A stretch of DNA of 64,000 nucleotides, taken from Chryseobacterium sp. G0186 (GTDB lineage: Bacteria > Bacteroidota > Bacteroidia > Flavobacteriales > Weeksellaceae). The DNA lies in contig NZ_CP033918.1 in assembly GCF_003815675.1 (NCBI RefSeq), positions 4,836,001-4,900,000 on the forward strand. Direction: 5' to 3'. The notes beneath the pieces were generated by a model that was not told where the DNA came from, made no database searches, and saw only the letters and a program-made list of their open reading frames with translations. The first letter of the stretch is position 1; each line of letters begins with the position of its first letter. Positions 1-64,000 of the stretch are shown in pieces. A program made the translations under genes and the position numbers.

Positions 1-45
1 CTTTTTAAATGTAACAGTACAAGATACGTTTTCAATTTTCTGTCG

Positions 46-53
46 TACATTTG
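46..53 (+). promoter_or_regulatory. putative -7 box for rnz
   Basis: TACATTTG matches the flavobacterial -7 consensus TAnnTTTG and lies 18 bases before the rnz start codon, which implies a very short 5' leader. No clear -33 TTG lies about 20 bases upstream, so this is only suggestive. Confidence 0.35.
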
Positions 54-71
54 TTACAATAAACTATTGAT

Positions 72-986
72 TTGAGTACTTATTTAACAATATTAGGTTT
101 TAACTCTGCAATTCCGACTGTCAACACTTCACCAACAGCCCAGCTGCTGGAAATGGAAGAAAGACACTTTCTTATCGACTGTGGTGAGGGGACGCAGGTA
201 CAGCTGAGAAAAGCAAAAGCCAGATTTTCAAAAATCAACCATATTTTTATTTCCCATCTTCATGGAGATCATTGTTTTGGACTTCCGGGTCTTATAGCCT
301 CTTTCCGTCTTTTGGGAAGAGATAATCCATTACATGTCTACGGACCAAAGGGAATCAAAAAGATGATGGAAACCATTTTTCAGATTACAGAAACCCACCG
401 TGGCTTTGAAGTAATTTATCATGAGCTGGATAAGGATTATTCTGAAAAAATCTACGAAGACAATAGAGTAGAAGTCTATACCATTCCTTTGGATCACAGG
501 ATTTACTGTAACGGTTACCTCTTTAAGGAGAAACCAAAGGATAGGCATCTCAACATGAAAGAAATTGCCAAGTACAGCGAAATTGAAACCTGTGATTATC
601 ACCATATAAAAGCAGGAAAAGATTTTGTACTAAGTGACGGCTATGTTCTGAAAAATGAAATATTGACGGTTGAACCGGCTCCATCAGTATCCTATGCTTT
701 CTGTAGTGATACCCGTTATCTTGAATCTGTAATTCCGATCATTAAAAACGTCACGGTTTTATACCATGAATCTACATTTTTACATGATTTAAAAGAAATG
801 GCAGATTACACAGGTCATACAACAGCACTGGAAGCTGCTACTATCGCACAAAAGGCTCAGGTAGGCAAACTGATCCTCGGACACTTTTCCAATAGATATG
901 CAGATCTGACCGTATTTACAGATGAAGCCAGAAATATATTTCCCAATTCATTCTTGCCAAAAGCTTTGGAAAGTGTAAAAATTTAA
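72..986 (+). CDS. rnz: ribonuclease Z
   Basis: Cytoplasmic metallo-beta-lactamase-fold endonuclease that removes 3' trailers from tRNA precursors. The zinc motif HLHGDH is at residues 62-67, after the family's N-terminal LIDCGEGTQ stretch at about 34-42. An FCSDTRY motif and a C-terminal LGHFSNRY motif supply the remaining metal ligands. At 304 residues it has the usual short (RNase Z-S) length. The start is a TTG, because no in-frame ATG lies near the conserved N-terminus; an ATG at residue 28 would cut into the fold. The stop is only 6 bases before the next gene, so the two are probably co-transcribed. Family identity is secure; the exact start is slightly less so. Confidence 0.95.
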   Translation: MSTYLTILGFNSAIPTVNTSPTAQLLEMEERHFLIDCGEGTQVQLRKAKARFSKINHIFISHLHGDHCFGLPGLIASFRLLGRDNPLHVYGPKGIKKMMETIFQITETHRGFEVIYHELDKDYSEKIYEDNRVEVYTIPLDHRIYCNGYLFKEKPKDRHLNMKEIAKYSEIETCDYHHIKAGKDFVLSDGYVLKNEILTVEPAPSVSYAFCSDTRYLESVIPIIKNVTVLYHESTFLHDLKEMADYTGHTTALEAATIAQKAQVGKLILGHFSNRYADLTVFTDEARNIFPNSFLPKALESVKI

Positions 987-992
987 AAGAAT

Positions 993-1763
993 ATGCTGAA
1001 TTTTGAAGAGCTGAGAAGCTTTCTTGATGAAAAAGCAGATCAGTATAATGCTCCCGATTTTATTGAAAATGATCCGATACAGATTCCGCATCGTTTTTCA
1101 TTAAAACAGGATATTGAGATTGCCGGATTTCTGGCAGCAACAATCTCCTGGGGAAACAGAAAGTCAATTATTAATTCTGCCAATAAAATGCTTGATATTA
1201 TGGGGAACTCTCCCTATGATTTCGTTCAGAATTATTCTGAAAAAGATTTAGAATATATTCAGGATAAAAGCATTCACAGAACGTTTAATGGACAGGATTT
1301 TTCTTATTTTATTAAACAGTTTAACAGGATTTATAAAGAGAATGAAAGTCTGGAGGATTTGTTTATGGTAAAGGATTCTGAAATCAATTTTCTGCATGGT
1401 ATAGAACGATTTCGAAACGGTTTTCTGGAAACTGAAAAACACAGAAGCCACAAACATATCAGTTCACCCTATAAAAATTCATCCGCTAAAAGAATCATTA
1501 TGTTTCTAAGATGGATGGTAAGAAAAGATAAAAGAGGGGTAGACTTTGGGATTTGGGAAAACATCGATCAGAAATACCTTTCTATTCCTCTGGATGTGCA
1601 TACCGGAAATATTTCTAGAAAATTAGGACTGGTTTCAAGAACACAGAATGACTGGAAAACAGTAGAGGAATTGGATGTAGCAATCAGGAAGTTTGATGAA
1701 AATGATCCGGCAAAATATGATTTTGCACTGTTTGGATTAGGAGTCACCAAGGAGCTCTTGTAA
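993..1763 (+). CDS. TIGR02757 family protein (DUF2400)
   Basis: A 256-residue protein recognised as the TIGR02757/DUF2400 family, which is common in Bacteroidota and spirochaetes. Characteristic segments are the N-terminal DPIQIPHRF, the FLAATISWGNRKSI stretch and the central RWMVRKD...VDFGIW region followed by PLDVHTG. The family's biochemical role is not established. The helical layout and the PLDVHTG segment resemble DNA-glycosylase-like folds, but I see no basis for naming an activity. It begins 6 bases after rnz and 15 bases before the next gene, so it sits in the middle of a likely three-gene operon. Confidence 0.85.
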   Translation: MLNFEELRSFLDEKADQYNAPDFIENDPIQIPHRFSLKQDIEIAGFLAATISWGNRKSIINSANKMLDIMGNSPYDFVQNYSEKDLEYIQDKSIHRTFNGQDFSYFIKQFNRIYKENESLEDLFMVKDSEINFLHGIERFRNGFLETEKHRSHKHISSPYKNSSAKRIIMFLRWMVRKDKRGVDFGIWENIDQKYLSIPLDVHTGNISRKLGLVSRTQNDWKTVEELDVAIRKFDENDPAKYDFALFGLGVTKELL

Positions 1764-1778
1764 AAAAATGTAATAAGG

Positions 1779-2333
1779 ATGAAAAAATATAACGAAAAAA
1801 CAGAAGTTCTTGAAAAAATAGCAGACCGCGTTACCTCATGGATTGGGTCCATCCAATCATTGATTGTGCATACGCTGCTTTTTCTTACTTCATTTCTGCT
1901 TCCAATGGTACACTTGGTAGAATTTGATAAAATGCTTCTTATTCTTACTACGGTACTTTCCCTTGAAGCTATTTATCTGGCAATATTTATTCAGATGTCT
2001 GTTAATAAAAGCCATGAGAAAATTGAAGACATTCAGGAGGATATTGAGGAAATAAGTGAAGATATTGAAGATATTCAGGAGGACATCGAAGAGATCAGTG
2101 AAGATATCGAGGAGATTAATGAAGACATAGAGGATATTCAGGAAGATATTGAAGAAATCAGCGAAGATATTGATGAAATTAACGAAGAAGAAGAGGATGA
2201 AGATCACAATGAAAGAGCAAAGAATGTCATTCTGAAAAGCAATGTCAATTCGAATAAGAATGAAATAAAAGGTTTGAAAGATATTATCAGTCAACTTCAG
2301 AATGAGATCGATCAATTGAAAAAAAATGAATAA
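1779..2333 (+). CDS. small membrane protein with acidic Ile heptad coiled coil (DUF1003/iron-permease-like)
   Basis: A 184-residue protein. Residues 1-78 hold two membrane segments (about 27-45 and 52-71) in a layout like DUF1003 or low-affinity iron permease proteins, including a polar IQMSVNKS end to the second helix. Residues 80-135 are eight uninterrupted heptads of the form E-D-I-E-(D/E)-I-(Q/S/N), with isoleucine at every a and d position and three to four acidic residues per heptad. A poly-acidic linker (136-143) leads to a second predicted helix (about 158-184). Isoleucine at both core positions is known from GCN4 variants to favour trimers, so I infer a membrane-anchored oligomer with a strongly negative stalk. 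The role is unknown. It follows the TIGR02757 gene by 15 bases and ends before a terminator. Confidence 0.75.
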   Translation: MKKYNEKTEVLEKIADRVTSWIGSIQSLIVHTLLFLTSFLLPMVHLVEFDKMLLILTTVLSLEAIYLAIFIQMSVNKSHEKIEDIQEDIEEISEDIEDIQEDIEEISEDIEEINEDIEDIQEDIEEISEDIDEINEEEEDEDHNERAKNVILKSNVNSNKNEIKGLKDIISQLQNEIDQLKKNE

Positions 2334-2372
2334 TAAGCCTTGAAGGTATACTTGTAAAAATATAAAATAAGA

Positions 2373-2405
2373 AAGCAGATCAGTTATTATTGATCTGTTT
2401 TTTTA
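2373..2405 (+). terminator. rho-independent terminator after the rnz operon
   Basis: Stem CAGATCA / TGATCTG with an 8-base AT loop followed by eight T residues, 40 bases after the stop of the heptad protein. Confidence 0.75.
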
Positions 2406-2503
2406 TGACTAAAAAACAATATATTTTATGAAAAATGTAATAATAAAAAGTATTTGTTGTGAATATTTGTAATTAAGTTGTGAATAAGTAACTGAAGCAC
2501 TGA

Positions 2504-2531
2504 GTTGTATTAATTATTTTTGTTACATTTG
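2504..2531 (+). promoter_or_regulatory. promoter of the first anchor-L protein
   Basis: TACATTTG (2524-2531) is an exact TAnnTTTG -7 box, with a TTG about 19 bases upstream. The implied transcription start is close to 2535, just ahead of the ATG at 2548. Confidence 0.6.
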
Positions 2532-2547
2532 AACAAATGAAATTAAA

Positions 2548-4908
2548 ATGTTGATTTATAGATTAAAAAACTACTTTTTTCTTTTAACGTTTTTATTGGT
2601 TTCTGTCCCTGTTTTTTCTCAGACTACCCCTGATCGAAAAAAGATAAGACACAGGCCATCTTCGGAAAGTTTGAGGGCTGGAAACTTTATAGATGTAAAT
2701 GATCTTAATTATGTTGCCTCAACTTATTCTCCTGAACAACTGGTAAAAGATATTTTGATTAATGGTGGATCCACCTGTACGACGGCTAATGTAACCAATG
2801 TTACAGTAAGTCCTGACCATGGCGTTGATAATGAGACCAGATTTTGGGGATACTTCAATAAAGGAACGGCAACTTTTCCGTTTACAGATGGAATTGTACT
2901 GACAACAGGGCACGCAAGAGATGCAGGGAATGGTTTTATAGGATTATTAAGCAAGACCATAGGTACCGGAAGTGATCCGGATCTTGTAGCAGCAACCAAC
3001 CCTATCGTTGAGCTGAAGGATGCCGTAGCCCTTGAGTTCGACTTTGTTCCCAATTCTACCCAGGTAAAATTCAATTATATTTTTGCATCAGAAGAATATG
3101 ATTCAGATTTTCCTTGTACAGGTGGATTTTCAGATGCTTTTGCACTTCTGCTAAAAAAGGTGGGAGATCCAACTTATACCAATCTTGCAATCTTGCCAGG
3201 TGGAGCAGGCCCGGTAAGTGCAACTAATATTGTGCCTGCAGGTAACGGCTTTAGCTGTGGTCCTATCAATGAGGCTTACTTTGGAGGAATGAATAACCCG
3301 CATGTCGGTATTAATTATTATGGAAAAACAGTTCCGTTAACTGCAATTGCAGATGTAATTCCGGGGCAAACCTATCATTTTAAATTGGTCCTTGCAGATG
3401 CAAAAGATAATGGCCATGATTCTGCCGTTTTTCTTGAGGGAGGCTCATTTGATATTGGTATTAAAATCGTGGATGAAACCGGAGCAAGCTTACCGGCAAG
3501 CATCAATATGTGTGACAATACCCCGAAACCATTAAAGGCTCAACTGGCAGCCGTTCCTGGAATGACTTTTCAATGGTATAAGGATGGGGTTTTGATTCCT
3601 GGAGCCACCAATTCTTTATATACAGCGACTCAGCCGGGAGTCTATACGGTAACAGTAATGATTCCGGGTAATCAATGTCCTAGTGAAGCTAAGGTTACTA
3701 TTGTTGGCGGAACAAGTCCTACCGTACAAAATGCAGTACTGAAGCTGTGTACAACACCTACAGTGAATACCTTTAATTTATTGGCAGCACAGCCTATGAT
3801 TAGTACAACACCGGGTGCTTTATTCCGTTTTTATGCAAATCAGGCAGATGCACAGGCTCAGAATAACAGCTATATTCCTAATTTAACAAACTATAACGGA
3901 ACAGATGGTCAGGTATTGTATGTTTTGGTTTCCAATGGAGCGTTTTGTAGTAGAATTGCAACAATGACTTTACACAAAGAAGAAACTCCTGTGGTGAAAC
4001 TTAATGCTGCGAAACTAAAGATTTGTTTAGGTGAGTCTGTTTTATTAACAGCTTCGGGTGGGGTAACTTATGAGTGGAGTGATACTTCTGATACGGGAGG
4101 GACAAGAACCGTAAGTCCAACCAAGACTACTACTTATACCGTTTATGCGATCGGGGCACAAGGTTGTAAATCATTACAATCTGCTCAGGTTACCATTGAA
4201 GTGGTACCAGCAATAGTTTCTGTTTTGAAGGGTGGACATATCTGTGAGGGAGACAGACTCCTTTTAGATGCCGGTTCTGGACCCGGATATACTTATCAAT
4301 GGAGCACGGGACAGACAACCCAGACTATTACAGTAGATAAACCGGGAGAATATACAGTGACAATCAGCAATGGAGTGTGTTCAAAGGAATTTAAGACGCA
4401 GGTTATCAGAGCTGTTATTCCTGCGATCATCAATGTTGATTATAATGATAAAGGAACCATGGTTCTTACGGCGAGTAACCCAAGTAAAGGAATATTGGAG
4501 TATTCAATAGATAACGGGATTAACTGGCAGTCTTCCAATGTATTTACCAACGTACCTAAAAATAAGGTGATTACCATTCGTGTAAGAGTGAAATATACAA
4601 GCTGCGAAGGTTATCTTGAGTTCTTTACCTTTGTGATGAAAAATGTAATTACTCCCAATGGAGATAATATGAATGATATTATTGATTTCAGAGGAGTGAG
4701 CGGATATAAGGATTTCAGTGGTAAGGTTTTCGACCGTTACGGAAAAGAGGTGTTCAGAGCCGAAAAGATAAGGCCTTATTGGGATGGTTATTTTCAGGGG
4801 AAACGATTGCCTACAGCATCCTATTGGTATCAGGTTACTTACGAAGATCCTGCCAGTAAGCTGCTTACTGTGAAAACCGGATGGATATTGCTGAAAAATA
4901 TAGAATAA
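2548..4908 (+). CDS. choice-of-anchor L surface protein with T9SS type B C-terminus (copy 1)
   Basis: A 786-residue exported protein. A signal peptide (about 1-25, ending VFSQ) leads to the RAGNFIDVN motif and a choice-of-anchor L domain (about 60-300) with its marks FPFTDGIVLTTG, FNYIFASEEY, LPGGAGPVS and YHFKLVLAD. Ig-like modules follow (about 315-690) with repeated K(I/L)CxGESV...TTTYTVYA strands. The last 88 residues (699-786) are a gliding-motility-associated, T9SS type B sorting domain: ITPNGDNMND, FDRYGKEVF, SYWYQVTYED, GWILLKN. Such proteins cross the outer membrane by T9SS and act at the cell surface or in the medium, often in adhesion; the ligand is unknown. It is the first of three adjacent paralogues, each transcribed alone. 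Confidence 0.9.
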   Translation: MLIYRLKNYFFLLTFLLVSVPVFSQTTPDRKKIRHRPSSESLRAGNFIDVNDLNYVASTYSPEQLVKDILINGGSTCTTANVTNVTVSPDHGVDNETRFWGYFNKGTATFPFTDGIVLTTGHARDAGNGFIGLLSKTIGTGSDPDLVAATNPIVELKDAVALEFDFVPNSTQVKFNYIFASEEYDSDFPCTGGFSDAFALLLKKVGDPTYTNLAILPGGAGPVSATNIVPAGNGFSCGPINEAYFGGMNNPHVGINYYGKTVPLTAIADVIPGQTYHFKLVLADAKDNGHDSAVFLEGGSFDIGIKIVDETGASLPASINMCDNTPKPLKAQLAAVPGMTFQWYKDGVLIPGATNSLYTATQPGVYTVTVMIPGNQCPSEAKVTIVGGTSPTVQNAVLKLCTTPTVNTFNLLAAQPMISTTPGALFRFYANQADAQAQNNSYIPNLTNYNGTDGQVLYVLVSNGAFCSRIATMTLHKEETPVVKLNAAKLKICLGESVLLTASGGVTYEWSDTSDTGGTRTVSPTKTTTYTVYAIGAQGCKSLQSAQVTIEVVPAIVSVLKGGHICEGDRLLLDAGSGPGYTYQWSTGQTTQTITVDKPGEYTVTISNGVCSKEFKTQVIRAVIPAIINVDYNDKGTMVLTASNPSKGILEYSIDNGINWQSSNVFTNVPKNKVITIRVRVKYTSCEGYLEFFTFVMKNVITPNGDNMNDIIDFRGVSGYKDFSGKVFDRYGKEVFRAEKIRPYWDGYFQGKRLPTASYWYQVTYEDPASKLLTVKTGWILLKNIE

Positions 4909-4923
4909 ATTTAAATAATAATG

Positions 4924-4955
4924 AAAAGACTGGCTGTTTCGTCAGTCTTTTTTTT
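4924..4955 (+). terminator. terminator after anchor-L protein copy 1
   Basis: Stem AAAGACTG / CAGTCTTT with a 10-base loop and a run of T residues, 16 bases after the stop codon. Confidence 0.8.
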
Positions 4956-5054
4956 ATTGATATTTAATAAATAGAGTTGATATTCTATCATAAATAAATT
5001 TGAATTAGTAATAATGTAAATTGAGTTAAACTGAATTTCAATTAAAAAAAATAG

Positions 5055-5062
5055 TATTTTTG
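5055..5062 (+). promoter_or_regulatory. -7 box for anchor-L protein copy 2
   Basis: TATTTTTG fits TAnnTTTG exactly and lies 16 bases before the ATG at 5079. A -33 element is not obvious. Confidence 0.5.
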
Positions 5063-5078
5063 TTTAAAATAATATAAA

Positions 5079-8000
5079 ATGTTAAATAGGAGGACAGAGA
5101 ATTTATTTTTAATGCTATTGTTTGTTTTTATCGGAAGCTTTGTTTTTGCTCAGAATAGAGGAAAGACAGGTGAGTACAGAAAGCCCAGTGCGGCCACGAT
5201 GAGAGCAGGCAATTTTATAGATGTGAATACTCCTGCTTATCCTGAGTCTGGTTATAGCATTACACAATTGGTCAAAGATGTTCTTATATCCGGAGGAGGA
5301 TGTGCCAGTGCTAATGTAAGCAATGTTGTGGTGTCTCCTAATTTACAACCATCCAATCAGAACCGAAGCTGGGGGTTTTTTAATAAGGCTACTACTAATT
5401 TTCCTTTTAATAAGGGAATTATTCTCTCTACGGGTTATGCCAGTAAAGCAGGAAATTCATTTCTGGCTGATTTAAGTGATGACCTTGCTACAGGAGGAGA
5501 TGTGGATTTGGCAACAGCGCTGGGAATTGATAATGCCTTTTTGCAAAATGCAACGTTTATAGAGTTTGATTTTGTAGCAGTTTCTTCAGAAGTTACTTTC
5601 AAATATTTATTTGCATCAAAAGAATATCAGCAAAATTTTCCATGTAACATTACAGATGGTTTTGCTTTATTGCTGAAAAAAGTAGGTGATCCTACCTATA
5701 CCAACATGGCGGTGCTTCCCGGAGGAGCAGGACCTGTGAGTGTAACGAATATTCACCCGGCGTATCCTCCTACCTGCGGACCTAAAAATGAAGGCTATTA
5801 TGGCGGAACAAATACAGCTCAGATAGAAACCAACTTTAATGGACGTACTATTCCGTTAACGGCGAAAGCAACTGTAATTCCTGGGCAGACTTATCATTTT
5901 AAAATGGTACTGGCTGATTATCAGGATCCCAATTTTGACTCCGCGGTGTTTTTAGAAGCCGGATCATTTGATATTGGTGTAAAGATTCTGGGCCCTGGAG
6001 GTGTACAGCTTCCGGCTTCTGTGAATATGTGTGATAATGCACCACAGACTTTTACAGCCTCTGTTCAGGAACCCAATGTAACCTATCAGTGGTTTTTAAA
6101 TAATAACCCTATTTCTGGCGCAACCACTTCAAGTTATACAGCTACACAACCTGGTACCTATACTGTTAAAGTGTATGTTCTGGGGAGTACCTGTCCGGGT
6201 GAGGCAACGGTTACTGTTATTGGAGGAACTTCTCCTACAGTACAGAATGCTACGCTTACCGCCTGTTATGCGGCAGGAAATGCTACCTTTAATTTACCGG
6301 TAGCGCAACCGTCTATAAGTACTACACCCGGGGCGAATTTTTCATATTATACCACGTTGGCAGATGCCACTGCCGGTAATGCTAATACAATTCCTACTCC
6401 TACAGCTTATCCAAGCCCCGGAGGGCAGACTGTTTATGTAAGGGTTGCAAGTGGATTTTGTGCAAAAGTAGCAGAACTACAGCTTGTAAAAGCTCCGCAG
6501 ATGACAGGGTCTATTGTGCCTCCATCAGTTCTAACGTGTACAAATTCTCAGATTACACTGGATGCTTCTGCTTCGGTTTATCCTTCAGGAGCTACATTCA
6601 CCTGGACAACCACAGGTGGAAACATTGTGTCAGGTGGAAATACTTTGACTCCCTTGATCAATGCCCCTGGAACATATACATTGACGATATCACAAGTTTA
6701 TCAACCCGGAAATGTTAGTTGTACAGCCGTTGCCAATGTAGTTGTTACCGGAAATAGTGCTCCTCCAAACCCATTACTTACTGCGCCTAAGGTGAAAATA
6801 TGCAAGGGAGAATCAATAATATTAACTGCTTCAGGAGGGGCAACCTACAATTGGGGGAATGGTCTTCCTGGGAACGGAAACACACAAACAGTATCTCCTA
6901 CAGTCACTACAACCTATACCGTAACTGCAGTAGGTGCGAACGGATGTGCTTCCGCAAATCCGGCCACTTTAACCATTGAGGTATCAGAACCTTTTACAGC
7001 ACAAAACGCAATATTACATAAGTGTTATAAACCGGGATTAACCTTTGATCTTACAGAGTCACAAACTCAAATAACCACGGCTGCTGGGGTTACCTTTACC
7101 TATTATGTAAATCAGACGGATGCCAATGCCGCAAATGGAAACTTTATTGTGCCCTTTACAGCATATACGCCTCTGTCAGCAAATCAGACGATCTATGTAT
7201 TGGTGAGTAATGGAGGATGTAGCTATGTGGTTTCTCTTCAATTGCTGAGAACTGCTGAAACAACCCTTACGATAGGAGCACCGCAAACCGTTACCTGCAC
7301 AACTCCTCAGGTTACCTTTAATGCTTCAACTTCTGTAATACCAGCCGGATCTACGATTGCATGGACTACAGCGGGAGGAACAATTGTATCAGGAGCAAAT
7401 ACGCTTACCCCTGTTGTAAGTGCTGGAGGTACTTATACCTTAACGGTTACTAATGTATCACAACCAGGAAATTTAAGCTGTCCTTATACTGCATCGGTTA
7501 CTGTTACACAGGATACAGCATTACCGGTTGCAGCGCTTGTGTCATCACAACCTCGTATATGTGTTGGAGAATCTGTAACATTAACAGCTTCAGGTGGGGC
7601 TACCTATCAATGGGGTAATGGCCTTACCGGAACTGGAAATACTCAGGTAGTATCACCAACGGTTACAACAACTTATACGGTACGTGCAGTAGGCGCTAAT
7701 GGATGTGTTTCGGCAACCCCTGCAACAGTTACTGTTCAGGTAGGACCTCCGATTGCAGGAGTTTCTGCGTCTCAAGCAAAGATATGTGCCGGTGAATCTG
7801 TAACCCTTACTGCTACGGGAGGATTTACCTATAATTGGGTTGGGCTTACCGGAAATGGGAATACCCAGGTGGTAACTCCTACCGTCACTACTACCTATTC
7901 TGTATACGCATTAGGAGGAAATGGCTGTAGCTCGGTGAATCCTGCTACGGTAAAAATTGAAGTAGTTCCTGCTATTGTTTCTACATTGGAAAATGTATAT

Positions 8001-8666
8001 GTATGTGCCGGAGATAATGGAACATTGGATGCAGGGGCAGGACCTAATTATACTTATTTATGGAATACGGGAGCAACCACCCGAACAATCACAACAAGTG
8101 TAGCCGGAACTTATTCTGTTACCATCAGTAATGGAGTGTGTTCTAAAGTTTTCACCGCACAGTTGGTTAATCCTGATCTGCCTCAGTTTATCAAGGTGGT
8201 TCATGAAAAAAATACCCTGGTTCTTACTGCAACCAATCCAACAGGAGGAGTATTGGAGTATTCCATAGATGGAGGATTAACATGGCAGCCGTCAAATGTA
8301 TTTACCGGAATTTTAAATAATACGAACTATCATTTGATGGTGAGAGTAAAGGATGCAAAATGTGGTACATCACTGGATTATTTTACATTTATAATAAACA
8401 ATGCCATTACTCCTAATATGGATGGAATAAATGACACGATAGATTTCACCGGAATTAGTGGATATAAGGATTTTTCAGCATCAATTTTCGACAGGTATGG
8501 TGCTGAAGTTTTCAAGGCTACTAAAGGAGATGTTATATGGAGAGGATCTGTAAAAGGAATAAATCTGCCTAGTGCCACTTATTGGTATAGAGTTCAGTGG
8601 GAAGATCCTGCAAGTAAAAAGTTGGAACAACGCTCAGGTTGGATACTATTGAAAAATAGAAACTAA
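5079..8666 (+). CDS. choice-of-anchor L surface protein with T9SS type B C-terminus (copy 2, expanded)
   Basis: A 1195-residue paralogue of the flanking genes. Signal peptide 1-25 (ending VFAQ), RAGNFIDVN motif, choice-of-anchor L domain (about 60-300; FLFASKEY-like strand, LPGGAGPVS, YHFKMVLAD), a long Ig-like region, then a type B T9SS sorting domain (1108-1195; ITPNMDGIND, FDRYGAEVF, GWILLKN). It is about 410 residues longer than its neighbours because a two-part unit has been duplicated: a 'VQNAxLxxCY...' module plus a PKD/Ig-like 'TASG...TTTYTV' module. The Ig units include four near-repeats of the type ICxGESVTLTASGGATYxWGN. It is probably a surface adhesin or matrix protein; the substrate is unknown. 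Internal repeats make it prone to copy-number change. Confidence 0.9.
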   Translation: MLNRRTENLFLMLLFVFIGSFVFAQNRGKTGEYRKPSAATMRAGNFIDVNTPAYPESGYSITQLVKDVLISGGGCASANVSNVVVSPNLQPSNQNRSWGFFNKATTNFPFNKGIILSTGYASKAGNSFLADLSDDLATGGDVDLATALGIDNAFLQNATFIEFDFVAVSSEVTFKYLFASKEYQQNFPCNITDGFALLLKKVGDPTYTNMAVLPGGAGPVSVTNIHPAYPPTCGPKNEGYYGGTNTAQIETNFNGRTIPLTAKATVIPGQTYHFKMVLADYQDPNFDSAVFLEAGSFDIGVKILGPGGVQLPASVNMCDNAPQTFTASVQEPNVTYQWFLNNNPISGATTSSYTATQPGTYTVKVYVLGSTCPGEATVTVIGGTSPTVQNATLTACYAAGNATFNLPVAQPSISTTPGANFSYYTTLADATAGNANTIPTPTAYPSPGGQTVYVRVASGFCAKVAELQLVKAPQMTGSIVPPSVLTCTNSQITLDASASVYPSGATFTWTTTGGNIVSGGNTLTPLINAPGTYTLTISQVYQPGNVSCTAVANVVVTGNSAPPNPLLTAPKVKICKGESIILTASGGATYNWGNGLPGNGNTQTVSPTVTTTYTVTAVGANGCASANPATLTIEVSEPFTAQNAILHKCYKPGLTFDLTESQTQITTAAGVTFTYYVNQTDANAANGNFIVPFTAYTPLSANQTIYVLVSNGGCSYVVSLQLLRTAETTLTIGAPQTVTCTTPQVTFNASTSVIPAGSTIAWTTAGGTIVSGANTLTPVVSAGGTYTLTVTNVSQPGNLSCPYTASVTVTQDTALPVAALVSSQPRICVGESVTLTASGGATYQWGNGLTGTGNTQVVSPTVTTTYTVRAVGANGCVSATPATVTVQVGPPIAGVSASQAKICAGESVTLTATGGFTYNWVGLTGNGNTQVVTPTVTTTYSVYALGGNGCSSVNPATVKIEVVPAIVSTLENVYVCAGDNGTLDAGAGPNYTYLWNTGATTRTITTSVAGTYSVTISNGVCSKVFTAQLVNPDLPQFIKVVHEKNTLVLTATNPTGGVLEYSIDGGLTWQPSNVFTGILNNTNYHLMVRVKDAKCGTSLDYFTFIINNAITPNMDGINDTIDFTGISGYKDFSASIFDRYGAEVFKATKGDVIWRGSVKGINLPSATYWYRVQWEDPASKKLEQRSGWILLKNRN

Positions 8667-8694
8667 ATAATTAGATATATAGAAAATAATTAAC

Positions 8695-8724
8695 AAAACC
8701 CTCCAGTAACGGAGGGTTTTATGT
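8695..8724 (+). terminator. terminator after anchor-L protein copy 2
   Basis: Perfect 10-base stem AAAACCCTCC / GGAGGGTTTT with a 6-base loop, 29 bases after the stop. Confidence 0.85.
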
Positions 8725-8896
8725 TGTTTTGTATTAAATGATGATTATATGTGTGATTTGGTTTAGTAAACGTATTAATTTGATAATTAACAGATATTTA
8801 AATAGGTGTTTTAATGAAAAATGGATTTTAGAGAGTAGGTTTTAATTTTTTGTTATAAAAAATACAAATATGTATATGGTATATTTAAAAAAAAAT

Positions 8897-8904
8897 TAAA
8901 TTTG
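8897..8904 (+). promoter_or_regulatory. -7 box for anchor-L protein copy 3
   Basis: TAAATTTG matches TAnnTTTG exactly, 17 bases before the start codon, the same arrangement as in the two upstream paralogues. Confidence 0.5.
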
Positions 8905-8920
8905 TTGAAACAAAAATATT

Positions 8921-11272
8921 ATGACAAGATATCTACCGCTTTGTTTATTTTTTTTATTCATCTCTACTTTTTTATTTTCACAAGCTCCCAGAAAACCTGT
9001 GAGGGAACAAGGGACAGCTCAATCAAGAAGAGCGGGTGCTTTTATTGATGTAAATGCTCCGGGATATTTGGAAACCGGTTACAGTATAGAAAAACTGGTA
9101 AAAGATGTTTTAATTTCATCAGGTACCAATACCTGTGTCACTCCAAACGTAACCAATGTAAAGATTACCCCAAACCATGCTGTGGGTGAAGCTGACAGAT
9201 CTTGGGGGTATTATCATAAAGCAGCTACCAATTTCCCTTTTAAAGATGGAATTATACTTACTACAGGATTTGCAAGAAGAGCTGGTAATAGTTTTGAAGG
9301 TGGTCTTAGTGATGTGAATGGAGGAGGATCAGATGCTGATTTGGCACAGATTATTGGAGTAGTAGAAACTAAACTGAATGATGCCGTTCTTTTGGAATTT
9401 GATTTTGTACCTACGACTACCCAGATTAAATTTAACTATTTAATAGCTTCTGAAGAATATACAGGCTCATTCCCTTGTACCTTTGCGGATGCCTTTGCCA
9501 TCTTGCTTAGACCTACTTCCGGTGGACCATATGTAAATATGGCTGTATTACCCGGAGGAGCAGGACCGGTAAGTATTACGAATATCCACCCTGCAATCGG
9601 ATCCAGTTGTGGAGCAGTTAATGCCCAATATTTTGGAGGATACAATACTGCAAATGTTGAAACGAATTTTAACGGGAGAACCGTTCCGCTTACTGCTGTT
9701 GCAGATGTAGTGGCAGGACAGCAATATCATTTTAAAATGGTAATTGCCGATTATAGTGACCATAGCTATGATACTGCTGTATTTCTGGAAGGAGGATCTT
9801 TTAACATTGGTGTAGACCTTTTAGGCCCGGGAGGAACAAAATTACCTTCTGATATCAATGTATGCGATAATGTACCTCAGGTGCTTACCGCTTCTGTAAG
9901 TGATCCCAATTTGTTATACCAATGGTATTATAATGGTACCCTTGTACCTAATGCAACAACCAATACCATTACGGCTGCACAGCCAGGAACCTATACCATT
10001 GAAGTAAGTGTACCTGGAAACCCATGTCCGGGTAAGGCTTCAATTGAAATTCATGGAGGAACAACCCCACAGGCTAATGATGCAACATTACTGTTGTGTA
10101 CCACTCCGGATATTACAACCTTCGATTTAAGTACAATCAAGCCATCGATCAGTACAACACCTGGAGCAATCTTTAAGTTTTATGAACAACAGGCTGATGC
10201 TGTAGCTCAAAATACCAACAACATCCAGAATATATTGAATTATAATGGTAATGATGGTCAGATCTTATATGTAGTGGTTTCCAATGGAGGTTTCTGTAGC
10301 AAAATGATTGAACTGAAACTATTGAAAGAAGCAACCCCAACAACAAAAGTAAAAGCTTCAAGTATAAAAGTGTGTCCAGGTGAAACTGTAACACTTACCG
10401 CTGAAGGGGGAGATACCTATTTGTGGAGCAACTTCCCGGGGACCGGTAATATGCAGGATGTTACTTTGTATCAAAGTACTACATTTACAGTATATGCTAT
10501 TGGACCAAAAGGATGTAAATCACTTAATCCGGCAACCATAAGAATTGAGGTTACTCCTGAGATTACGACTCCTTTAAAAGATGTTGAAATGTGTTTCGGA
10601 GATCGTGTTACTCTTGATGCGGGTGCAGGACCTAGCTATAAATATTTATGGAGTACGGGAGCAACTACACAAAAAATTGATGTTAGCCAGTGGGGAATCT
10701 ATACCGTTGAGATTGATAACGGATTCTGTAAAAAGATGTTCTCCGCTAAAGTAATGGGTGCTGCAACTCCTTATGTAATTGCATTAGATTACGAAAGTAC
10801 TAAAAAGACATTGACTGTAACAGCAGAAAACCCTCCAATGAATAATACTCCAAGTAGCTTGGAATATTCAATTGATAACGGAATTACTTGGCAGCAGTCT
10901 AATACCTTTACAGGTCTTTTGGATAATACCAATTATACGATCCTGGTAAGAAGAGTAGGAACTCATTGTGTAGGATCTCTTGACTTCTTTACCTTACAGA
11001 TTAACAACATTATTACGCCTAACGATGATGGTATCAATGATGTATTGGATCTGAAAGCTCTTGGTCAGTTTAAAAACTTCACCGGTTCTATTTATGACAG
11101 ATATGGAGTGGAAATGTTCAAGTTTTCAAAAGATAATCCAGCTTGGAACGGAACGGTAGCAGGTAAGAGGCTGCCATCTGCAACCTATTGGTATAAATTT
11201 AATTTTGAATATCCAAAATCAAAAGCTCAGATGAACTGGTCCGGATGGATCATGTTGAAGAACAGAGAATAG
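8921..11272 (+). CDS. choice-of-anchor L surface protein with T9SS type B C-terminus (copy 3)
   Basis: A 783-residue paralogue, close in length and layout to copy 1. Signal peptide about 1-20 (ending LFSQ), RRAGAFIDVN motif, choice-of-anchor L domain (about 55-300; FPFKDGIILTTG, FNYLIASEEY, LPGGAGPVS, YHFKMVIAD), Ig-like modules (about 310-690), then a type B T9SS sorting domain at 696-783 (ITPNDDGIND, YDRYGVEMF, SATYWYKF, GWIMLKN). It is exported through the T9SS to the surface. It has its own promoter and a strong terminator, so the three genes are independent units that could be expressed differently. Confidence 0.9.
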   Translation: MTRYLPLCLFFLFISTFLFSQAPRKPVREQGTAQSRRAGAFIDVNAPGYLETGYSIEKLVKDVLISSGTNTCVTPNVTNVKITPNHAVGEADRSWGYYHKAATNFPFKDGIILTTGFARRAGNSFEGGLSDVNGGGSDADLAQIIGVVETKLNDAVLLEFDFVPTTTQIKFNYLIASEEYTGSFPCTFADAFAILLRPTSGGPYVNMAVLPGGAGPVSITNIHPAIGSSCGAVNAQYFGGYNTANVETNFNGRTVPLTAVADVVAGQQYHFKMVIADYSDHSYDTAVFLEGGSFNIGVDLLGPGGTKLPSDINVCDNVPQVLTASVSDPNLLYQWYYNGTLVPNATTNTITAAQPGTYTIEVSVPGNPCPGKASIEIHGGTTPQANDATLLLCTTPDITTFDLSTIKPSISTTPGAIFKFYEQQADAVAQNTNNIQNILNYNGNDGQILYVVVSNGGFCSKMIELKLLKEATPTTKVKASSIKVCPGETVTLTAEGGDTYLWSNFPGTGNMQDVTLYQSTTFTVYAIGPKGCKSLNPATIRIEVTPEITTPLKDVEMCFGDRVTLDAGAGPSYKYLWSTGATTQKIDVSQWGIYTVEIDNGFCKKMFSAKVMGAATPYVIALDYESTKKTLTVTAENPPMNNTPSSLEYSIDNGITWQQSNTFTGLLDNTNYTILVRRVGTHCVGSLDFFTLQINNIITPNDDGINDVLDLKALGQFKNFTGSIYDRYGVEMFKFSKDNPAWNGTVAGKRLPSATYWYKFNFEYPKSKAQMNWSGWIMLKNRE

Positions 11273-11294
11273 AAAAATGAATTCATTATAAACC

Positions 11295-11328
11295 AAAGCC
11301 TTTCAAGTTATCTTGAAAGGCTTTTTTA
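11295..11328 (+). terminator. terminator after anchor-L protein copy 3
   Basis: Perfect 13-base stem AAAGCCTTTCAAG / CTTGAAAGGCTTT with a TTAT loop and T tail. Confidence 0.9.
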
Positions 11329-11390
11329 TTCTGATAAAAGTATAAGTCAAGCTGTAAGAATAAGAAGTGATTGTACATTGATCCAATAAA

Positions 11391-11413
11391 AAAGCTCCCG
11401 ATAAAGGAGCTTT
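11391..11413 (-). terminator. rsmA terminator
   Basis: Stem AAAGCTCC / GGAGCTTT with a 7-base loop. Read on the minus strand it follows the rsmA stop and runs into a T-rich tract. Confidence 0.8.
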
Positions 11414-11427
11414 CTGTTAGATTTATT

Positions 11428-12198
11428 TTATTGGTTTTCTTTCCAAAGATTGGCAAAATGAATGAAATCAGATACGCTGAGTTCTTCCGCTCTTTTGTCT
11501 AAAAACTCATGACCTTTTAAAGCTTCAGGAATAACCAAGGCTTTCAATGCATTTGAAAGTTTTTTTCTTCTCTGGTTGAATCCTGTCTTTACAATTTGCT
11601 TAAAGAGAACCTCATTTCCTGCCAAGCCCTCCTTAGGATTTCTTGTTAATCGGATAACACCGGATTTTACTTTAGGTGGTGGGTTGAATACGTTCTCATG
11701 AACCGTAAACATATAAGATACGTCGTAGTAGGCTTGGATAAGAACCGTTAGAATACCGTAATCCTTAGTCCTTGGTACCGCAGCCGTTCTTTCAGCAACC
11801 TCTTTCTGGAACATTCCTACCATTTCCGGGATCAGTTTATAATGGTCCACGATCTGAAATAATATCTGTGATGAAATATTATAAGGGAAATTCCCGATAA
11901 TAGCAATCTGCTCATCCTTGATAAAATTAAAATCCTGTTTCAGGAAATCTCCTACAAAAGTATTTTCTGTAACCTTAGAATAGTTGTTTTTTAGATATTC
12001 GATGGATTCCGTATCAATCTCTGCAAGGTAAATGTTTTGATCCTTTTCAAGAAGATATTTGGTAAGCACACCCATTCCGGGACCTACTTCCATGATGTTA
12101 TTATAGTTCTCAAAACTAAGACCTTCTACTATTTTTCTTGCGATATTTTCATCGGTCAGGAAGTGCTGGCCAAGATGTTTTTTTGCTTTTACACTCAA
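11428..12198 (-). CDS. rsmA: 16S rRNA dimethyladenosine transferase RsmA (KsgA)
   Basis: Cytoplasmic SAM-dependent enzyme that dimethylates two adjacent adenosines in helix 45 of 16S rRNA late in 30S assembly. A 256-residue protein of usual length. The N-terminal KKHLGQHFL motif (about 6-14), the SAM-binding EVGPGMGVLT motif (about 38-47) and the catalytic NFPYN motif (IIGNFPYNISSQI, about 101-113) are all present, as is the C-terminal FNQRRKKLSNAL helix. It is a single-gene unit on the minus strand, divergent from ftsX. Confidence 0.97.
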   Translation of the reverse strand: MSVKAKKHLGQHFLTDENIARKIVEGLSFENYNNIMEVGPGMGVLTKYLLEKDQNIYLAEIDTESIEYLKNNYSKVTENTFVGDFLKQDFNFIKDEQIAIIGNFPYNISSQILFQIVDHYKLIPEMVGMFQKEVAERTAAVPRTKDYGILTVLIQAYYDVSYMFTVHENVFNPPPKVKSGVIRLTRNPKEGLAGNEVLFKQIVKTGFNQRRKKLSNALKALVIPEALKGHEFLDKRAEELSVSDFIHFANLWKENQ

Positions 12199-12263
12199 GG
12201 TTTTTTATGATTTTATTAACAATGATTTTCTTTTTTTCGTCCCAAATTTCGGAAGATTTTTTC

Positions 12264-12271
12264 TATTTTAG
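12264..12271 (+). promoter_or_regulatory. possible -7 box for the ftsX operon
   Basis: TATTTTAG, one mismatch from TAnnTTTG, 19 bases before the ftsX ATG. The same octamer precedes both tandem metalloprotease genes. Confidence 0.35.
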
Positions 12272-12289
12272 CCAAAAATTTTAATATTA

Positions 12290-13189
12290 ATGGCTAAATC
12301 TGTAGATGAATTTAATAAGAAAAGGCTTCGGTCCAGCAATATTACAGTAGTGATAAGTATTGCCTTAGTGTTATTTTTGTTGGGATTAATGGGACTTATT
12401 TTAATCAATGCCCAGAAATATTCCGACTATATCAAGGAGCAATTGGTGGTGAACGCCTACTTTGATGAAAACTATGACGCTAAAGATTCTGTAAAAATTG
12501 CAAAACTTGAGGAAGAAACTTTTAAAAAGGTACAGACGTTAGCTCCTGTAAAAAAAGCAACCTATATTTCAAGAAGCATGGCTGCCAAGGAAGCCAAGAA
12601 AAGTATGGGGATTGATAGTGATGCCTTGTTTGAGGAAAATATCTTCCCTTCATCTGTTGAAATTGCTTTAAAACCTGAATATGTAGACCCTGCAAAAATT
12701 GATGAGGCCATCAAGGTGATTAAGTCAGTTCCGGGGATCATTGATGTGAAAAATGACAGTACCCTAATGGTGGATGTTTACAACAATCTGAGCAGAATCT
12801 TAAAATGGATTTTAGGATTTTCACTGTTATTTTTAATATTGGCTGTTGTTTTGATTAACAATTCCATCCGTCTGAAAATATTCTCAAAAAGATTTATTAT
12901 TAAAACTATGCAGTTGGTGGGAGCAAAGAGAAGATTTATTCTTAAGCCTTTCATTATTGAAGCTGTTGTTTTAGGAGCTATTGGTTCCGCAATCGGTCTT
13001 CTTGCGTTAGGAGGGGTGTGGTATTATTTTACAAGTCAGATCGGGTCTGCCTTTGTACAGGACAGCAATCAGTACTTCTGGTTAGTTATCTTAGTATTGG
13101 GAGTAGGAATCTTTATTTCTGTCCTAAGTACTATTTTCGCTACATGGAGATTCTTAAAATCAAACGTTGACGATTTATATTACTCTTAA
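12290..13189 (+). CDS. ftsX: cell division protein FtsX
   Basis: Inner-membrane subunit of the FtsEX complex, which couples divisome state to periplasmic peptidoglycan hydrolases. A 299-residue protein with a cytoplasmic N-terminus (VDEFNKKRLRSS), a first membrane helix (about 17-40), a periplasmic FtsX extracellular domain (about 45-165) and three C-terminal helices (about 170-190, 220-245 and 262-285) typical of the FtsX/MacB permease fold. ftsE is not next to it here, as is usual in Bacteroidota. The stop is 2 bases before the next gene, so the two are translationally close. Confidence 0.93.
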   Translation: MAKSVDEFNKKRLRSSNITVVISIALVLFLLGLMGLILINAQKYSDYIKEQLVVNAYFDENYDAKDSVKIAKLEEETFKKVQTLAPVKKATYISRSMAAKEAKKSMGIDSDALFEENIFPSSVEIALKPEYVDPAKIDEAIKVIKSVPGIIDVKNDSTLMVDVYNNLSRILKWILGFSLLFLILAVVLINNSIRLKIFSKRFIIKTMQLVGAKRRFILKPFIIEAVVLGAIGSAIGLLALGGVWYYFTSQIGSAFVQDSNQYFWLVILVLGVGIFISVLSTIFATWRFLKSNVDDLYYS

Positions 13190-13191
13190 AA

Positions 13192-13488
13192 ATGAGCAAA
13201 AAAACAAATAAATTTTCCGCTTCAAATTTCGGAAACGAAGTAGAGGCAACACAGGAGAACACATTCTATTTTGGAAAACAGAACTTCAAATGGATGTTAA
13301 TAGGATTAGCATTTATTGTGGTAGGGTTTCTTCTGATGATGGGACCTGACGCCAATACAGTAGACGGCAAATTTGATCCAAATTCATGGAATGATGATAT
13401 TTTCTCAATCAGAAGAATCAGAATAGCTCCATTGTTTGTGGTGATAGGTTTTGTAATAGAAGTTTACGCGATCTTAAAAAGAAAATAA
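13192..13488 (+). CDS. DUF3098 family membrane protein
   Basis: A 98-residue protein with two hydrophobic helices (about 34-52 and 77-95) and the DUF3098 core: FGKQNFKWMLIGLAF, then a loop with FDPNSWNDDIFSIRRIRIAP. The family is common in Bacteroidota and typically sits between ftsX and uppP, as here. Function unknown; the context suggests a role linked to the envelope or division. It begins 2 bases after ftsX. Confidence 0.85.
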   Translation: MSKKTNKFSASNFGNEVEATQENTFYFGKQNFKWMLIGLAFIVVGFLLMMGPDANTVDGKFDPNSWNDDIFSIRRIRIAPLFVVIGFVIEVYAILKRK

Positions 13489-13497
13489 ATACAACTT

Positions 13498-13578
13498 AAT
13501 TTAAGGATTAAAAAGTTTAAGAATTGAAAGATGAAAATAACCAATCTTTTAATTCTTAAACTTTTTGATCTTTTAATT
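13498..13578. repeat. long AT-rich inverted repeat between DUF3098 and uppP
   Basis: Arms 13498-13531 and 13545-13578 (34 bases each) are complementary with about four mismatches; the inner 22 bases have a single G/T mismatch. The 13-base loop is 13532-13544. It could be a weak terminator or attenuator, an mRNA-stabilising stem, or a palindromic interspersed repeat. It separates ftsX-DUF3098 from uppP. Confidence 0.75.
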
Positions 13579-13590
13579 TTTTAAAAGAAT

Positions 13591-14409
13591 ATGGATTTAA
13601 TCAAAGCAATTATCATTGCCATTGTAGAAGGATTAACAGAATATCTTCCTATTTCATCTACCGCACACATGGGATTTACAGCCAATCTTATGGGACTGGA
13701 AGAAACTGAATTTTTAAAGATGTTTCAGGTTTCCATTCAGTTTGGGGCAATCTTATCCGTTGTAGTAGCTTATTGGAAAAAGTTTTTTGACTTAAATAAT
13801 ATTCAGTTTTACTTTAAACTGGCCTTTGCAGTAGTTCCTGCATTGGTGTTAGGATATTTATTTGATGATAAAATTGAAGCTGTTCTTGGAAATCAGATTG
13901 CAATTTCTTCAGTATTGGTATTGGGAGGTGTTATTTTACTATTTGCCGATAAATGGTTTAAGAATCCTAAAATTGATGATGAAAAAGGAATTACAATAAG
14001 AAAAGCTATAACCATTGGGTTTTGGCAATGCCTTGCGATGATGCCGGGGACAAGCCGTAGTGCCGCTTCCATTATTGGAGGGATGACGCAGGGGCTTACC
14101 AGAAAGGCAGCTGCAGAATTCTCTTTTTTCCTTGCAGTTCCTACCATGTTAGCCGTTACCGTATACTCTGTTTTCGTTAAAACATGGGGTAAAGAAACGG
14201 CCAATCCCCAAAAAGGATACGAAATGATTATGGCTTCACAGGATCACATCATGATCTTTGTAGTAGGAAATGTTGTTGCATTTATTGTAGCCCTTATTGC
14301 CATTAAAGCTTTTATTGGTGTACTTAATAAATATGGTTTCAAGCCTTGGGGATGGTACCGTATTTTTGTGGGAGTAGCTTTACTAATCTATTTTTATTTC
14401 TTTAAATAA
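13591..14409 (+). CDS. uppP: undecaprenyl-diphosphatase UppP (BacA)
   Basis: Integral membrane enzyme that dephosphorylates undecaprenyl pyrophosphate to recycle the lipid carrier for peptidoglycan and O-antigen synthesis. It also confers bacitracin tolerance. A 272-residue protein with about eight hydrophobic segments. The two family motifs are present: EGLTEYLPISSTAHM (about 12-26), and PGTSRSAASIIGGM (about 152-165) with the catalytic Ser and Arg. The start is 13 bases after the inverted repeat. truB follows after 20 bases, so the pair is probably co-transcribed. Confidence 0.96.
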   Translation: MDLIKAIIIAIVEGLTEYLPISSTAHMGFTANLMGLEETEFLKMFQVSIQFGAILSVVVAYWKKFFDLNNIQFYFKLAFAVVPALVLGYLFDDKIEAVLGNQIAISSVLVLGGVILLFADKWFKNPKIDDEKGITIRKAITIGFWQCLAMMPGTSRSAASIIGGMTQGLTRKAAAEFSFFLAVPTMLAVTVYSVFVKTWGKETANPQKGYEMIMASQDHIMIFVVGNVVAFIVALIAIKAFIGVLNKYGFKPWGWYRIFVGVALLIYFYFFK

Positions 14410-14429
14410 AAACATTCACTTATCCATTC

Positions 14430-15128
14430 ATGACTGCTGAAGAACTGAAATCAGGACATATATTTTTATTGGACAAGCCTTTGGACTGGACCTCTTTCCA
14501 GGCAGTCAATAAAATGAAATATAAACTTAAAAGGGAATTTGATCTTCCCAAAAAATTCAAAATCGGACATGCCGGAACCCTGGATCCAAGAGCAACAGGG
14601 CTTCTGATTGTATGCTGCGGAAAATTCACTAAAAATATTCCTGAAATTCAGGACGCTCCTAAAGAATACTGGACGGAGATTAAAATAGGGGTACAGACAG
14701 AATCCTATGATACTGAAAAACCGGAAATTCTTCATCAGGATATCTCACACATCACCGAAGAACAGGTAAAAGAAGCCCTGAAAAAATTTGTAGGTGAAAT
14801 AGATCAGAAACCACCTGTTTATTCTGCATTAAAGATTGATGGTGAAAGAGCCTATAATCTGGCAAGAGCAGGAGAAGAAGTGGAAATGAAGTCCCGAAAG
14901 ACTACCATTCACTACCTTACAGATATTACAATAGACTTTCCTCTGATAAGCTTTACTGTAGGCTGTTCAAAGGGAACCTACATCAGAAGTCTGGCTCATG
15001 ATATTGGGCAGGAACTGGGAGTAGGAGCCTATCTGACTCAATTAAGAAGAACAAAGATTGGAGATTACAAGGTTGAAGATGCTACAGATCAGTTTCTAAA
15101 CAATGATTTTAGATTTCTGGAATCATGA
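14430..15128 (+). CDS. truB: tRNA pseudouridine(55) synthase TruB
   Basis: Converts U55 in the T-loop of tRNAs to pseudouridine. A 232-residue protein. The TruB motif GHAGTLDPRATGLL (46-59) carries the catalytic Asp52. KPPVYSALKIDGERAYNLAR (about 127-146) and the SKGTYIRSLAHDIG motif (about 184-197) are present. The C-terminal extension is short, as in other Bacteroidota TruB proteins. Its stop overlaps the ATG of a 17-codon ORF (ATGA). Confidence 0.96.
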   Translation: MTAEELKSGHIFLLDKPLDWTSFQAVNKMKYKLKREFDLPKKFKIGHAGTLDPRATGLLIVCCGKFTKNIPEIQDAPKEYWTEIKIGVQTESYDTEKPEILHQDISHITEEQVKEALKKFVGEIDQKPPVYSALKIDGERAYNLARAGEEVEMKSRKTTIHYLTDITIDFPLISFTVGCSKGTYIRSLAHDIGQELGVGAYLTQLRRTKIGDYKVEDATDQFLNNDFRFLES

Positions 15129-15178
15129 AAATCTCTTATTTCAGCAATAAAAATTATACCGGTTACGGTAAAGACTAA
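15125..15178 (+). CDS. possible 17-codon ORF bridging truB and rluF
   Basis: A short ORF (peptide [17 protein letters not shown]) whose ATG overlaps the truB stop as ATGA and whose TAA overlaps the rluF ATG as TAATG. It therefore fills the whole gap between the two genes. Both overlaps are classic termination-reinitiation geometries. Whether the peptide is made or matters is unknown; it may simply be a coupling leader, or chance. Confidence 0.3.
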
Positions 15179-15900
15179 TGGAAAAGACACGTATTAATAA
15201 ATATTTATCAGAAGTAGGGTACTGTTCAAGAAGAGCAGCAGATAAGCTGTTGGAAGAGGGCAGAATAAAAATTAATGGTGTAATTCCTGAACTCGGAACC
15301 AAGGTTTCTGATGAAGATTTGGTAGAAGTAGACGGAAAGCCTATCAGAGAGCCTCAGGAAAAACCGGTTTATATTGTACTCAATAAGCCTGTAGGAATTG
15401 TTTGTACCACAGATACTAAACGCGAAAAGAATAATATTGTAGACTACATCAACTATCCAAAAAGAATTTTCCCTATTGGAAGGTTGGATAAACCCAGTGA
15501 AGGGCTTATTCTTTTAACCAATGATGGGGACATCGTAAATAAAATTCTACGTGCAAGAAATAATCACGAAAAAGAATATATTGTCCGTGTAGATAAACCA
15601 ATCACTCCCAAGTTTTTGGATAAAATGAGAAATGGAGTTCCAATTCTTGACACGGTGACCAAAAAATGTGAGGTAGAGAAGATTGATGAAATGAACTTCA
15701 GAATTATTCTTACCCAAGGTCTGAACAGACAGATCCGAAGAATGTGTGAATTTCTCGGATATGAAGTAAAAAAACTGAAGAGAATCCGTATCATGAACAT
15801 TAAACTTGATTTGCCAGTCGGTAAATGGAGAGATCTTACAGATGAAGAACTGAATACTCTCAACTTATTACTGATAGATTCTGATAAAACAGTCGACTAA
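15178..15900 (+). CDS. rluF: 23S rRNA pseudouridine synthase, RluF-like
   Basis: A 240-residue RsuA/RluB-family pseudouridine synthase. It has an S4 RNA-binding domain (about 3-55; [18 protein letters not shown]) and then the catalytic domain with [10 protein letters not shown] (101-110), where Asp104 is the expected nucleophile. The segments [16 protein letters not shown] and [20 protein letters not shown] are typical of RluF, which modifies U2604 of 23S rRNA. It is the last gene of the uppP-truB run. Confidence 0.88.
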
Positions 15901-16068
15901 GTCTTATAATATCCTTAACATTTCCACTTTAATGCTTTCCGGTAAAACAACTGGAACACTACTTTAATTGATACAATTGAATGATTTTTCACGTATTAGT
16001 GTAATATATTTTTATTTTCAATCATAAATACATTATATTTACAACAACACAACTATAACCTGAAAATC

Positions 16069-17292
16069 ATGAGATTAAAATTTAAATCCATTGTTCCATT
16101 TATTATTTTGGTAATGTTTTCAAATTGCCACAATGATAATCATAACACAGAGCATTCGTTTGACTCGTCATTTTATATTGACTACAGAAGTTTAAACGGA
16201 CTACCAGATGGGATTGCTGTGATAGAGCTCGACCCTGAAGCTCCAAATTTTGGAAACATTAGTAGTAAACTAGAATTGGGTATTGGTGTATTGCCCCATC
16301 ATCTTTATTATAATAATGGGGCAAAAAAATTATATACAACAGCTTTGGGAGGCAGCTATCTCTATGAAGTAAAAACGGGAGAAGACTCAAATGGGCAGCC
16401 AAAATTGATTAGTGCCACACCTATTAATACAGGTGAGAATACAGTAGGAGAAAATTTATTTTTCACCAATGACGGACGATATTTTATGACCTTTATGGGT
16501 GGGGCAGGAGGTCCAAAAGATGGGAGTATAGGAGTTTTTAATGCTAATAATAATCAGCTCATCAAAACTATTAAATCGCCAATTCAGACCAGTCCCAATA
16601 AATTTATCATGTATCCGCATGGTATTTCAATTAATGAGGACAAAGGATTAATGATGGTAACCTCAACTATTCATCCTGATCTTACTACCGGAACAGGAAA
16701 TACTTGTACATTATTAGATTTAAATACCTATGAATTAAAGGAAACGTATCAGGTAGCAGATTCACCAACAGACATGTCCGCTCCTGTTGAGGTTTTATTG
16801 CTGCGAGGAAAATTTCCTCAATTTGCTCTTGCCACAACTATGCTTGGTGGGGATATCTGGATTGCTCCTTACAATACCACCACCAAAAAATACGATGCTT
16901 TTACTAAAATATTTGACGGAAGTACGCAAGGGGTGGGCTGGGCACTGGAAATGTACATTGATGATACAAACAAACTTTATGTGAGTTTTGCAGATCCCGG
17001 AAAAGTGCTTGTCTTTGATTTAAGTAATCTTCCTCAGCTAACGCTTTTGAAAACTTTTACAGCAGATAAAGGAGCGCATCATATGGCCTTCTTCAAAACC
17101 AAATCAGGGAAAGAAGTAGTAGCGGTTCAAAATAATTTACTAAATATACCTAACCTAAATTCCGGAACGATTAATGTTATTGAGATCAGTACAGGAAAAG
17201 TCTTAGGCACGGTGAATCTCCGTACCCGGTATGGAATATTACCAGAATCAATTGAAGGAACCAATGGTCCCAGCAATTATATGCATCACTAA
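16069..17292 (+). CDS. beta-propeller lipoprotein of unknown function
   Basis: A 407-residue protein with a lipoprotein signal peptide (hydrophobic 8-18, lipobox MFSNC with Cys20), so it is probably anchored in an outer or inner membrane leaflet. The rest has repeated beta-strand motifs typical of a YncE-like seven-bladed propeller: GIAVIELDPEAP, GSIGVFNANNNQLIKTI, LDLNTYELKETY, VLVFDLSNL, GTINVIEISTGKVLGTV. The segments MYPHGIS, LGGDIWIAPY and GAHHMAFF hold His and Asp residues that recall selenium-binding protein/methanethiol oxidase propellers, but the resemblance is too weak to name the enzyme. It is transcribed alone and ends at a strong hairpin. Confidence 0.8.
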   Translation: MRLKFKSIVPFIILVMFSNCHNDNHNTEHSFDSSFYIDYRSLNGLPDGIAVIELDPEAPNFGNISSKLELGIGVLPHHLYYNNGAKKLYTTALGGSYLYEVKTGEDSNGQPKLISATPINTGENTVGENLFFTNDGRYFMTFMGGAGGPKDGSIGVFNANNNQLIKTIKSPIQTSPNKFIMYPHGISINEDKGLMMVTSTIHPDLTTGTGNTCTLLDLNTYELKETYQVADSPTDMSAPVEVLLLRGKFPQFALATTMLGGDIWIAPYNTTTKKYDAFTKIFDGSTQGVGWALEMYIDDTNKLYVSFADPGKVLVFDLSNLPQLTLLKTFTADKGAHHMAFFKTKSGKEVVAVQNNLLNIPNLNSGTINVIEISTGKVLGTVNLRTRYGILPESIEGTNGPSNYMHH

Positions 17293-17317
17293 AATGTAAA
17301 CTAAAATTTTAGATAAT

Positions 17318-17358
17318 AAACTATTCCAAAGGATTAGGCATTTTTTGGAATAGTTTTT
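17318..17358 (+). terminator. terminator after the propeller lipoprotein
   Basis: Perfect 13-base stem AAACTATTCCAAA / TTTGGAATAGTTT with a 13-base loop and T tail. Confidence 0.85.
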
Positions 17359-17407
17359 ACTAAAGATAAATTAATCTTTCAAATTCAATTTTCTATCCGG
17401 ATTCAGG

Positions 17408-18679
17408 TTATTTTACATATAATCTCATCCTTTCCTCGTACTCCGGTTTCAATTTTAAAAACTTCCATATCTTTTTATCATCAGGATAGGTAATTCGATA
17501 GAATATAATTTTATCAGCAGAATACTTAAAATAAGGATGATCTTTTAGCCATTCCTCGGGAGCTTCAGTTAAGGTATATTTGGGAACTGTTGAAGCATCC
17601 AGTGGTGCAATGGAAATTAATTTTTGAACCAGTTCTTTATCAATATTATAAGTATCTAAAATCTGTTGCTTGTTCACAAATCCTCTCAGTTTTTTTCTAA
17701 AACCAATCATGGAACCGGCACTTTTCTCATCCAAGCCAAATTCTATAAGCTGCTTAAAGGTAATGGTATTAAGATCTGTTTTTGAAAAATCCGTTTTCTC
17801 CTGTTTTCTTTCCTCTTTTTTTATAGATTCGGGATTAAGCTTAATATAGGACTTCATTTCCTGGAATTTATCCGCAGAAATGACGAAGCATTTTTGAATG
17901 TCTTCCAAGTTTTTAAAGCTGCCATACAAATTTCGGTCACGGTAATTAACAATAGTATGAGCCTGTTTCTCCGAAAATCCAAGAGCAATCCAACCCTCAA
18001 TACTTGTTGTGTTTGGATCAAAAGAGTGATAATGTACTTTTGCCTTTGAACTAAAGGTTTTAAAATTTTCAGGGGTTTTTGATGGGAGTAGTAAATGAGA
18101 TTCCAGTATGTTGTAATTTTCCGGAGAAATAATGAAACATTCTTTAAATTTCTCTTTACTGATAAAGCTTCCCCCAAGATAACTTTTATATTTCAGAATA
18201 GCTTCTGCCTGTCGTTCACTGAATCCCATTTTGGTCCAATCCTTAGGAGAAAGCAAGTCAGGATTAAACTTTCCGGAAACGGAAATTTCTTTCTTTACAA
18301 AGTGGCTAGAAGATTCAGAATTGTTTCTTTCACTTGTATTAGGAAGTAGTAGGAAAGGCTCCAGCTCCCTGAATTTTTCCTCTGAAATAGCATAGCATTT
18401 TTTCAACTGCTCCTTTGAGGTAAATGTACCTCCCACAATATCCTTATATTTAAGAATAGTGCTGACCTGCTTTTCAGAAAATCCAATTCTTTTCCATTGT
18501 TCCTTATTGAGAACATTGGGATCAAAATCTGATAAGTTGGCAGCTATTGAAGTATTTGCAATGAATTTAATCTCAGGAAATAAGTCTTTATTCCTGCTGG
18601 TATATCTTTGGAAAGTTAATAGAACGGTCAGTAAAGTGACCATACATGCCAGTTTTTGGTAATAGTTTTTTCTCATCAT
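17408..18679 (-). CDS. helix-hairpin-helix repeat protein (ComEA-like), exported
   Basis: A 423-residue protein with an N-terminal hydrophobic helix (about 8-22; signal or anchor). Three clear repeats of about 65 residues follow, then more divergent repeats. Each has the pattern FDPN...W..(I/L/M)GFSE(K/R)QA..I..Y(K/R)...GG(S/T)F.(S/N)KE..K.C(F/Y).IS...F..(L/M)E..L.LP. This is a helix-hairpin-helix DNA-binding motif of the ComEA type; a fourth copy (TDLNTITFKQLIEFGLDEKSA) and a degenerate fifth lie near the C-terminus. ComEA binds incoming DNA during natural transformation, but multi-repeat HhH proteins of Bacteroidota have no settled function. It is transcribed away from the MerR gene. Confidence 0.8.
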   Translation of the reverse strand: MMRKNYYQKLACMVTLLTVLLTFQRYTSRNKDLFPEIKFIANTSIAANLSDFDPNVLNKEQWKRIGFSEKQVSTILKYKDIVGGTFTSKEQLKKCYAISEEKFRELEPFLLLPNTSERNNSESSSHFVKKEISVSGKFNPDLLSPKDWTKMGFSERQAEAILKYKSYLGGSFISKEKFKECFIISPENYNILESHLLLPSKTPENFKTFSSKAKVHYHSFDPNTTSIEGWIALGFSEKQAHTIVNYRDRNLYGSFKNLEDIQKCFVISADKFQEMKSYIKLNPESIKKEERKQEKTDFSKTDLNTITFKQLIEFGLDEKSAGSMIGFRKKLRGFVNKQQILDTYNIDKELVQKLISIAPLDASTVPKYTLTEAPEEWLKDHPYFKYSADKIIFYRITYPDDKKIWKFLKLKPEYEERMRLYVK

Positions 18680-18738
18680 ATAGTAAACATATTGATAAAA
18701 ACAAAACGTAACAATGGCAAGAGGTTGATTGGTTAACT

Positions 18739-18790
18739 TTAGGATATAAAATAATGGTAATTGCTTTTAAATTAAACTTTTATATCCTAA
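18739..18790. repeat. 13-base inverted repeat upstream of the HhH gene
   Basis: TTAGGATATAAAA (18739-18751) and TTTTATATCCTAA (18778-18790) are perfect complements separated by 26 bases. They lie between the stop of the MerR gene and the start of the HhH gene, both on the minus strand. It could be a regulator site pair or a weak terminator for merR. Confidence 0.5.
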
Positions 18791-18866
18791 GTGTAGGATT
18801 GTTTAAAGGAAAATGGAGTCAAAAAAAAGACCAAAAATCAATTTTTGAGTACTTAACTCTTGAAAT

Positions 18867-19232
18867 TTATTCAGAATCTCTTTCTCCTAAAGACTCTTTT
18901 AATTTTAGCAGCTCGGCTTTTACAAATTCAAGTCGGTCAATAAGGGTAATTGTTTCAGAGATTTTACTGTTGGTGGTTAAAGCAATACGTGCCCCATCAA
19001 GAGTATAGCCTTTTTCCTTTACCAAATGGTAGATCATTTGCAGGTTCTTGATGTCTTCAGGCGTGAAGTATCGGTTTCCTTTTCTGTTTTTTTTAGGTTT
19101 GATGATTGGAAATTCCTGTTCCCAATACCGTATTAATGAAGTGTTTACATCGAATGCCTTGGCTACTTCTCCTATAGAATAATACAGTTTATCAGGTAAA
19201 TTTATTTTCATTTTAATACTCCTAAAGTTCAA
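18867..19232 (-). CDS. MerR family transcriptional regulator
   Basis: A 121-residue protein with an N-terminal MerR winged-helix domain (about 9-80): YYSIGEVAKAFDVNTSLIRYW, the RYFTPEDIKNL wing segment, and a dimerisation helix at the C-terminus (DRLEFVKAELLKLKESL). It lacks a C-terminal effector or cysteine-rich metal-binding domain, like the short MerR proteins of Bacteroidota. The ligand and targets are unknown. Nearest targets by position are the HhH gene downstream and the divergent metalloprotease at 19391. Confidence 0.9.
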   Translation of the reverse strand: MNFRSIKMKINLPDKLYYSIGEVAKAFDVNTSLIRYWEQEFPIIKPKKNRKGNRYFTPEDIKNLQMIYHLVKEKGYTLDGARIALTTNSKISETITLIDRLEFVKAELLKLKESLGERDSE

Positions 19233-19357
19233 AGATAAAAAATTTTTAAAGTTTCATCCAAATATATTTTTTAAGGTATTAATAGGCTTTTATTCTCAAA
19301 TGATTATTTTTTTTCACATAATTATGAATAAAGCTTATAAATTAGTTTCTTTTTTAT

Positions 19358-19366
19358 GTATTTTAG
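19358..19366 (+). promoter_or_regulatory. putative -7 box for metalloprotease copy 1
   Basis: TATTTTAG (about 19359-19366) is one base from TAnnTTTG. The surrounding block of about 45 bases is repeated almost exactly upstream of the second copy at 22271. Confidence 0.4.
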
Positions 19367-19390
19367 CAAAACACAGAAACTTATTATGAT

Positions 19391-22057
19391 ATGAAACATT
19401 ATTTCTTTATTTTAACACTGATGATCCCGTTTTTAGGGTTTTCACAGTGGACAAGAACCGAGCTTAGGTCTCAAAAAGTTAAAAAATCACAAGAAAAATT
19501 AGAGTTTTCGGGGCTTTACTCACTGAATACAGATCATCTCAAGCAAGCTTTAAAAAATGCACCAGCCCGTTTTTCAAATAATAAAGGAGTGGTTATCACA
19601 CTTCCTACTGCGAATGGAAAATTGGAGAAATTTCAGGTTTGGGAGTTTTCCAATATGGCTCCGGAACTGCAGGCCAAGTTCCCTGATATTAAATCCTATG
19701 TAGGAACAGCATTAGAAGATCCTACAGTATACTTGAGATTTAGTTTATCTCCGGTTGGGTTTTCTTCTATGCTAACCCGTTCAGGTATTTCAGAATTTAT
19801 AGAACCTTACACAGAGGATAGATCTGTGTATGCTGTTTTTGATTCCAATGCAAGACGAGGACTTGATAAAGAACCTTTTGAATGCTCTGCAGAAGAGGCT
19901 TTGGAAAAAAACGCCATTGAAGGAAATAATGCTGCCAATAGAAGAACAGCTGGTTTTAATATTTTCAGAATGGCATTGTCTTGTACAGGAGAATATGCGC
20001 AATATCATCTGACTGTTGCCGGAACTCCTGCAACGGCAACAGATGCTCAAAAGAAAGCGGTAATATTAGCTGCCATGAATGCCAGTTTAACCAGAATGAA
20101 TGGTGTTTTTGAGAAAGACTTGTCATTACACTTTAATCTGATTGCCAATAATGAAGCGATTATATTTTTAGACCCCAATACAGATCCCTATACTTCATTT
20201 AGCAATAATTCAGCAAGAACTGTTATCTCTGCCAATATCCCTGCTACAGATTATGATATGGGACATTTGTTGGATAAAAGAAATGCCAATGGTGTTGCCA
20301 ATGTAGGCGTTATATGTAATGATACTTATAAAGCTGGCGGGTATACTTCATGTAACTTTCCGGAGGGGGATACTTTTGATATAGACTATGTTGCCCATGA
20401 AATGGGACATCAATTGGGAGCCGGCCATACTTACACGTCTCATACTGGACAGGCCAACCAAAGGGTAGAACCTGCCAGTGGTACCACTATCATGGCTTAT
20501 ACAGGAATCATAGGAGGAAACCTGGATGTTCAGTTTAATTCTAATGATTATTACCATATCAACAGTGTGAATCAAATTAAAAGTGTAATAAGTCAGATTA
20601 CATGCGGAGTAAACACGGCGTTTACAAATCCTGCTCCTACAATAACGCTTGGTGGAAATTATATTATTCCAAAATCAACACCATTTGTATTGAAAGGTAC
20701 CTCTACAGATCTTAATACGGCATCATATACCTATACCATAGAACAGACCGATCAGGCAGCAGATGCCGAAATGAGTACAAACTCTTATGCTTTTCCAACA
20801 AAACCAACAGGGCCAACTTTCAGATCAAAAACACCAGTTGCTACTCCTGCAAGGTATTTCCCTGAATTGAATACGGTATTAGCAGGAGTGCTAACCACCC
20901 ATTGGGAATCCAGTTCCAGTGTAGGACGAGAGCTTAACTTTAATATGTCTGTCAGAGATAATAATCCTCTACAGCCACAGACGGGACAAGCAGTATCTGT
21001 AGTAACAGTGAATGCAGCAGCAGGTCCTTTTCAAACAACAGCTCCTACATTTGGACAATCATTAACCTCTGGAGCGACATTTAATGTAACCTGGGATGTT
21101 GCTGGATCTAACAGTGCACCTATTAATACTGAAAACGTCAATATAAAACTCTCTAAAGACGGAGGTCAGACATTTACCACTCTTGTTGCCAGTACACCTA
21201 ATGATGGCAATGAGCAGATCACTGTACCGGCAGGTTCTACTTCCACCAATGCTTTTATAATGATTGAGGCGGTAGGGAATGTTTATTATACGGTGAGTCC
21301 TAGTTTTGTTATTGATTATAATGTAACCGGAGAAAATTGTACAACGTATACCTACGATGGGAGCCCGGTAGCCATTACCGATGGACCCGGTGGAGGAAAT
21401 ATTACAGCTCCTAAAGTAAATGCTCCTATGATGATAAACAATAACGGAACGATTACCAGAATTAAGGTAACCCCGTCTATTACTCATCAAAATGTAAGAC
21501 ATCTGTCAATTGGGATAGAAAGTCCTGTAGGAAGTTCTGCCCTTATTTGGAACCGTACCTGTAATAATAATTCAGGAATTACGGCTTCCTTTAGCGATGC
21601 CGGAGCTGCTGTTGTATGTGCGTCGCCAGTTCAGGGAGATGCTAAATCTTATGAATCCTTGGCTATTTTCAAAGGACACAAAGCTCAGGGACAATGGAAA
21701 TTATTTGCAGCAGATAATAATCCGGGAAGCACAGGAAGCATTACCGGATGGTCTCTTGAAGTATGTACTCAGGAAACGCAAAACTTAGGAGCGAAAGAAG
21801 TTTCTTCACCTTTAGCTGATGATATTAAAATTTATCCTAACCCAAGTGATGGTAAATTCTTCATTAAGTCTCAAAATATAAAAGGAGAGCTTAAAGTAAT
21901 GATGTTTGACTCAAGCGGAAGACTGATCTATTCTTCTGCGTATCAAAGTGAGGGTAACAATACCAAGGAATTTAATGTAAATGCACCTAAAGGAGTGTAT
22001 ATAATCAGCATCAACTCTTCAAAAGGAATCTATAACAGTAAACTGGTTATAAAATAA
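19391..22057 (+). CDS. T9SS-secreted reprolysin-like zinc metalloprotease (copy 1)
   Basis: An 888-residue exported peptidase. Signal peptide 1-19 (ending GFSQ), prodomain (about 20-185), then a reprolysin-like M12B catalytic domain with the full zinc motif HEMGHQLGAGH (336-346) and Met-turn IMAYTG. An Ig-like region (about 410-620) follows, then a proprotein-convertase P-domain (about 640-785; LSIGIESPVGS, GQWKLFAADN, GSITGWSLEVC). It ends in a type A T9SS sorting domain (about 810-888; IYPNPSDGKFFI, KGVYIISI, KLVIK). It is probably released or surface-attached after T9SS export and degrades proteins outside the cell. It forms a tandem pair with the next gene, which shares its promoter and terminator sequences. 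Confidence 0.93.
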   Translation: MKHYFFILTLMIPFLGFSQWTRTELRSQKVKKSQEKLEFSGLYSLNTDHLKQALKNAPARFSNNKGVVITLPTANGKLEKFQVWEFSNMAPELQAKFPDIKSYVGTALEDPTVYLRFSLSPVGFSSMLTRSGISEFIEPYTEDRSVYAVFDSNARRGLDKEPFECSAEEALEKNAIEGNNAANRRTAGFNIFRMALSCTGEYAQYHLTVAGTPATATDAQKKAVILAAMNASLTRMNGVFEKDLSLHFNLIANNEAIIFLDPNTDPYTSFSNNSARTVISANIPATDYDMGHLLDKRNANGVANVGVICNDTYKAGGYTSCNFPEGDTFDIDYVAHEMGHQLGAGHTYTSHTGQANQRVEPASGTTIMAYTGIIGGNLDVQFNSNDYYHINSVNQIKSVISQITCGVNTAFTNPAPTITLGGNYIIPKSTPFVLKGTSTDLNTASYTYTIEQTDQAADAEMSTNSYAFPTKPTGPTFRSKTPVATPARYFPELNTVLAGVLTTHWESSSSVGRELNFNMSVRDNNPLQPQTGQAVSVVTVNAAAGPFQTTAPTFGQSLTSGATFNVTWDVAGSNSAPINTENVNIKLSKDGGQTFTTLVASTPNDGNEQITVPAGSTSTNAFIMIEAVGNVYYTVSPSFVIDYNVTGENCTTYTYDGSPVAITDGPGGGNITAPKVNAPMMINNNGTITRIKVTPSITHQNVRHLSIGIESPVGSSALIWNRTCNNNSGITASFSDAGAAVVCASPVQGDAKSYESLAIFKGHKAQGQWKLFAADNNPGSTGSITGWSLEVCTQETQNLGAKEVSSPLADDIKIYPNPSDGKFFIKSQNIKGELKVMMFDSSGRLIYSSAYQSEGNNTKEFNVNAPKGVYIISINSSKGIYNSKLVIK

Positions 22058-22076
22058 TAACCATTACATTTTATAA

Positions 22077-22107
22077 AAGAGGATCGGCAATTGCCGGTCC
22101 TCTTTTT
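22077..22107 (+). terminator. terminator after metalloprotease copy 1
   Basis: Stem of about 12 bases (AGAGGATCGGCA / TGCCGGTCCTCT, one mismatch) followed by five T residues. Duplicated after copy 2. Confidence 0.85.
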
Positions 22108-22270
22108 ATGTATAGAAAAGTAAGACTGAATTTTAACAATTAAAAACAGTCTTGAAGTTAAATTTTCATTCAAATATATTTTTCAGAGTGTTAATAGGGT
22201 TTTGTTTTGAAATAATTATTTTTTTTCACATAATTATGAATAAGGCTTATTGTTTGATTTCTTTTTTCTG

Positions 22271-22278
22271 TATTTTAG
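22271..22278 (+). promoter_or_regulatory. putative -7 box for metalloprotease copy 2
   Basis: TATTTTAG followed by the same bases as upstream of copy 1. Transcription would begin near 22283, which excludes the longer reading-frame start at 22250 and supports the ATG at 22304. Confidence 0.4.
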
Positions 22279-22303
22279 CAAAACACAGAAACTTATTTAT
22301 GAT

Positions 22304-24979
22304 ATGAAACATTATTTCTTTATTTTAACACTGATGATCCCTTTTTTAGGGTTTTCACAATGGACGAGAACTGAGCTCAGATCTCAAAAAGTTAAAAAAT
22401 CACAAGAAAAATTAGAGTTTTCGGGGCTTTATTCACTGGATACTGATCAGCTCAAGCAAACTTTAAAAAATGCACCAGCCCGTTTTTCAAATAGCAAAGG
22501 AGTGGTTATCACACTTCCTACTGCGAATGGGAAATTGGAGAAATTTCAGGTTTGGGAGTTTTCCAATATGGCTCCGGAACTGCAGACCAAGTTCCCTGAT
22601 ATTAAATCCTATGTAGGAACAGCGTTAGAAGATCCTACAGTATACTTGAGATTCAGCTTGTCTCCGGTTGGGTTTTCTTCGATGTTAACCCGTTCAGGTA
22701 TTTCAGAATTTATAGAACCTTATACAGAAGATAGATCTGTGTATGCCGTTTTTGATTCCAATGCAAGAAGAGGGCAGGATAAAGAACCTTTTGAGTGCTC
22801 TACTGAAGAGGCTTTGGAAAAAAATGCCGTTGAAAAAAAAAGCGATGCTGCCAATAGAAGAACAGCTGGTTTTAATATTTTCAGAATGGCATTGTCCTGT
22901 ACAGGAGAATATGCACAATATCATTTGACAGTTGCAGGAACTCCAGCAACAGCTACGGATGCTGTGAAAAAAGCAGTGATTCTTGCTGCAATGAATGCTA
23001 CTTTAACAAGATTAAACGGTGTTTTCGAAAGAGAATTATCCCTGCATTTTAATCTGATTGCCAATAATGATGCTCTTATATTTTTAAATGCAGCTTCAGA
23101 TCCTTATCCAGCCGGAGCAGGTCCGGATGCTGCCAATACAGGGATCATCTCTGTAGTAAGTGCTGCCAATTTTGATATGGGACACCTTCTGGATAAAAAA
23201 AATGGTAATGGAGCAGCTTATCTGGATGCTTTATGCGGAAGCAAACCAGGAAGAGGGTGGACGGCGCATAATTTTCCTGAAGGAGATAAATTTGACATTG
23301 ATTATGTAGCTCATGAAATGGGACATCAAATGGGAGCTAACCATACCTTTTCTTATTATCTAGATGGTAACGGAACATCAGAAGTAGAGCCTGGGGGAGG
23401 AAGCACGATTATGGCTTATACAGGAATTATGGGCGGAGTCTATGATATTCAGTTTAATTCTAATGATTATTACCATACCTATAATTTAACGGAAATTAAA
23501 AACAGAATAAACAGTATAACCTGCGGTACAACCACTCCTTTTGGAGTACCTGCTCCTACTGTGAATGCAGGTGCAGATTATACAATACCAAAATCAACCC
23601 CTTATATATTAAAAGGAAGTACTGAGGACAATAACAGTGCATCATACACTTATGTATGGGAGCAAATGGATGTTGCCGGGAATTCACAAACGGATCTGAA
23701 TTCTCTTGCCTACGCTGCAAAAACGGCTGGGCCTAACTTTAGATCTATTCCTCCAACCAATACTCCTGTAAGATATCTGCCTGATTTTAATAAAGTATTG
23801 GCAGGAGCCTTATCAACCCGTTGGGAGTCTGTTTCAAGTGTGGCAAGAAATCTGAACTTTAGACTGACAGTAAGAAATAACAACCCGTTGGCACCACAGA
23901 CCAATAAGGATGAGATGATCGTGTCGGTAAATGCCGGAGCAGGTCCTTTTCAGATAACAGCTCCTACTTTTGGACAGTCTGTTAGCTCAGGAAATATGGT
24001 GAATGTAACATGGGATGTAGCCAATACCAATCAGGCTCCGATTAATACGGCAAATGTTAATATTAAATTATCTACAGACGGAGGTCAAACATTTACAGTG
24101 CTTGCAGCCAATACTCCCAATGATGGAAGTGAACAGGTTGCTATTCCTACAGGATCAACTTCTGTGAATGCCTTTATTATGATAGAAGCAGTAGGAAATA
24201 TTTACTATGCGGTGAGCCCTAGTTTTGTAATTGATTACAATGTTACCGGTGAAAACTGTACAACCTATACTTATAATGATGGGGCAGTAGCAATTCCTGA
24301 CGGACCAGGAGGATCTAATATATCTGCTCCTAGGGTAACAATCCCATTAATGGTTAACAATAACGGTACAATTACTAAAATTAAGGTTACGCCGGCGGTA
24401 ACGCATCCTAATGTAGCTCATTTAGCTATAGGAATTGAAAGCCCTGTAGGAACTTCAGCACTTGTCTGGAACAGACAATGCTCCGGGAAGGCAAACATTA
24501 CAGCATCGTTCAGTGATACGGGAGCTGCGGTGTCTTGTGTATCTTCTCCTATTCAGGGGGAAACTAAATCTAACGAATTGCTAAGCGTTTTTAAAGGTCA
24601 TAAAGCCCAGGGGCAATGGAAATTATTTGCTTCTGATAATAATGCTGGTAGTGCCGGAACAGTTACAGGCTGGTCTCTTGAGGTATGTACACAGGAAACA
24701 CAGAATCTGGGAGCGAAAGAAGTTTCTTCACCTTTAGCTGATGATATTAAAATTTATCCTAACCCAAGTGACGGTAAATTCTTCATTAAGTCTCAAAATA
24801 TAAAAGGAGAGCTTAAAGTAATGATGTTTGACTCAAGCGGAAGGCTGATCTATTCTTCAGCGTACCAAAGTGAGGGTAACAATACCAAGGAATTTAATGT
24901 AAATGCACCTAAAGGAGTTTATATAATCAGCATCAATTCTTCAAAAGGAATCTATAACAGTAAACTGGTTATAAAATAA
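22304..24979 (+). CDS. T9SS-secreted reprolysin-like zinc metalloprotease (copy 2)
   Basis: An 891-residue tandem paralogue. The start is the ATG of MKHYFF, matching copy 1; an 18-residue upstream extension would overlap the promoter. The signal peptide (1-19), prodomain, zinc motif HEMGHQMGANH (337-347), Met-turn IMAYTG, Ig-like region, P-domain and type A T9SS sorting domain are in the same order as copy 1. The first 175 residues and last 90 or so are nearly identical to copy 1, while the catalytic domain around the zinc motif and the Ig region have diverged (for example CGSKPGRGWTAHNFPEGD against CNFPEGD). This suggests altered substrate preference under a conserved export signal. Confidence 0.93.
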   Translation: MKHYFFILTLMIPFLGFSQWTRTELRSQKVKKSQEKLEFSGLYSLDTDQLKQTLKNAPARFSNSKGVVITLPTANGKLEKFQVWEFSNMAPELQTKFPDIKSYVGTALEDPTVYLRFSLSPVGFSSMLTRSGISEFIEPYTEDRSVYAVFDSNARRGQDKEPFECSTEEALEKNAVEKKSDAANRRTAGFNIFRMALSCTGEYAQYHLTVAGTPATATDAVKKAVILAAMNATLTRLNGVFERELSLHFNLIANNDALIFLNAASDPYPAGAGPDAANTGIISVVSAANFDMGHLLDKKNGNGAAYLDALCGSKPGRGWTAHNFPEGDKFDIDYVAHEMGHQMGANHTFSYYLDGNGTSEVEPGGGSTIMAYTGIMGGVYDIQFNSNDYYHTYNLTEIKNRINSITCGTTTPFGVPAPTVNAGADYTIPKSTPYILKGSTEDNNSASYTYVWEQMDVAGNSQTDLNSLAYAAKTAGPNFRSIPPTNTPVRYLPDFNKVLAGALSTRWESVSSVARNLNFRLTVRNNNPLAPQTNKDEMIVSVNAGAGPFQITAPTFGQSVSSGNMVNVTWDVANTNQAPINTANVNIKLSTDGGQTFTVLAANTPNDGSEQVAIPTGSTSVNAFIMIEAVGNIYYAVSPSFVIDYNVTGENCTTYTYNDGAVAIPDGPGGSNISAPRVTIPLMVNNNGTITKIKVTPAVTHPNVAHLAIGIESPVGTSALVWNRQCSGKANITASFSDTGAAVSCVSSPIQGETKSNELLSVFKGHKAQGQWKLFASDNNAGSAGTVTGWSLEVCTQETQNLGAKEVSSPLADDIKIYPNPSDGKFFIKSQNIKGELKVMMFDSSGRLIYSSAYQSEGNNTKEFNVNAPKGVYIISINSSKGIYNSKLVIK

Positions 24980-25001
24980 TAACCATTACATTTTATAAAA
25001 A

Positions 25002-25029
25002 AGGATCGGCAATTGCCGGTCCTTTTTTA
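25002..25029 (+). terminator. terminator after metalloprotease copy 2
   Basis: Stem AAAGGATCGGCA / TGCCGGTCCTTT, a close copy of the terminator at 22077 with compensating changes in the outer pairs. Confidence 0.85.
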
Positions 25030-25107
25030 TGTTGAAGCTTGTCGTTTGTTTTTATTTATAGTACTTTTATGGATCATTTAATCAACCATTTTCCTTATTA
25101 AAACAGG

Positions 25108-25989
25108 ATGAATTCTATTTCCGTTCTTCATATTGATCTTTTTCAGGGGGATAAAAATTCCTCAGATTTTTATTTTAATACCATGAAGAATCATTTGGTG
25201 GTAGGGCATCGGCATATAGAAAAACCTCACAGGCATGATTTTTATGCTGCAGTTCTTTTTACCCATGGAAATGGTGTTCATGAAATTGATTTTCAGAAGT
25301 ATGATGTTTCAGAGGGAAGTCTTTTCTTTCTCTCTCCGGGACAGATTCATAGCTGGGAACTCTCTGCAGATATCGAGGGATATATTTTCTTTTGCTCCCA
25401 GGAGTTTTATGAGATGCATTATGTAAATCAGAAGTTGAGGAATTTCCCTTTTTTCGGATCCGTATCCTTTCCAAGGAAGCTTCAGCTGGATGCTTTAGAA
25501 TTGCAGGACAATATTCATCTCTTTCAGGAATTGGGAAAAGAACATCTGTCTAAAAACATGATGAAGAATGGTCTCATTCTGTCATTAATGTCACAGATCT
25601 TTATTAACGCAACCCGATTATTTTCAAGGGATTTTGATACGTTATCTTCTAGTGCAGGACTTTCTTATTTTAAACATTACCAGGATTTTGAGAATCTTAT
25701 CGAACAGCATTTTATTGAACATAAATCAATTGCCTATTATTCAGACTTAATGGAAATCTCCTCAAAGCATCTGAATAGAATTGTGCAGACGGTGGTTCAG
25801 AAAACAGCTACGGAAGTGATCACTGAAAGAGTAGTACTGGAAGCTAAAAGAATGCTGATGTATCTTGATGAAAGCCTTGTTGAAATTGCCTTTAGATTAG
25901 GATATGAGGAATATTCCTACTTTGCAAGAGTCTTCCGGAAAAGTTCCGGAATGACCCCTACTCAGTTTATGAGGAAATATAAGGCTTAA
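25108..25989 (+). CDS. AraC family transcriptional regulator
   Basis: A 293-residue regulator. The N-terminal cupin-type sensor domain (about 25-110; HRHIEKPHRHDFYAAVLF, FLSPGQIHSWEL) probably binds a small molecule. The C-terminal AraC/XylS double helix-turn-helix (about 190-290) includes IAFRLGYEEYSYFARVFRK and the GMTPTQFMRKYK end. The inducer is unknown. The neighbours do not point to a clear operon partner: it follows the protease terminator and faces ccoG. Confidence 0.9.
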   Translation: MNSISVLHIDLFQGDKNSSDFYFNTMKNHLVVGHRHIEKPHRHDFYAAVLFTHGNGVHEIDFQKYDVSEGSLFFLSPGQIHSWELSADIEGYIFFCSQEFYEMHYVNQKLRNFPFFGSVSFPRKLQLDALELQDNIHLFQELGKEHLSKNMMKNGLILSLMSQIFINATRLFSRDFDTLSSSAGLSYFKHYQDFENLIEQHFIEHKSIAYYSDLMEISSKHLNRIVQTVVQKTATEVITERVVLEAKRMLMYLDESLVEIAFRLGYEEYSYFARVFRKSSGMTPTQFMRKYKA

Positions 25990-26066
25990 TGTTTAAGATT
26001 CAAATTTCATGGTTACTGTTTTATATTTCCGGCCTCAATTAAAAAAGAGGATATTTAATCAGTTAT

Positions 26067-27509
26067 TTATAATGCTAATTTAAATGGCCCTTCAAAAGTG
26101 GTCTCAAAAGAATCAACCAATTTTCCCTGTTCATCAAAGACTCCAATCACCATATTTTGCTTTGAGAACTTAATCTTATCTTCAGGGAATGAGATATTAA
26201 TATTCCCTTTTAATATTTGATCTCCTTTCAAAATGATCTTCTCTGAACCGAAATAGGTAATTTCTGCATTTTCCGGACTCACAACTTTAATGGTCAGTAC
26301 CTTTTTCTCATTAGATTTATTAAGAAGAGTATAAATAAAAGTATTGGTGATTTTTCCGTTTTTAATGAAGAATGTAGATCCCGCAGGCTTGATGAACTTA
26401 GCTTCCATAGACCCACGATCATACATTAAGAACCCAAGAAAACCTATCAGTAAAGCTAAAATAACAGTAGTAGCCTTCATTCTTGGAGTAAAACTGAATT
26501 TCTCACTATTTTCAATCTCCGCTTCCGTAGCGTAGCGTACAAGACCTTTAGGAAGACCTACTTTTTCCATAACTTCATCACAGGCATCAATACATGCAGT
26601 ACAGTTAACGCATTCCAATTGTTGTCCATGTCTGATGTCAATTCCGGTAGGGCATACTACCACACATTGATTACAGTCAATACAGTCTCCTTTTCCCGCT
26701 GCCTTTCTGTCTTCATTATTTCTCCATTTTGCACGGTTTTCTCCTCTTTTAAAATCATAATATACATTAATAGTCTGCTTGTCAATAAGCACTCCCTGAA
26801 GTCTTCCATAAGGACAAACCAGGGTACAAACCTGCTCACGGAGCCATGCAAATACAAAATAGAAAGTCATGGTAAAAAAGATCATGGCGGTAAACTTAAG
26901 AGAATGCTCTGCCGGACCTTGCATCATGATACGGAAAACCTCTTCATATCCTACAATGTACATAAACATGAAGTGAGAAATGATAAGTGACATTAAAAGG
27001 AAAACAGACCATTTTGTTACCCTTTTTCTTATTTTTTCAGCATCCCATTCCTGCCTGTCCAGCTTCATCTGCTTGTTTCGGTCTCCTTCGATCCAGTATT
27101 CTATTTTACGGAATACCATTTCCATAAATAAGGTTTGCGGACAAAGCCAGCCACAAAATATTCTTCCGAAAACCACGGTAAACAGCATTACAAAGATGAC
27201 TGAAGTTACTGCTCCCAATGCAAGAATAAAAAAGTCCTGCAGGTAAAAAGGTTGGCCAAGGATGAAGAACCTGCCGTCAATAACATTAATGAGCAGAAAA
27301 GGATTGTTGTTGATCTTTACAAAAGGCAATATAAATAATAAAGCGAGTAAAGCATAACTTGTATAATTTCTGTAGTTGGTGTACTTACCTTTAGGTTTTC
27401 TGGGGAATATCCATTTTCTTTTTCCTGTATCATCCATTGTTCCCACTGAGTTTCTGAAATCTTCATTTTCAATTTCCAAGGATTTGACGTTGTTGGATTC
27501 TGCGCTCAT
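26067..27509 (-). CDS. ccoG: cytochrome c oxidase accessory protein CcoG (RdxA/FixG)
   Basis: A 480-residue inner-membrane iron-sulfur protein that reduces copper for assembly of cbb3-type cytochrome c oxidase. Several membrane helices (about 50-70, 85-115, 165-190, 205-230 and 345-365) surround the FGRIFCGWLCPQTLFMEM and VCTLVCPYGRLQG motifs. A ferredoxin-like segment has two [4Fe-4S] cysteine sets, CIDCNQCVVVCPTG and CVNCTACIDACDEVM. The C-terminal Ig-like FixG domain covers about 370-480. The rest of the ccoNOP operon is not in the window, so this accessory gene stands apart. Confidence 0.95.
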   Translation of the reverse strand: MSAESNNVKSLEIENEDFRNSVGTMDDTGKRKWIFPRKPKGKYTNYRNYTSYALLALLFILPFVKINNNPFLLINVIDGRFFILGQPFYLQDFFILALGAVTSVIFVMLFTVVFGRIFCGWLCPQTLFMEMVFRKIEYWIEGDRNKQMKLDRQEWDAEKIRKRVTKWSVFLLMSLIISHFMFMYIVGYEEVFRIMMQGPAEHSLKFTAMIFFTMTFYFVFAWLREQVCTLVCPYGRLQGVLIDKQTINVYYDFKRGENRAKWRNNEDRKAAGKGDCIDCNQCVVVCPTGIDIRHGQQLECVNCTACIDACDEVMEKVGLPKGLVRYATEAEIENSEKFSFTPRMKATTVILALLIGFLGFLMYDRGSMEAKFIKPAGSTFFIKNGKITNTFIYTLLNKSNEKKVLTIKVVSPENAEITYFGSEKIILKGDQILKGNINISFPEDKIKFSKQNMVIGVFDEQGKLVDSFETTFEGPFKLAL

Positions 27510-27768
27510 TATCGTATGCTATAAAAGTATTTTGGTAGTATTTTTCATCCTGATCAGTCTTGCTTTTTTAACTGTTTTTTCGTTAAAAAAAAGGTACTGA
27601 ATCTGTTACTGCAAAGCTCAGAATAATATCATTTCACTCCTAATATGATCTACTTACAAAATAGGACAATTGGGACATTTTGTATTTTTAAATATTAATA
27701 GATCAAAATGAGAAAATGTTTTTGCTGCCTGTAAGGCATATTGTAAATTGCAGGCCTAAAAATGAAGT

Positions 27769-28662
27769 ATGAAGAATATCTGTAAAATGGGACTGATTGG
27801 TTTGGTTTTCGCATTGGTAAACTGTCAATCAGTAAATAGTAGTAAAATGTTTTATGAGGGAGTACAGCCGGAAATGGTTTCGGATAAGTTTAGCTTTACA
27901 GAAGGTCCGTCTGCTGATAAAGAGGGGAATGTTTATTTTACCGACCAGCCTAACGATAAAATCTATTATTGGGACTGGAAAACCAATCAGGTAATAGAGT
28001 TTTTGGATAAAACCGGACGGGCGAACGGAACCCATTTTGATAAGGATGATTTTCTGATTACCTGTTCCGATGATCAGGGCGAAATCTGGAAAATATCAAA
28101 AGATAAAAAAGTAGAGATTCTGTTCAGAGGTTTTGAGGGAAAAAGACTGAATGGACCTAATGATGTTTGGAATGATGCCCTCGGAGGAATGTACTTTACA
28201 GACCCATTATATGAAAGAGATTACTGGATAGATTTCAAGCAGGAACTGCTACACAAAAGTCTCTATTACAGAAATAAAAAAGGAAAAATCACTAAGCTTG
28301 AAACATTCACACAGCCCAACGGAATTGTAGGAAGTGAAACCCTGAAAAAATTATATATTTCTGATATTGATGCCGGAAAAACCTATGTTTATGATATTCT
28401 GGGTGAAGGGAAATTATCAGAGAAAAAACTGTTTTGTGAAATGGGCTCTGACGGAATGGCGCTCGATAAACACGGGAACCTTTATTTAACCGGAGATGGA
28501 GTACACGTTTTTAACCGTTCCGGAAAGAAGATCTATCATATTCCTATTCCTGAAAAATGGACGTCCAATGTAGCTTTTGGAGGAGAAAATAATGATGTTT
28601 TATTCATTACTGCTTCAAAATCAGTGTACACTTTCCCGATGAAAGTAAGAGGTATAAAATAA
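27769..28662 (+). CDS. SMP-30/gluconolactonase-like lipoprotein
   Basis: A 297-residue protein with a lipoprotein signal peptide (hydrophobic 8-17, lipobox ALVNC with Cys19). The rest is an SMP-30/gluconolactonase/LRE-like six-bladed propeller. EGPSADKEGNVYFTDQPND marks the N-terminal metal-binding Glu, RLNGPNDVWNDALGGMYFTDP carries the conserved Asn and Asp ligands, and SDGMALDKHGNLYLTGDGV follows. Likely a periplasmic, membrane-anchored lactonase acting on sugar lactones; the substrate is not evident. It is a single gene ending at a perfect palindrome shared with the convergent helicase gene. Confidence 0.88.
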   Translation: MKNICKMGLIGLVFALVNCQSVNSSKMFYEGVQPEMVSDKFSFTEGPSADKEGNVYFTDQPNDKIYYWDWKTNQVIEFLDKTGRANGTHFDKDDFLITCSDDQGEIWKISKDKKVEILFRGFEGKRLNGPNDVWNDALGGMYFTDPLYERDYWIDFKQELLHKSLYYRNKKGKITKLETFTQPNGIVGSETLKKLYISDIDAGKTYVYDILGEGKLSEKKLFCEMGSDGMALDKHGNLYLTGDGVHVFNRSGKKIYHIPIPEKWTSNVAFGGENNDVLFITASKSVYTFPMKVRGIK

Positions 28663-28684
28663 TTTTAAGGATAAATACCTTAAG

Positions 28685-28724
28685 AAAGAAGCCACAAATG
28701 TTTTAAAACATTTGTGGCTTCTTT
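28685..28724. terminator. bidirectional terminator (40-base perfect palindrome)
   Basis: Arms AAAGAAGCCACAAATGTTTT and its exact complement abut without a loop. The element sits between the convergent SMP-30-like and helicase genes and ends in T or A tracts on both sides, so it can serve both. Confidence 0.9.
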
Positions 28725-28752
28725 AATTTATAAATGAATTGTTGTCACTTTA

Positions 28753-30063
28753 TTAATAAGCAACTTCCATTTTTACTTTCTTTCCTTTTAGTTTCTCGTT
28801 CTGAAGTTTTTTCAGAAGAGAGTTCACTTTAGTTCTGGAAACAGCAACATAAGATGTAGTGTCTTTCACTTCGATAATTCCTACATCTTCTTTTTGCAGT
28901 TCTCCCTTTTTAAGCAGGTAGCCTACAATATCAACCTTATTAACCTTATCTTTTTTTCCTGCACTGATGTAAATCGTTTGAAAAGGTGTTTTCTCAGGAG
29001 CTTTATTGAATCCTGCAACACTTTCTTCAGGAGTATTGTTTTTAATGAATGGGAAATTTTCTTCAGCAGTCATGATCAGGTAAGCGAAACCTTTTGCATT
29101 CATTCTGGCAGTACGACCGTTTCTATGGATGAAAGCATCTTCTTTAGGAGGCAGCTGATAATGAACGATAGATTCCACCTCAGGAACATCTAAGCCCCTT
29201 GATGCCAGATCTGTTGTAATTAAAATTCTTGCAGAATCATTTCTGAATTTCAATAAAGCACGCTCTCTTTCGTCTTGTTCCATTCCGCCATGAAATGTTT
29301 CTCTGTCAATTCCTTTTTTACGTAGAAGTTCAGAGATTCTGTCAACGGCTTCACGGTGATTACAGAAAATCAATGTTCTTTTGTTGCCTATTTTACAGAT
29401 CAAATTAAAAAGGGTGTCCAGTTTTTCTTCAGAAATGGTCATTACTTTTCGCAATTGAATATCCGGTTTTATTTCACTCAATTTTAAAAAGTCAATGATC
29501 TTTTCATTTCTCAAACCTGTAAACTTTGGAATTTCATCCATTGCTGTGGCAGAAGTTAGAATCCTTTGAGAAAGACCTTTTAATGAATTGGTAATAAATT
29601 CCATATCTTCATGAAAACCTAATTCTAAAGCCTTGTCAAACTCATCTAAAACTAAGGTTTTGATTGTTTTCGGATCAAAATTATTATTTCTTAAATGATA
29701 AGCCACTCTTCCCGGAGTTCCAATCAAAATAGCCGGAGCTTCAATTAAATTGTTGACTTCAATTTTTTTATCATGTCCGCCATAGCAAACCGAAACTTTA
29801 AAATCTGTTCCCATAGATTTAAAAACCTGCTCGATCTGTAATGCTAATTCTCTTGCCGGAACTAAAATCAATGCCTGAATTCCTGAAGTTTCTTTTTTCA
29901 GGTTTCTAAGAACAGGAAATAAAAACCCAAGGGTTTTCCCTGAACCGGTAGGAGAGAGAAGAACGATGTCTTCTGTTCCTTTTTCAGATGCTTTATAAAT
30001 AGATTTCTGCATTTGATTCATCTCCTGAATCTGCAGCTTTTGATAAATTGATTCTAATTCCAT
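28753..30063 (-). CDS. DEAD-box RNA helicase with DbpA-type RNA-binding domain
   Basis: A 436-residue ATP-dependent RNA helicase. The Q-motif region is followed by Walker A SPTGSGKT (37-44), PARELALQ (69-76), GTPGR (115-119), the motif II variant DEFD (140-143; the family standard is DEAD), SAT (171-173) and the C-terminal motif HRNGRTAR. Residues about 365-436 fit the DbpA RNA-binding domain (TIYISAGKKDKV, DIVGYL, VAVSRTKVNSLL), which in E. coli DbpA targets hairpin 92 of 23S rRNA. A role in 50S assembly is therefore likely, but inferred. Single gene. Confidence 0.9.
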   Translation of the reverse strand: MELESIYQKLQIQEMNQMQKSIYKASEKGTEDIVLLSPTGSGKTLGFLFPVLRNLKKETSGIQALILVPARELALQIEQVFKSMGTDFKVSVCYGGHDKKIEVNNLIEAPAILIGTPGRVAYHLRNNNFDPKTIKTLVLDEFDKALELGFHEDMEFITNSLKGLSQRILTSATAMDEIPKFTGLRNEKIIDFLKLSEIKPDIQLRKVMTISEEKLDTLFNLICKIGNKRTLIFCNHREAVDRISELLRKKGIDRETFHGGMEQDERERALLKFRNDSARILITTDLASRGLDVPEVESIVHYQLPPKEDAFIHRNGRTARMNAKGFAYLIMTAEENFPFIKNNTPEESVAGFNKAPEKTPFQTIYISAGKKDKVNKVDIVGYLLKKGELQKEDVGIIEVKDTTSYVAVSRTKVNSLLKKLQNEKLKGKKVKMEVAY

Positions 30064-30103
30064 GATGCAAAGGTAAAATAAAGGAACGGTTAAATGAAAT
30101 AAT

Positions 30104-31369
30104 CTATTTGTTTAGTCTCTTCATTATTTCAGTTCCTCTTGTCAGAGTCACCGGATATACTTCTTCCGGTTTACTGATTGATTTTGCATAAAATTCTTTT
30201 CCTGTTTTAGTATTTCCCTGTACAAGATTGACAAAACCTGAGATTTCATACATGAAATTCCGAAGTTTAAGATCTTTATTTTCGTTAGCAGATAAATAGG
30301 TTAAAATTTTTTCAGCATAGGTCAATCTGTTGTCTTTATACCTTTTTATATCATATCCTTCAGGCTTACTGAACCAATAGCCCCATGCGGAACCGCTATT
30401 ATGCTCGTTCCATGAATATTTAATAAGTTGTAAAGCTACTTCCAGCAATGCTGAATTTAATTTTTCATTTTTGGGAGCTGTTTTTTTACTTTCCGCAATG
30501 TAGTAATCAATGGTTGCATCGGTACCTTTATCTTTCATTTCCTGGAAAATGGATTCTTTAAGATATAAGGAGTTATTTTTTGAAAAGCTTTCATAAGCAA
30601 ATGAAGTTGGAAAATGATCTGCAAGATTTTCTATTCGGTAGCCTTTTTTTAATTCAGATTTCAAGTCAATTGTATACACCGTATTATAATCATGAAATAG
30701 ATATACATAGATAATCCCGTTTTTTAAATCGCAGATGGTAGAGTATAGCGTATTTAGCTCGCCTTCTTGATGTGTTTTGTCCAGTATTTTCTTTAGAAAT
30801 TCCACGTTGTTTTCCTTTGATCCGGAAAGCATTTCATTAGCAATTTCTGGCCGTCTGCACGATAATTTCCCATTGATCATATTACAATTTGAATTGACTT
30901 GAAAGTCGCCGCTTTTTTCGGTAATCCCTTTAGGATTAATCAGGATGGAATTACCTTCCTTATCAGCCAGTAAAACCTGTGAATAAGAGATATAGTCATA
31001 TTTTTTTAAGAGAACTATGGCTTCTTTTACGGTTTTACATTTTCCCAATACCTCCCACATGATGTCTCCCGGATAAGGATTCGTCAGGTTCAATTTACTA
31101 AGATCATAGTTGGCTGCTGCATAATCAAAGAATAGCCCATGCTCATTCATTGCTGCAGCTACCTGCATATCCGGAGCTCCGAAACAGACAGAAGCATAGC
31201 GGTCTGTGGTGCTTGGATTGTACCATACTCTAGTGAAAGGCGTCATATCATCCTCATTAGCGGCTGCAAATACTTCGCCTCCCCTGGAGCAAGAGAATAT
31301 GGTACATGCTTTTACTGAATGTATACATCCTAACAGACCGATTAACATTAAAAGGAAATATTTCTTCAT
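30104..31369 (-). CDS. secreted linear amide C-N hydrolase (Ntn hydrolase)
   Basis: A 421-residue exported protein of the choloylglycine hydrolase/acid ceramidase-like Ntn superfamily. After the signal peptide (1-21, HSVKA) the mature chain would begin at Cys22 (CTIFSC), the expected nucleophile. The family segments ANEDDM, VWYNPS, AAAMNEHGLFFDYAAAN and NSNCNMINGK follow. Residues about 245-421 form an extra helical region. An LLGC sequence at 12-15 could be read as a lipobox, but acylation at Cys15 would leave the catalytic Cys internal, so signal peptidase I cleavage is favoured. The substrate (conjugated amides, acyl-amino acids or penicillin-like) is unknown. Confidence 0.82.
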   Translation of the reverse strand: MKKYFLLMLIGLLGCIHSVKACTIFSCSRGGEVFAAANEDDMTPFTRVWYNPSTTDRYASVCFGAPDMQVAAAMNEHGLFFDYAAANYDLSKLNLTNPYPGDIMWEVLGKCKTVKEAIVLLKKYDYISYSQVLLADKEGNSILINPKGITEKSGDFQVNSNCNMINGKLSCRRPEIANEMLSGSKENNVEFLKKILDKTHQEGELNTLYSTICDLKNGIIYVYLFHDYNTVYTIDLKSELKKGYRIENLADHFPTSFAYESFSKNNSLYLKESIFQEMKDKGTDATIDYYIAESKKTAPKNEKLNSALLEVALQLIKYSWNEHNSGSAWGYWFSKPEGYDIKRYKDNRLTYAEKILTYLSANENKDLKLRNFMYEISGFVNLVQGNTKTGKEFYAKSISKPEEVYPVTLTRGTEIMKRLNK

Positions 31370-31645
31370 GATATAGTTTTTATAGGTTTTGCTATTTTGA
31401 TTGATGAAAAATGATTTTGTTAAATGATTTGATTAAAAGATGAATCATTTAAGATCTGATAGGAATAAACAGCTTGCAAAAAAAATAAGCATAAATCATA
31501 TTCAAGAAGTTCATAAGTGATATCTCTTGTTTATTATCTATTAGTTTTAGTTCCTTATTCTTTTTAATAGATATATGCTGACAATCAGTTGTTTGATGAG
31601 TTATTCTGTAATAGGAAATCTCTTGTTTGTTTAAAATAAAATTTA
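31370..31645. other. intergenic region upstream of rpsA
   Basis: AT-rich sequence between the start of the minus-strand Ntn hydrolase and the rpsA promoter. I see no gene, RNA or repeat in it; it would contain the hydrolase promoter, but no TAnnTTTG box is convincing there. Confidence 0.4.
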
Positions 31646-31653
31646 TATCTTTG
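31623..31653 (+). promoter_or_regulatory. rpsA promoter
   Basis: TTG (31623-31625), 20 bases, then TATCTTTG (31646-31653): an exact flavobacterial -33/-7 pair and the strongest promoter match in the window. It implies transcription from about 31657 and a leader of about 120 bases. Confidence 0.8.
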
Positions 31654-31656
31654 CAC

Positions 31657-31775
31657 CCACTTTTGTGGCGAAAAGGTTTGATGGGTAAATTACTTACAAT
31701 TAATTACTTCCGTATTTTTTAAATCCACATTTATTCAAACCGTTAAAAAAGAAGGAATACAAATTTTATTAGAAA
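31657..31775 (+). promoter_or_regulatory. candidate structured 5' leader of rpsA
   Basis: The leader has a small hairpin CCAC-TTTT-GTGG and a distant pair, GGTTTGA (31675-31681) with TCAAACC (31735-31741), closing a 53-base loop region. S1 represses its own synthesis through the mRNA leader in E. coli; a similar role here is an inference. Confidence 0.4.
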
Positions 31776-33566
31776 ATGTCAAAAGAGACAAATTCAGCAG
31801 AGGTTATTTTAAACCAAAACGTAGCACCAGAACAATTTGATTGGGATTCATTCGAATCAGGTCTTGATGCAGATGCGAGAAAAGAAAAAAGCGATTTAGA
31901 AGAAATCTATAACGGATCTCTTAACAGCCTAAACGATAACGACGTTTTAGTTGGTAGAGTTGTAAGATTAACTGACAAAGAAGCTATCGTAGACATCAAC
32001 TTCAAATCTGAAGGTGTTATTTCTCTTAACGAATTCCGTTACAACCAAGGCCTAAAAGTAGGTGACGAGGTAGAAGTAATGGTGGACAAGAGAGAAGACA
32101 AAACTGGTCAATTACAATTATCTCACAGAAAAGCTAGAACGCTTAAAGCTTGGGATAAAGTAAACGAACTTCACGAAACTGGAGAAATCGTTAACGGTTT
32201 TGTTAAATCAAGAACTAAAGGAGGTATGATCGTTGACGTTCACGGAATCGAAGCATTCTTACCTGGTTCTCAAATTGACGTTAAGCCAATTAAAGATTAC
32301 GATCAGTTCGTAGGAAAAACTATGGAGTTCAAAGTTGTGAAAATCAACCCTGAGTTCAAAAACGTAGTTGTATCTCACAAAGCATTGATCGAAGCAGATA
32401 TCGAAGGTCAGAAAAAAGAAATCATCGCTCAACTTGAAAAAGGTCAGGTTCTTGAAGGTACTGTTAAGAATATTACTTCTTACGGTGTATTCATTGACTT
32501 AGGAGGTGTAGATGGATTGATCCACATTACAGACCTTTCTTGGTCTAGAGTGAACCACCCATCTGAAATCCTAGAGGACGGACAAACTGTAAAAGTTGTA
32601 ATCCTTGATTTCGATGATGAGAAAACAAGAATCCAATTAGGTATGAAGCAATTAGAAGCTCATCCTTGGGATGCTCTTTCTGCTGACATGAAAGTAGGTG
32701 ACAAAGTAAAAGGAAAAGTAGTAGTTCTTGCTGACTATGGTGCATTCGTAGAAATCGCTCCAGGGGTAGAAGGATTAATCCACGTTTCTGAAATGTCTTG
32801 GTCTACTCACTTAAGATCTGCTGGAGATTTTGTAAAAGTAGGTGATGAAGTTGAAGCTGAAGTATTAACTTTAGATAGAGAAGACAGAAAAATTTCTCTT
32901 GGTATCAAGCAATTGTCTAAAGATCCATGGGAAAACATCGAAACTAAGTATCCATTAGGATCTAAGCATGTAGGAACTGTAAGAAACTTCACTAACTTCG
33001 GTGTATTCGTTGAGTTAGAAGAAGGAATCGACGGATTAATCTACATCTCTGATCTTTCTTGGACTAAGAAAATTAAGCACCCATCTGAGTTCTGTGCAGT
33101 AGGTGATAAATTAGATGTTGTAGTTCTTGAATTAGATATCCAAGCTAGAAGATTATCTCTAGGTCACAAGCAATTGACTGAGAACCCATGGGATAAATTC
33201 GAAACTAAATATGCTGAAGGAACTATCCACGCTGGTAAAGCTGTAGAAGTTCACGATAAAGGAGCTTCTGTACAATTCGAAGATGCTGAGGTTGAAGCTT
33301 TCTGTCCTTCAAGATTATTAGAGAAAGAAGATGGATCTAAAATCAAAAAAGGTGAAGATGCTCAATTCAAAGTAATTGAATTCAACAAAGAATTCAAGAG
33401 AGTTGTAGTTTCTCACACAGGTATCTTCAGAGACGAAGAAAAGAAAAACGTTAAAGAATCTTCTTCTAGAAACGTATCTTCTTCTTCCAACAACGAAGAA
33501 AGATCTACTCTTGGAGACATCGATGCATTAGCAGAGTTGAAAAGAAAAATGGAAGAAGGTAAATAA
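31776..33566 (+). CDS. rpsA: 30S ribosomal protein S1
   Basis: A 596-residue RNA-binding protein of the small subunit that helps recruit mRNA. It has an acidic N-terminal tail (about 1-45) and six S1 OB-fold repeats beginning near residues 50, 135, 218, 304, 390 and 478. Repeats 3-5 match the consensus best (GVFIDLGGVDGLIHITDLSW, GAFVEIAPGVEGLIHVSEMSW, GVFVELEEGIDGLIYISDLSW). A Ser-rich C-terminal tail ends in LAELKRKMEEGK. Codon use is unusually uniform, as expected of a highly expressed gene. It has its own strong promoter, a long leader and a strong terminator. Confidence 0.98.
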   Translation: MSKETNSAEVILNQNVAPEQFDWDSFESGLDADARKEKSDLEEIYNGSLNSLNDNDVLVGRVVRLTDKEAIVDINFKSEGVISLNEFRYNQGLKVGDEVEVMVDKREDKTGQLQLSHRKARTLKAWDKVNELHETGEIVNGFVKSRTKGGMIVDVHGIEAFLPGSQIDVKPIKDYDQFVGKTMEFKVVKINPEFKNVVVSHKALIEADIEGQKKEIIAQLEKGQVLEGTVKNITSYGVFIDLGGVDGLIHITDLSWSRVNHPSEILEDGQTVKVVILDFDDEKTRIQLGMKQLEAHPWDALSADMKVGDKVKGKVVVLADYGAFVEIAPGVEGLIHVSEMSWSTHLRSAGDFVKVGDEVEAEVLTLDREDRKISLGIKQLSKDPWENIETKYPLGSKHVGTVRNFTNFGVFVELEEGIDGLIYISDLSWTKKIKHPSEFCAVGDKLDVVVLELDIQARRLSLGHKQLTENPWDKFETKYAEGTIHAGKAVEVHDKGASVQFEDAEVEAFCPSRLLEKEDGSKIKKGEDAQFKVIEFNKEFKRVVVSHTGIFRDEEKKNVKESSSRNVSSSSNNEERSTLGDIDALAELKRKMEEGK

Positions 33567-33590
33567 TCCTTAGACCGTTTATAAATATTG

Positions 33591-33619
33591 AGCCGCTCAT
33601 TTTGAGCGGCTTTTTTTTT
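33591..33619 (+). terminator. rpsA terminator
   Basis: Perfect 9-base GC-rich stem AGCCGCTCA / TGAGCGGCT with a TTT loop and nine T residues. Confidence 0.92.
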
Positions 33620-33960
33620 GTTTCTGGACAAAAAACAAGGACTTTTTCTGTGATTGATGATGGAATTTGAAACGTAAAATTAGAGAAGATTGATGAAAAA
33701 GACTCTGGATTATTAATTATATAGCCTTTTGTGTTAAATTTTTATCATTTATAAATATAAAGATGTAAAATATTAAATAAAATCAGTATTGCTGTTAAAT
33801 ATAGTGATAGAGGGATAATGACGAGGATGTGTTCTTAAAATTGTGAAATATTTAATTGTGTTTTTGGATGTTTGTGTTTATTTTATTTGTTTATTTTTAA
33901 GTTTAGTATAATATAATTCATTTTTATTTATGAATTATTTGTAGATTAGCGACTTTAATA
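33620..33960. other. AT-rich intergenic region upstream of the M36 protease
   Basis: About 340 bases, very AT-rich, with no ORF above a few codons and no clear repeat. It presumably holds the promoter of the M36 gene; the nearest partial -7 match (TTATTTG, about 33936) is weak. Confidence 0.4.
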
Positions 33961-36603
33961 ATGGATATGAAAAATAAAACTCTACCTATTTTGTTTGCCG
34001 TATTTTCTGCTTTTCCAACATTATTGTTTGGACAAGATAACGAAAGGCTTGTTAAAGATTATATTTCTCAAAATAAAATAAGAGAATATAAAAAGTCTGA
34101 CCTTAACAATATTATTATAGATAATGTTGATCCGTCAAAATCACTGAATGGAAATGTTGTGAAATTTTTACAGACTTATAATGGGTTGCCAGTATATAGC
34201 TCTGTAGGAACTGCCCTTATTCAGGACAATAAGATTGTTTATTATACAGACAATTTTGTAAAAGATTATTCAAAATCAACATCAAATATTGCAGGGATCA
34301 ATAAAGCAGCTGCTCTTCAAAAGATTGCTGAAGATCTGAAGAAGCCTGAAATTGCTCATTTTGCTATCTTAGAGCATCTTGAAAAAAAAGGAAATAGTTC
34401 GACATCAGCCAACCAAAGAATGGTTTATACAACTGATACGAATGGCGATCTACGTTTAGCATACGAATATACATTAATGGAGCCAAAATCTCCAAACCAG
34501 TGGTCTATCTTGGTAGATGCCAACAATGGAAAAATTCTGGATAAGAATAATTTAACATTATCATGTAACTTCCACCCTGGTGCGTATGCTTCAGATCCTG
34601 AACACGATCATTCTGATCATTTTGCAAATGCATTAGTTGGACCGCAAAACAATATTGCAAGCAGTAACTTTGCATTGTTCGCGCCTGATAATGCAACTTA
34701 TAATGTGCTTCCCTTACCTATAGAAGCTCCAACATTTGGATCGAGATCAATCATTACCAATCCTTGGATTCTTAATGCATCTCCTGAGGGATGGCATTCT
34801 GATGGAGTAAACACATACACGGTTACCAGAGGAAATAATGTTTTTGCCTACGAAGATGTTGCAGGAACAGCACTTACTATACCTCCAGGATATTTACCGG
34901 GAACTCCAGCTGAGGGTGGAGCAACTAGAAATTTTGACTTCCCTTTTAATATTAATGAAACCCCTGCAAATAACAGGAATGCAGCCATTACCAATCTATT
35001 CTATCTGAATAACAGAATCCATGATGTTTTTTATCAGTTTGGATTTACTGAGACTGCTAGAAATTTCCAACAGAATAATTTCGGAAAAACTCCAGTGGGA
35101 ACAGGTGATGATGATTCAGTATATGCAGAAGCACAAGACGGCGGAGGTATAAACAATGCCAACTTTGGGACTCCTCCGGATGGAGGTAATCCAAGGATGC
35201 AGATGTACCTTTGGTCACCTGTAGGAAGAGCATTTTATTATAATGCACCAGCTGCGGCTGTACCTCGTGCGCCTGGGGCAGGAACAGCACAATTTGGAGC
35301 ACCTTTACCTATGGCCGGAATTTCAGGTGATGTAATGTTATCTTCTGTCTTGGATGGATGTACTGCTTTACCGGCAGGATCTCTTACAGAGAAGATAGGT
35401 TTGGTTGAAAGAGGAAATTGTGCTTTTGCCATTAAAACAAAGAATCTTCAGAATGCCGGCGCAAAGGCGGCTATTATTTATAACAATGCAGTTAATGGGG
35501 CCAACTTGAGTAATATGTCAGGAGATGATCCTACTATTACTATTTCCTCAGTGTTGATCACTAATGCTGAAGGAGAATATATCAAAACTCAGCTTGCAGC
35601 CAATACAACGGTAAATGTTACCTTAAAAGGTAATAAAACTCCGGACGGAAGTTTTGATAACGGAATTGTAATCCACGAATATGGCCATGGAATTTCTAAT
35701 AGAATGACAGGGACAGGATACGGATGTCTAAGCTCAAGTGCTAATAAAGAGCAAATGGGAGAGGGATGGTCTGATTTCTTTGCCTTAATGCTAACAAATA
35801 AAGCTGGAGACAATGCTTCTGTAGCTAGAGGTATGGGTACTTATGCAGGCGGAGAAGACATTACCGGTAATGGTATCCGACCAGCGAAATACTCTCCGAA
35901 TTTTGCCACCAATGGTTTCACTTATGGTGATACTAATGGAATGGAATATTTAAATACCAGCAATGTTTTAGTTCCGGATGTACACTCTATTGGTTTCGTT
36001 TGGGCTACCATGTTATGGGATCTTCACTGGAAGTATGTTGAGAAATATGGCTACTCTTCAGATGTATTGGCTAATACCACAAATGGAAGTACAAGGGTAT
36101 TGCAGTTGGTTGTAGATGGATTGAAGCTTCAGGGTTGTAATCCAGGCTTTATTGAAGGAAGAAATGCGATATTGGCAGCGGATCTGGCGTCCAATAACGG
36201 ACAGGATAAATGTATGATCTGGGGCGTTTTTGCAAAAAGAGGACTAGGAGTAAGTGCTTCTGCAGGTTTAGCAACTAATATTAATGACCAGGAAGAAAGC
36301 TTTAATGTGCCAGCAGAATGTTTGTTAGCTACGACAGAAGTTAATTCTATCAAAGACAATAAAATTTCCATCTATCCAAACCCTGCGAAAGATGAGTTTT
36401 ATATTACATTCCCAAGCAAAACTCTTGGTAAAGTAAGTGTAGAACTTTATGATATGTCAGGTAAATTGGTTTCTTCTGAAGATAAAGTTTCTCCTGAAGT
36501 TAAAAAATCAATTTCTACAAGCCGTCTGGTAAACGGTACCTATATGGTAAAAGTAAAAGGACTTGGCTTTGAAGCTAATTCTAAAGTGATTGTGAAGAAA
36601 TAA
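33961..36603 (+). CDS. T9SS-secreted M36 (fungalysin-type) metalloprotease with PA insert
   Basis: An 880-residue exported zinc protease. Signal peptide 1-25 (ending LLFGQ; start at Met1 or Met3), FTP-type propeptide (about 30-195), then an M36 catalytic domain with zinc motif HEYGH (572-576) and the third ligand in GEGWSDF (Glu601). A protease-associated (PA) domain is inserted in the catalytic region at about 455-545 (GLVERGNCAFAIKTKNLQNAGAKAAIIYNN). The C-terminal 75 or so residues are a type A T9SS sorting domain (ISIYPNPAKDEFYI, NGTYMVKVKG, KVIVKK). Acts outside the cell on proteins. Single gene with a strong terminator. Confidence 0.94.
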   Translation: MDMKNKTLPILFAVFSAFPTLLFGQDNERLVKDYISQNKIREYKKSDLNNIIIDNVDPSKSLNGNVVKFLQTYNGLPVYSSVGTALIQDNKIVYYTDNFVKDYSKSTSNIAGINKAAALQKIAEDLKKPEIAHFAILEHLEKKGNSSTSANQRMVYTTDTNGDLRLAYEYTLMEPKSPNQWSILVDANNGKILDKNNLTLSCNFHPGAYASDPEHDHSDHFANALVGPQNNIASSNFALFAPDNATYNVLPLPIEAPTFGSRSIITNPWILNASPEGWHSDGVNTYTVTRGNNVFAYEDVAGTALTIPPGYLPGTPAEGGATRNFDFPFNINETPANNRNAAITNLFYLNNRIHDVFYQFGFTETARNFQQNNFGKTPVGTGDDDSVYAEAQDGGGINNANFGTPPDGGNPRMQMYLWSPVGRAFYYNAPAAAVPRAPGAGTAQFGAPLPMAGISGDVMLSSVLDGCTALPAGSLTEKIGLVERGNCAFAIKTKNLQNAGAKAAIIYNNAVNGANLSNMSGDDPTITISSVLITNAEGEYIKTQLAANTTVNVTLKGNKTPDGSFDNGIVIHEYGHGISNRMTGTGYGCLSSSANKEQMGEGWSDFFALMLTNKAGDNASVARGMGTYAGGEDITGNGIRPAKYSPNFATNGFTYGDTNGMEYLNTSNVLVPDVHSIGFVWATMLWDLHWKYVEKYGYSSDVLANTTNGSTRVLQLVVDGLKLQGCNPGFIEGRNAILAADLASNNGQDKCMIWGVFAKRGLGVSASAGLATNINDQEESFNVPAECLLATTEVNSIKDNKISIYPNPAKDEFYITFPSKTLGKVSVELYDMSGKLVSSEDKVSPEVKKSISTSRLVNGTYMVKVKGLGFEANSKVIVKK

Positions 36604-36625
36604 CTAACTTATATAATCAATTTAA

Positions 36626-36657
36626 AAAATCGCCACAAGCAAAGCTTGTGGCGATTT
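36626..36657 (+). terminator. terminator after the M36 protease
   Basis: Perfect 14-base or longer stem AAAATCGCCACAAGC / GCTTGTGGCGATTTT with an AA(A) loop. Confidence 0.9.
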
Positions 36658-36705
36658 TATTTATCTATGATGGTGACACCTTAAGGCGCTTTAATTTATA
36701 TGTTG

Positions 36706-36713
36706 TAACTTTG
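36706..36713 (+). promoter_or_regulatory. -7 box for the EamA transporter
   Basis: TAACTTTG matches TAnnTTTG exactly and lies 19 bases before the ATG at 36732. It lies inside the N-terminal extension that would result from starting at 36648, so it argues against that start. Confidence 0.6.
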
Positions 36714-36731
36714 CAGGCTGTTAAAAAAATT

Positions 36732-37718
36732 ATGAAGAAGAAAAATATACTAAAAGGTGTTTTATTTGTAGGGATTGGAGCTAGTATATACGGTATGTTG
36801 GCCACGTTTGTGAAAATGGCTTATCATGATGGTTTTACAACTTCTGAAGTTACCACATCCCAATTTGTACTAGGTCTGGTAGGGCTTTTAATCCTGAATC
36901 TTATACAGACCCTAACCTCCAAAAAGAAATTGTCATTACCCAATTCCAAGGAAGTAAGAATGCTTATGCTTGCAGGAACTTCATTGGGAGGAACAAGTTT
37001 GTTTTATTATATCGCAGTGCAGTACATTAATGTTTCCATTGCCATTGTGCTATTGATGCAGTCGGTATGGTTTAGTGTGGTGGTAGAAAGTATTCTGGCC
37101 AGAAAACTACCCAATGCAAGGAAAGTGATTTCAGTGGTTATTGTATTACTGGGAACAGTCTTGGCGACTAATCTTATCAATATGGATATAGAACTGGATT
37201 GGCATGGAGTCTTCTGGGGTCTAATGGCTGCAGCGTCATATACATTAACAATGTTTACCTCAAATACATTGGCTACCCATCTTCCTGTTTTCAGGAAAAG
37301 TATTATTATGTTGACAGGGGGTTCCATTGTGGTGTTTGCATTTTTGTTCTTTGCGCAGATAGGTCCTATGTATTTTGATGGTTTAAAATCATTGTATCTT
37401 AATTTTACAGACAATACAGAGCATATTCACTCATTCAATTACTCAATATTCCTGACATATGGGTTTATTTTAGCATTGTTTGGAACGATCATTCCACCTA
37501 TTTTATTCAATATTGGATTCCCGAATGCAGGATTAGGGCTGGGAAGTATTGTTTCATCCCTTGAACTTCCGGTTTCTGTAACGATGGCCTTTGTTTTATT
37601 AGGTGAAAAAGTACTTTTCATACAATGGCTGGGAATTATCCTGATCCTTTTTGCTATTGTTTTAATGAACTTACCTTCCAAAAAAGAAAAGGAAGTTTCC
37701 ATGGCAGAACTATCTTAA
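36732..37718 (+). CDS. EamA family (DMT superfamily) transporter
   Basis: A 328-residue inner-membrane protein with ten predicted helices in two EamA repeats (about 5-145 and 165-320). The start is the ATG of MKKKNILKG, because the longer frame begins in the preceding terminator and runs through the promoter. Segments such as SQFVLGLVGLLIL, LIQSVWFSVVVESILARKLP-like and PVSVTMAFVLLGEKV are typical of drug/metabolite exporters. The substrate cannot be told from sequence. Single gene followed by a terminator. Confidence 0.88.
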   Translation: MKKKNILKGVLFVGIGASIYGMLATFVKMAYHDGFTTSEVTTSQFVLGLVGLLILNLIQTLTSKKKLSLPNSKEVRMLMLAGTSLGGTSLFYYIAVQYINVSIAIVLLMQSVWFSVVVESILARKLPNARKVISVVIVLLGTVLATNLINMDIELDWHGVFWGLMAAASYTLTMFTSNTLATHLPVFRKSIIMLTGGSIVVFAFLFFAQIGPMYFDGLKSLYLNFTDNTEHIHSFNYSIFLTYGFILALFGTIIPPILFNIGFPNAGLGLGSIVSSLELPVSVTMAFVLLGEKVLFIQWLGIILILFAIVLMNLPSKKEKEVSMAELS

Positions 37719-37747
37719 AAATAACATTTAACTAAAAATAACAGTTG

Positions 37748-37776
37748 AAAACCGTTCCTTTTGGAGCGGTTTTTTT
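37748..37776 (+). terminator. terminator after the EamA transporter
   Basis: Stem AAACCGTTCC / GGAGCGGTTT (one G/T pair) with a TTTT loop and a T tail. Confidence 0.85.
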
Positions 37777-37805
37777 AATTTTAGAAACTTAAAGAAAAAA
37801 AATCC

Positions 37806-38801
37806 ATGAAATATTTCAGAAATGTGGTGGCAGGTATATTATTAGCAACTGCTTCAGGCTTTATGTATTCACAGGTAAAACCTTTGGATGCTATGCTTTC
37901 AGATTATCAATATCCGTATGAGGTTCATTTTTTAGATCTGAAATCTCAGGATAATCATTTGAAGATGGCTTATATGGACGTAAAACCACAAAAATCCAAT
38001 GGAAAAACCATCATACTTCTTCATGGAAAAAACTTTAATGGTGCCTATTGGGAAAAAACAGCTAAGGATTTATCGGCAAAAGGATTTAGGGTGATTATTC
38101 CGGATCAGATCGGATTTGGAAAATCATCAAAACCTCACAGTTATCAGTTTTCCTTTTCACAGTTGGCAGAAAATACAAAGGCAATTCTTGATGAGTTGAA
38201 AATTGATAAAACAATCGTTCTGGGGCATTCAATGGGAGGGATGGTAGCAACAAGGTTTACATTGCTTTATCCCGAAAAAGTTCAGAAATTGATTTTGGAA
38301 AATCCTATCGGGCTGGAGGATTATAAAACCTTTGCCGCTTACCAAACCATCGACCAGGCGTATCAGTCGGAACTTAAAAATACGGCAGAAACGTATAAAA
38401 ACTATCAGTTGAAATTTTACTATGATAACCAATGGAAAGAAGAATATCAACCCTGGCTTGATCTGATTGCCGGATGGACTCTTCATAAGGATTATCCACA
38501 GGTTGCCTGGGATGCGGCATTAACTTCAGATATGATCTATAATCAGCCTGTTTGCTATGAATTTAAAAATATAAAAACACCCACCTTACTGATCATTGGA
38601 ACCAGAGACAGAACAGCCATTGGAAAAGACAGGGCACCCAAAGAACTTCAGCCTAAAATGGGGCAATATCAGGAATTGGGAAAGAAAACCCAACGTGAAA
38701 TTGCAGGCTCAAAACTGGTGGAAATTGAAAATGTAGGACATCTTCCTCATATAGAAGTTTATTCTAAATTTTTTGAGGTTTTATATGATTTTATTAAATA
38801 A
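37806..38801 (+). CDS. exported alpha/beta hydrolase
   Basis: A 331-residue protein with a signal peptide (about 1-23) and an alpha/beta hydrolase fold. It has the oxyanion-side LLHGKNFNG motif (71-79), nucleophile elbow GHSMGG with Ser142, acid region IGTRDRTA and a C-terminal NVGHLPH with the catalytic His. The D-Q-I-G-F-G-K-S-S-K-P segment is typical of epoxide hydrolase/haloalkane dehalogenase-like members. Probably a periplasmic esterase or lipase; the substrate is unknown. The DUF3592 gene follows after 19 bases, probably in the same transcript. Confidence 0.88.
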   Translation: MKYFRNVVAGILLATASGFMYSQVKPLDAMLSDYQYPYEVHFLDLKSQDNHLKMAYMDVKPQKSNGKTIILLHGKNFNGAYWEKTAKDLSAKGFRVIIPDQIGFGKSSKPHSYQFSFSQLAENTKAILDELKIDKTIVLGHSMGGMVATRFTLLYPEKVQKLILENPIGLEDYKTFAAYQTIDQAYQSELKNTAETYKNYQLKFYYDNQWKEEYQPWLDLIAGWTLHKDYPQVAWDAALTSDMIYNQPVCYEFKNIKTPTLLIIGTRDRTAIGKDRAPKELQPKMGQYQELGKKTQREIAGSKLVEIENVGHLPHIEVYSKFFEVLYDFIK

Positions 38802-38820
38802 ACCAGCTTAAAATTCAGAT

Positions 38821-39312
38821 ATGAAATTCAACAAGGAAAAGAAAAGTGATAGCTTTTGGGTGGTCTTTTTCTCGCTTATATTTATGTTTCTGTTCCTGGG
38901 AATGGGTGGCGGCGGAGTTTACTACAGCTATAACAAATTTTCAAGACATGTAGATTTGGTCTCTAATGGAATTAAGACAGGGGGAAATATTACAAGCTAT
39001 GAAGAGAGTTGGTCAAAAGATGATGATGGTGGATATACCAAAATGTATTCTCCGATCATCATGTATTATGATACTTCCAATCAACCTCATGAATTGTACG
39101 CTGATTACAGTTCAAGCAATAGAGCATGGTTCAATGAAGTAACTGTTTATTTTGATAAAGATAATCCATCAAAAGCCATTCGGGGAGGATTTTGGCATTT
39201 GTGGTTTTGGCCGTTTATGATTCTCTGCTTTTCAATGATCCCTTTAGGAATAGGATTATTTGTCCTGAAATATTATATCGACCTGTTGCTTAAAAGAAAA
39301 GACCGTTTGTAA
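38821..39312 (+). CDS. DUF3592 family membrane protein
   Basis: A 163-residue protein with a first hydrophobic helix (about 13-33), an extracytoplasmic domain of about 95 residues (GNITSYEESWS, YSPIIMYYDTSNQPHEL, VTVYFDKDNPSKAI) and a second helix (about 128-152). This layout and the strand motif fit DUF3592, whose function is unknown. Its TAA stop abuts the stop of the convergent MFS gene, and both lie inside one hairpin. Confidence 0.8.
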   Translation: MKFNKEKKSDSFWVVFFSLIFMFLFLGMGGGGVYYSYNKFSRHVDLVSNGIKTGGNITSYEESWSKDDDGGYTKMYSPIIMYYDTSNQPHELYADYSSSNRAWFNEVTVYFDKDNPSKAIRGGFWHLWFWPFMILCFSMIPLGIGLFVLKYYIDLLLKRKDRL

Positions 39313-39326
39313 TTAAACAGTCTTTT
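39297..39326. terminator. hairpin spanning two convergent stop codons
   Basis: AAAAGACCGTTT / AAACAGTCTTTT (one mismatch) with TAATT in or near the loop. The stop codons of the DUF3592 gene (TAA, 39310-39312) and the MFS gene (TTA on this strand, 39313-39315) lie in the loop. It serves as a terminator for both while coding for the last residues of each protein. Confidence 0.75.
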
Positions 39327-40461
39327 CTTTTTGTTTGAAAATAAATAAGGCCAGTAATCCAATTCCGGAGAAGATGATGCATGAGATTCCTAAGTTTTGA
39401 ATCAATCCAATGCTTACCAATCCAAGACCTATCAATACATAGTATATAAGCCCCAGTAAAGCTCCTGCACTTCCTGTTTCGTTCTTATACTTTATAAGAA
39501 CAGTACTTAGAATGTTGGGAATCGCCATGCTGAATGCCATAACAATAAAAAAGTAAGGTATTAAAAAGTAGATTCCATGATCCGTCAATATCCATACAAG
39601 AACAGAGGCTATAAATGTTCCTAACGTGCTTCCGGTAACCAGGATTTTAGAGGATATATTTCGGAATAACAGAAACCTGTTAAGTTGGGCGCCGGCAAAA
39701 GTACCGGCTGCCAATACAATACTGCTGTAGCCAAAAGCATAGGATGAATACTGCTGTACCTTGAAAATAAACGGAGCCAGAGAATAATAGGAAAATAAAA
39801 GAACATTAAAACTCATAATGAGTAAGCAACATCGGATAATTTCAGAGTCTCCAATCATCCTTGTTAATAGGTCAATTAACGTTCGGATGCTGACTTCTTT
39901 TTTTGAATGTTTCGTTTCAGAGATTCTATTTCGGGAAAGAAAATAAAATAGTACAGCCAATAGATAAAGCATGATAAAAACACCTTGGTGTCCCGTTGAG
40001 GAAGCAAGTACAGAACCTGTGATCATTCCGATGATGGGACTGATGGATAAACCAATCCCAATCCAGGAAAAAACCTTGCTGATGCTATCCTTATCATAAG
40101 TGTCACGCAGAATAGTTTGAGTGACAATCGAACCTACTGCAATACCAAAGGCTGAAATAACTCTGGCTATAAGCAACAGCATAAAATTAGGAGCGAAAAT
40201 AGCAGCACAAGTTCCGATTCCATAAGTGATTAATCCGTATTTCAATGATTTTTTTCTTCCGATTCTGTCACATTGTATTCCCCAATATGCCACTCCCAGA
40301 GCAAAGGCGATAAAATATAAACTAATGGTTAAGGTAGTAGATTCTTCATTCACTCCAAACTTTTCCTGAACCATCGGCAAAACAGGGCTGTAGATGGTTT
40401 CTACAAACTGAGGAAGCATGACAAGCAATGTCAATAGCCAAAGAGGATTTGTCTTTTTCAT
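39313..40461 (-). CDS. MFS transporter, Bcr/CflA-like drug exporter
   Basis: A 382-residue inner-membrane protein with 12 predicted helices. The start is taken as the ATG at 40461; an in-frame TTG four codons upstream is less likely. Family marks are QFVETIYSPVLPMVQEKFGV at the end of helix 1, the loop 2-3 motif WGIQCDRIGRKKSL and the helix 4-5 region AFGIAVGSIVTQTILRDTYD, all typical of Bcr/CflA multidrug exporters driven by proton exchange. It is divergent from an AraC regulator, which is probably its local controller. Confidence 0.9.
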   Translation of the reverse strand: MKKTNPLWLLTLLVMLPQFVETIYSPVLPMVQEKFGVNEESTTLTISLYFIAFALGVAYWGIQCDRIGRKKSLKYGLITYGIGTCAAIFAPNFMLLLIARVISAFGIAVGSIVTQTILRDTYDKDSISKVFSWIGIGLSISPIIGMITGSVLASSTGHQGVFIMLYLLAVLFYFLSRNRISETKHSKKEVSIRTLIDLLTRMIGDSEIIRCCLLIMSFNVLLFSYYSLAPFIFKVQQYSSYAFGYSSIVLAAGTFAGAQLNRFLLFRNISSKILVTGSTLGTFIASVLVWILTDHGIYFLIPYFFIVMAFSMAIPNILSTVLIKYKNETGSAGALLGLIYYVLIGLGLVSIGLIQNLGISCIIFSGIGLLALFIFKQKEKTV

Positions 40462-40536
40462 TTTTTTTTGCAAAGTTTTGACAAAATCACACTATATTTA
40501 TAATGATATAAAAACAAAAAACATCAAAAATAGGAC

Positions 40537-41319
40537 ATGGCTGTATTGAAGCAGAATGAAGAATTTAATGCAGATTCTCTTGAAGAAAAAATAATCGGAA
40601 TTGCTTCTGATATGGTACTGCATGATTCCGGTTTTCATTTTCATACAACAAAAGCTCAGCTGTTATATGCCCCATCCGGATGTATGACGGTAACGACTTG
40701 TGACAGGCAGTTTGTACTGCCTCCATTCAGAATGCTCTGGATTCCAGCAAATGAAGTTCACAGGGTAAATTTCCGGAATATGGTAGCTTACAGATCTGTT
40801 TATTTTGACCAGAATTATGCAGAGAAATATATTCATTCCAGTCTTAAAGTTTTACATGTAAATCCCTTATTAAAGGAAATTATTGAAAGAATTTGTTTCT
40901 GGGATTGGAATACACCGGACATTCATCAGGAGAATATTTTAAAGGTATTTTGGAATGAGCTGAACAATGCCCCTGAGGAAAAATTAGAGCTCAAAATGCC
41001 TCAGGACAGGCGTTTTAAAAATAAGATTGAAGAATGGACAAAACGTCTATCCATGCCTCCAATGCTGAAAAATATTGCAGAAGATACCGGAGCTGTTGAA
41101 AAAACGATTACCCGTATTTTTAAAAAGGAAACAGGATTATCTTATCAGGAATGGAGGCAGCAATGGCGTCTTCAACGGTCAATTGAGCTTTTGGTGGAGG
41201 GAAATACAATAGGAGAGGTGTCTTATATCCTTGAGTTTTCATCGGACAGTGCATTTATTGAATTCTTTAAAAAACATACGGGATCCACCCCTTTGCAGTA
41301 TCTGATGAAGAATGTATAA
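40537..41319 (+). CDS. AraC family transcriptional regulator
   Basis: A 260-residue regulator with an N-terminal cupin domain (about 30-100; FHFHTTKAQLLYAPSG, LPPFRMLWIPANEVHRV) and a C-terminal AraC HTH domain (about 160-258; SYQEWRQQWRLQRSIELL, IGEVSYILEFSSDSAFIEFFKKHTGSTPLQY). The layout resembles small effector-sensing AraC proteins that control a divergent exporter. The 75-base gap to the MFS gene suggests a shared promoter region. Confidence 0.9.
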   Translation: MAVLKQNEEFNADSLEEKIIGIASDMVLHDSGFHFHTTKAQLLYAPSGCMTVTTCDRQFVLPPFRMLWIPANEVHRVNFRNMVAYRSVYFDQNYAEKYIHSSLKVLHVNPLLKEIIERICFWDWNTPDIHQENILKVFWNELNNAPEEKLELKMPQDRRFKNKIEEWTKRLSMPPMLKNIAEDTGAVEKTITRIFKKETGLSYQEWRQQWRLQRSIELLVEGNTIGEVSYILEFSSDSAFIEFFKKHTGSTPLQYLMKNV

Positions 41320-41435
41320 GGTTACAGAAGTATAACAAATTTATGTTGCATTCATAAAAAGCATTTCTTGCCCTATGCAAAGCCTCTTGATCAATAATTT
41401 GTATAAAATTGTATGATCAAACCAATATAAATTTT

Positions 41436-41879
41436 ATGGATAATTATACAGTTACAATTGATATCAAGACCACTGCAGATAAAGTTTACAATGCCTTGAC
41501 CCGAGAAATCCCACTTTGGTGGACCGAAATGTTTGATGGCTCGTCACTACACCCCAATGAAATATTTACGATAAAATTTGGAGACGATATTTATAAAACA
41601 ATGCAGGTGAAAGAATTAATCCCCAATTCAAAAACTAGCTGGTATGTGGAAGATTCACTTATAGCCTTTCCTACATTAAAAAATCAAAAAGAATGGACTG
41701 GAACAACCATAGTTTGGGATATAGAGCAAAAAGAACAAGGTGTTCTATTGCATCTTACGCATTTCGGCTTACATCCGGCCATTGAATGCTATGAGGTATG
41801 TTCCGGTGGCTGGATACAGTTTACCCAAAGTCTGAAACTATTCCTAGAAACAGGGAAAGGGAATCCATACACTCAGTAA
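41436..41879 (+). CDS. SRPBCC (START-like) domain protein
   Basis: A 147-residue single-domain protein from the ATG of MDNYTVTIDI; an in-frame TTG nine codons upstream would add a poorly conserved tail. The pattern begins with a strand, then TTADKVYNALTREIPLWWTEMFDG, and includes TSWYVED, EWTGTTIVWDIEQKEQGVLLHLTHFGL-type strands and a long C-terminal helix (CSGGWIQFTQSLKLFLETGKG). This is the SRPBCC/AHSA1 ligand-binding fold. The ligand is unknown. Single gene ending at a hairpin shared with rplS. Confidence 0.85.
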   Translation: MDNYTVTIDIKTTADKVYNALTREIPLWWTEMFDGSSLHPNEIFTIKFGDDIYKTMQVKELIPNSKTSWYVEDSLIAFPTLKNQKEWTGTTIVWDIEQKEQGVLLHLTHFGLHPAIECYEVCSGGWIQFTQSLKLFLETGKGNPYTQ

Positions 41880-41910
41880 TTTTTATATAATGGCAATTCA
41901 TTATTGATAA

Positions 41911-41949
41911 AAAAAGAGACTGTCTACATAGGGTAAACAGCCTCTTTTT
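41911..41949. terminator. bidirectional terminator between SRPBCC and rplS
   Basis: Stem AAAAAGAGACTGT / ACAGCCTCTTTTT with one mismatch and a 13-base loop. A/T tracts on both sides let it serve the convergent genes. The sequence resembles the ends of the IS1182-type element at 45382. Confidence 0.85.
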
Positions 41950-41967
41950 GCTTTATTGTTGTCTGAA

Positions 41968-42324
41968 TTATTTCTTCTTGTAAGCAGCGTCTTTAATTCT
42001 AGCTTTTTTACCTCTAAGATCTCTGAAGTAATAAATTCTAGCTCTTCTAACTCTACCTCTTCTGTCAACTTCAATTTTTTGAAGTGCAGGAAGATTGATA
42101 GGGAATACTCTTTCTACACCTACATCACCACTCATTTTTCTGATGGTAAAAGTTTTTGTAGAACCAGTACCTCTTAATTGGATAACTGTTCCTTTGAAGA
42201 ACTGAGTTCTTGTCTTTTGTCCTTCTTTAATTTCGTAATACACAGTAATTGTATCACCTGCTTTGAATTCAGGGAATTCTTTTTTCGCAATGTACTTGTC
42301 TTGAACGTACTTTAATAAATCCAT
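41968..42324 (-). CDS. rplS: 50S ribosomal protein L19
   Basis: A 118-residue large-subunit protein located at the 30S-50S interface. It has the family marks FKAGDTITVYYEIKEG-type, RTQFFKGTVIQLRG, FTIRKMSGDVGVERVFP and RRGRVRRARIYYFRDLRGKKARIK. Length is normal. It stands alone here rather than with rpsP-rimM-trmD, as is common in Bacteroidota, with its own promoter and a leader of about 65 bases. Confidence 0.98.
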   Translation of the reverse strand: MDLLKYVQDKYIAKKEFPEFKAGDTITVYYEIKEGQKTRTQFFKGTVIQLRGTGSTKTFTIRKMSGDVGVERVFPINLPALQKIEVDRRGRVRRARIYYFRDLRGKKARIKDAAYKKK

Positions 42325-42389
42325 TATTATAAAATAAAATGTTAAAGCTAAGCAACTTACACGTTTATCGTCAGAGGTTGAATAACAGG
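42325..42389 (-). promoter_or_regulatory. candidate rplS 5' leader
   Basis: About 65 transcribed bases precede the rplS ATG. On the minus strand a CAAC...GTTG pair and nested short stems can form. Autoregulatory L19 leaders have been proposed in Flavobacteria; I cannot test the match here. Confidence 0.4.
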
Positions 42390-42392
42390 TTG

Positions 42393-42425
42393 CAAATGTA
42401 CAAAATAGTTTTTGAATACACCAAA
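42393..42425 (-). promoter_or_regulatory. rplS promoter
   Basis: On the minus strand, TTTG (42422-42425), 21 bases, then TACATTTG (42393-42400): an exact flavobacterial promoter. Transcription would start near 42389. Confidence 0.75.
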
Positions 42426-42523
42426 TAATTAATGTAGTAAAAACTATAATTTTTAGTTTTCATTTTGTTAAAAATTTAACATTTTCTTTAAAATACCATC
42501 AGGCTGAGTTTATATGGGAACTC

Positions 42524-42531
42524 TACTTTTG
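42524..42531 (+). promoter_or_regulatory. possible -7 box for the phosphatase gene
   Basis: TACTTTTG fits TAnnTTTG, 87 bases before the ATG at 42618. Confidence 0.4.
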
Positions 42532-42617
42532 CCCGAAATAAAAAATCTGAAAATACAGATTTTAAATTCCTGATTTGCACATTAAAACTCAATATGTCAT
42601 TTTAAAACTCAACTATT

Positions 42618-45356
42618 ATGAAACACTATTTCTTCTTTTTTTGTTTCGTGGCACAGATGGCATTCGGGCAGGTTTTGTTTCCATATCTACAAAATCCTAC
42701 TCCGAATTCCATGATTGTCAATTGGAAGACTGCTTCTGATAACGAAACAACGGTGATCTACGGAAACTCACCAACTAATCTGAATGTGACGGTAACGGGT
42801 ACTACCAACATATTTTCAGATACGGGATACAATAATAATTACTATTATCACACTGCAAAAATTACAAACTTGCAGCCCAATACAAAGTATTATTACAAAA
42901 TAAAAACAGGAGCTAATGAGTCTGCTGTATACAATTTCAGAACGCTTCCCTTACCGGGGCAGGCTGTAACCAATGATGGGAAAATCCGTTTTCTTATTAT
43001 GGGAGACAACCAAATTAAGGCAGAGCCAAGGTATGACAGTCTTACCTTAAATGCGTTTAAAAAATTAAAACAAAAATTTGGCGCAAATTCAGATCCATCT
43101 GATAATATTGCCCTTACATTTATGGTAGGAGACCAGGTAGATGTAGGAACGCTTGATCATTATGAAAATGTTCACTTCAAAAAGAATGTGAAACTGTCTC
43201 CTTATTTACCTATTCAGACAACGGTAGGAAATCATGAAACCTATGGAACGTTAGGGATGAATTCCTATTATGCCCATTTTTATATTGATGAAATTAAATA
43301 TAAGAATATCAGCTCAGGAAATGAAAACTATTATGCTCAGCAGGCCGGTAATGTATTATTTATAAGCTTAAGTTCAGAGCATACCGGATCAGCACAACAG
43401 ACATGGTTGCAACAGGTTTTAACAGCAGCCAATAGTGATTCTACGGTAGACTGGATTATTTCTTTAAGCCACAGACCTTATCAGGCAGAGCAGTATGTGG
43501 GAGATATTTCCACCTGGGTAAGAAACAATGCTGTACCCCTTTTGGTAACTTCTGATAAATATCTGATGCACGTAGGTGCTCACCATCACCTGTACCACAG
43601 AGGACAGTTAAAAAACACTCCAAATTATCAGATTATTTCAGGAGGAACGGCCTGGGATCAGTATTGGGGAATGTCTAATGAGCAGGATTTTGATGATGTT
43701 CAGAAAACATTAACAGACTGGACATATCAAATTGTTGAAGTTGATATCCCAACCGGAAAAGTAGACATCGAATGTTATTCTATTGGAGGAATTTATACCA
43801 AGAAAAATAATGAACTGGTAGACTCATTCCACCGATATAAAAATCAGCCTAAACCGGCAAAACCATCCATTACCAACGCTTTCTCTGGTCCAATTACATT
43901 GCCTTTGACGCTAAATGGAAGCGCATTCTCATCTTCAAACGGAGAGCTGTTAAATACTACTCAATTCTTAATAAGTAAAGCCCCTGATTTTTCTGTAGTT
44001 GAAAAAGAAGTGTACCGTGATTTTGAAAACTGGTTCGGAAAAGATGGAAACGGAAACCCTGATAAGGCTAAAAACTTAAATGAGGGAGTAGACATTACGA
44101 AGGTTATTCTGGCTGCTAATTCTATTCCGAATGGTATTTATTACGTGAAAACCCGTTACAGAGACAGAAACCTGGAGTGGAGTGACTGGAGTGATGTGAA
44201 GCAGTTTGAGATTACAGGAAGTGTTGTTTCAAACCCAACATTTACTTTAGATAAAACAGAATATACTCAAAATGAACCTATAGTAGGGACTTTCACCGGA
44301 GGACCTGGAAATCAGCAAGACTGGGTTGGTCTTTATAAAAAAGGACAGACGCCAACCACTACGACGTCTCAAGGTTTTATTTATACTAACGGACAAACAG
44401 CAGGGACGGTAACCTTTAATAATGGATTGGCTAATAAAGGTCAATACTTTGCAGGGTTCTTTGCTAACGGAGGATATACAGAAATTACACCAAGAAAAAA
44501 TTTCTATGTAGGACCAAAAGTTCAGTTACAGGCTACAGCTGATACGTATCCTGTAGGAGGAACTGTTGTGATTAATTATACCAACGGGCCAAATTTACAG
44601 AAAGATTGGGTTGGAATTTATAAAATGGGTCAGACTCCCGGACCTACACCTGCTACAAAATGGAGCTATGTAACCACACCATCCGGAACGCTTAATTTTA
44701 CAGGCCTGCCAAAAGGGTATTATTATGCTCAATACTTATTGGAGGATGGATATAATGGAATAGGAGAGAAAGTATTCTTTAAAGTAGGGGATATTGTTAC
44801 CGAATTATGGATCAACAAACCTGTTTATTCATTGGGTGAAAATATTACGGCTTCATGGACGGATTCTCCGGGGATTATCAAGGACTGGCTAGGAATTTAT
44901 CCGCAGAATATTCAGACACCGGATGATAACTTCGTTTCCTATACGTATTTTGACGGGGTAACACAGGGAACTAAAACCATTCAGGGTACGGCAATACCTA
45001 CCACACCTGGAAATTATTATATGGTGATGTTTACCAATGATTCTTATACTGAAGTTTCAAACAGAGTACAATTTCAGGTAAGCTCAGGAACATTAGGGCT
45101 AGAGGAGGCAAAAAGTACAGAGAAAAATGTAATTCTGTATCCAAACCCTACAAAGCCTGGAGAACCTACTTTTATAAAGAGTGATTATCCAATTGAAAAA
45201 ATCGAATTGGTATCTGCTGCAGGAGAGTTGTTGTATGAATCGAAAAATATTCACAACCAACGTTTCTCCTTAGTGAATGAAAATCTTCCAAAGGGAGTAT
45301 ACTTTGTAAAAGTTCACGCAAGAAAATTATTTACTTTAAAGCTGATCATCCAGTAA
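42618..45356 (+). CDS. T9SS-exported purple-acid-phosphatase-like metallophosphoesterase
   Basis: A 912-residue exported enzyme. Signal peptide 1-18 (ending AFGQ; MKHYFF start as in the metalloproteases), then a purple-acid-phosphatase-type Fn3 domain (about 20-112). The metallophosphoesterase domain (about 122-400) has metal motifs GD (129-130), GDQ (171-173), GNHE (204-207), SHRPY with His285, and HVGAHHH (318-324). A linker domain follows, then three tandem modules of about 92 residues (about 540-632, 635-724 and 729-822), each with a DW(V/L)G(L/I)Y motif. It ends in a type A T9SS sorting domain (about 838-912; ILYPNPTKPGEP, KGVYFVKV). Likely hydrolyses phosphate esters outside the cell. 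Confidence 0.92.
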   Translation: MKHYFFFFCFVAQMAFGQVLFPYLQNPTPNSMIVNWKTASDNETTVIYGNSPTNLNVTVTGTTNIFSDTGYNNNYYYHTAKITNLQPNTKYYYKIKTGANESAVYNFRTLPLPGQAVTNDGKIRFLIMGDNQIKAEPRYDSLTLNAFKKLKQKFGANSDPSDNIALTFMVGDQVDVGTLDHYENVHFKKNVKLSPYLPIQTTVGNHETYGTLGMNSYYAHFYIDEIKYKNISSGNENYYAQQAGNVLFISLSSEHTGSAQQTWLQQVLTAANSDSTVDWIISLSHRPYQAEQYVGDISTWVRNNAVPLLVTSDKYLMHVGAHHHLYHRGQLKNTPNYQIISGGTAWDQYWGMSNEQDFDDVQKTLTDWTYQIVEVDIPTGKVDIECYSIGGIYTKKNNELVDSFHRYKNQPKPAKPSITNAFSGPITLPLTLNGSAFSSSNGELLNTTQFLISKAPDFSVVEKEVYRDFENWFGKDGNGNPDKAKNLNEGVDITKVILAANSIPNGIYYVKTRYRDRNLEWSDWSDVKQFEITGSVVSNPTFTLDKTEYTQNEPIVGTFTGGPGNQQDWVGLYKKGQTPTTTTSQGFIYTNGQTAGTVTFNNGLANKGQYFAGFFANGGYTEITPRKNFYVGPKVQLQATADTYPVGGTVVINYTNGPNLQKDWVGIYKMGQTPGPTPATKWSYVTTPSGTLNFTGLPKGYYYAQYLLEDGYNGIGEKVFFKVGDIVTELWINKPVYSLGENITASWTDSPGIIKDWLGIYPQNIQTPDDNFVSYTYFDGVTQGTKTIQGTAIPTTPGNYYMVMFTNDSYTEVSNRVQFQVSSGTLGLEEAKSTEKNVILYPNPTKPGEPTFIKSDYPIEKIELVSAAGELLYESKNIHNQRFSLVNENLPKGVYFVKVHARKLFTLKLIIQ

Positions 45357-45385
45357 TAAAGAAAATACAATCATAAAAAATAAAT

Positions 45386-45415
45386 GAGGCTGTCTCAAAA
45401 GGACAGTCTCTTTTT
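45386..45415. terminator. hairpin at the left IS end, also a terminator for the phosphatase gene
   Basis: GAGGCTGTC / GACAGTCTC stem (one G/T pair) followed by five T residues, 30 bases after the phosphatase stop codon. Confidence 0.65.
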
Positions 45416-45502
45416 GTTTTTATGTTAACAAAAAGCTTTTTCAGTTGTTGTATTTAAAAAATTTTGAAAAAGGAAGATAGAAATTTAAAAAAGCAGTCTT
45501 TT

Positions 45503-46840
45503 TCAGGCTGCTTTTGCCATTTTCTTGAGATTATGGGCAATGGCAAGTATGCCGATTTCCAGCTCGGCCTTAATTTTTCCCCTAAGCAGGAAGCGTTTAA
45601 AATTTTTGTTGTGTTTGAGCTGGGCGAAAACAGGTTCAACATCGTGACATCGCTGTTTGCGTAGCCTGACGCCTTTTGGGGTATTAAGAAGTTTGAAAAT
45701 CTTTTCCCTGATTTTTGCCAGTTTAGGATTATTCTGTGAAGTGGTTATCTGTCCTGACTTTTGGTCTTTTGTAAAGTAATTGTATTTTACATAAGCCTTT
45801 ATTTTTCTATATTTCAATAAGTTATAGTTTTCTTCCGAGCCATATCCTGCATCCGCTACAAGCTCTTTTGGAACTTTCTGATAGCTCTCTTCAAAACCCT
45901 GTAAATGAGATTCTAATGTTTTGGTATCGGTTGGGTTGGGATGTATGGAATAATGTAAAATAAATTGTCTGTTGGTGGAAATCTGCAGATTGTAAGCCGG
46001 TTTTAGCTGCCCGTTTTGCATATGATCATCCTTCATCCGCATAAATGTTGCATCGGTATCCGTCTTGGAATAAGAATTTCTGCTTCCTAATATTTCCTGT
46101 TGTTTCTTATATTTATCTAAATTGGCAGCCCAGTTTTTCTTGGCATAATTCAGCTTCTGACGGACTTTTGAAGGTGCTTTTTTATCTCTCAGAACCTCAT
46201 TGATCTTTGTGATGGTTTGAGTTACTTTTTCAGAATCTACCTCTTTAAAATCAATATTCTCTGTATCCTGAAGCTCATCTTTTGCCACTTTTTCCGCATA
46301 ATTCCAAAGTTCTTCCAGTTGCTGGGAAATTCTTGCTTTATGTTTTTTGATGGCTTTTCCCCAGACAAAAGTATAGCGGTTGGCATTGGCTTCTATCTTT
46401 GTGCCGTCTACAAAAGTGGTTTCCAGACTTACCAAACCTTCTTTCTCTAAAAGAAGAACGATTTGTGTGAAGATGGCTTTAATCTCGCCCTTCAAACGCT
46501 GGCTGCGAAATCTGTTGATGGTATTATGGTCGGGACGGCTCATTGCAGAAACCCACATAAAATGGATGTTTTCCTTCAAGGCCTGTTCTATTTTACGGCT
46601 CGAATAGATATTACTCAAATAACCGTAAATTAAAACTTTCAAAAGCATTTTCGGATGATAGCACGAAGTTCCGCCAGGTTTGTAGGTGTTGACTAAGCTT
46701 TTAATATCCAGCCCGTCAATGATGTCCGAAACTATTTTTACAGGATGCTTTTCATCAATCAACTCCGATAAATTGGGAGGAAAAAGCAAATTTTCTTTGG
46801 GATTGTAATCTTTAAAGACTACTTTTGATGTACTTAACAC
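45503..46840 (-). CDS. IS1182 family transposase
   Basis: A 445-residue DDE transposase that moves the surrounding element. It has the IS1182 N-terminus (VFKDYNPKENLLFPPNLSELI, then HPVKIVSDII), YHPKMLLKVLIYGYLSNIYSSRKIEQAL, the first catalytic Asp in TTFVDGTKIEANANRYTFVWGK, the second in ELVADAGYGSEENY and the Glu in HDVEPVFAQLKHNKNFKRFLLRG. The frame is open throughout. Compared with family members as I recall them, the Cys-rich stretch normally found between the YVKYNYF segment and the last catalytic motif is missing, so activity is uncertain. Confidence 0.88.
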   Translation of the reverse strand: MLSTSKVVFKDYNPKENLLFPPNLSELIDEKHPVKIVSDIIDGLDIKSLVNTYKPGGTSCYHPKMLLKVLIYGYLSNIYSSRKIEQALKENIHFMWVSAMSRPDHNTINRFRSQRLKGEIKAIFTQIVLLLEKEGLVSLETTFVDGTKIEANANRYTFVWGKAIKKHKARISQQLEELWNYAEKVAKDELQDTENIDFKEVDSEKVTQTITKINEVLRDKKAPSKVRQKLNYAKKNWAANLDKYKKQQEILGSRNSYSKTDTDATFMRMKDDHMQNGQLKPAYNLQISTNRQFILHYSIHPNPTDTKTLESHLQGFEESYQKVPKELVADAGYGSEENYNLLKYRKIKAYVKYNYFTKDQKSGQITTSQNNPKLAKIREKIFKLLNTPKGVRLRKQRCHDVEPVFAQLKHNKNFKRFLLRGKIKAELEIGILAIAHNLKKMAKAA

Positions 46841-46935
46841 ACAGCAAATTAATCAATTTGATACAATTAGGAAAGCTTTCGCTTTCCTTTTTTTGAATAA
46901 AAAAGACTGCCTCACTTTTGAGACAGCCTCATTTT

Positions 46936-47183
46936 ATATAGTATCAAAGAAATCTCTTATATTTTTTACTCATTCATCTGCGTCATCTGCAAAATCTGCG
47001 TGAGATAAAAGCATTTATTTCATTCAATGAAAGACATGGAAAATCAATATTTTTCAGTAAAATTTTCTGATAAAAACGTTAGAAATTTTATCGCAGATAA
47101 AATCTTTACGTCCTGAAACAGCCCTTTTTTAAGGTTATTTGTGCCTTTGCGCTTTACCAACTATACACCAAGTTGCCCTCCAA
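46936..47183. repeat. intergenic region with probable dispersed repeat fragments
   Basis: No gene. The segments around 46969-47005 (ATTCATCTGCGTCATCTGCA and what follows, repeating ATCTGCGTxAT-type units) and 47138-47155 (TTTGTGCCTTTGCGCTTT) resemble short sequences that recur between genes in Bacteroidota as I recall them. Within this window each occurs once, so a genome-wide search would be needed to confirm a repeat family. Confidence 0.35.
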
Positions 47184-47216
47184 AAAAAGCAGCTTCAGGA
47201 AAACTGAAACTGCTTT
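47184..47216 (-). terminator. terminator of the MORN-like protein gene
   Basis: Stem AAAAGCAGCTTCAG / CTGAAACTGCTTTT with one mismatch and a 5-base loop, reading into a T run on the minus strand. Confidence 0.8.
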
Positions 47217-47238
47217 TATATGATAAGTTATTTAAATC

Positions 47239-48780
47239 TTATTCAAAGTCTGCATGTAAATAATCTTCCTGAATGAAAGTTTGATTTTCTCCGGATAAAT
47301 AATCATCTCCGATATCAGCAAGAACCTTGGTGTCCTGAACAAGTTTTCCCTCAGTATTATAAGCCTTTAATAAGATCCATTTCCCGCTGCGTTCCAGTTC
47401 CTTTGCTCCATTCACTACCTTAAACTTGATTTTCCCACTTTGAAGAATCCCCTCTTTTATAGAAGACTTGTTGGCAGGCTTGCCTTTTACATATTGTACA
47501 ACTTGCGCGGTAAAATTGTAGTCGTAGTTATAATCTCCCTCCTCATTCAAAGGTTGGTTATACGTATATAAAATAGTTCCTTTATTGTCATAGACGGTTG
47601 CGTCATAGGCGGTTTGCTTAGCATTGAGTTTCTTCTCAGATTTCAGTTTCTTCTCTTCAGAAAATACTTTCATACTTACTAAAACACCATCCTTAAATTG
47701 CATTTCATTCAATCCTTCATATGAAATTCCATTATAAGGTTTATCATCCTGATAAGTTAACGTTGATTTTAGTTTTCCATCCGGAGCGTAATATTTGATC
47801 TCTTGGGTAACGTCGTCTTTTAGACTTTTTTCAGCCAAAAGCTTTCCGTTTTCGTCAAACTCTTTATTCAGAATAATAGAACCGTTTTTGTAAACATCAA
47901 TGGATGAAGTATAGCTATTATCATAATTCAGTTGATAATCTTCACCATCAATAGGTTTGTAAGTATCATTCTCTTTATCATATTGATAGATCAAATGAGC
48001 TATTTTTTTTCCGGACTCATCATAGGTTGTTTTATAACCATCTTTTTTGCCCCTCTTTTGTTCCTGTAGAATTTTCCCGTTTTTAGAATAGATGACACTT
48101 TCCTTTATACTGCCGTCACTTTTATATTTTTCAAGTTTAGCAACCCTCATCGGATTATAATAATAATCTACAAATGCATTTTCACTGGATGCAGAAGTTG
48201 AATTACCAAGATACTTGCCTTTTTCGCCATAATATTTATTCTCATAGCTGCCGTCCTTGCCCATAATGGTTTCTGTTCTTATTCCTTTGATATCTTCATC
48301 GTAGATAATCGTTTGGGTGGGTAAAGAATTTTCATAAACGGTAAAACTGTTGTAATAATATTCACTTTCAGGATCTTTATAACCGAACATTTTTCCGGAG
48401 AAAGTACCATCAGCTTTATAAACCATGTCTTCTATCAATCTCCCTGTTACATCATAGGATTGGGAAGGACCTACCTGCTTCCCGTTGGAATAGGTTACCA
48501 TACTCATTGCTTTTCCTTCAGGAGTATACCAGGTTACCTTACCCTCGAAAACCTCATTGCTGGGAGTAGTATCAGAAGCCAGACCCTCCATTTGGAGCGT
48601 TCCGTTTTTATAAAAATCCTTGATCAGGGTAAGTTTGCCTTTTGCAGAAGTTTCACGGTAATATTCCATGTTTTCCTTGGTGGTTTTTTCCCAGTTCTCA
48701 TCAAAATAAGTTTTTTCCTGTGCATATACATTGATGCTGAGTACTAACGCCAGTAACGCTGAAGTAAATAATTTTTTCAT
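47239..48780 (-). CDS. exported MORN-like (YwqK-type) repeat protein
   Basis: A 513-residue protein with a signal peptide (1-20, ending NVYAQ). The rest is a long run of short beta-hairpin repeats such as YKNGTLQMEG, YTPEGKAMSMVTYSNGKQVG, YDVTGRLIEDMVYKADGTFSG, YSKNGKILQEQKRGKKDGYKTTYDE and FDENGKLLAEKSL. This is the MORN_2 pattern, found in proteins often labelled 'YwqK family antitoxin' although a toxin-antitoxin role is not supported here: no toxin gene is adjacent and the protein is exported. Probably a periplasmic or surface repeat protein of unknown function. Confidence 0.82.
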   Translation of the reverse strand: MKKLFTSALLALVLSINVYAQEKTYFDENWEKTTKENMEYYRETSAKGKLTLIKDFYKNGTLQMEGLASDTTPSNEVFEGKVTWYTPEGKAMSMVTYSNGKQVGPSQSYDVTGRLIEDMVYKADGTFSGKMFGYKDPESEYYYNSFTVYENSLPTQTIIYDEDIKGIRTETIMGKDGSYENKYYGEKGKYLGNSTSASSENAFVDYYYNPMRVAKLEKYKSDGSIKESVIYSKNGKILQEQKRGKKDGYKTTYDESGKKIAHLIYQYDKENDTYKPIDGEDYQLNYDNSYTSSIDVYKNGSIILNKEFDENGKLLAEKSLKDDVTQEIKYYAPDGKLKSTLTYQDDKPYNGISYEGLNEMQFKDGVLVSMKVFSEEKKLKSEKKLNAKQTAYDATVYDNKGTILYTYNQPLNEEGDYNYDYNFTAQVVQYVKGKPANKSSIKEGILQSGKIKFKVVNGAKELERSGKWILLKAYNTEGKLVQDTKVLADIGDDYLSGENQTFIQEDYLHADFE

Positions 48781-49171
48781 ATTTTTATTAAGGTTTGATT
48801 TTTTGTTTTAAGATACATATGCTTTTGTACACCCATGTGAATGAAAGTAAGAGATCAAAAGCGGTGGAAGAGACAGAGATTAGACTGTCTGAAATAATTT
48901 TTGCATTAAGATTGTGTTTACATAAATTATGTCCGAAGACTATAAGTTATAAGGTGTTTTTTTGAATTTGAAGCCCCAAATATAAATCAATTTAGCGAGA
49001 TGTATAACAAAAATGAACAGATTTGTTCGTTTTTGCTTGTAAAAAACTGATTATGATGGTTTTAAATGTGAGAAATTGTTTTCCAAAAAAACACAGACTC
49101 AGGATTATTTCTGATCATCAGATATACAATAAAATTTATTAAATTTAGCCAACAGAAAAATCTAATATTTC
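48781..49171. other. intergenic region upstream of scoA
   Basis: About 390 bases between divergent genes with no credible ORF (longest about 18 codons) and no clear repeat. A near-consensus -7 box TAAATTTA (49140-49147) lies 25 bases before the scoA ATG. Confidence 0.45.
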
Positions 49172-49873
49172 ATGATAGATAAAAGAGTAAAAAATGCAAA
49201 GGAGGCCATAGACGGAATTAAAGATGGAATGACGCTAATGCTGGGCGGATTTGGACTTTGCGGGATTCCTGAAAATTCAATCAATGCCCTGGTAGAAAGC
49301 GATGTGACAGATTTGACGTGCATTTCAAACAATGCGGGTGTAGATGATTTCGGATTGGGATTATTGCTTCACAAAAGACAGATCAAAAAAATGATCTCTT
49401 CCTACGTAGGAGAAAATGCTGAGTTTGAAAGACAAATGCTTTCCGGAGAGCTAGATGTTGAACTGACTCCACAGGGAACACTGGCAGAAAAATGCAGAGC
49501 TGCACAAGCTGGAATTCCTGCTTTTTATACCCCTGCAGGCTATGGAACTGAAGTAGCAGAGGGAAAAGAGGTCAAAGAATTCCACGGAAAGCCTCATATC
49601 CTTGAGCATGCTTACGAAGCAGACTTTTCTATTGTAAAGGCTTGGAAGGGAGATCACGCAGGAAACCTTATTTTCAAAGGATCTGCAAGAAACTTCAATC
49701 ATCCAATGGCTGGGGCAGCTAAAATAACAATTGCAGAAGTAGAAGAACTGGTAGAACCGGGAGAATTAGATCCCAACCAGATCCATATTCCGGGAATCAT
49801 GATCCAACGAATTTTCCAGGGTGAAAAATTTGAAAAGAGAATTGAACAAAGAACGGTAAGAACTAAAGAATAA
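49172..49873 (+). CDS. scoA: 3-oxoacid CoA-transferase subunit A
   Basis: A 233-residue subunit of succinyl-CoA:3-ketoacid CoA-transferase, which activates acetoacetate using succinyl-CoA. It carries the subunit A marks [71 protein letters not shown] and [17 protein letters not shown]. It normally pairs with subunit B in one operon, but here scoB lies 2 kb away beyond an inverted ABC exporter gene. A perfect bidirectional terminator ends it. Confidence 0.95.
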
Positions 49874-49903
49874 ATTTCCGAAAGGAGATAAGACCATAAA
49901 AAT

Positions 49904-49931
49904 AAAGCGCTGAAAATATTTTCAGCGCTTT
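49904..49931. terminator. bidirectional terminator between scoA and the ABC exporter
   Basis: 28-base perfect palindrome, AAAGCGCTGAAAAT and its exact complement, placed 30 bases after scoA and 2 bases after the ABC exporter stop. Confidence 0.9.
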
Positions 49932-49933
49932 AT

Positions 49934-51736
49934 TTATGCTTGCGGGGTAAGTGTTTTTCTTTCTCCGATCTGTTGACGCCACATGGCATAGTAAAGTCCT
50001 TTTTCAGCAATCAGCTTATCATGAGAACCCGTTTCTATAACTTGTCCGCGTTCCAGAACATAAATTTTGTCAGCATGCATGATGGTACTTAGACGATGGG
50101 CAATCAGTACCGTAATCTGCTCTCTTTCCTTGGAGATATTCTTGATGGTAGATGTTATTTCTTCCTCCGTAATACTGTCCAGTGCTGAAGTGGCTTCATC
50201 AAAAATCAGGAGATGAGGCTTTCTTAAAAGAGCACGGGCAATAGCGATTCTTTGCTTTTCGCCACCACTCAATTTCAGCCCACCTTCACCAATAACGGTT
50301 TCTATTCCTTTTTCAGCCCTTTCCAATAATGCCGTACAGCTTGATTTCTGTAAAGCAGTAGCCAGATCCTGTTCTGTAGCTTCCGGATTCACAAAAAGAA
50401 GATTTTCCTTGATGGTTCCTGCAAAAAGCTGAGTGTCTTGGGTTACAAAGCCAATCTGATTTCTCAACTCATCAAAATCAAATTCCTTTCCATTAATTGA
50501 ATTGTAAAATATATTGCCCTCCTGTGGTCTGTATAGTCCTACCAGTAATTTCACCAATGTACTTTTTCCGGAACCGCTAGGCCCTACAAATGCAATGGTT
50601 TCTCCATTCTTGAGATCAAAAGAAATATTGTTTAAAGCTTTATACTGAGCCGACTGATGTTTAAAGGAAACATGTTTAAACTCTAATTCTTCAATCGCTC
50701 CAATTTGCTTCGGATGAACAGGTTTTTCTTCCACATCCTTTTTCATTAAACGATCAAAATTTTGAAGAGAGGCTTCTGCTTCTCTGTAAGAAATAATAAT
50801 ATTTCCTATTTCCTGCATAGGTCCAAAAATAAAGAACCCATAAAACATCAGAGAAAGATATTGTCCCGGTGTAACGATATTCTTGAAAATTAAAAACAAA
50901 AGAGTAAGCGTAATCATCTGTTGTAGAAAATTAACCATCGTTCCCTGAATAAAACTTAAAGAACGGATGCTTTTAACCTTTCTGAGTTCAAGCCCGAGGA
51001 TTTTATAAGTATTGTTATTCAGTCGTTTAACTTCCTGATTGGTTAATCCTAAACTTTTAACGATTTCTATATTTCTCAGACTTTCTGTAGTGCTTCCGGC
51101 TAGCGCAGTTGTTTCAGACACAATATTTTTCTGGATGATTTTGATTCTCTTACTCAATAAATTAGTGATAAAGGCAATCAGAAAAATTCCACAAATGTAT
51201 ACCGGCATAATTGACCAATGCAGGCGGATCGCGTACACTGAAACGAAAATAATACTTACTAAAATTCCAAAGAAAATATTAATAAAATTGGTGATGAATT
51301 TTACAGAATCCTCCCTTACTTTCGTTAGAATGGACAATGTTTCTCCACTTCTTTGATCTTCAAATTCCTGATAAGGCAATGCCATAGAGTGCTGTAAGCC
51401 ATCTGTGAAAATTTTAGCCCCAAATTTTTGAGTAATAACACTTACCACATAATCCTGAAAAGCCTTGGCAATTCTACTGATCATTGCTGTTCCGATAAGC
51501 AATCCTAGGAAATAAAAAGCACCGTGATAAATTGAGGTACCATATAAATATTCATCGATATTTCTGGGTAAAAGCTTTTCCTTATCAAAAAAATTGGGGT
51601 GAGTGACCAGCTGATCCAGAATATTCCCTGTAATGGCCGGAGCAAACAAAGAAAAAACCTGATTAATGGTTGCCAAAAACAAAGAAATGACAATCAGCCA
51701 TTGATAAGGCTTAAGATATTTTAAAAGTATTTTCAT
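49934..51736 (-). CDS. ABC exporter, fused permease and ATPase
   Basis: A 600-residue half-transporter of the MsbA/multidrug type. Six membrane helices (about 10-300) precede a nucleotide-binding domain (about 335-590) with Walker A GPSGSGKSTLVKLL, Q-loop VTQDTQLF, signature LSGGEKQRIAIARALL, Walker B HLLIFDEATSALD and H-loop AHRLST. It works as a dimer in the inner membrane; cargo is unknown (lipid or drug). The ATG at 51736 is preferred: a -7-like box (51755-51762 on the minus strand, TAATTTTG) overlaps the upstream in-frame ATG at 51757. Confidence 0.93.
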   Translation of the reverse strand: MKILLKYLKPYQWLIVISLFLATINQVFSLFAPAITGNILDQLVTHPNFFDKEKLLPRNIDEYLYGTSIYHGAFYFLGLLIGTAMISRIAKAFQDYVVSVITQKFGAKIFTDGLQHSMALPYQEFEDQRSGETLSILTKVREDSVKFITNFINIFFGILVSIIFVSVYAIRLHWSIMPVYICGIFLIAFITNLLSKRIKIIQKNIVSETTALAGSTTESLRNIEIVKSLGLTNQEVKRLNNNTYKILGLELRKVKSIRSLSFIQGTMVNFLQQMITLTLLFLIFKNIVTPGQYLSLMFYGFFIFGPMQEIGNIIISYREAEASLQNFDRLMKKDVEEKPVHPKQIGAIEELEFKHVSFKHQSAQYKALNNISFDLKNGETIAFVGPSGSGKSTLVKLLVGLYRPQEGNIFYNSINGKEFDFDELRNQIGFVTQDTQLFAGTIKENLLFVNPEATEQDLATALQKSSCTALLERAEKGIETVIGEGGLKLSGGEKQRIAIARALLRKPHLLIFDEATSALDSITEEEITSTIKNISKEREQITVLIAHRLSTIMHADKIYVLERGQVIETGSHDKLIAEKGLYYAMWRQQIGERKTLTPQA

Positions 51737-51754
51737 TCTATATAAACAATGATG

Positions 51755-51762
51755 CAAAATTA
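51755..51762 (-). promoter_or_regulatory. -7 box for the ABC exporter
   Basis: Minus-strand TAATTTTG fits TAnnTTTG and predicts transcription from about 51751, leaving a 15-base leader to the ATG at 51736. Confidence 0.45.
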
Positions 51763-51859
51763 AATATATTATTTCGACTTACGATGTTAATAATGAAGAC
51801 TCATAAAACCTCTTTTGTATTCAGCTGAAAATAATTAAATTGCAGTCTAAGTTTTTATT

Positions 51860-52513
51860 ATGCTTACAAAAGAACAAATTGCCAAAAGAATTTCAAAAGA
51901 ACTGAGAGATCGTTATTATGTAAACCTGGGAATAGGAATTCCTACCTTGGTTGCCAACTATGTTCCGGAAGGTATTTCTGTAGAATTTCAAAGTGAAAAC
52001 GGAGTACTTGGGATGGGACCTTTCCCTTTCGAAGGGGAAGAAGATGCGGATATCATTAATGCCGGAAAACAAACCATTACTATTTTAGAAGGAGGTTCAT
52101 TCTTCGATTCTGCTTTTAGTTTCGGGATGATCCGTGGCCAGAAAGTAGACCTTACCATTCTTGGAGCCATGGAAGTTTCCGAGAACGGAGATATTGCTAA
52201 CTGGAAGATTCCCGGGAAAATGGTAAAAGGAATGGGGGGAGCCATGGATTTGGTAGCTTCTGCGGAAAATATTATCGTTGCAATGATGCACGTAAACAAA
52301 GCAGGAGAAAGTAAGATCCTAAAAAAATGTACCCTTCCTTTAACAGGAGTAAACTGTGTAAAAAGAGTGGTTACTGAATTAGCTGTATTGGATGTAACTC
52401 CTGCCGGATTTAAATTGGTAGAAAGAGCACCGGGTATTTCAGTAGAACATATTATCAATGCTACAGAAGCAGATCTGATCATAGAAGGTGAAATTCCTGA
52501 AATGCAGTTCTAA
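51860..52513 (+). CDS. scoB: 3-oxoacid CoA-transferase subunit B
   Basis: A 217-residue partner of ScoA. It has the subunit B marks RYYVNLGIGIPTLVANYVPEG, the catalytic Glu in FQSENGVLGMGPFPFEGEED, GGSFFDSAFSFGMIRGQKVDLTILGAMEVS-type and NWKIPGKMVKGMGGAMDLV. The active enzyme needs both subunits, so this split arrangement requires coordinated expression from two promoters. It ends at a strong terminator. Confidence 0.95.
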   Translation: MLTKEQIAKRISKELRDRYYVNLGIGIPTLVANYVPEGISVEFQSENGVLGMGPFPFEGEEDADIINAGKQTITILEGGSFFDSAFSFGMIRGQKVDLTILGAMEVSENGDIANWKIPGKMVKGMGGAMDLVASAENIIVAMMHVNKAGESKILKKCTLPLTGVNCVKRVVTELAVLDVTPAGFKLVERAPGISVEHIINATEADLIIEGEIPEMQF

Positions 52514-52520
52514 ATAAAAT

Positions 52521-52549
52521 AAAAACCTTGCCCACAGCAAGGTTTTTTT
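52521..52549 (+). terminator. scoB terminator
   Basis: Perfect 10-base stem AAAACCTTGC / GCAAGGTTTT with a 5-base loop and T tail. Confidence 0.9.
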
Positions 52550-52575
52550 ATTGAGTAAAGACAAGACCTGTTAGA

Positions 52576-52800
52576 AATATCTGTAATTATCCGGTTAACT
52601 GACATAGGAGTCTGAAGCGTTAAAAAAATAAATTCTGAGAACGTTAAGAAAATTCTTCTGTTTGAGTGCGGGATTTATTTCGATAATAAAAATAGATGGT
52701 AACCGCACGAGTTTAGAATTTTTGGAGAATAGATTTTATTTTTAGCGTAAGAATCCAAGTCTTGAATTTTTGTTTCTTTTGTTTCAAGACAAAAGAAATT
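52576..52800. repeat. 225-bp direct repeat, unit 1
   Basis: Noncoding unit repeated 277 bases downstream. Inside are a perfect 6-base pair GTGCGG...CCGCAC enclosing about 33 bases, and a terminal hairpin TTTCTTTTGT / ACAAAAGAAA with a 6-base loop. No ORF of note. Probably a dispersed intergenic element rather than a gene. Confidence 0.85.
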
Positions 52801-52852
52801 ACTCCATTATTATAGCCAAAACTCATGCATCATTATAGATGTATTTTTCAGC

Positions 52853-53077
52853 AATATCTGTAATTATCCGATTAACTGACATAGGAGTCTGAAGCGTTAA
52901 AAAAATAAATTCTGAGAACGTTAAGAAAATTCTTCTGTTTGAGTGCGGGACTTATTTCGATAATAAAAATAGATGGTAACCGCATGAGTTTAGAATTTTT
53001 AGAGAACAGATTTTATTTTTAGCGTAAGAATCCAAGTCTTGAATTTTTGTTTCTTTTGTTTCAAGACAAAAGAAATT
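52853..53077. repeat. 225-bp direct repeat, unit 2
   Basis: Second copy of the unit at 52576. I count five differences, all transitions. The one inside the GTGCGG...CCGCAC stem (C to T) leaves a G/U pair. A 52-base spacer (52801-52852) separates the copies. Confidence 0.85.
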
Positions 53078-53094
53078 AACTCATTTATTACTCC

Positions 53095-53128
53095 AAAAAA
53101 AAGACCGTCTCATTCATGAAACAGCCTT
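53095..53128 (-). terminator. terminator of the DUF4197 gene
   Basis: Imperfect 13-base stem (AAAAGACCGTCTC with GAAACAGCCTTTT, three mismatches compatible with G/U pairs), followed on the minus strand by T residues. Confidence 0.65.
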
Positions 53129-53164
53129 TTTAAATTTTATCAATAAGATGGATTGATCACATTC

Positions 53165-53977
53165 TTATTTATTATCCTGTGCCCCAAAAACTTTCTGCAA
53201 AATGCTTGTTGTTCTCATGGCAGGAGTATTTCTGATTCCGCTTTCCTTGTCAGCTACCATTTTGAAAACACCATTGATGGTTTCAGTGGTAACATATTCA
53301 TTAAGGTCGGTGGTTACCGATTGTCCTGTAAAGGTGTTATATTTTGAGATCAGGTTTTTCCAGACAGTATCTGCACCTACTTTTCCTAGTGAAGCCTTTA
53401 CTTTTGGCTGAAAAGCCGTAAATAACTGACTTTGAGTTTTGCTTTGCAGATAATTTGTTGCTGCATTATCTTGTCCCAGCAATATATTTTTAGCATCCGT
53501 AATGGTCATGGAAGTGATCGCATTGGTGAAAATAGGAGCTGCTTCCGTTACTGCATCCTCTGCCGCTCTGTTAAGCAATTTTACGCCCTCATCTGCAAGA
53601 CTTCCCATCCCGATTGAACGTAGAGTCGTATCAATTTTTCTGAGCTTTTCAGGCATTAGAATCTTTACCGCTTCATTTTTTAGAAATCCATCTGTTAAAG
53701 CAAGTTTCTTTACTCCATCTGTCACTCCCATACTTAGAGCTTCTTTTAATCCGGATGAAATTTGCGTGGAACTAAGATTTCCAAGATTTACCGGAGTGTT
53801 TTTAGTAGGTGTTGCGGTAGTAGCCGTTGTCGTTGCGGTGGAACCTTTGGTAGCCGGAGGAGTATTAAGGTCAATACCTGTTTTATCCTTAACCGTAGAT
53901 TTTAGAATGTCAAGAAACTGAGCCTGTATTGAGATTGAAAATAATAATCCGGCTGCTATAAAAATGCTTTTTCTCAT
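53165..53977 (-). CDS. DUF4197 family exported protein
   Basis: A 270-residue protein with a signal peptide (1-19, ending SIQAQ) and a Thr-rich linker (about 38-62). The DUF4197 domain (about 68-270) shows LSSTQISSGLKEALSMGVTDGV, FLKNEAVKILMPEKLRKID, AITSMTITDAKNILLGQDNAATNYL and the C-terminal KESGIRNTPAMRTTSILQKVFG. The family is periplasmic and uncharacterised. Single gene on the minus strand. Confidence 0.9.
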   Translation of the reverse strand: MRKSIFIAAGLLFSISIQAQFLDILKSTVKDKTGIDLNTPPATKGSTATTTATTATPTKNTPVNLGNLSSTQISSGLKEALSMGVTDGVKKLALTDGFLKNEAVKILMPEKLRKIDTTLRSIGMGSLADEGVKLLNRAAEDAVTEAAPIFTNAITSMTITDAKNILLGQDNAATNYLQSKTQSQLFTAFQPKVKASLGKVGADTVWKNLISKYNTFTGQSVTTDLNEYVTTETINGVFKMVADKESGIRNTPAMRTTSILQKVFGAQDNK

Positions 53978-54266
53978 TGTATTTTTTTACAAATTTAGAT
54001 GTTTTATCTTTTAAACGACATAGGCTTATCAAAAAATAAACCATAAAATTTAACGAGTTTCATTAATGATGGTTTTATGTGTTTAAATGATTGAATTATA
54101 AATTTTTACTTGGTTTATAATTTTTTGGTTAAAAAAATAAGTCTACTTTACAAATACAAGATTTCTTTTCCTGAAATAATCCGGAAGTGAAGCTCTTAAA
54201 AGTATGGTAGATTATTCAAAAAGCTTTAAAAAATAAGTATCTTAGCTATAACGCTAATCCAATCCA

Positions 54267-56516
54267 ATGAACCGTATTTTTTTAGTATTTCTGATGATGA
54301 TGTCAAGTCTTGTTTTTTCTCAGAATAAATTGAATGTAATTCCTTATCCTCAGAAAGTTGAGTTTTTAAAAGGTGATTTTATAATTCCTGAAACATTAAT
54401 TTTAGGTAATGATTTGCCCAAACAGGAAACAAGCTATTTTAAAAAACGCCTGAATTCTATTTTAAAGTTTAAAAATTCTGGAAAATCAGATGTTCAGTTG
54501 GTTTATATCCAATGGCCAAAGACTGTTGTAGGGAAAGAAGAATCATACCGTATTGAAATTTCTTCCAAGCACATTAAAATAGAATCTTATACACAACAAG
54601 GATATTTTCTGGCTCTTCAAACATTAATTCAGTTATTTGAAAACTATCATGGTGAAAATAAAATTCCTGCGATGAAGATTGAAGATCAGCCGAAGTTTGC
54701 ATGGCGCGGAATGCATCTGGATGTCTGCCGTCACTTCTTTACAGTTGATGAAGTGAAGCAGTATATTGATTATCTGGCGATGTACAAGCTGAATACCTTT
54801 CATTGGCATTTAACCGATGACCAGGGATGGAGAATTGAAATTAAAAAATATCCAAAGCTTACCCAAATTGGTTCAAAACGTAAAGAATCCATGATTGGAG
54901 CTTATGTGGATAATACATTTGACGGAAAACCTTACGGACCTTATTTTTATACCCAGGAGCAAATTAAAGATGTTGTTAAATATGCCCAGGAAAGACATAT
55001 TACCATTGTTCCGGAGATTGAAATGCCCGGTCATGCTTTAGCTGCATTATCTGCCTATCCGGAGCTGGCATGTACAAAAGGACCTTTTGAAGCCGCTACA
55101 AAATGGGGCGTCTTCGATGATGTATTTTGTCCTAAGGAAGAAACATTTACATTTTTGGAAAACGTTTTGGATGAGGTTGCGCAGCTGTTTCCGTCCCAAT
55201 ATATCCACATTGGAGGTGATGAATGTCCGAAAACACGATGGAAAGAATGTGCCCATTGCCAGGAGCTCATCAGGAAAAATAATTTAAAGGATGAACATGG
55301 TTTGCAAAGTTATTTTATCCAAAGAATTGAAAAATATCTGAATAGTAAAGGGCGAAAAATTATTGGCTGGGACGAAATTTTAGAAGGGGGACTGGCTCCC
55401 AATGCTGCTGTAATGAGCTGGACAGGAGTAAACGGAGGTATTGAGGCTGCAAAATCAAAGCATTTTGCAGTCATGACGCCGGGTGCCTATTGCTATTTTG
55501 ATCATTATCAGGGCGATCCGCAGTCAGAACCCAATGCTATTGGAGGTTTTACACCGTTGGAAAAAGTGTATTCCTATAATCCGATTCCTGATGAATTGAA
55601 TGCAGAGCAGGCAAAATACATTCTGGGAGTTCAGGCTAATCTATGGACAGAATATATTCTGGACTTTAAGCAGGTTCAGTATATGATATTTCCAAGATTG
55701 ATGGCACTTTCGGAAGTAGGATGGGGAACTTCAGATCCTAAAAATTATAAGGAATTTGAAAACAGGGTTATCCGTCAGTTTAAGATTTTGGATAGGATGA
55801 AAGTGAATTATGCCAAAAGCATTTATAATATTTCAGGAAAGGTAATTGCGGCTGATAAAGGGATTGCCTATGAGCTTTCAACCTCACAGGATGTCAACGG
55901 AATAAGGTATACTCTGGATGGAACAATACCAACAATAGACTCTAAAACATATCATAATCCTGTTTCAATTCCTGGCTCTCTAACCATAAAATCTGCTTAT
56001 TTTGAAGACGGACAACTGAAAAGCGCAGTTTCTTCACAGCAATTTACCGTTTCAAAAGCAACAGGGAAAAATATCATTTTAGAGCAACAACCCAACGAAA
56101 ACTATTCTTTTGGAGGAGCTTTCACTCTGGTAGACGGAATTTTGGGTAATCCGAGACAGCTTGGTAAAACATGGCTTGGCTTTCAGGGAAAAGACGTAGT
56201 GGCAACCATAGATTTTGGTCAGAAAACAGGATTTTCAGAGGTTTATTTTAATACACTGGAAAATAAAGGCAGCTGGATTCACCTTGCGAAATCTGCTCAA
56301 ATTTTCGTTTCCGATGACAATAAAAATTTTAAAATGATCAAGGAAATAGGAAAGGAGGAAATTCAAAATTCCAAAGGAAAAATCCAACTGAATCTAGGTC
56401 CGCAAACCTCAAGATATCTGAAAGTGAAAATAGAAAATGCAGGAATTATTCCAGCCGGAAACCCGGGTGCAGATTCTAAAGCATGGCTGTTTGTTGATGA
56501 AATTGGCGTAAATTAG
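54267..56516 (+). CDS. beta-N-acetylhexosaminidase (GH20)
   Basis: A 749-residue exported glycosidase. Signal peptide 1-19 (ending VFSQ), GH20 N-terminal domain (about 20-140), then the catalytic TIM barrel (about 144-490) with FAWRGMHLDVCRHFF, FHWHLTDDQGWRIEIKKYPKL and the catalytic pair Asp318-Glu319 in HIGGDEC. NLWTEYI lies near the barrel's end. A CHB_HEX-like Ig domain (about 530-610) and a discoidin-like domain (about 625-749) follow. There is no T9SS sorting domain, so it is probably periplasmic or outer-membrane associated. It releases terminal GlcNAc or GalNAc from glycans or chitin fragments. The Crp/Fnr gene follows after 20 bases and may share the transcript. Confidence 0.94.
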   Translation: MNRIFLVFLMMMSSLVFSQNKLNVIPYPQKVEFLKGDFIIPETLILGNDLPKQETSYFKKRLNSILKFKNSGKSDVQLVYIQWPKTVVGKEESYRIEISSKHIKIESYTQQGYFLALQTLIQLFENYHGENKIPAMKIEDQPKFAWRGMHLDVCRHFFTVDEVKQYIDYLAMYKLNTFHWHLTDDQGWRIEIKKYPKLTQIGSKRKESMIGAYVDNTFDGKPYGPYFYTQEQIKDVVKYAQERHITIVPEIEMPGHALAALSAYPELACTKGPFEAATKWGVFDDVFCPKEETFTFLENVLDEVAQLFPSQYIHIGGDECPKTRWKECAHCQELIRKNNLKDEHGLQSYFIQRIEKYLNSKGRKIIGWDEILEGGLAPNAAVMSWTGVNGGIEAAKSKHFAVMTPGAYCYFDHYQGDPQSEPNAIGGFTPLEKVYSYNPIPDELNAEQAKYILGVQANLWTEYILDFKQVQYMIFPRLMALSEVGWGTSDPKNYKEFENRVIRQFKILDRMKVNYAKSIYNISGKVIAADKGIAYELSTSQDVNGIRYTLDGTIPTIDSKTYHNPVSIPGSLTIKSAYFEDGQLKSAVSSQQFTVSKATGKNIILEQQPNENYSFGGAFTLVDGILGNPRQLGKTWLGFQGKDVVATIDFGQKTGFSEVYFNTLENKGSWIHLAKSAQIFVSDDNKNFKMIKEIGKEEIQNSKGKIQLNLGPQTSRYLKVKIENAGIIPAGNPGADSKAWLFVDEIGVN

Positions 56517-56536
56517 CAACTATTGAATTTTACAAA

Positions 56537-57172
56537 ATGCAAGACACGATACTTTCCTCAGAATTTTCATCATCACCGGAACTGGTTGAAAAGTTATACC
56601 AATATGGCATCACCAAGAATTACCATGAGGGAGATGTCATTTTAGATGAAAACGCTTCCATACGTTCTATTCCCATTGTGATGAAAGGAATGCTGAAAGT
56701 GATCAGGACTGAGGATGACGGACGTGAAATTCTGTTGTACTATATCAAGGCCGGAGAAAGCTGTATCATGTCTTTTCTGGGCGGGATGCACAATGAAAAA
56801 AGTATCGTAAGGGCTGAAATAGAAGAAGATTCTGAAATTCTCTTTCTTCCCTTAGATAAGGTTTCCCTATTCATTAAAGAACATCCGGAATGGCTGGATT
56901 ATATTTTCAGACTTTATCATAAACGTTTTGAAGAATTACTGGATATCATTAATGCCATTGCTTTTAAAAAGGTAGATGAAAGACTCTTGAATCTCCTTAA
57001 TAAAAAAGCAGAAATTACAGGTTCAGAGATTATCAATACTACCCATGAACAGCTTGCTAATGAACTTGGAACCGCCAGAGTTGTAGTTTCCAGACTCCTG
57101 AAGCAACTTGAAGAAGACGGAAGGGTAAAACTAGGAAGAAATAAAATTACCCTTCTGAAAATCATCGATTAA
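56537..57172 (+). CDS. Crp/Fnr family transcriptional regulator
   Basis: A 211-residue regulator. The cNMP-binding-type sensor domain covers about 20-135 (EGDVILDENASIRSIPIVMKGMLKVIR, REILLYYIKAGESCIMSFLGGM). A long dimerisation helix leads to the Crp-type helix-turn-helix (about 160-205; THEQLANELGTARVVVSRLLKQLEEDG). Only one or two Cys residues are present (Cys74 in AGESCIMS) and the N-terminal Fnr iron-sulfur cysteines are absent, so this is not an oxygen-sensing Fnr; a thiol or persulfide switch at Cys74 is possible but speculative. Placed just before the sulfur genes, and a repeated 20-bp site downstream fits its control of them. Confidence 0.9.
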   Translation: MQDTILSSEFSSSPELVEKLYQYGITKNYHEGDVILDENASIRSIPIVMKGMLKVIRTEDDGREILLYYIKAGESCIMSFLGGMHNEKSIVRAEIEEDSEILFLPLDKVSLFIKEHPEWLDYIFRLYHKRFEELLDIINAIAFKKVDERLLNLLNKKAEITGSEIINTTHEQLANELGTARVVVSRLLKQLEEDGRVKLGRNKITLLKIID

Positions 57173-57204
57173 TTACAAAACCTCAAGTCAATAATAGACG
57201 CTCT

Positions 57205-57256
57205 TATTCCCCTCTTCTGCAGGGGGCAAAAATCCAAAGAATTTTTAACAGGGTGG
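57205..57256. repeat. short palindromic intergenic unit between crp and tauE-like gene
   Basis: CCCCT / AGGGG arms around CTTCTGC, followed by AAAAATCCAAAGAATTTTTA, a second small dyad. GC-rich compared with its surroundings; possibly a REP-like unit or the crp terminator. Confidence 0.35.
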
Positions 57257-57289
57257 TTATATCAATACCTCACTATTTAAAATCAACCT

Positions 57290-57309
57290 TATGTAACAAA
57301 AGTAGCTGT
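57290..57309 (+). promoter_or_regulatory. putative Crp/Fnr operator upstream of the TauE gene
   Basis: TATGTAACAAAAGTAGCTGT, identical to 58160-58179. The core TGTAAC-AAAA-GTAgct is a decayed palindrome. A CATTTTTG -7-like box ends at 57336, 27 bases downstream, which places the site centre near -41. Confidence 0.65.
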
Positions 57310-57357
57310 AGCTCTTTCCAAATATTTCCATTTTTGTAATCAGAAAGAAAAATTACA

Positions 57358-58152
57358 ATGGAAATTATAGGATATATAGCATCAGTTTTAATAGGAGTTT
57401 CTTTAGGATTAATAGGTGGAGGCGGAAGTATTCTTACAGTTCCGGTCTTGGTTTACCTATTCAGGATCGACGCCTTACTGGCAACAGAATATTCACTTTT
57501 TATAGTAGGAATCAGCAGTACGGTAGGCTCGTTATCCTATTTGAAAAAAGGATGGGTGGATCTTAAAATATCATTGGTATTTGGAATTCCCTCCATTATT
57601 TCAATTTTTCTTACCAGAACCTACTTACTCCCGTTAATTCCTGATGAATTGATTCAAATACAAAGCTTTATCATCACAAAGAACATTTTTTTATTATTAA
57701 TTTTTGCAGGTTTAATGATTCTGGCTTCCTATAAAATGATTCGGAGCAGAACTTCGGTTGAGGTATTGGAGCGTCGTTCAGCTAAGGAAAATACTTTGCT
57801 GGCAGTGGGAGAGGGAACATTGGTAGGAATTTTAACAGGATTGGTAGGTGCTGGAGGAGGCTTTATGATTATTCCTGCTCTCGTTAATCTTTTAAAAGTT
57901 CCAATGAAAACTGCTATAGGAACTTCGTTGATAATTATTTCCCTAAACTCCCTGATTGGTTTTACGGCTTCGATGAACCACGCTGAGATAGATTGGAAGT
58001 TATTGATATCCATTGCTTTTATTGCCGTGATTGGAATTATTATGGGTACTCAGCTATCAAGAAAAATTAAAGGTGAAAAACTGAAGCCGGTATTTGGATG
58101 GTTTATTTTAATCATGGGTGTATATATCATAACCCGGGAAATATTTCTTTAA
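57358..58152 (+). CDS. sulfite exporter TauE/SafE family protein
   Basis: A 264-residue inner-membrane protein with about eight helices in two repeats. Each repeat begins with the family's glycine-rich loop: IGVSLGLIGGGGSILTVPVLVYL (about 12-34) and VGILTGLVGAGGGFMIIPALVNLL (about 158-181). TauE-type proteins export sulfite or related organosulfur anions. In the Staphylococcus cst operon a TauE protein works with CstA and CstB in sulfide and persulfide detoxification, and the neighbours here support that setting. It has its own promoter with the 20-bp site. Confidence 0.92.
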   Translation: MEIIGYIASVLIGVSLGLIGGGGSILTVPVLVYLFRIDALLATEYSLFIVGISSTVGSLSYLKKGWVDLKISLVFGIPSIISIFLTRTYLLPLIPDELIQIQSFIITKNIFLLLIFAGLMILASYKMIRSRTSVEVLERRSAKENTLLAVGEGTLVGILTGLVGAGGGFMIIPALVNLLKVPMKTAIGTSLIIISLNSLIGFTASMNHAEIDWKLLISIAFIAVIGIIMGTQLSRKIKGEKLKPVFGWFILIMGVYIITREIFL

Positions 58153-58159
58153 ATCTTCC

Positions 58160-58179
58160 TATGTAACAAAAGTAGCTGT
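58160..58179 (+). promoter_or_regulatory. putative Crp/Fnr operator upstream of the CstB-like gene
   Basis: Exact copy of the 20-mer at 57290. A GAAATTTG -7-like box ends at 58206, again 27 bases downstream, so both promoters share the same geometry. Confidence 0.65.
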
Positions 58180-58235
58180 GGAGGAAGATAAAAATAGAGA
58201 AATTTGTATCAGATAACAACATAAAGATAATTAAA

Positions 58236-59648
58236 ATGAAAATAGAACAGATTTATACAGGATGTTTGGCTCAGGGGGCTTATTATATTACGTCGGGAGG
58301 AGAAGCAGCGATCATCGATCCGCTACGCGAAACACAGCCCTACATTGAAAGACTGAAAAAAGACGGAGTTCAATTAAAGTACATTTTTGAGACCCATTTT
58401 CACGCAGATTTTGTCAGTGGGCACCTTGATTTAAGCAGAAAAACAAATGCATCTATAGTCTACGGACCAACAGCACAAACTGAATTTGATGCGATCATTG
58501 CTGAAGATCAGCAGATATTTGAAATCGGTGATGTTAAGATAAAGGTACTTCATACACCGGGGCATACCCTGGAAAGCTCCTGTTATTTGCTGATTGATGA
58601 ATCCGGAAATGAAACGGCTCTTTTTAGCGGTGATACTTTATTCCTCGGAGATGTGGGGCGCCCGGATCTTGCTCAGAAATCGGCAGACATGACCCAGAAT
58701 GAGCTTGCAGGTTTGCTGTATGAAAGTTTATACCACAAAATTTTGCCATTAGCCGATGAGATTACAGTGTATCCCGCTCATGGGGCAGGCTCTGCCTGTG
58801 GTAAAAATATGCAGAAGGAAACCCTTGATACCCTGGGAAATCAAAAGAAAACCAATTATGCATTGAATCAAAAAGATAAGGAGAGCTTCATAAAAGAGGT
58901 AACGGACGGACTTTTGCCACCCCCGGCCTATTTCGGAATGAATGTAATGATGAATAAAAAAGGATATGATAGCTTTGATGAGGTATTATCCCAAGGATTA
59001 CAGCCTCTTGTTCCGGAACAGTTTGAAGAAATTGCAGAAGTTTCAGGCGCTTTAATCTTAGATGTAAGAAGTAATGGTAGGTTTGCCGAGGGCTTTATCC
59101 CACAATCTGTAAACATAGGATTGGATGGCGATTTCGCCCCTTGGGTAGGTGCCCTAATTGTAGATGTGAACCAGCCCATTTTACTGGTGACCGAAAAAGG
59201 AGAGGAAGAAGAAGCGGTAACCAGACTAAGCAGAGTAGGGTTTGATAAGGTATTAGGATTTTTGGAAGGAGGCTTTGATGCATGGAAAAAAAGTGGAAAA
59301 GAAACTGATGCCGTCCATCGTATTTCTCCGGAACAGTTTGAAAAGGAAATACATCAAAAAGAAGTAAAGATTATAGACATACGAAGAGAAAGCGAGTACA
59401 ACGCCGAACATATTCACGAAGCGTACAGCAAGCCTTTGGCCTACATCAATGAATGGCTTCATACCATAGAACCGGAAGAGCATTTTTATATGCATTGTGG
59501 GAGTGGTTACAGAAGTACAATGGCAGCAAGTATTCTTCAGGCAAGAGGGTATAGAAACTTTACCGAAATTGAGGGAGGCTTTAGAGCCATTTCTCTCACC
59601 AGTATTCCTAAAAGTGATTTCGTGTGTCAGACTAAGATTTTAAAATAA
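58236..59648 (+). CDS. CstB-like persulfide dioxygenase-rhodanese fusion
   Basis: A 470-residue cytoplasmic protein of three parts. Residues 1-250 are a metallo-beta-lactamase-fold dioxygenase with THFHADF (His54, His56, Asp58), TPGH (His110), SGD (Asp133) and YPAH (His182). Residues about 262-355 are a rhodanese-like domain whose active loop (around LLVTEKGEE, 316-324) lacks cysteine, so it is a pseudorhodanese. Residues about 365-460 are a complete rhodanese with the loop HCGSGYRS and Cys421. This order matches S. aureus CstB, which oxidises low-molecular-weight persulfides and yields thiosulfate. The fifth residue after His54 is Phe where ETHE1-type enzymes have His. It follows a promoter with the shared 20-bp site and leads into the YeeE pair. 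Confidence 0.9.
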   Translation: MKIEQIYTGCLAQGAYYITSGGEAAIIDPLRETQPYIERLKKDGVQLKYIFETHFHADFVSGHLDLSRKTNASIVYGPTAQTEFDAIIAEDQQIFEIGDVKIKVLHTPGHTLESSCYLLIDESGNETALFSGDTLFLGDVGRPDLAQKSADMTQNELAGLLYESLYHKILPLADEITVYPAHGAGSACGKNMQKETLDTLGNQKKTNYALNQKDKESFIKEVTDGLLPPPAYFGMNVMMNKKGYDSFDEVLSQGLQPLVPEQFEEIAEVSGALILDVRSNGRFAEGFIPQSVNIGLDGDFAPWVGALIVDVNQPILLVTEKGEEEEAVTRLSRVGFDKVLGFLEGGFDAWKKSGKETDAVHRISPEQFEKEIHQKEVKIIDIRRESEYNAEHIHEAYSKPLAYINEWLHTIEPEEHFYMHCGSGYRSTMAASILQARGYRNFTEIEGGFRAISLTSIPKSDFVCQTKILK

Positions 59649-59664
59649 ATAAAAAAAAGAATAT

Positions 59665-60228
59665 ATGTTGGAGATAATAAAAGAACCGTGGCCATGGTAT
59701 ATTGCAGGCCCTTTGATTGGATTGACTGTTCCTGCCTTGTTGATTATGGGAAATAAATCCTTTGGAATAAGTTCCTCACTAAGGCATATCTGTGCCGCCT
59801 GTATACCAGCCAATGTCAATTTTTTTAAATACAATTGGAAAAAAGAAGCCTGGAACCTGTTTTTTGTGCTGGGAATTTTCTTCGGGGGAATGATTGCAGC
59901 CAATTTTATGCTTAATCCATCCGAAATAACGGTCAATCCCAATCTGAAAACCGAGTTAGCCGGCTATGGAATTACAGATTACAGTAACCTTGTTCCCATT
60001 CAACTCATGAATTTTCAAAGTCTCCTTACTTTGAAGGGCTTTATCATTATGGTCGTTGGCGGATTTTTGGTAGGCTTCGGAACAAGATATGCCGGAGGAT
60101 GTACCAGTGGTCATGCCATTATGGGGCTTTCTAACCTGCAATGGCCGTCATTAGTAGCAACGGTGTGTTTTATGATAGGAGGGTTTTTAATGGCCAACCT
60201 TATTCTGCCAAAAATCCTTTCCCTATAA
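59665..60228 (+). CDS. YeeE/YedE family half-transporter 1
   Basis: A 187-residue inner-membrane protein with about five helices. It has the YeeE/YedE signature GGCTSGHAIMGLSNL with Cys146 and a CAAC pair (Cys43, Cys46) in the first loop. YeeE (TsuA) proteins import thiosulfate through a path lined with cysteines; here the protein is split in two, as in the PmpA/PmpB pairs linked to beta-lactamase-like hydrolases. The start is 16 bases after the CstB-like gene, so it is in the same operon. Confidence 0.9.
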   Translation: MLEIIKEPWPWYIAGPLIGLTVPALLIMGNKSFGISSSLRHICAACIPANVNFFKYNWKKEAWNLFFVLGIFFGGMIAANFMLNPSEITVNPNLKTELAGYGITDYSNLVPIQLMNFQSLLTLKGFIIMVVGGFLVGFGTRYAGGCTSGHAIMGLSNLQWPSLVATVCFMIGGFLMANLILPKILSL

Positions 60229-60250
60229 GTCTAATGTTAAACTGAAAGAA

Positions 60251-60739
60251 ATGATAAAAGAAAAAGAACAGAACGTTCGTCATCAGGACGCGGTTTGTAT
60301 AAACGAAAGCAGTCTTAAACATCAATGGTATCATCATTTGAAATACCTTGCTGCAGGAATTGTATTTGGAATTATATTCGTAAAAGCAGAAGTTATCAGT
60401 TGGTTCAGAATTCAGGAAATGTTCCGTCTGCAGTCTTTTCATATGTATGGTATCATCGGAAGTGCTGTGTTGGTAGGAATGATCTCGGTGTTTCTGATTA
60501 AGAAATTCAATATCAAAACAATCTATGGGGAACCTATTACACTGACTCCTAAAAAATTCAGTAAAGGACAGATTTACGGAGGATTGATTTTCGGTTTTGG
60601 CTGGGCTATTACAGGAGCCTGTCCCGGCCCGCTCTTTGCTCAGATCGGAACAGGAGCCCTGGCTGTATCTGTTACCCTATTAAGTGCCATTGCCGGAACC
60701 TGGGTATATGGATATTTCAGAGATCAATTACCTCATTAA
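60251..60739 (+). CDS. YeeE/YedE family half-transporter 2 (DUF6691-like)
   Basis: A 162-residue inner-membrane protein with about four helices (about 33-50, 66-84, 108-125 and 135-155), the second half of the pair. The signature GWAITGACPGPLFAQIGTG carries Cys124, the counterpart of the Cys in the first half. A soluble N-terminal tail (1-30) includes Cys16. The two halves probably form one channel for thiosulfate or another sulfane sulfur compound; direction of transport cannot be read from the sequence. Last gene of the operon. Confidence 0.88.
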   Translation: MIKEKEQNVRHQDAVCINESSLKHQWYHHLKYLAAGIVFGIIFVKAEVISWFRIQEMFRLQSFHMYGIIGSAVLVGMISVFLIKKFNIKTIYGEPITLTPKKFSKGQIYGGLIFGFGWAITGACPGPLFAQIGTGALAVSVTLLSAIAGTWVYGYFRDQLPH

Positions 60740-60760
60740 GATAGATACTTTCAAATAAAA

Positions 60761-60789
60761 AAAGACTGCCGAAAATATCGGCAGTCTTT
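60761..60789. terminator. bidirectional terminator between the sulfur operon and the TolC gene
   Basis: Perfect 12-base stem AAAGACTGCCGA / TCGGCAGTCTTT with a 5-base loop, between convergent transcripts. Confidence 0.9.
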
Positions 60790-60801
60790 CTCTGTATAAA
60801 A

Positions 60802-62202
60802 TTATGAAGATATGAAGTGTTCTGCACCCAGAGCCATATAAAGATTAATGCGCTCTATTCTGTACTGAAGATCCAGATTAATCAGGTTCATCTCGTTTTT
60901 AAGAAGATCCCTTTGCTTTCGGACCAGCACAAAACTATTGTTAACACCTACTTTTATTTGCTTTTGGGTAAGCCCAATATTATTTTTTAATTCATTGATG
61001 GCCTTGGTGCTATAAGTAACCTGCCTTTCAATGGAGTGTAAGTTGGCTAAAGATAACTCAACCTCATTCAAGGCATTCAAAACGGTTTTTGAATATTCCT
61101 CCACAACCTGTTTTTGCTGTGAATTTTTTATCTCTACATTCTTTTTCAGTTTTCCACCATTGAATAAAGGAGAAACTAATCCACTTCCTACCTTTAATAA
61201 AGGATTGGAAAATAAAGAATTGATAGACTCTACATTACTTCCTGCAGTTCCCAATGACGAACTTATGCTAATGGAGGGAAGCCTCGCCGCTTTGGCCTGC
61301 TGTACCTCGTAAAATGCTTTCTCTATCTGAAAATGACTAGCCTGGATATCCGATCTGTTTTCCAAAAGCTGTAACGGAAAAGATTCCGGAATATCATTCT
61401 TTACAGGATTAAAAAAATTCTGAGTGGCTAATTTACCCTCCGGATATTTTCCTGTAAGCAACTCCAGTGATCTTCTCGACTGAGCATTTGCATTTTTAAC
61501 CTTTTCAAGATAGCCTTCCAGTGAAATAATTTCTGCCGCTATATTGGAAATATCAAGAGCATTAGCCGTTCCTATCTTTTTTTGAATGGTATACAACCTT
61601 TCCAGTTCTCTGGATTGCTGAATATAATTCTCAATCTTATCTTCCTGAATATTTCCAGCAATATTTAAGAAATAGGCTTTTGCGATCATCCCTGCAATAG
61701 ACTGATGCAGCAGAATATTTTGTTGCTTGGCAGAAAAGTAATTGCTTGTACTTGCCATCTGTGCAGACTTATTCTTACCCCATAGATCTATCTCCCAGCT
61801 GGCTTTTAAAGCAAGACGTCGGATCTGAGCATCACTTACCAAATTATTGGAAGTATTGACAACAGCACCCACACTTGGATAAAGATCACTTCCGGCAATT
61901 TCCATAGCCAGTTCCACCTGATTAAGCTTTTCCCTGGCAATGATAATATCCGCATTATACTGCATTCCCTCATTAATCAGGGATTCCAGCTGGCGGTCTT
62001 TGAGATCCGTAATCCAGTTGTAGGAAAATGAATCAGTGTCGGATTTTCTGTCAAAGATCCAGTCATCCGGAATTTGAAGATGAGAACTAATCTCACTTTT
62101 TTCCTTGAGCTGATCCATACTTTCTTTCGTGGGTTCCTTGTACCCAATACATGAACTCAGGCTTACAGAAAGAACCCCCAGTACAATTAATTTTTTATAC
62201 AT
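60802..62202 (-). CDS. TolC-family outer-membrane efflux lipoprotein (NodT-like)
   Basis: A 466-residue outer-membrane channel subunit with a lipoprotein signal (lipobox VSLSSC, Cys18) and two outer-membrane efflux protein repeats (about 70-260 and 270-460). Typical segments are LIAREKLNQVELAMEIAGSDLYPSVG-type, ASWEIDLWGKNKS and LLENRSDIQASHFQIEKAFYEVQQAKAARLPSIS-type. It should trimerise and span outer membrane and periplasm. It is the last gene of a DUF3302-HlyD-TolC operon, separated from hlyD by one base. Confidence 0.92.
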   Translation of the reverse strand: MYKKLIVLGVLSVSLSSCIGYKEPTKESMDQLKEKSEISSHLQIPDDWIFDRKSDTDSFSYNWITDLKDRQLESLINEGMQYNADIIIAREKLNQVELAMEIAGSDLYPSVGAVVNTSNNLVSDAQIRRLALKASWEIDLWGKNKSAQMASTSNYFSAKQQNILLHQSIAGMIAKAYFLNIAGNIQEDKIENYIQQSRELERLYTIQKKIGTANALDISNIAAEIISLEGYLEKVKNANAQSRRSLELLTGKYPEGKLATQNFFNPVKNDIPESFPLQLLENRSDIQASHFQIEKAFYEVQQAKAARLPSISISSSLGTAGSNVESINSLFSNPLLKVGSGLVSPLFNGGKLKKNVEIKNSQQKQVVEEYSKTVLNALNEVELSLANLHSIERQVTYSTKAINELKNNIGLTQKQIKVGVNNSFVLVRKQRDLLKNEMNLINLDLQYRIERINLYMALGAEHFISS

Positions 62203-62203
62203 C

Positions 62204-63361
62204 TTAATGAAGCTTAGGGATGAGGTAGTTGATTTTACTGCTAATGCGTACCATTACTTTTCTGATAAGATGCAGCGGTTTAATATGATCAGAATAGATC
62301 ACAGCTGTGCCTCTTGCTCCGACGGTCAGCTGCTTTTGATCATCTACCAATACAAACTTTGCAATAAGTTTTCCATCAGTTTCAGGTAATTGTCTTGCGG
62401 TATCCGGAAGTCCGGCAACAGATCCGTTTCCGCCCAGCATTCCGCCTGCATTATTCATGATCCCTTGGCTGGTCGCATCAATAACGTATTCAAGTTTGGC
62501 TTTTACAACCTTTCCGGGTTCTGTTTTAAGAGCCAGTTCCACTTCATTACCATTTTTTACTGATTCCAATTCATTTTGAGCAAAAAAACCAATAACAGAT
62601 TGCTGTTTTTGAATCAATACAAAGGCAGATTTGAAAGGAGCCATAATAGCCCCCTCATTCAACTGAACATTCGGAATAATACCGTCTGTAGGCGCCAGAA
62701 CAACAGTTTGAGAAAGATTCCATTTTGCCTGATCCAGTTTTGCCTGAATTTCAGAAACAGATGAATTCTCTCCACCATAAGAAGCATTGGACTTTGTCTC
62801 CAAAGATTGTTGTTGAGATTGCGCAGCACTGATACGGGACTGAAGATCGCGTACATTGGTAATGGCCTGCTCCAGATCAAACTTATTGGCAGCACCTGCC
62901 TCTACCAATTCCTGATATTGGGCAACTCTTTTGTTTGCAAGATCCAGCTGAGACTGTAATCCTGTAATATTTTTTCTGGAAGCTGAGATATCTGTGGTAT
63001 AGGAATTTACAGTAGCCTTCATATTGCTGAGCTTAGCTTCCAGGGATTTAATTTCCTGTACATAAGGCTCTCGGTCGAGAACAAATAATGTATCCCCTTT
63101 CTTTACTTCCTGATTCGTGCTTACATATACCTTTTTCACCCTTCCCAAAACCTGGGTGGTGATGTCCACACTTCTGTTTCCAACCTTTACATCAGAAGTA
63201 ATGGGACAAAAATAATTAAGGCTCAATATTAAGGCTATACTCCCGAAAATAGGCAAAGAATAGACAACCACCTGGGTTGTAAATGTCCAGGGAATAAGTT
63301 TCAATTTTTTAATAAGTAGCCAGCAGATTCCGGCATATATGGCGATGAGTAATTCTAGCAT
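62204..63361 (-). CDS. HlyD family membrane fusion protein
   Basis: A 385-residue periplasmic adaptor with two N-terminal hydrophobic stretches (about 2-18 and 30-50). A biotinyl-lipoyl-like half-domain (VDITTQVLGRVKKVYVSTNQEVKKGDTLF) is followed by a helical hairpin coiled coil (about 120-210), the second lipoyl half (VVLAPTDGIIPNVQLNEGAIM) and beta-barrel domains. It links an inner-membrane partner to TolC. The pairing with DUF3302 matches E. coli yiaV-yiaW. No ABC, RND or MFS pump gene is in the operon. Spacing to the genes either side is 1 and 5 bases. Confidence 0.92.
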   Translation of the reverse strand: MLELLIAIYAGICWLLIKKLKLIPWTFTTQVVVYSLPIFGSIALILSLNYFCPITSDVKVGNRSVDITTQVLGRVKKVYVSTNQEVKKGDTLFVLDREPYVQEIKSLEAKLSNMKATVNSYTTDISASRKNITGLQSQLDLANKRVAQYQELVEAGAANKFDLEQAITNVRDLQSRISAAQSQQQSLETKSNASYGGENSSVSEIQAKLDQAKWNLSQTVVLAPTDGIIPNVQLNEGAIMAPFKSAFVLIQKQQSVIGFFAQNELESVKNGNEVELALKTEPGKVVKAKLEYVIDATSQGIMNNAGGMLGGNGSVAGLPDTARQLPETDGKLIAKFVLVDDQKQLTVGARGTAVIYSDHIKPLHLIRKVMVRISSKINYLIPKLH

Positions 63362-63366
63362 ATTTT

Positions 63367-63729
63367 TTAGTTTTCAATTGTGTTAAGTTCTTTTTCTTCA
63401 ATGGGATCCGGATCTTTTTTCTGATCATTTTTTGTATCGCCATAATCATAGTTGGCCCAGATTAAGGCAATCGGCCATAAAAGGCCTCCGAAAACAAGTG
63501 AAAGGAGGCACATACTTTTTATGGCTTTCAGCTGAGGGTGGTTCTTCTCCTCAGCAACCTTTTCAGGATAAATATGAACTTTCCAGAAAAGATAGATGCC
63601 GGCAATAGGTAAAACAAGTAAAATGAACCAAGATGCGGCATTTGCTATAGTGTCTTCTACATGACCTGTTGATGCCTGAACAAACTGACATGATAATAAC
63701 AGGCAGAGAAGTAGGGATATTCTTTGCAT
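63367..63729 (-). CDS. DUF3302 family membrane protein (YiaW-like)
   Basis: A 120-residue protein with a signal-like N-terminus (1-19) and two membrane helices (about 30-50 and 72-92) flanking the motif KVAEEKNHPQLKAI, followed by GGLLWPIALIWANYDYG and an acidic tail. The NHP...WP(I/F)...IWA pattern matches E. coli YiaW (DUF3302), which is encoded next to a HlyD protein as here. It may be the inner-membrane partner or an assembly factor of the export complex. First gene of the minus-strand operon. Confidence 0.85.
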   Translation of the reverse strand: MQRISLLLCLLLSCQFVQASTGHVEDTIANAASWFILLVLPIAGIYLFWKVHIYPEKVAEEKNHPQLKAIKSMCLLSLVFGGLLWPIALIWANYDYGDTKNDQKKDPDPIEEKELNTIEN

Positions 63730-63912
63730 AATATAATTGTATAAGGTAATAATGAAATGTAAAACAAGGGAGCAGCCATACCATATGAGGCAGCTACCTT
63801 AGACTAAAGGTGATTCTATAATAAATAATGTTTTGTGAATAATATTTTTCTCATTTTGCTTTTAATAATTTGTGTAACAGTATTTTGAGTAAGCAAAAAT
63901 AGACTGAATAAA

Positions 63913-64000
63913 GTGAGAAAAAGTATTCCTAAGTTATTTTTTTCTTTCGTTTCTTTTTTTATGAATTCGTGCCGTCATTCGGGAAAGAGAGTTGGGAGTG
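63913..64000 (+). CDS. possible start of a lipoprotein gene (truncated by the window edge)
   Basis: From a GTG at 63913 an open frame runs off the window (29 codons). It begins with basic residues (RKS), then a hydrophobic stretch and a lipobox-like FMNSC with Cys20, followed by a basic, polar stretch. That is a good lipoprotein signal peptide. The in-frame stop at 63886 limits the upstream extension, and the non-ATG start lowers confidence. Divergent from the export operon. Confidence 0.45.
   Translation, partial: MRKSIPKLFFSFVSFFMNSCRHSGKRVGS

Follow-up and report, generated by a model that had tools for sequence, protein, structure and literature searches.

Two identical 20-bp sites before sulfur genes of Chryseobacterium as probable class II operators of an adjacent Crp/Fnr-family protein

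Introduction

The class II promoters of E. coli CRP follow the -41.5 rule, and their sites have the form TGTGA-N6-TCACA. Within the recognition helix R180ETVGR185 of this protein, Arg180 contacts G2, and Arg185 together with Glu181 contacts the G4:C4 pair of TGTGA (PMC11253593, in the part available).

A second group of described systems is formed by the sensors of persulfide and sulfane sulfur, namely FisR, BigR, CstR, SqrR, OxyR and MarR-type proteins (PMC7315123 and PMC9774590, both available in part). Furthermore, the Crp of A. baumannii, which is 50% identical to E. coli Crp and has a cysteine opposite the ligand pocket, was found to be persulfidated in sulfide-exposed cells (accessible part of PMC7315123). 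Among the best matches in the open-licence PMC literature, no paper on the regulator described here, or on any regulator of sulfide/persulfide detoxification in Bacteroidota, was found.

Here, we describe a locus of Chryseobacterium sp. G0186, located in a window of 64,000 nucleotides (the whole stretch of DNA analyzed), in which one 20-mer occurs in two sulfur-gene promoters next to the gene of a Crp/Fnr-family protein. Like the class II CRP promoters of E. coli, the locus combines a TGTRA-N6 half-site, a site centre of -41.5 (from predicted starts) and a regulator of the Crp family, and both arginines of the E. coli helix are also present in the helix here (contacts from the available part of PMC11253593). 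In contrast to E. coli, the promoters carry the -7 box of Bacteroidota and no -10, a valine at the Glu181 position goes along with TGTAA instead of TGTGA, and the site has a conserved downstream arm, GTRRCnGTA, which is no mirror image. The known persulfide sensors resemble the locus in controlling genes of sulfide/persulfide detoxification and in their cysteine chemistry, which is predicted here; however, all of those listed above belong to other protein families than this Crp, and CstR and SqrR use several cysteines (PMC9774590, in part), whereas the regulator here has one.

The feature is real and conserved. The best explanation is that the 20-mers are two operators of the adjacent Crp/Fnr-family protein, which would be a class II activator of the TauE and the MBL-rhodanese-YeeE genes, and we hold this to be likely. 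In kind, they would be a further case of the known class II activator sites of the Crp family. If this is right, Bacteroidota would gain a minimal, testable regulon of two promoters and probably four genes, for which the regulator can be named, the operator is exact, the start sites are predicted and one residue is a candidate sensor.

Genes of the Locus

The features of the locus are collected in Table 1. As the first-pass annotation of this DNA had it, the Crp/Fnr gene lies directly upstream of the first operator copy.

Table 1. Genes, operators and promoter boxes of the locus, in window coordinates.
Feature	Position	Strand	Basis or remark
Crp/Fnr-family regulator gene, 211 aa, one cysteine (Cys76)	56537..57172	+	Pfam PF13545 and PF00027, alignment, fold model
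Operator copy 1 (20-mer)	57290..57309	+	predicted centre -41.5 of the TauE promoter; conserved in orthologs
-7-like box CATTTTTG	57329..57336	+	predicted transcription start ~57341; box position from PMC9723704 (available in part)
TauE/SafE-type permease gene	57358..58152	+	Pfam PF01925
Operator copy 2 (20-mer)	58160..58179	+	predicted centre -41.5 of the MBL-rhodanese promoter; conserved in orthologs
-7-like box GAAATTTG	58199..58206	+	predicted transcription start ~58211; box position from PMC9723704 (available in part)
Metallo-beta-lactamase (MBL) fold and two rhodanese stretches	58236..59648	+	Pfam PF00753, PF00581
YeeE/TsuA-type sulfur transport half 1	59665..60228	+	Pfam PF04143
YeeE/TsuA-type sulfur transport half 2	60251..60739	+	Pfam PF04143, PF20398

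None of the five proteins of the locus scored above the cut-off of an NCBIfam equivalog model. Therefore, the MBL-rhodanese protein is described as persulfide-dioxygenase-like from its domain make-up, the Blh model (persulfide dioxygenase-rhodanese) giving 63.9 bits against a cut-off of 625. Since the gap is only 16 nt, the first YeeE/TsuA half is presumably in one transcript with the MBL-rhodanese gene before it, and the second half presumably belongs to this transcript as well. The genome has another MBL-rhodanese gene (68%) at a distance from crp, and the 250 nt before this gene contain no operator.

On the other side of crp lies a glycoside hydrolase family 20 gene, with 20 nt between its end and the regulator gene (both within 54267-57172), an order also found in L006, L008, L012, L014, L015 and L016. 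Due to this short gap and the order kept in relatives, crp may be read together with the glycoside hydrolase gene.

The 20-mer and Its Promoter Geometry

The 20-mer TATGTAACAAAAGTAGCTGT is present in two exact copies, 870 nt apart, at the places given by the first-pass annotation, and the second copy begins 7 nt past the TauE stop codon. A third match with up to three mismatches was found neither in the window nor in 100 dinucleotide shuffles. The whole genome of 5,038,771 bases gave five matches at this threshold, two exact and three with 3 mismatches, compared to one match for the 20-mer read backwards. Two of the inexact matches fall within long open frames, and the remaining one lacks a TTTG at the proper distance.

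Two identical copies at such a short distance might also be a dispersed repeat or a recent duplication without a regulatory role. A dispersed repeat, which the first-pass annotation had named as the result that would speak against an operator, is rejected, because the genome contains these two exact copies only. Against a duplication stand the unlike sequences between 20-mer and box, since in the 38 loci with both sites the 18-nt spacers differ in 12.0 letters on average, as well as a promoter distance that is constant across genera. The probability of either is therefore practically negligible. Within the same 38 loci, the two sites of a pair are identical in 14 cases; shuffling gave 3.7, and none of 5000 shuffles was as high, with relatedness remaining in the shuffle. 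A further candidate, a direct repeat (GTARC twice, 9 nt apart), was set aside because many relatives have a palindrome at that place.

In both promoters the TTTG of the -7-like box follows 24 nt past the end of the 20-mer (starts 57333 and 58203), exactly as annotated before. The added remark that the bases between differ completely is slightly too strong: they are mostly different, but 20-mer and box are separated by 19 nt, of which 6 agree. For F. psychrophilum a TAnnTTTG box at -12 to -5 has been described (PMC9723704; for promoter geometry see also PMC7366714 on johnsoniae; both available in part). Applying this position to the locus predicts the starts listed in Table 1 and centres both 20-mers at -41.5, in line with the earlier estimate of about -41; the 20-mer would then span -51 to -32.

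Architecturally, the 20-mer consists of an upstream half TGTAA, a 6-nt spacer and a diverged downstream half TAGCT. It ends where the -33 element would be, with the TTTG of the -7 box 24 nt on and a non-consensus first base of this box. In conservation, the downstream arm GTRRCnGTA comes close to the upstream half, yet it does not mirror it. We tentatively suggest that the arm at the -33 place could serve both the Crp dimer and sigma region 4.

Within the window, NAnnTTTG boxes in the 13-90 nt in front of 43 mechanical ORFs (at least 150 aa each) were counted by their first base, which gave T 11, A 3, C 1 and G 1, compared to T 3, A 2, G 2 and C 2 in an inside-gene control. The single C and the single G must belong to the two operator promoters, since both lie in the scanned stretch.

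Conservation of Site and Spacing in Relatives

As relatives, the best 80 of 584 loci from a scan with the MBL-rhodanese protein were used, and 80 further stretches were added, picked from Crp matches and motif places in genomes; these sets come partly from the same genomes and were merged by identical sequence only. A Crp of at least 64% identity is present in 65 loci (window included), which represent 59 unique sequences. Sites were scanned with nine scored conditions at a fixed distance from a -7-like box. Downstream of crp, a full-score site was found for 56 of the 59 unique orthologs and one scoring one below in L201, and no good site was present there in L198 and L202 (2 of 59). Neither the 107 reversed windows nor the 1949 random segments contained a full-score site, and 27 of the 1949 reached one below.

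The spacing was counted over sites that match TG[TC][AG]AC-N4-GT-N2-C and are followed after 30-260 nt by a mapped TauE, MBL-rhodanese or YeeE gene, identical 87-nt stretches being merged; sites without such a gene (e.g., L172 copy 1, L019 at 5380, L020, L196 and L215) were excluded. For loci with this Crp, 94 non-redundant sites remained, before TauE (51), MBL-rhodanese (40) or YeeE (3) genes. TTTG is found at offset 24 in 89 of them, and at any other offset in 5 at most; other Bacteroidota loci have it at offset 24 in 47 of 61 sites. This spacing and the box at -12 to -5 place the sites in class II at -41.5, with the starts being predicted.

The first base of the -7 box is C in 46, G in 43, T in 4 and A in 1 of the 94 sites. 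Among the other loci with TTTG at 24, it is T in 30, G in 8, C in 5 and A in 4. It had been proposed that a weak first base fits activator dependence. Within this regulon the weak base recurs, with C or G in 89 of the 94 sites, but activators of this kind do not share it in general, since all 22 loci of the sister clade described below have T. It therefore characterizes this regulon and not all such sites.

The same data bear on an opposite role, in which this Crp would be a repressor that covers about -51 to -32, blocks RNA polymerase and is released by reactive sulfur. SqrR and BigR, both persulfide sensors, are repressors. CstR, another known persulfide sensor, is likewise named a repressor in the title of a reference in PMC7315123 (available in part), and the 20-mer overlaps the -33 region. 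Nevertheless, a repressor site needs no single exact distance, as opposed to the fixed spacing at -41.5 seen here, and the C or G that opens the -7 box at 89 of the 94 sites fits a promoter needing help. Repression is thus regarded as unlikely, and activation stays the preferred role.

On genome level, the motif TGTAACAAAAGTRGCNGT was found at 50 places in 26 of 148 genomes of the family, with 0 for the backwards control. The orthologous Crp is present in 47 of the 148 (counted by hand from the match list) and together with the motif in 24, which corresponds to a Fisher p of 1.3e-12, uncorrected for relatedness. In one set of 41 of these places, a TauE, MBL-rhodanese(-like) or YeeE gene follows after 62-186 nt in 40 cases, and TTTG is at the expected place in 39 of the 41. 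The sole motif place before other genes is in G067:C6, and the remaining 9 all precede TauE or MBL-rhodanese(-like) genes. The enrichment upstream of sulfur genes, for which the first-pass annotation had suggested a search, thus amounts to 49 of 50 places. Within a phylum sample of 296 genomes, to which this genome and six others of its family also belong, TGTAACAAAAGTRGCNGTA was found in 2 genomes outside the family (backwards control: 1); both have this Crp (81% and 78%) with a TauE and an MBL-rhodanese(-like) gene beside it. Site, spacing, the -41.5 centre and the linkage to the Crp gene hence hold across many genomes.

The loose pattern TGTAACNNNNGTNRC gave 26 matches in the own genome compared to 20 for the backwards control, therefore this search says little about a wider regulon. 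One of its matches, at window position 2790-2805, lies within a 786-aa frame (2548-4908).

Some relatives show variations of the arrangement. G119 (L186, L191, L213) and G135 (L184, L212, L214) have three crp-TauE copies each, with sites, and for some of these copies the second target is YeeE or a distant MBL-rhodanese-like gene. At L215:1215-2070, a Crp site stands before an OsmC-like gene and a rhodanese gene, with no TauE there. A Crp clade of 58% identity (L205, L232, L233, L234) has no site downstream of crp; a GTAAC-N4-GTTAC palindrome is present about 200-420 nt upstream. Five loci of one genus of the family (L192, L227, L228, L230, L231) have the perfect palindrome AAATGCAACTTAAGTTGCATTT at the place of the TauE promoter, and their helix is also RVVVSR.

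The Recognition Helix and the Operator Half-Site

The recognition helix of the regulator is TARVVVSR, and within its RVVVSR part Val182 takes the position of E. coli Glu181. In E. coli CRP, Val or Leu at position 181 relaxes the preference for the base pair contacted there. The residue at this position was compared with the half-site in Crp-operator pairs. For this, 107 Crp rows were reduced by 10 without a good site (L198, L202, L205, L232, L233, L234, L251, L040, L049, L045) to 97, which represent 90 unique pairs. A TGTGA-type half-site is present in 0 of 53 pairs with V, 27 of 29 with E, 4 of 5 with A, 1 of 1 with S and 0 of 2 with T. The two pairs with E that lack it are L084, whose site has a low score, and L207, whose site is real; in the T case L220, the TauE site is TGTAAC and the second site TGTGAC. 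The operator letters track the recognition helix of the Crp, and the loci form a natural data set in which one helix residue and one operator base pair change together.

A tree was made from 88 pairs, additionally leaving out L066 (cut-off Crp) and L084 (no clear site). Explaining the residue on this tree takes 9 changes, compared to 5 for the half-site state. The independent pairs on starred branches number 2, which are concordant or undecided and never opposed. Because independent changes are too few, the sign test has no power.

These letters also bear on whether a different regulator, e.g., another Crp-type protein of the genome, reads the 20-mer. There are 11 Crp-like matches in the genome, and in G098 and G105, which lack a Crp of at least 64% identity, the motif precedes an MBL-rhodanese-like gene of 33%. 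However, this Crp is present in 24 of the 26 motif genomes, and the site letters follow the helix of this very protein, which makes another reader of the site very improbable. The 20-mer is very likely an operator of the adjacent Crp.

The Regulator Protein and Cys76

Membership of the regulator in the Crp/Fnr family is clear from PF00027 (42.1 bits) and PF13545 (45.2 bits), both above cut-off, and its nearest named relatives are Chryseobacterium entries. A structure model of the monomer has a CRP fold (mean pLDDT 86.6), for which Foldseek returned 4ev0 as best match (E 3.9e-16) besides many CRP structures. With the CRP equivalog model the regulator reaches 48.7 bits against a cut-off of 266 and is thus not identified as an ortholog of the cAMP-dependent CRP. 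The residues of E. coli CRP that bind the cAMP phosphate are Arg82-Ser83; aligned by eye, Lys88-Ser89 of the regulator may correspond to them. The Crp of A. baumannii resembles it as a Crp-family protein with a cysteine, sulfur uptake by Cys76 being predicted here, and differs from it with regard to this low CRP score and to the linkage of the regulator gene with its targets.

Cys76 is invariant in all 34 aligned proteins, as would be expected for a persulfide sensor, and is the sole cysteine in 55 of 59 unique orthologs. In the model it lies just before a short helix (77-84), which comes after strand 64-71, a place that we take to be the phosphate-binding cassette of cAMP-dependent CRPs (E. 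coli numbering). A cysteine is aligned at the same position in 3dv8, the best solved relative by sequence. It is also present in a 34% paralog of the genome that adjoins a DUF5777 gene, and the cysteine alone is therefore no sign of sulfur sensing. An own-genome control by tblastn recovered 5 of 10 paralogs, two of which do not span the region. Cys76 thus marks a subfamily, and a role in sulfur chemistry is suggested by the linked genes.

Mechanistically, the Crp/Fnr protein is predicted to bind each 20-mer at -41.5. Both promoters would be weak alone, and the bound dimer would contact RNA polymerase. A build-up of reactive sulfur would lead the Crp to turn on the TauE and MBL-rhodanese-YeeE genes. 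With less certainty, Cys76 would be modified by a reactive sulfur species such as persulfide or polysulfide, which would be the signal. In the boldest form, the one-cysteine Crp/Fnr proteins of Bacteroidota would be a new class of persulfide-responsive activators, in which Cys76 takes up the sulfur, while the operators and the residue at the Glu181 position have evolved together, like in the classic specificity changes of CRP; we put this forward tentatively, at somewhat less than an even chance.

It is also conceivable that the Crp activates via the 20-mer in response to another signal than persulfide on Cys76, e.g., sulfite, thiosulfate, a nucleotide or a redox change. The cysteine in the DUF5777-linked paralog and in 3dv8 would fit this, and the TauE and YeeE genes point to sulfite or thiosulfate as easily as to persulfide. 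On the contrary, the invariance of Cys76 and its standing as sole cysteine, as well as a linked enzyme with the domains of persulfide dioxygenase-rhodanese fusions, speak for persulfide. We give such another ligand a real, slightly less than half, probability.

The DUF5777-linked paralog is the Crp of L263 (G000:C1:2527751-2528302). It has one cysteine and a Glu at the Glu181 position, and the DUF5777 gene follows its own gene. Between both lies TGTGATAAAAGTCAC, with TTTG one nt further out than at the window sites, which may be a chance match.

A Sister Clade in the Same Family

Within the same family, a sister Crp clade of 48-53% identity is present (L206-L211 and L235-L250 minus the 58% loci; e.g., L239, L210). 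Its crp is followed by a small gene, which gave a rhodanese match at 15 of the 22 loci. Like the regulator here, the proteins have one cysteine (20 of 21 unique proteins), and downstream of their crp lies an operator whose distance to TTTG is the same (21 of 21). In contrast, the helix is ITREA[TV]SR or ISREATSR, the operator is mostly TGTRAYnnnnRTYAC, and the -7 box is TAnnTTTG.
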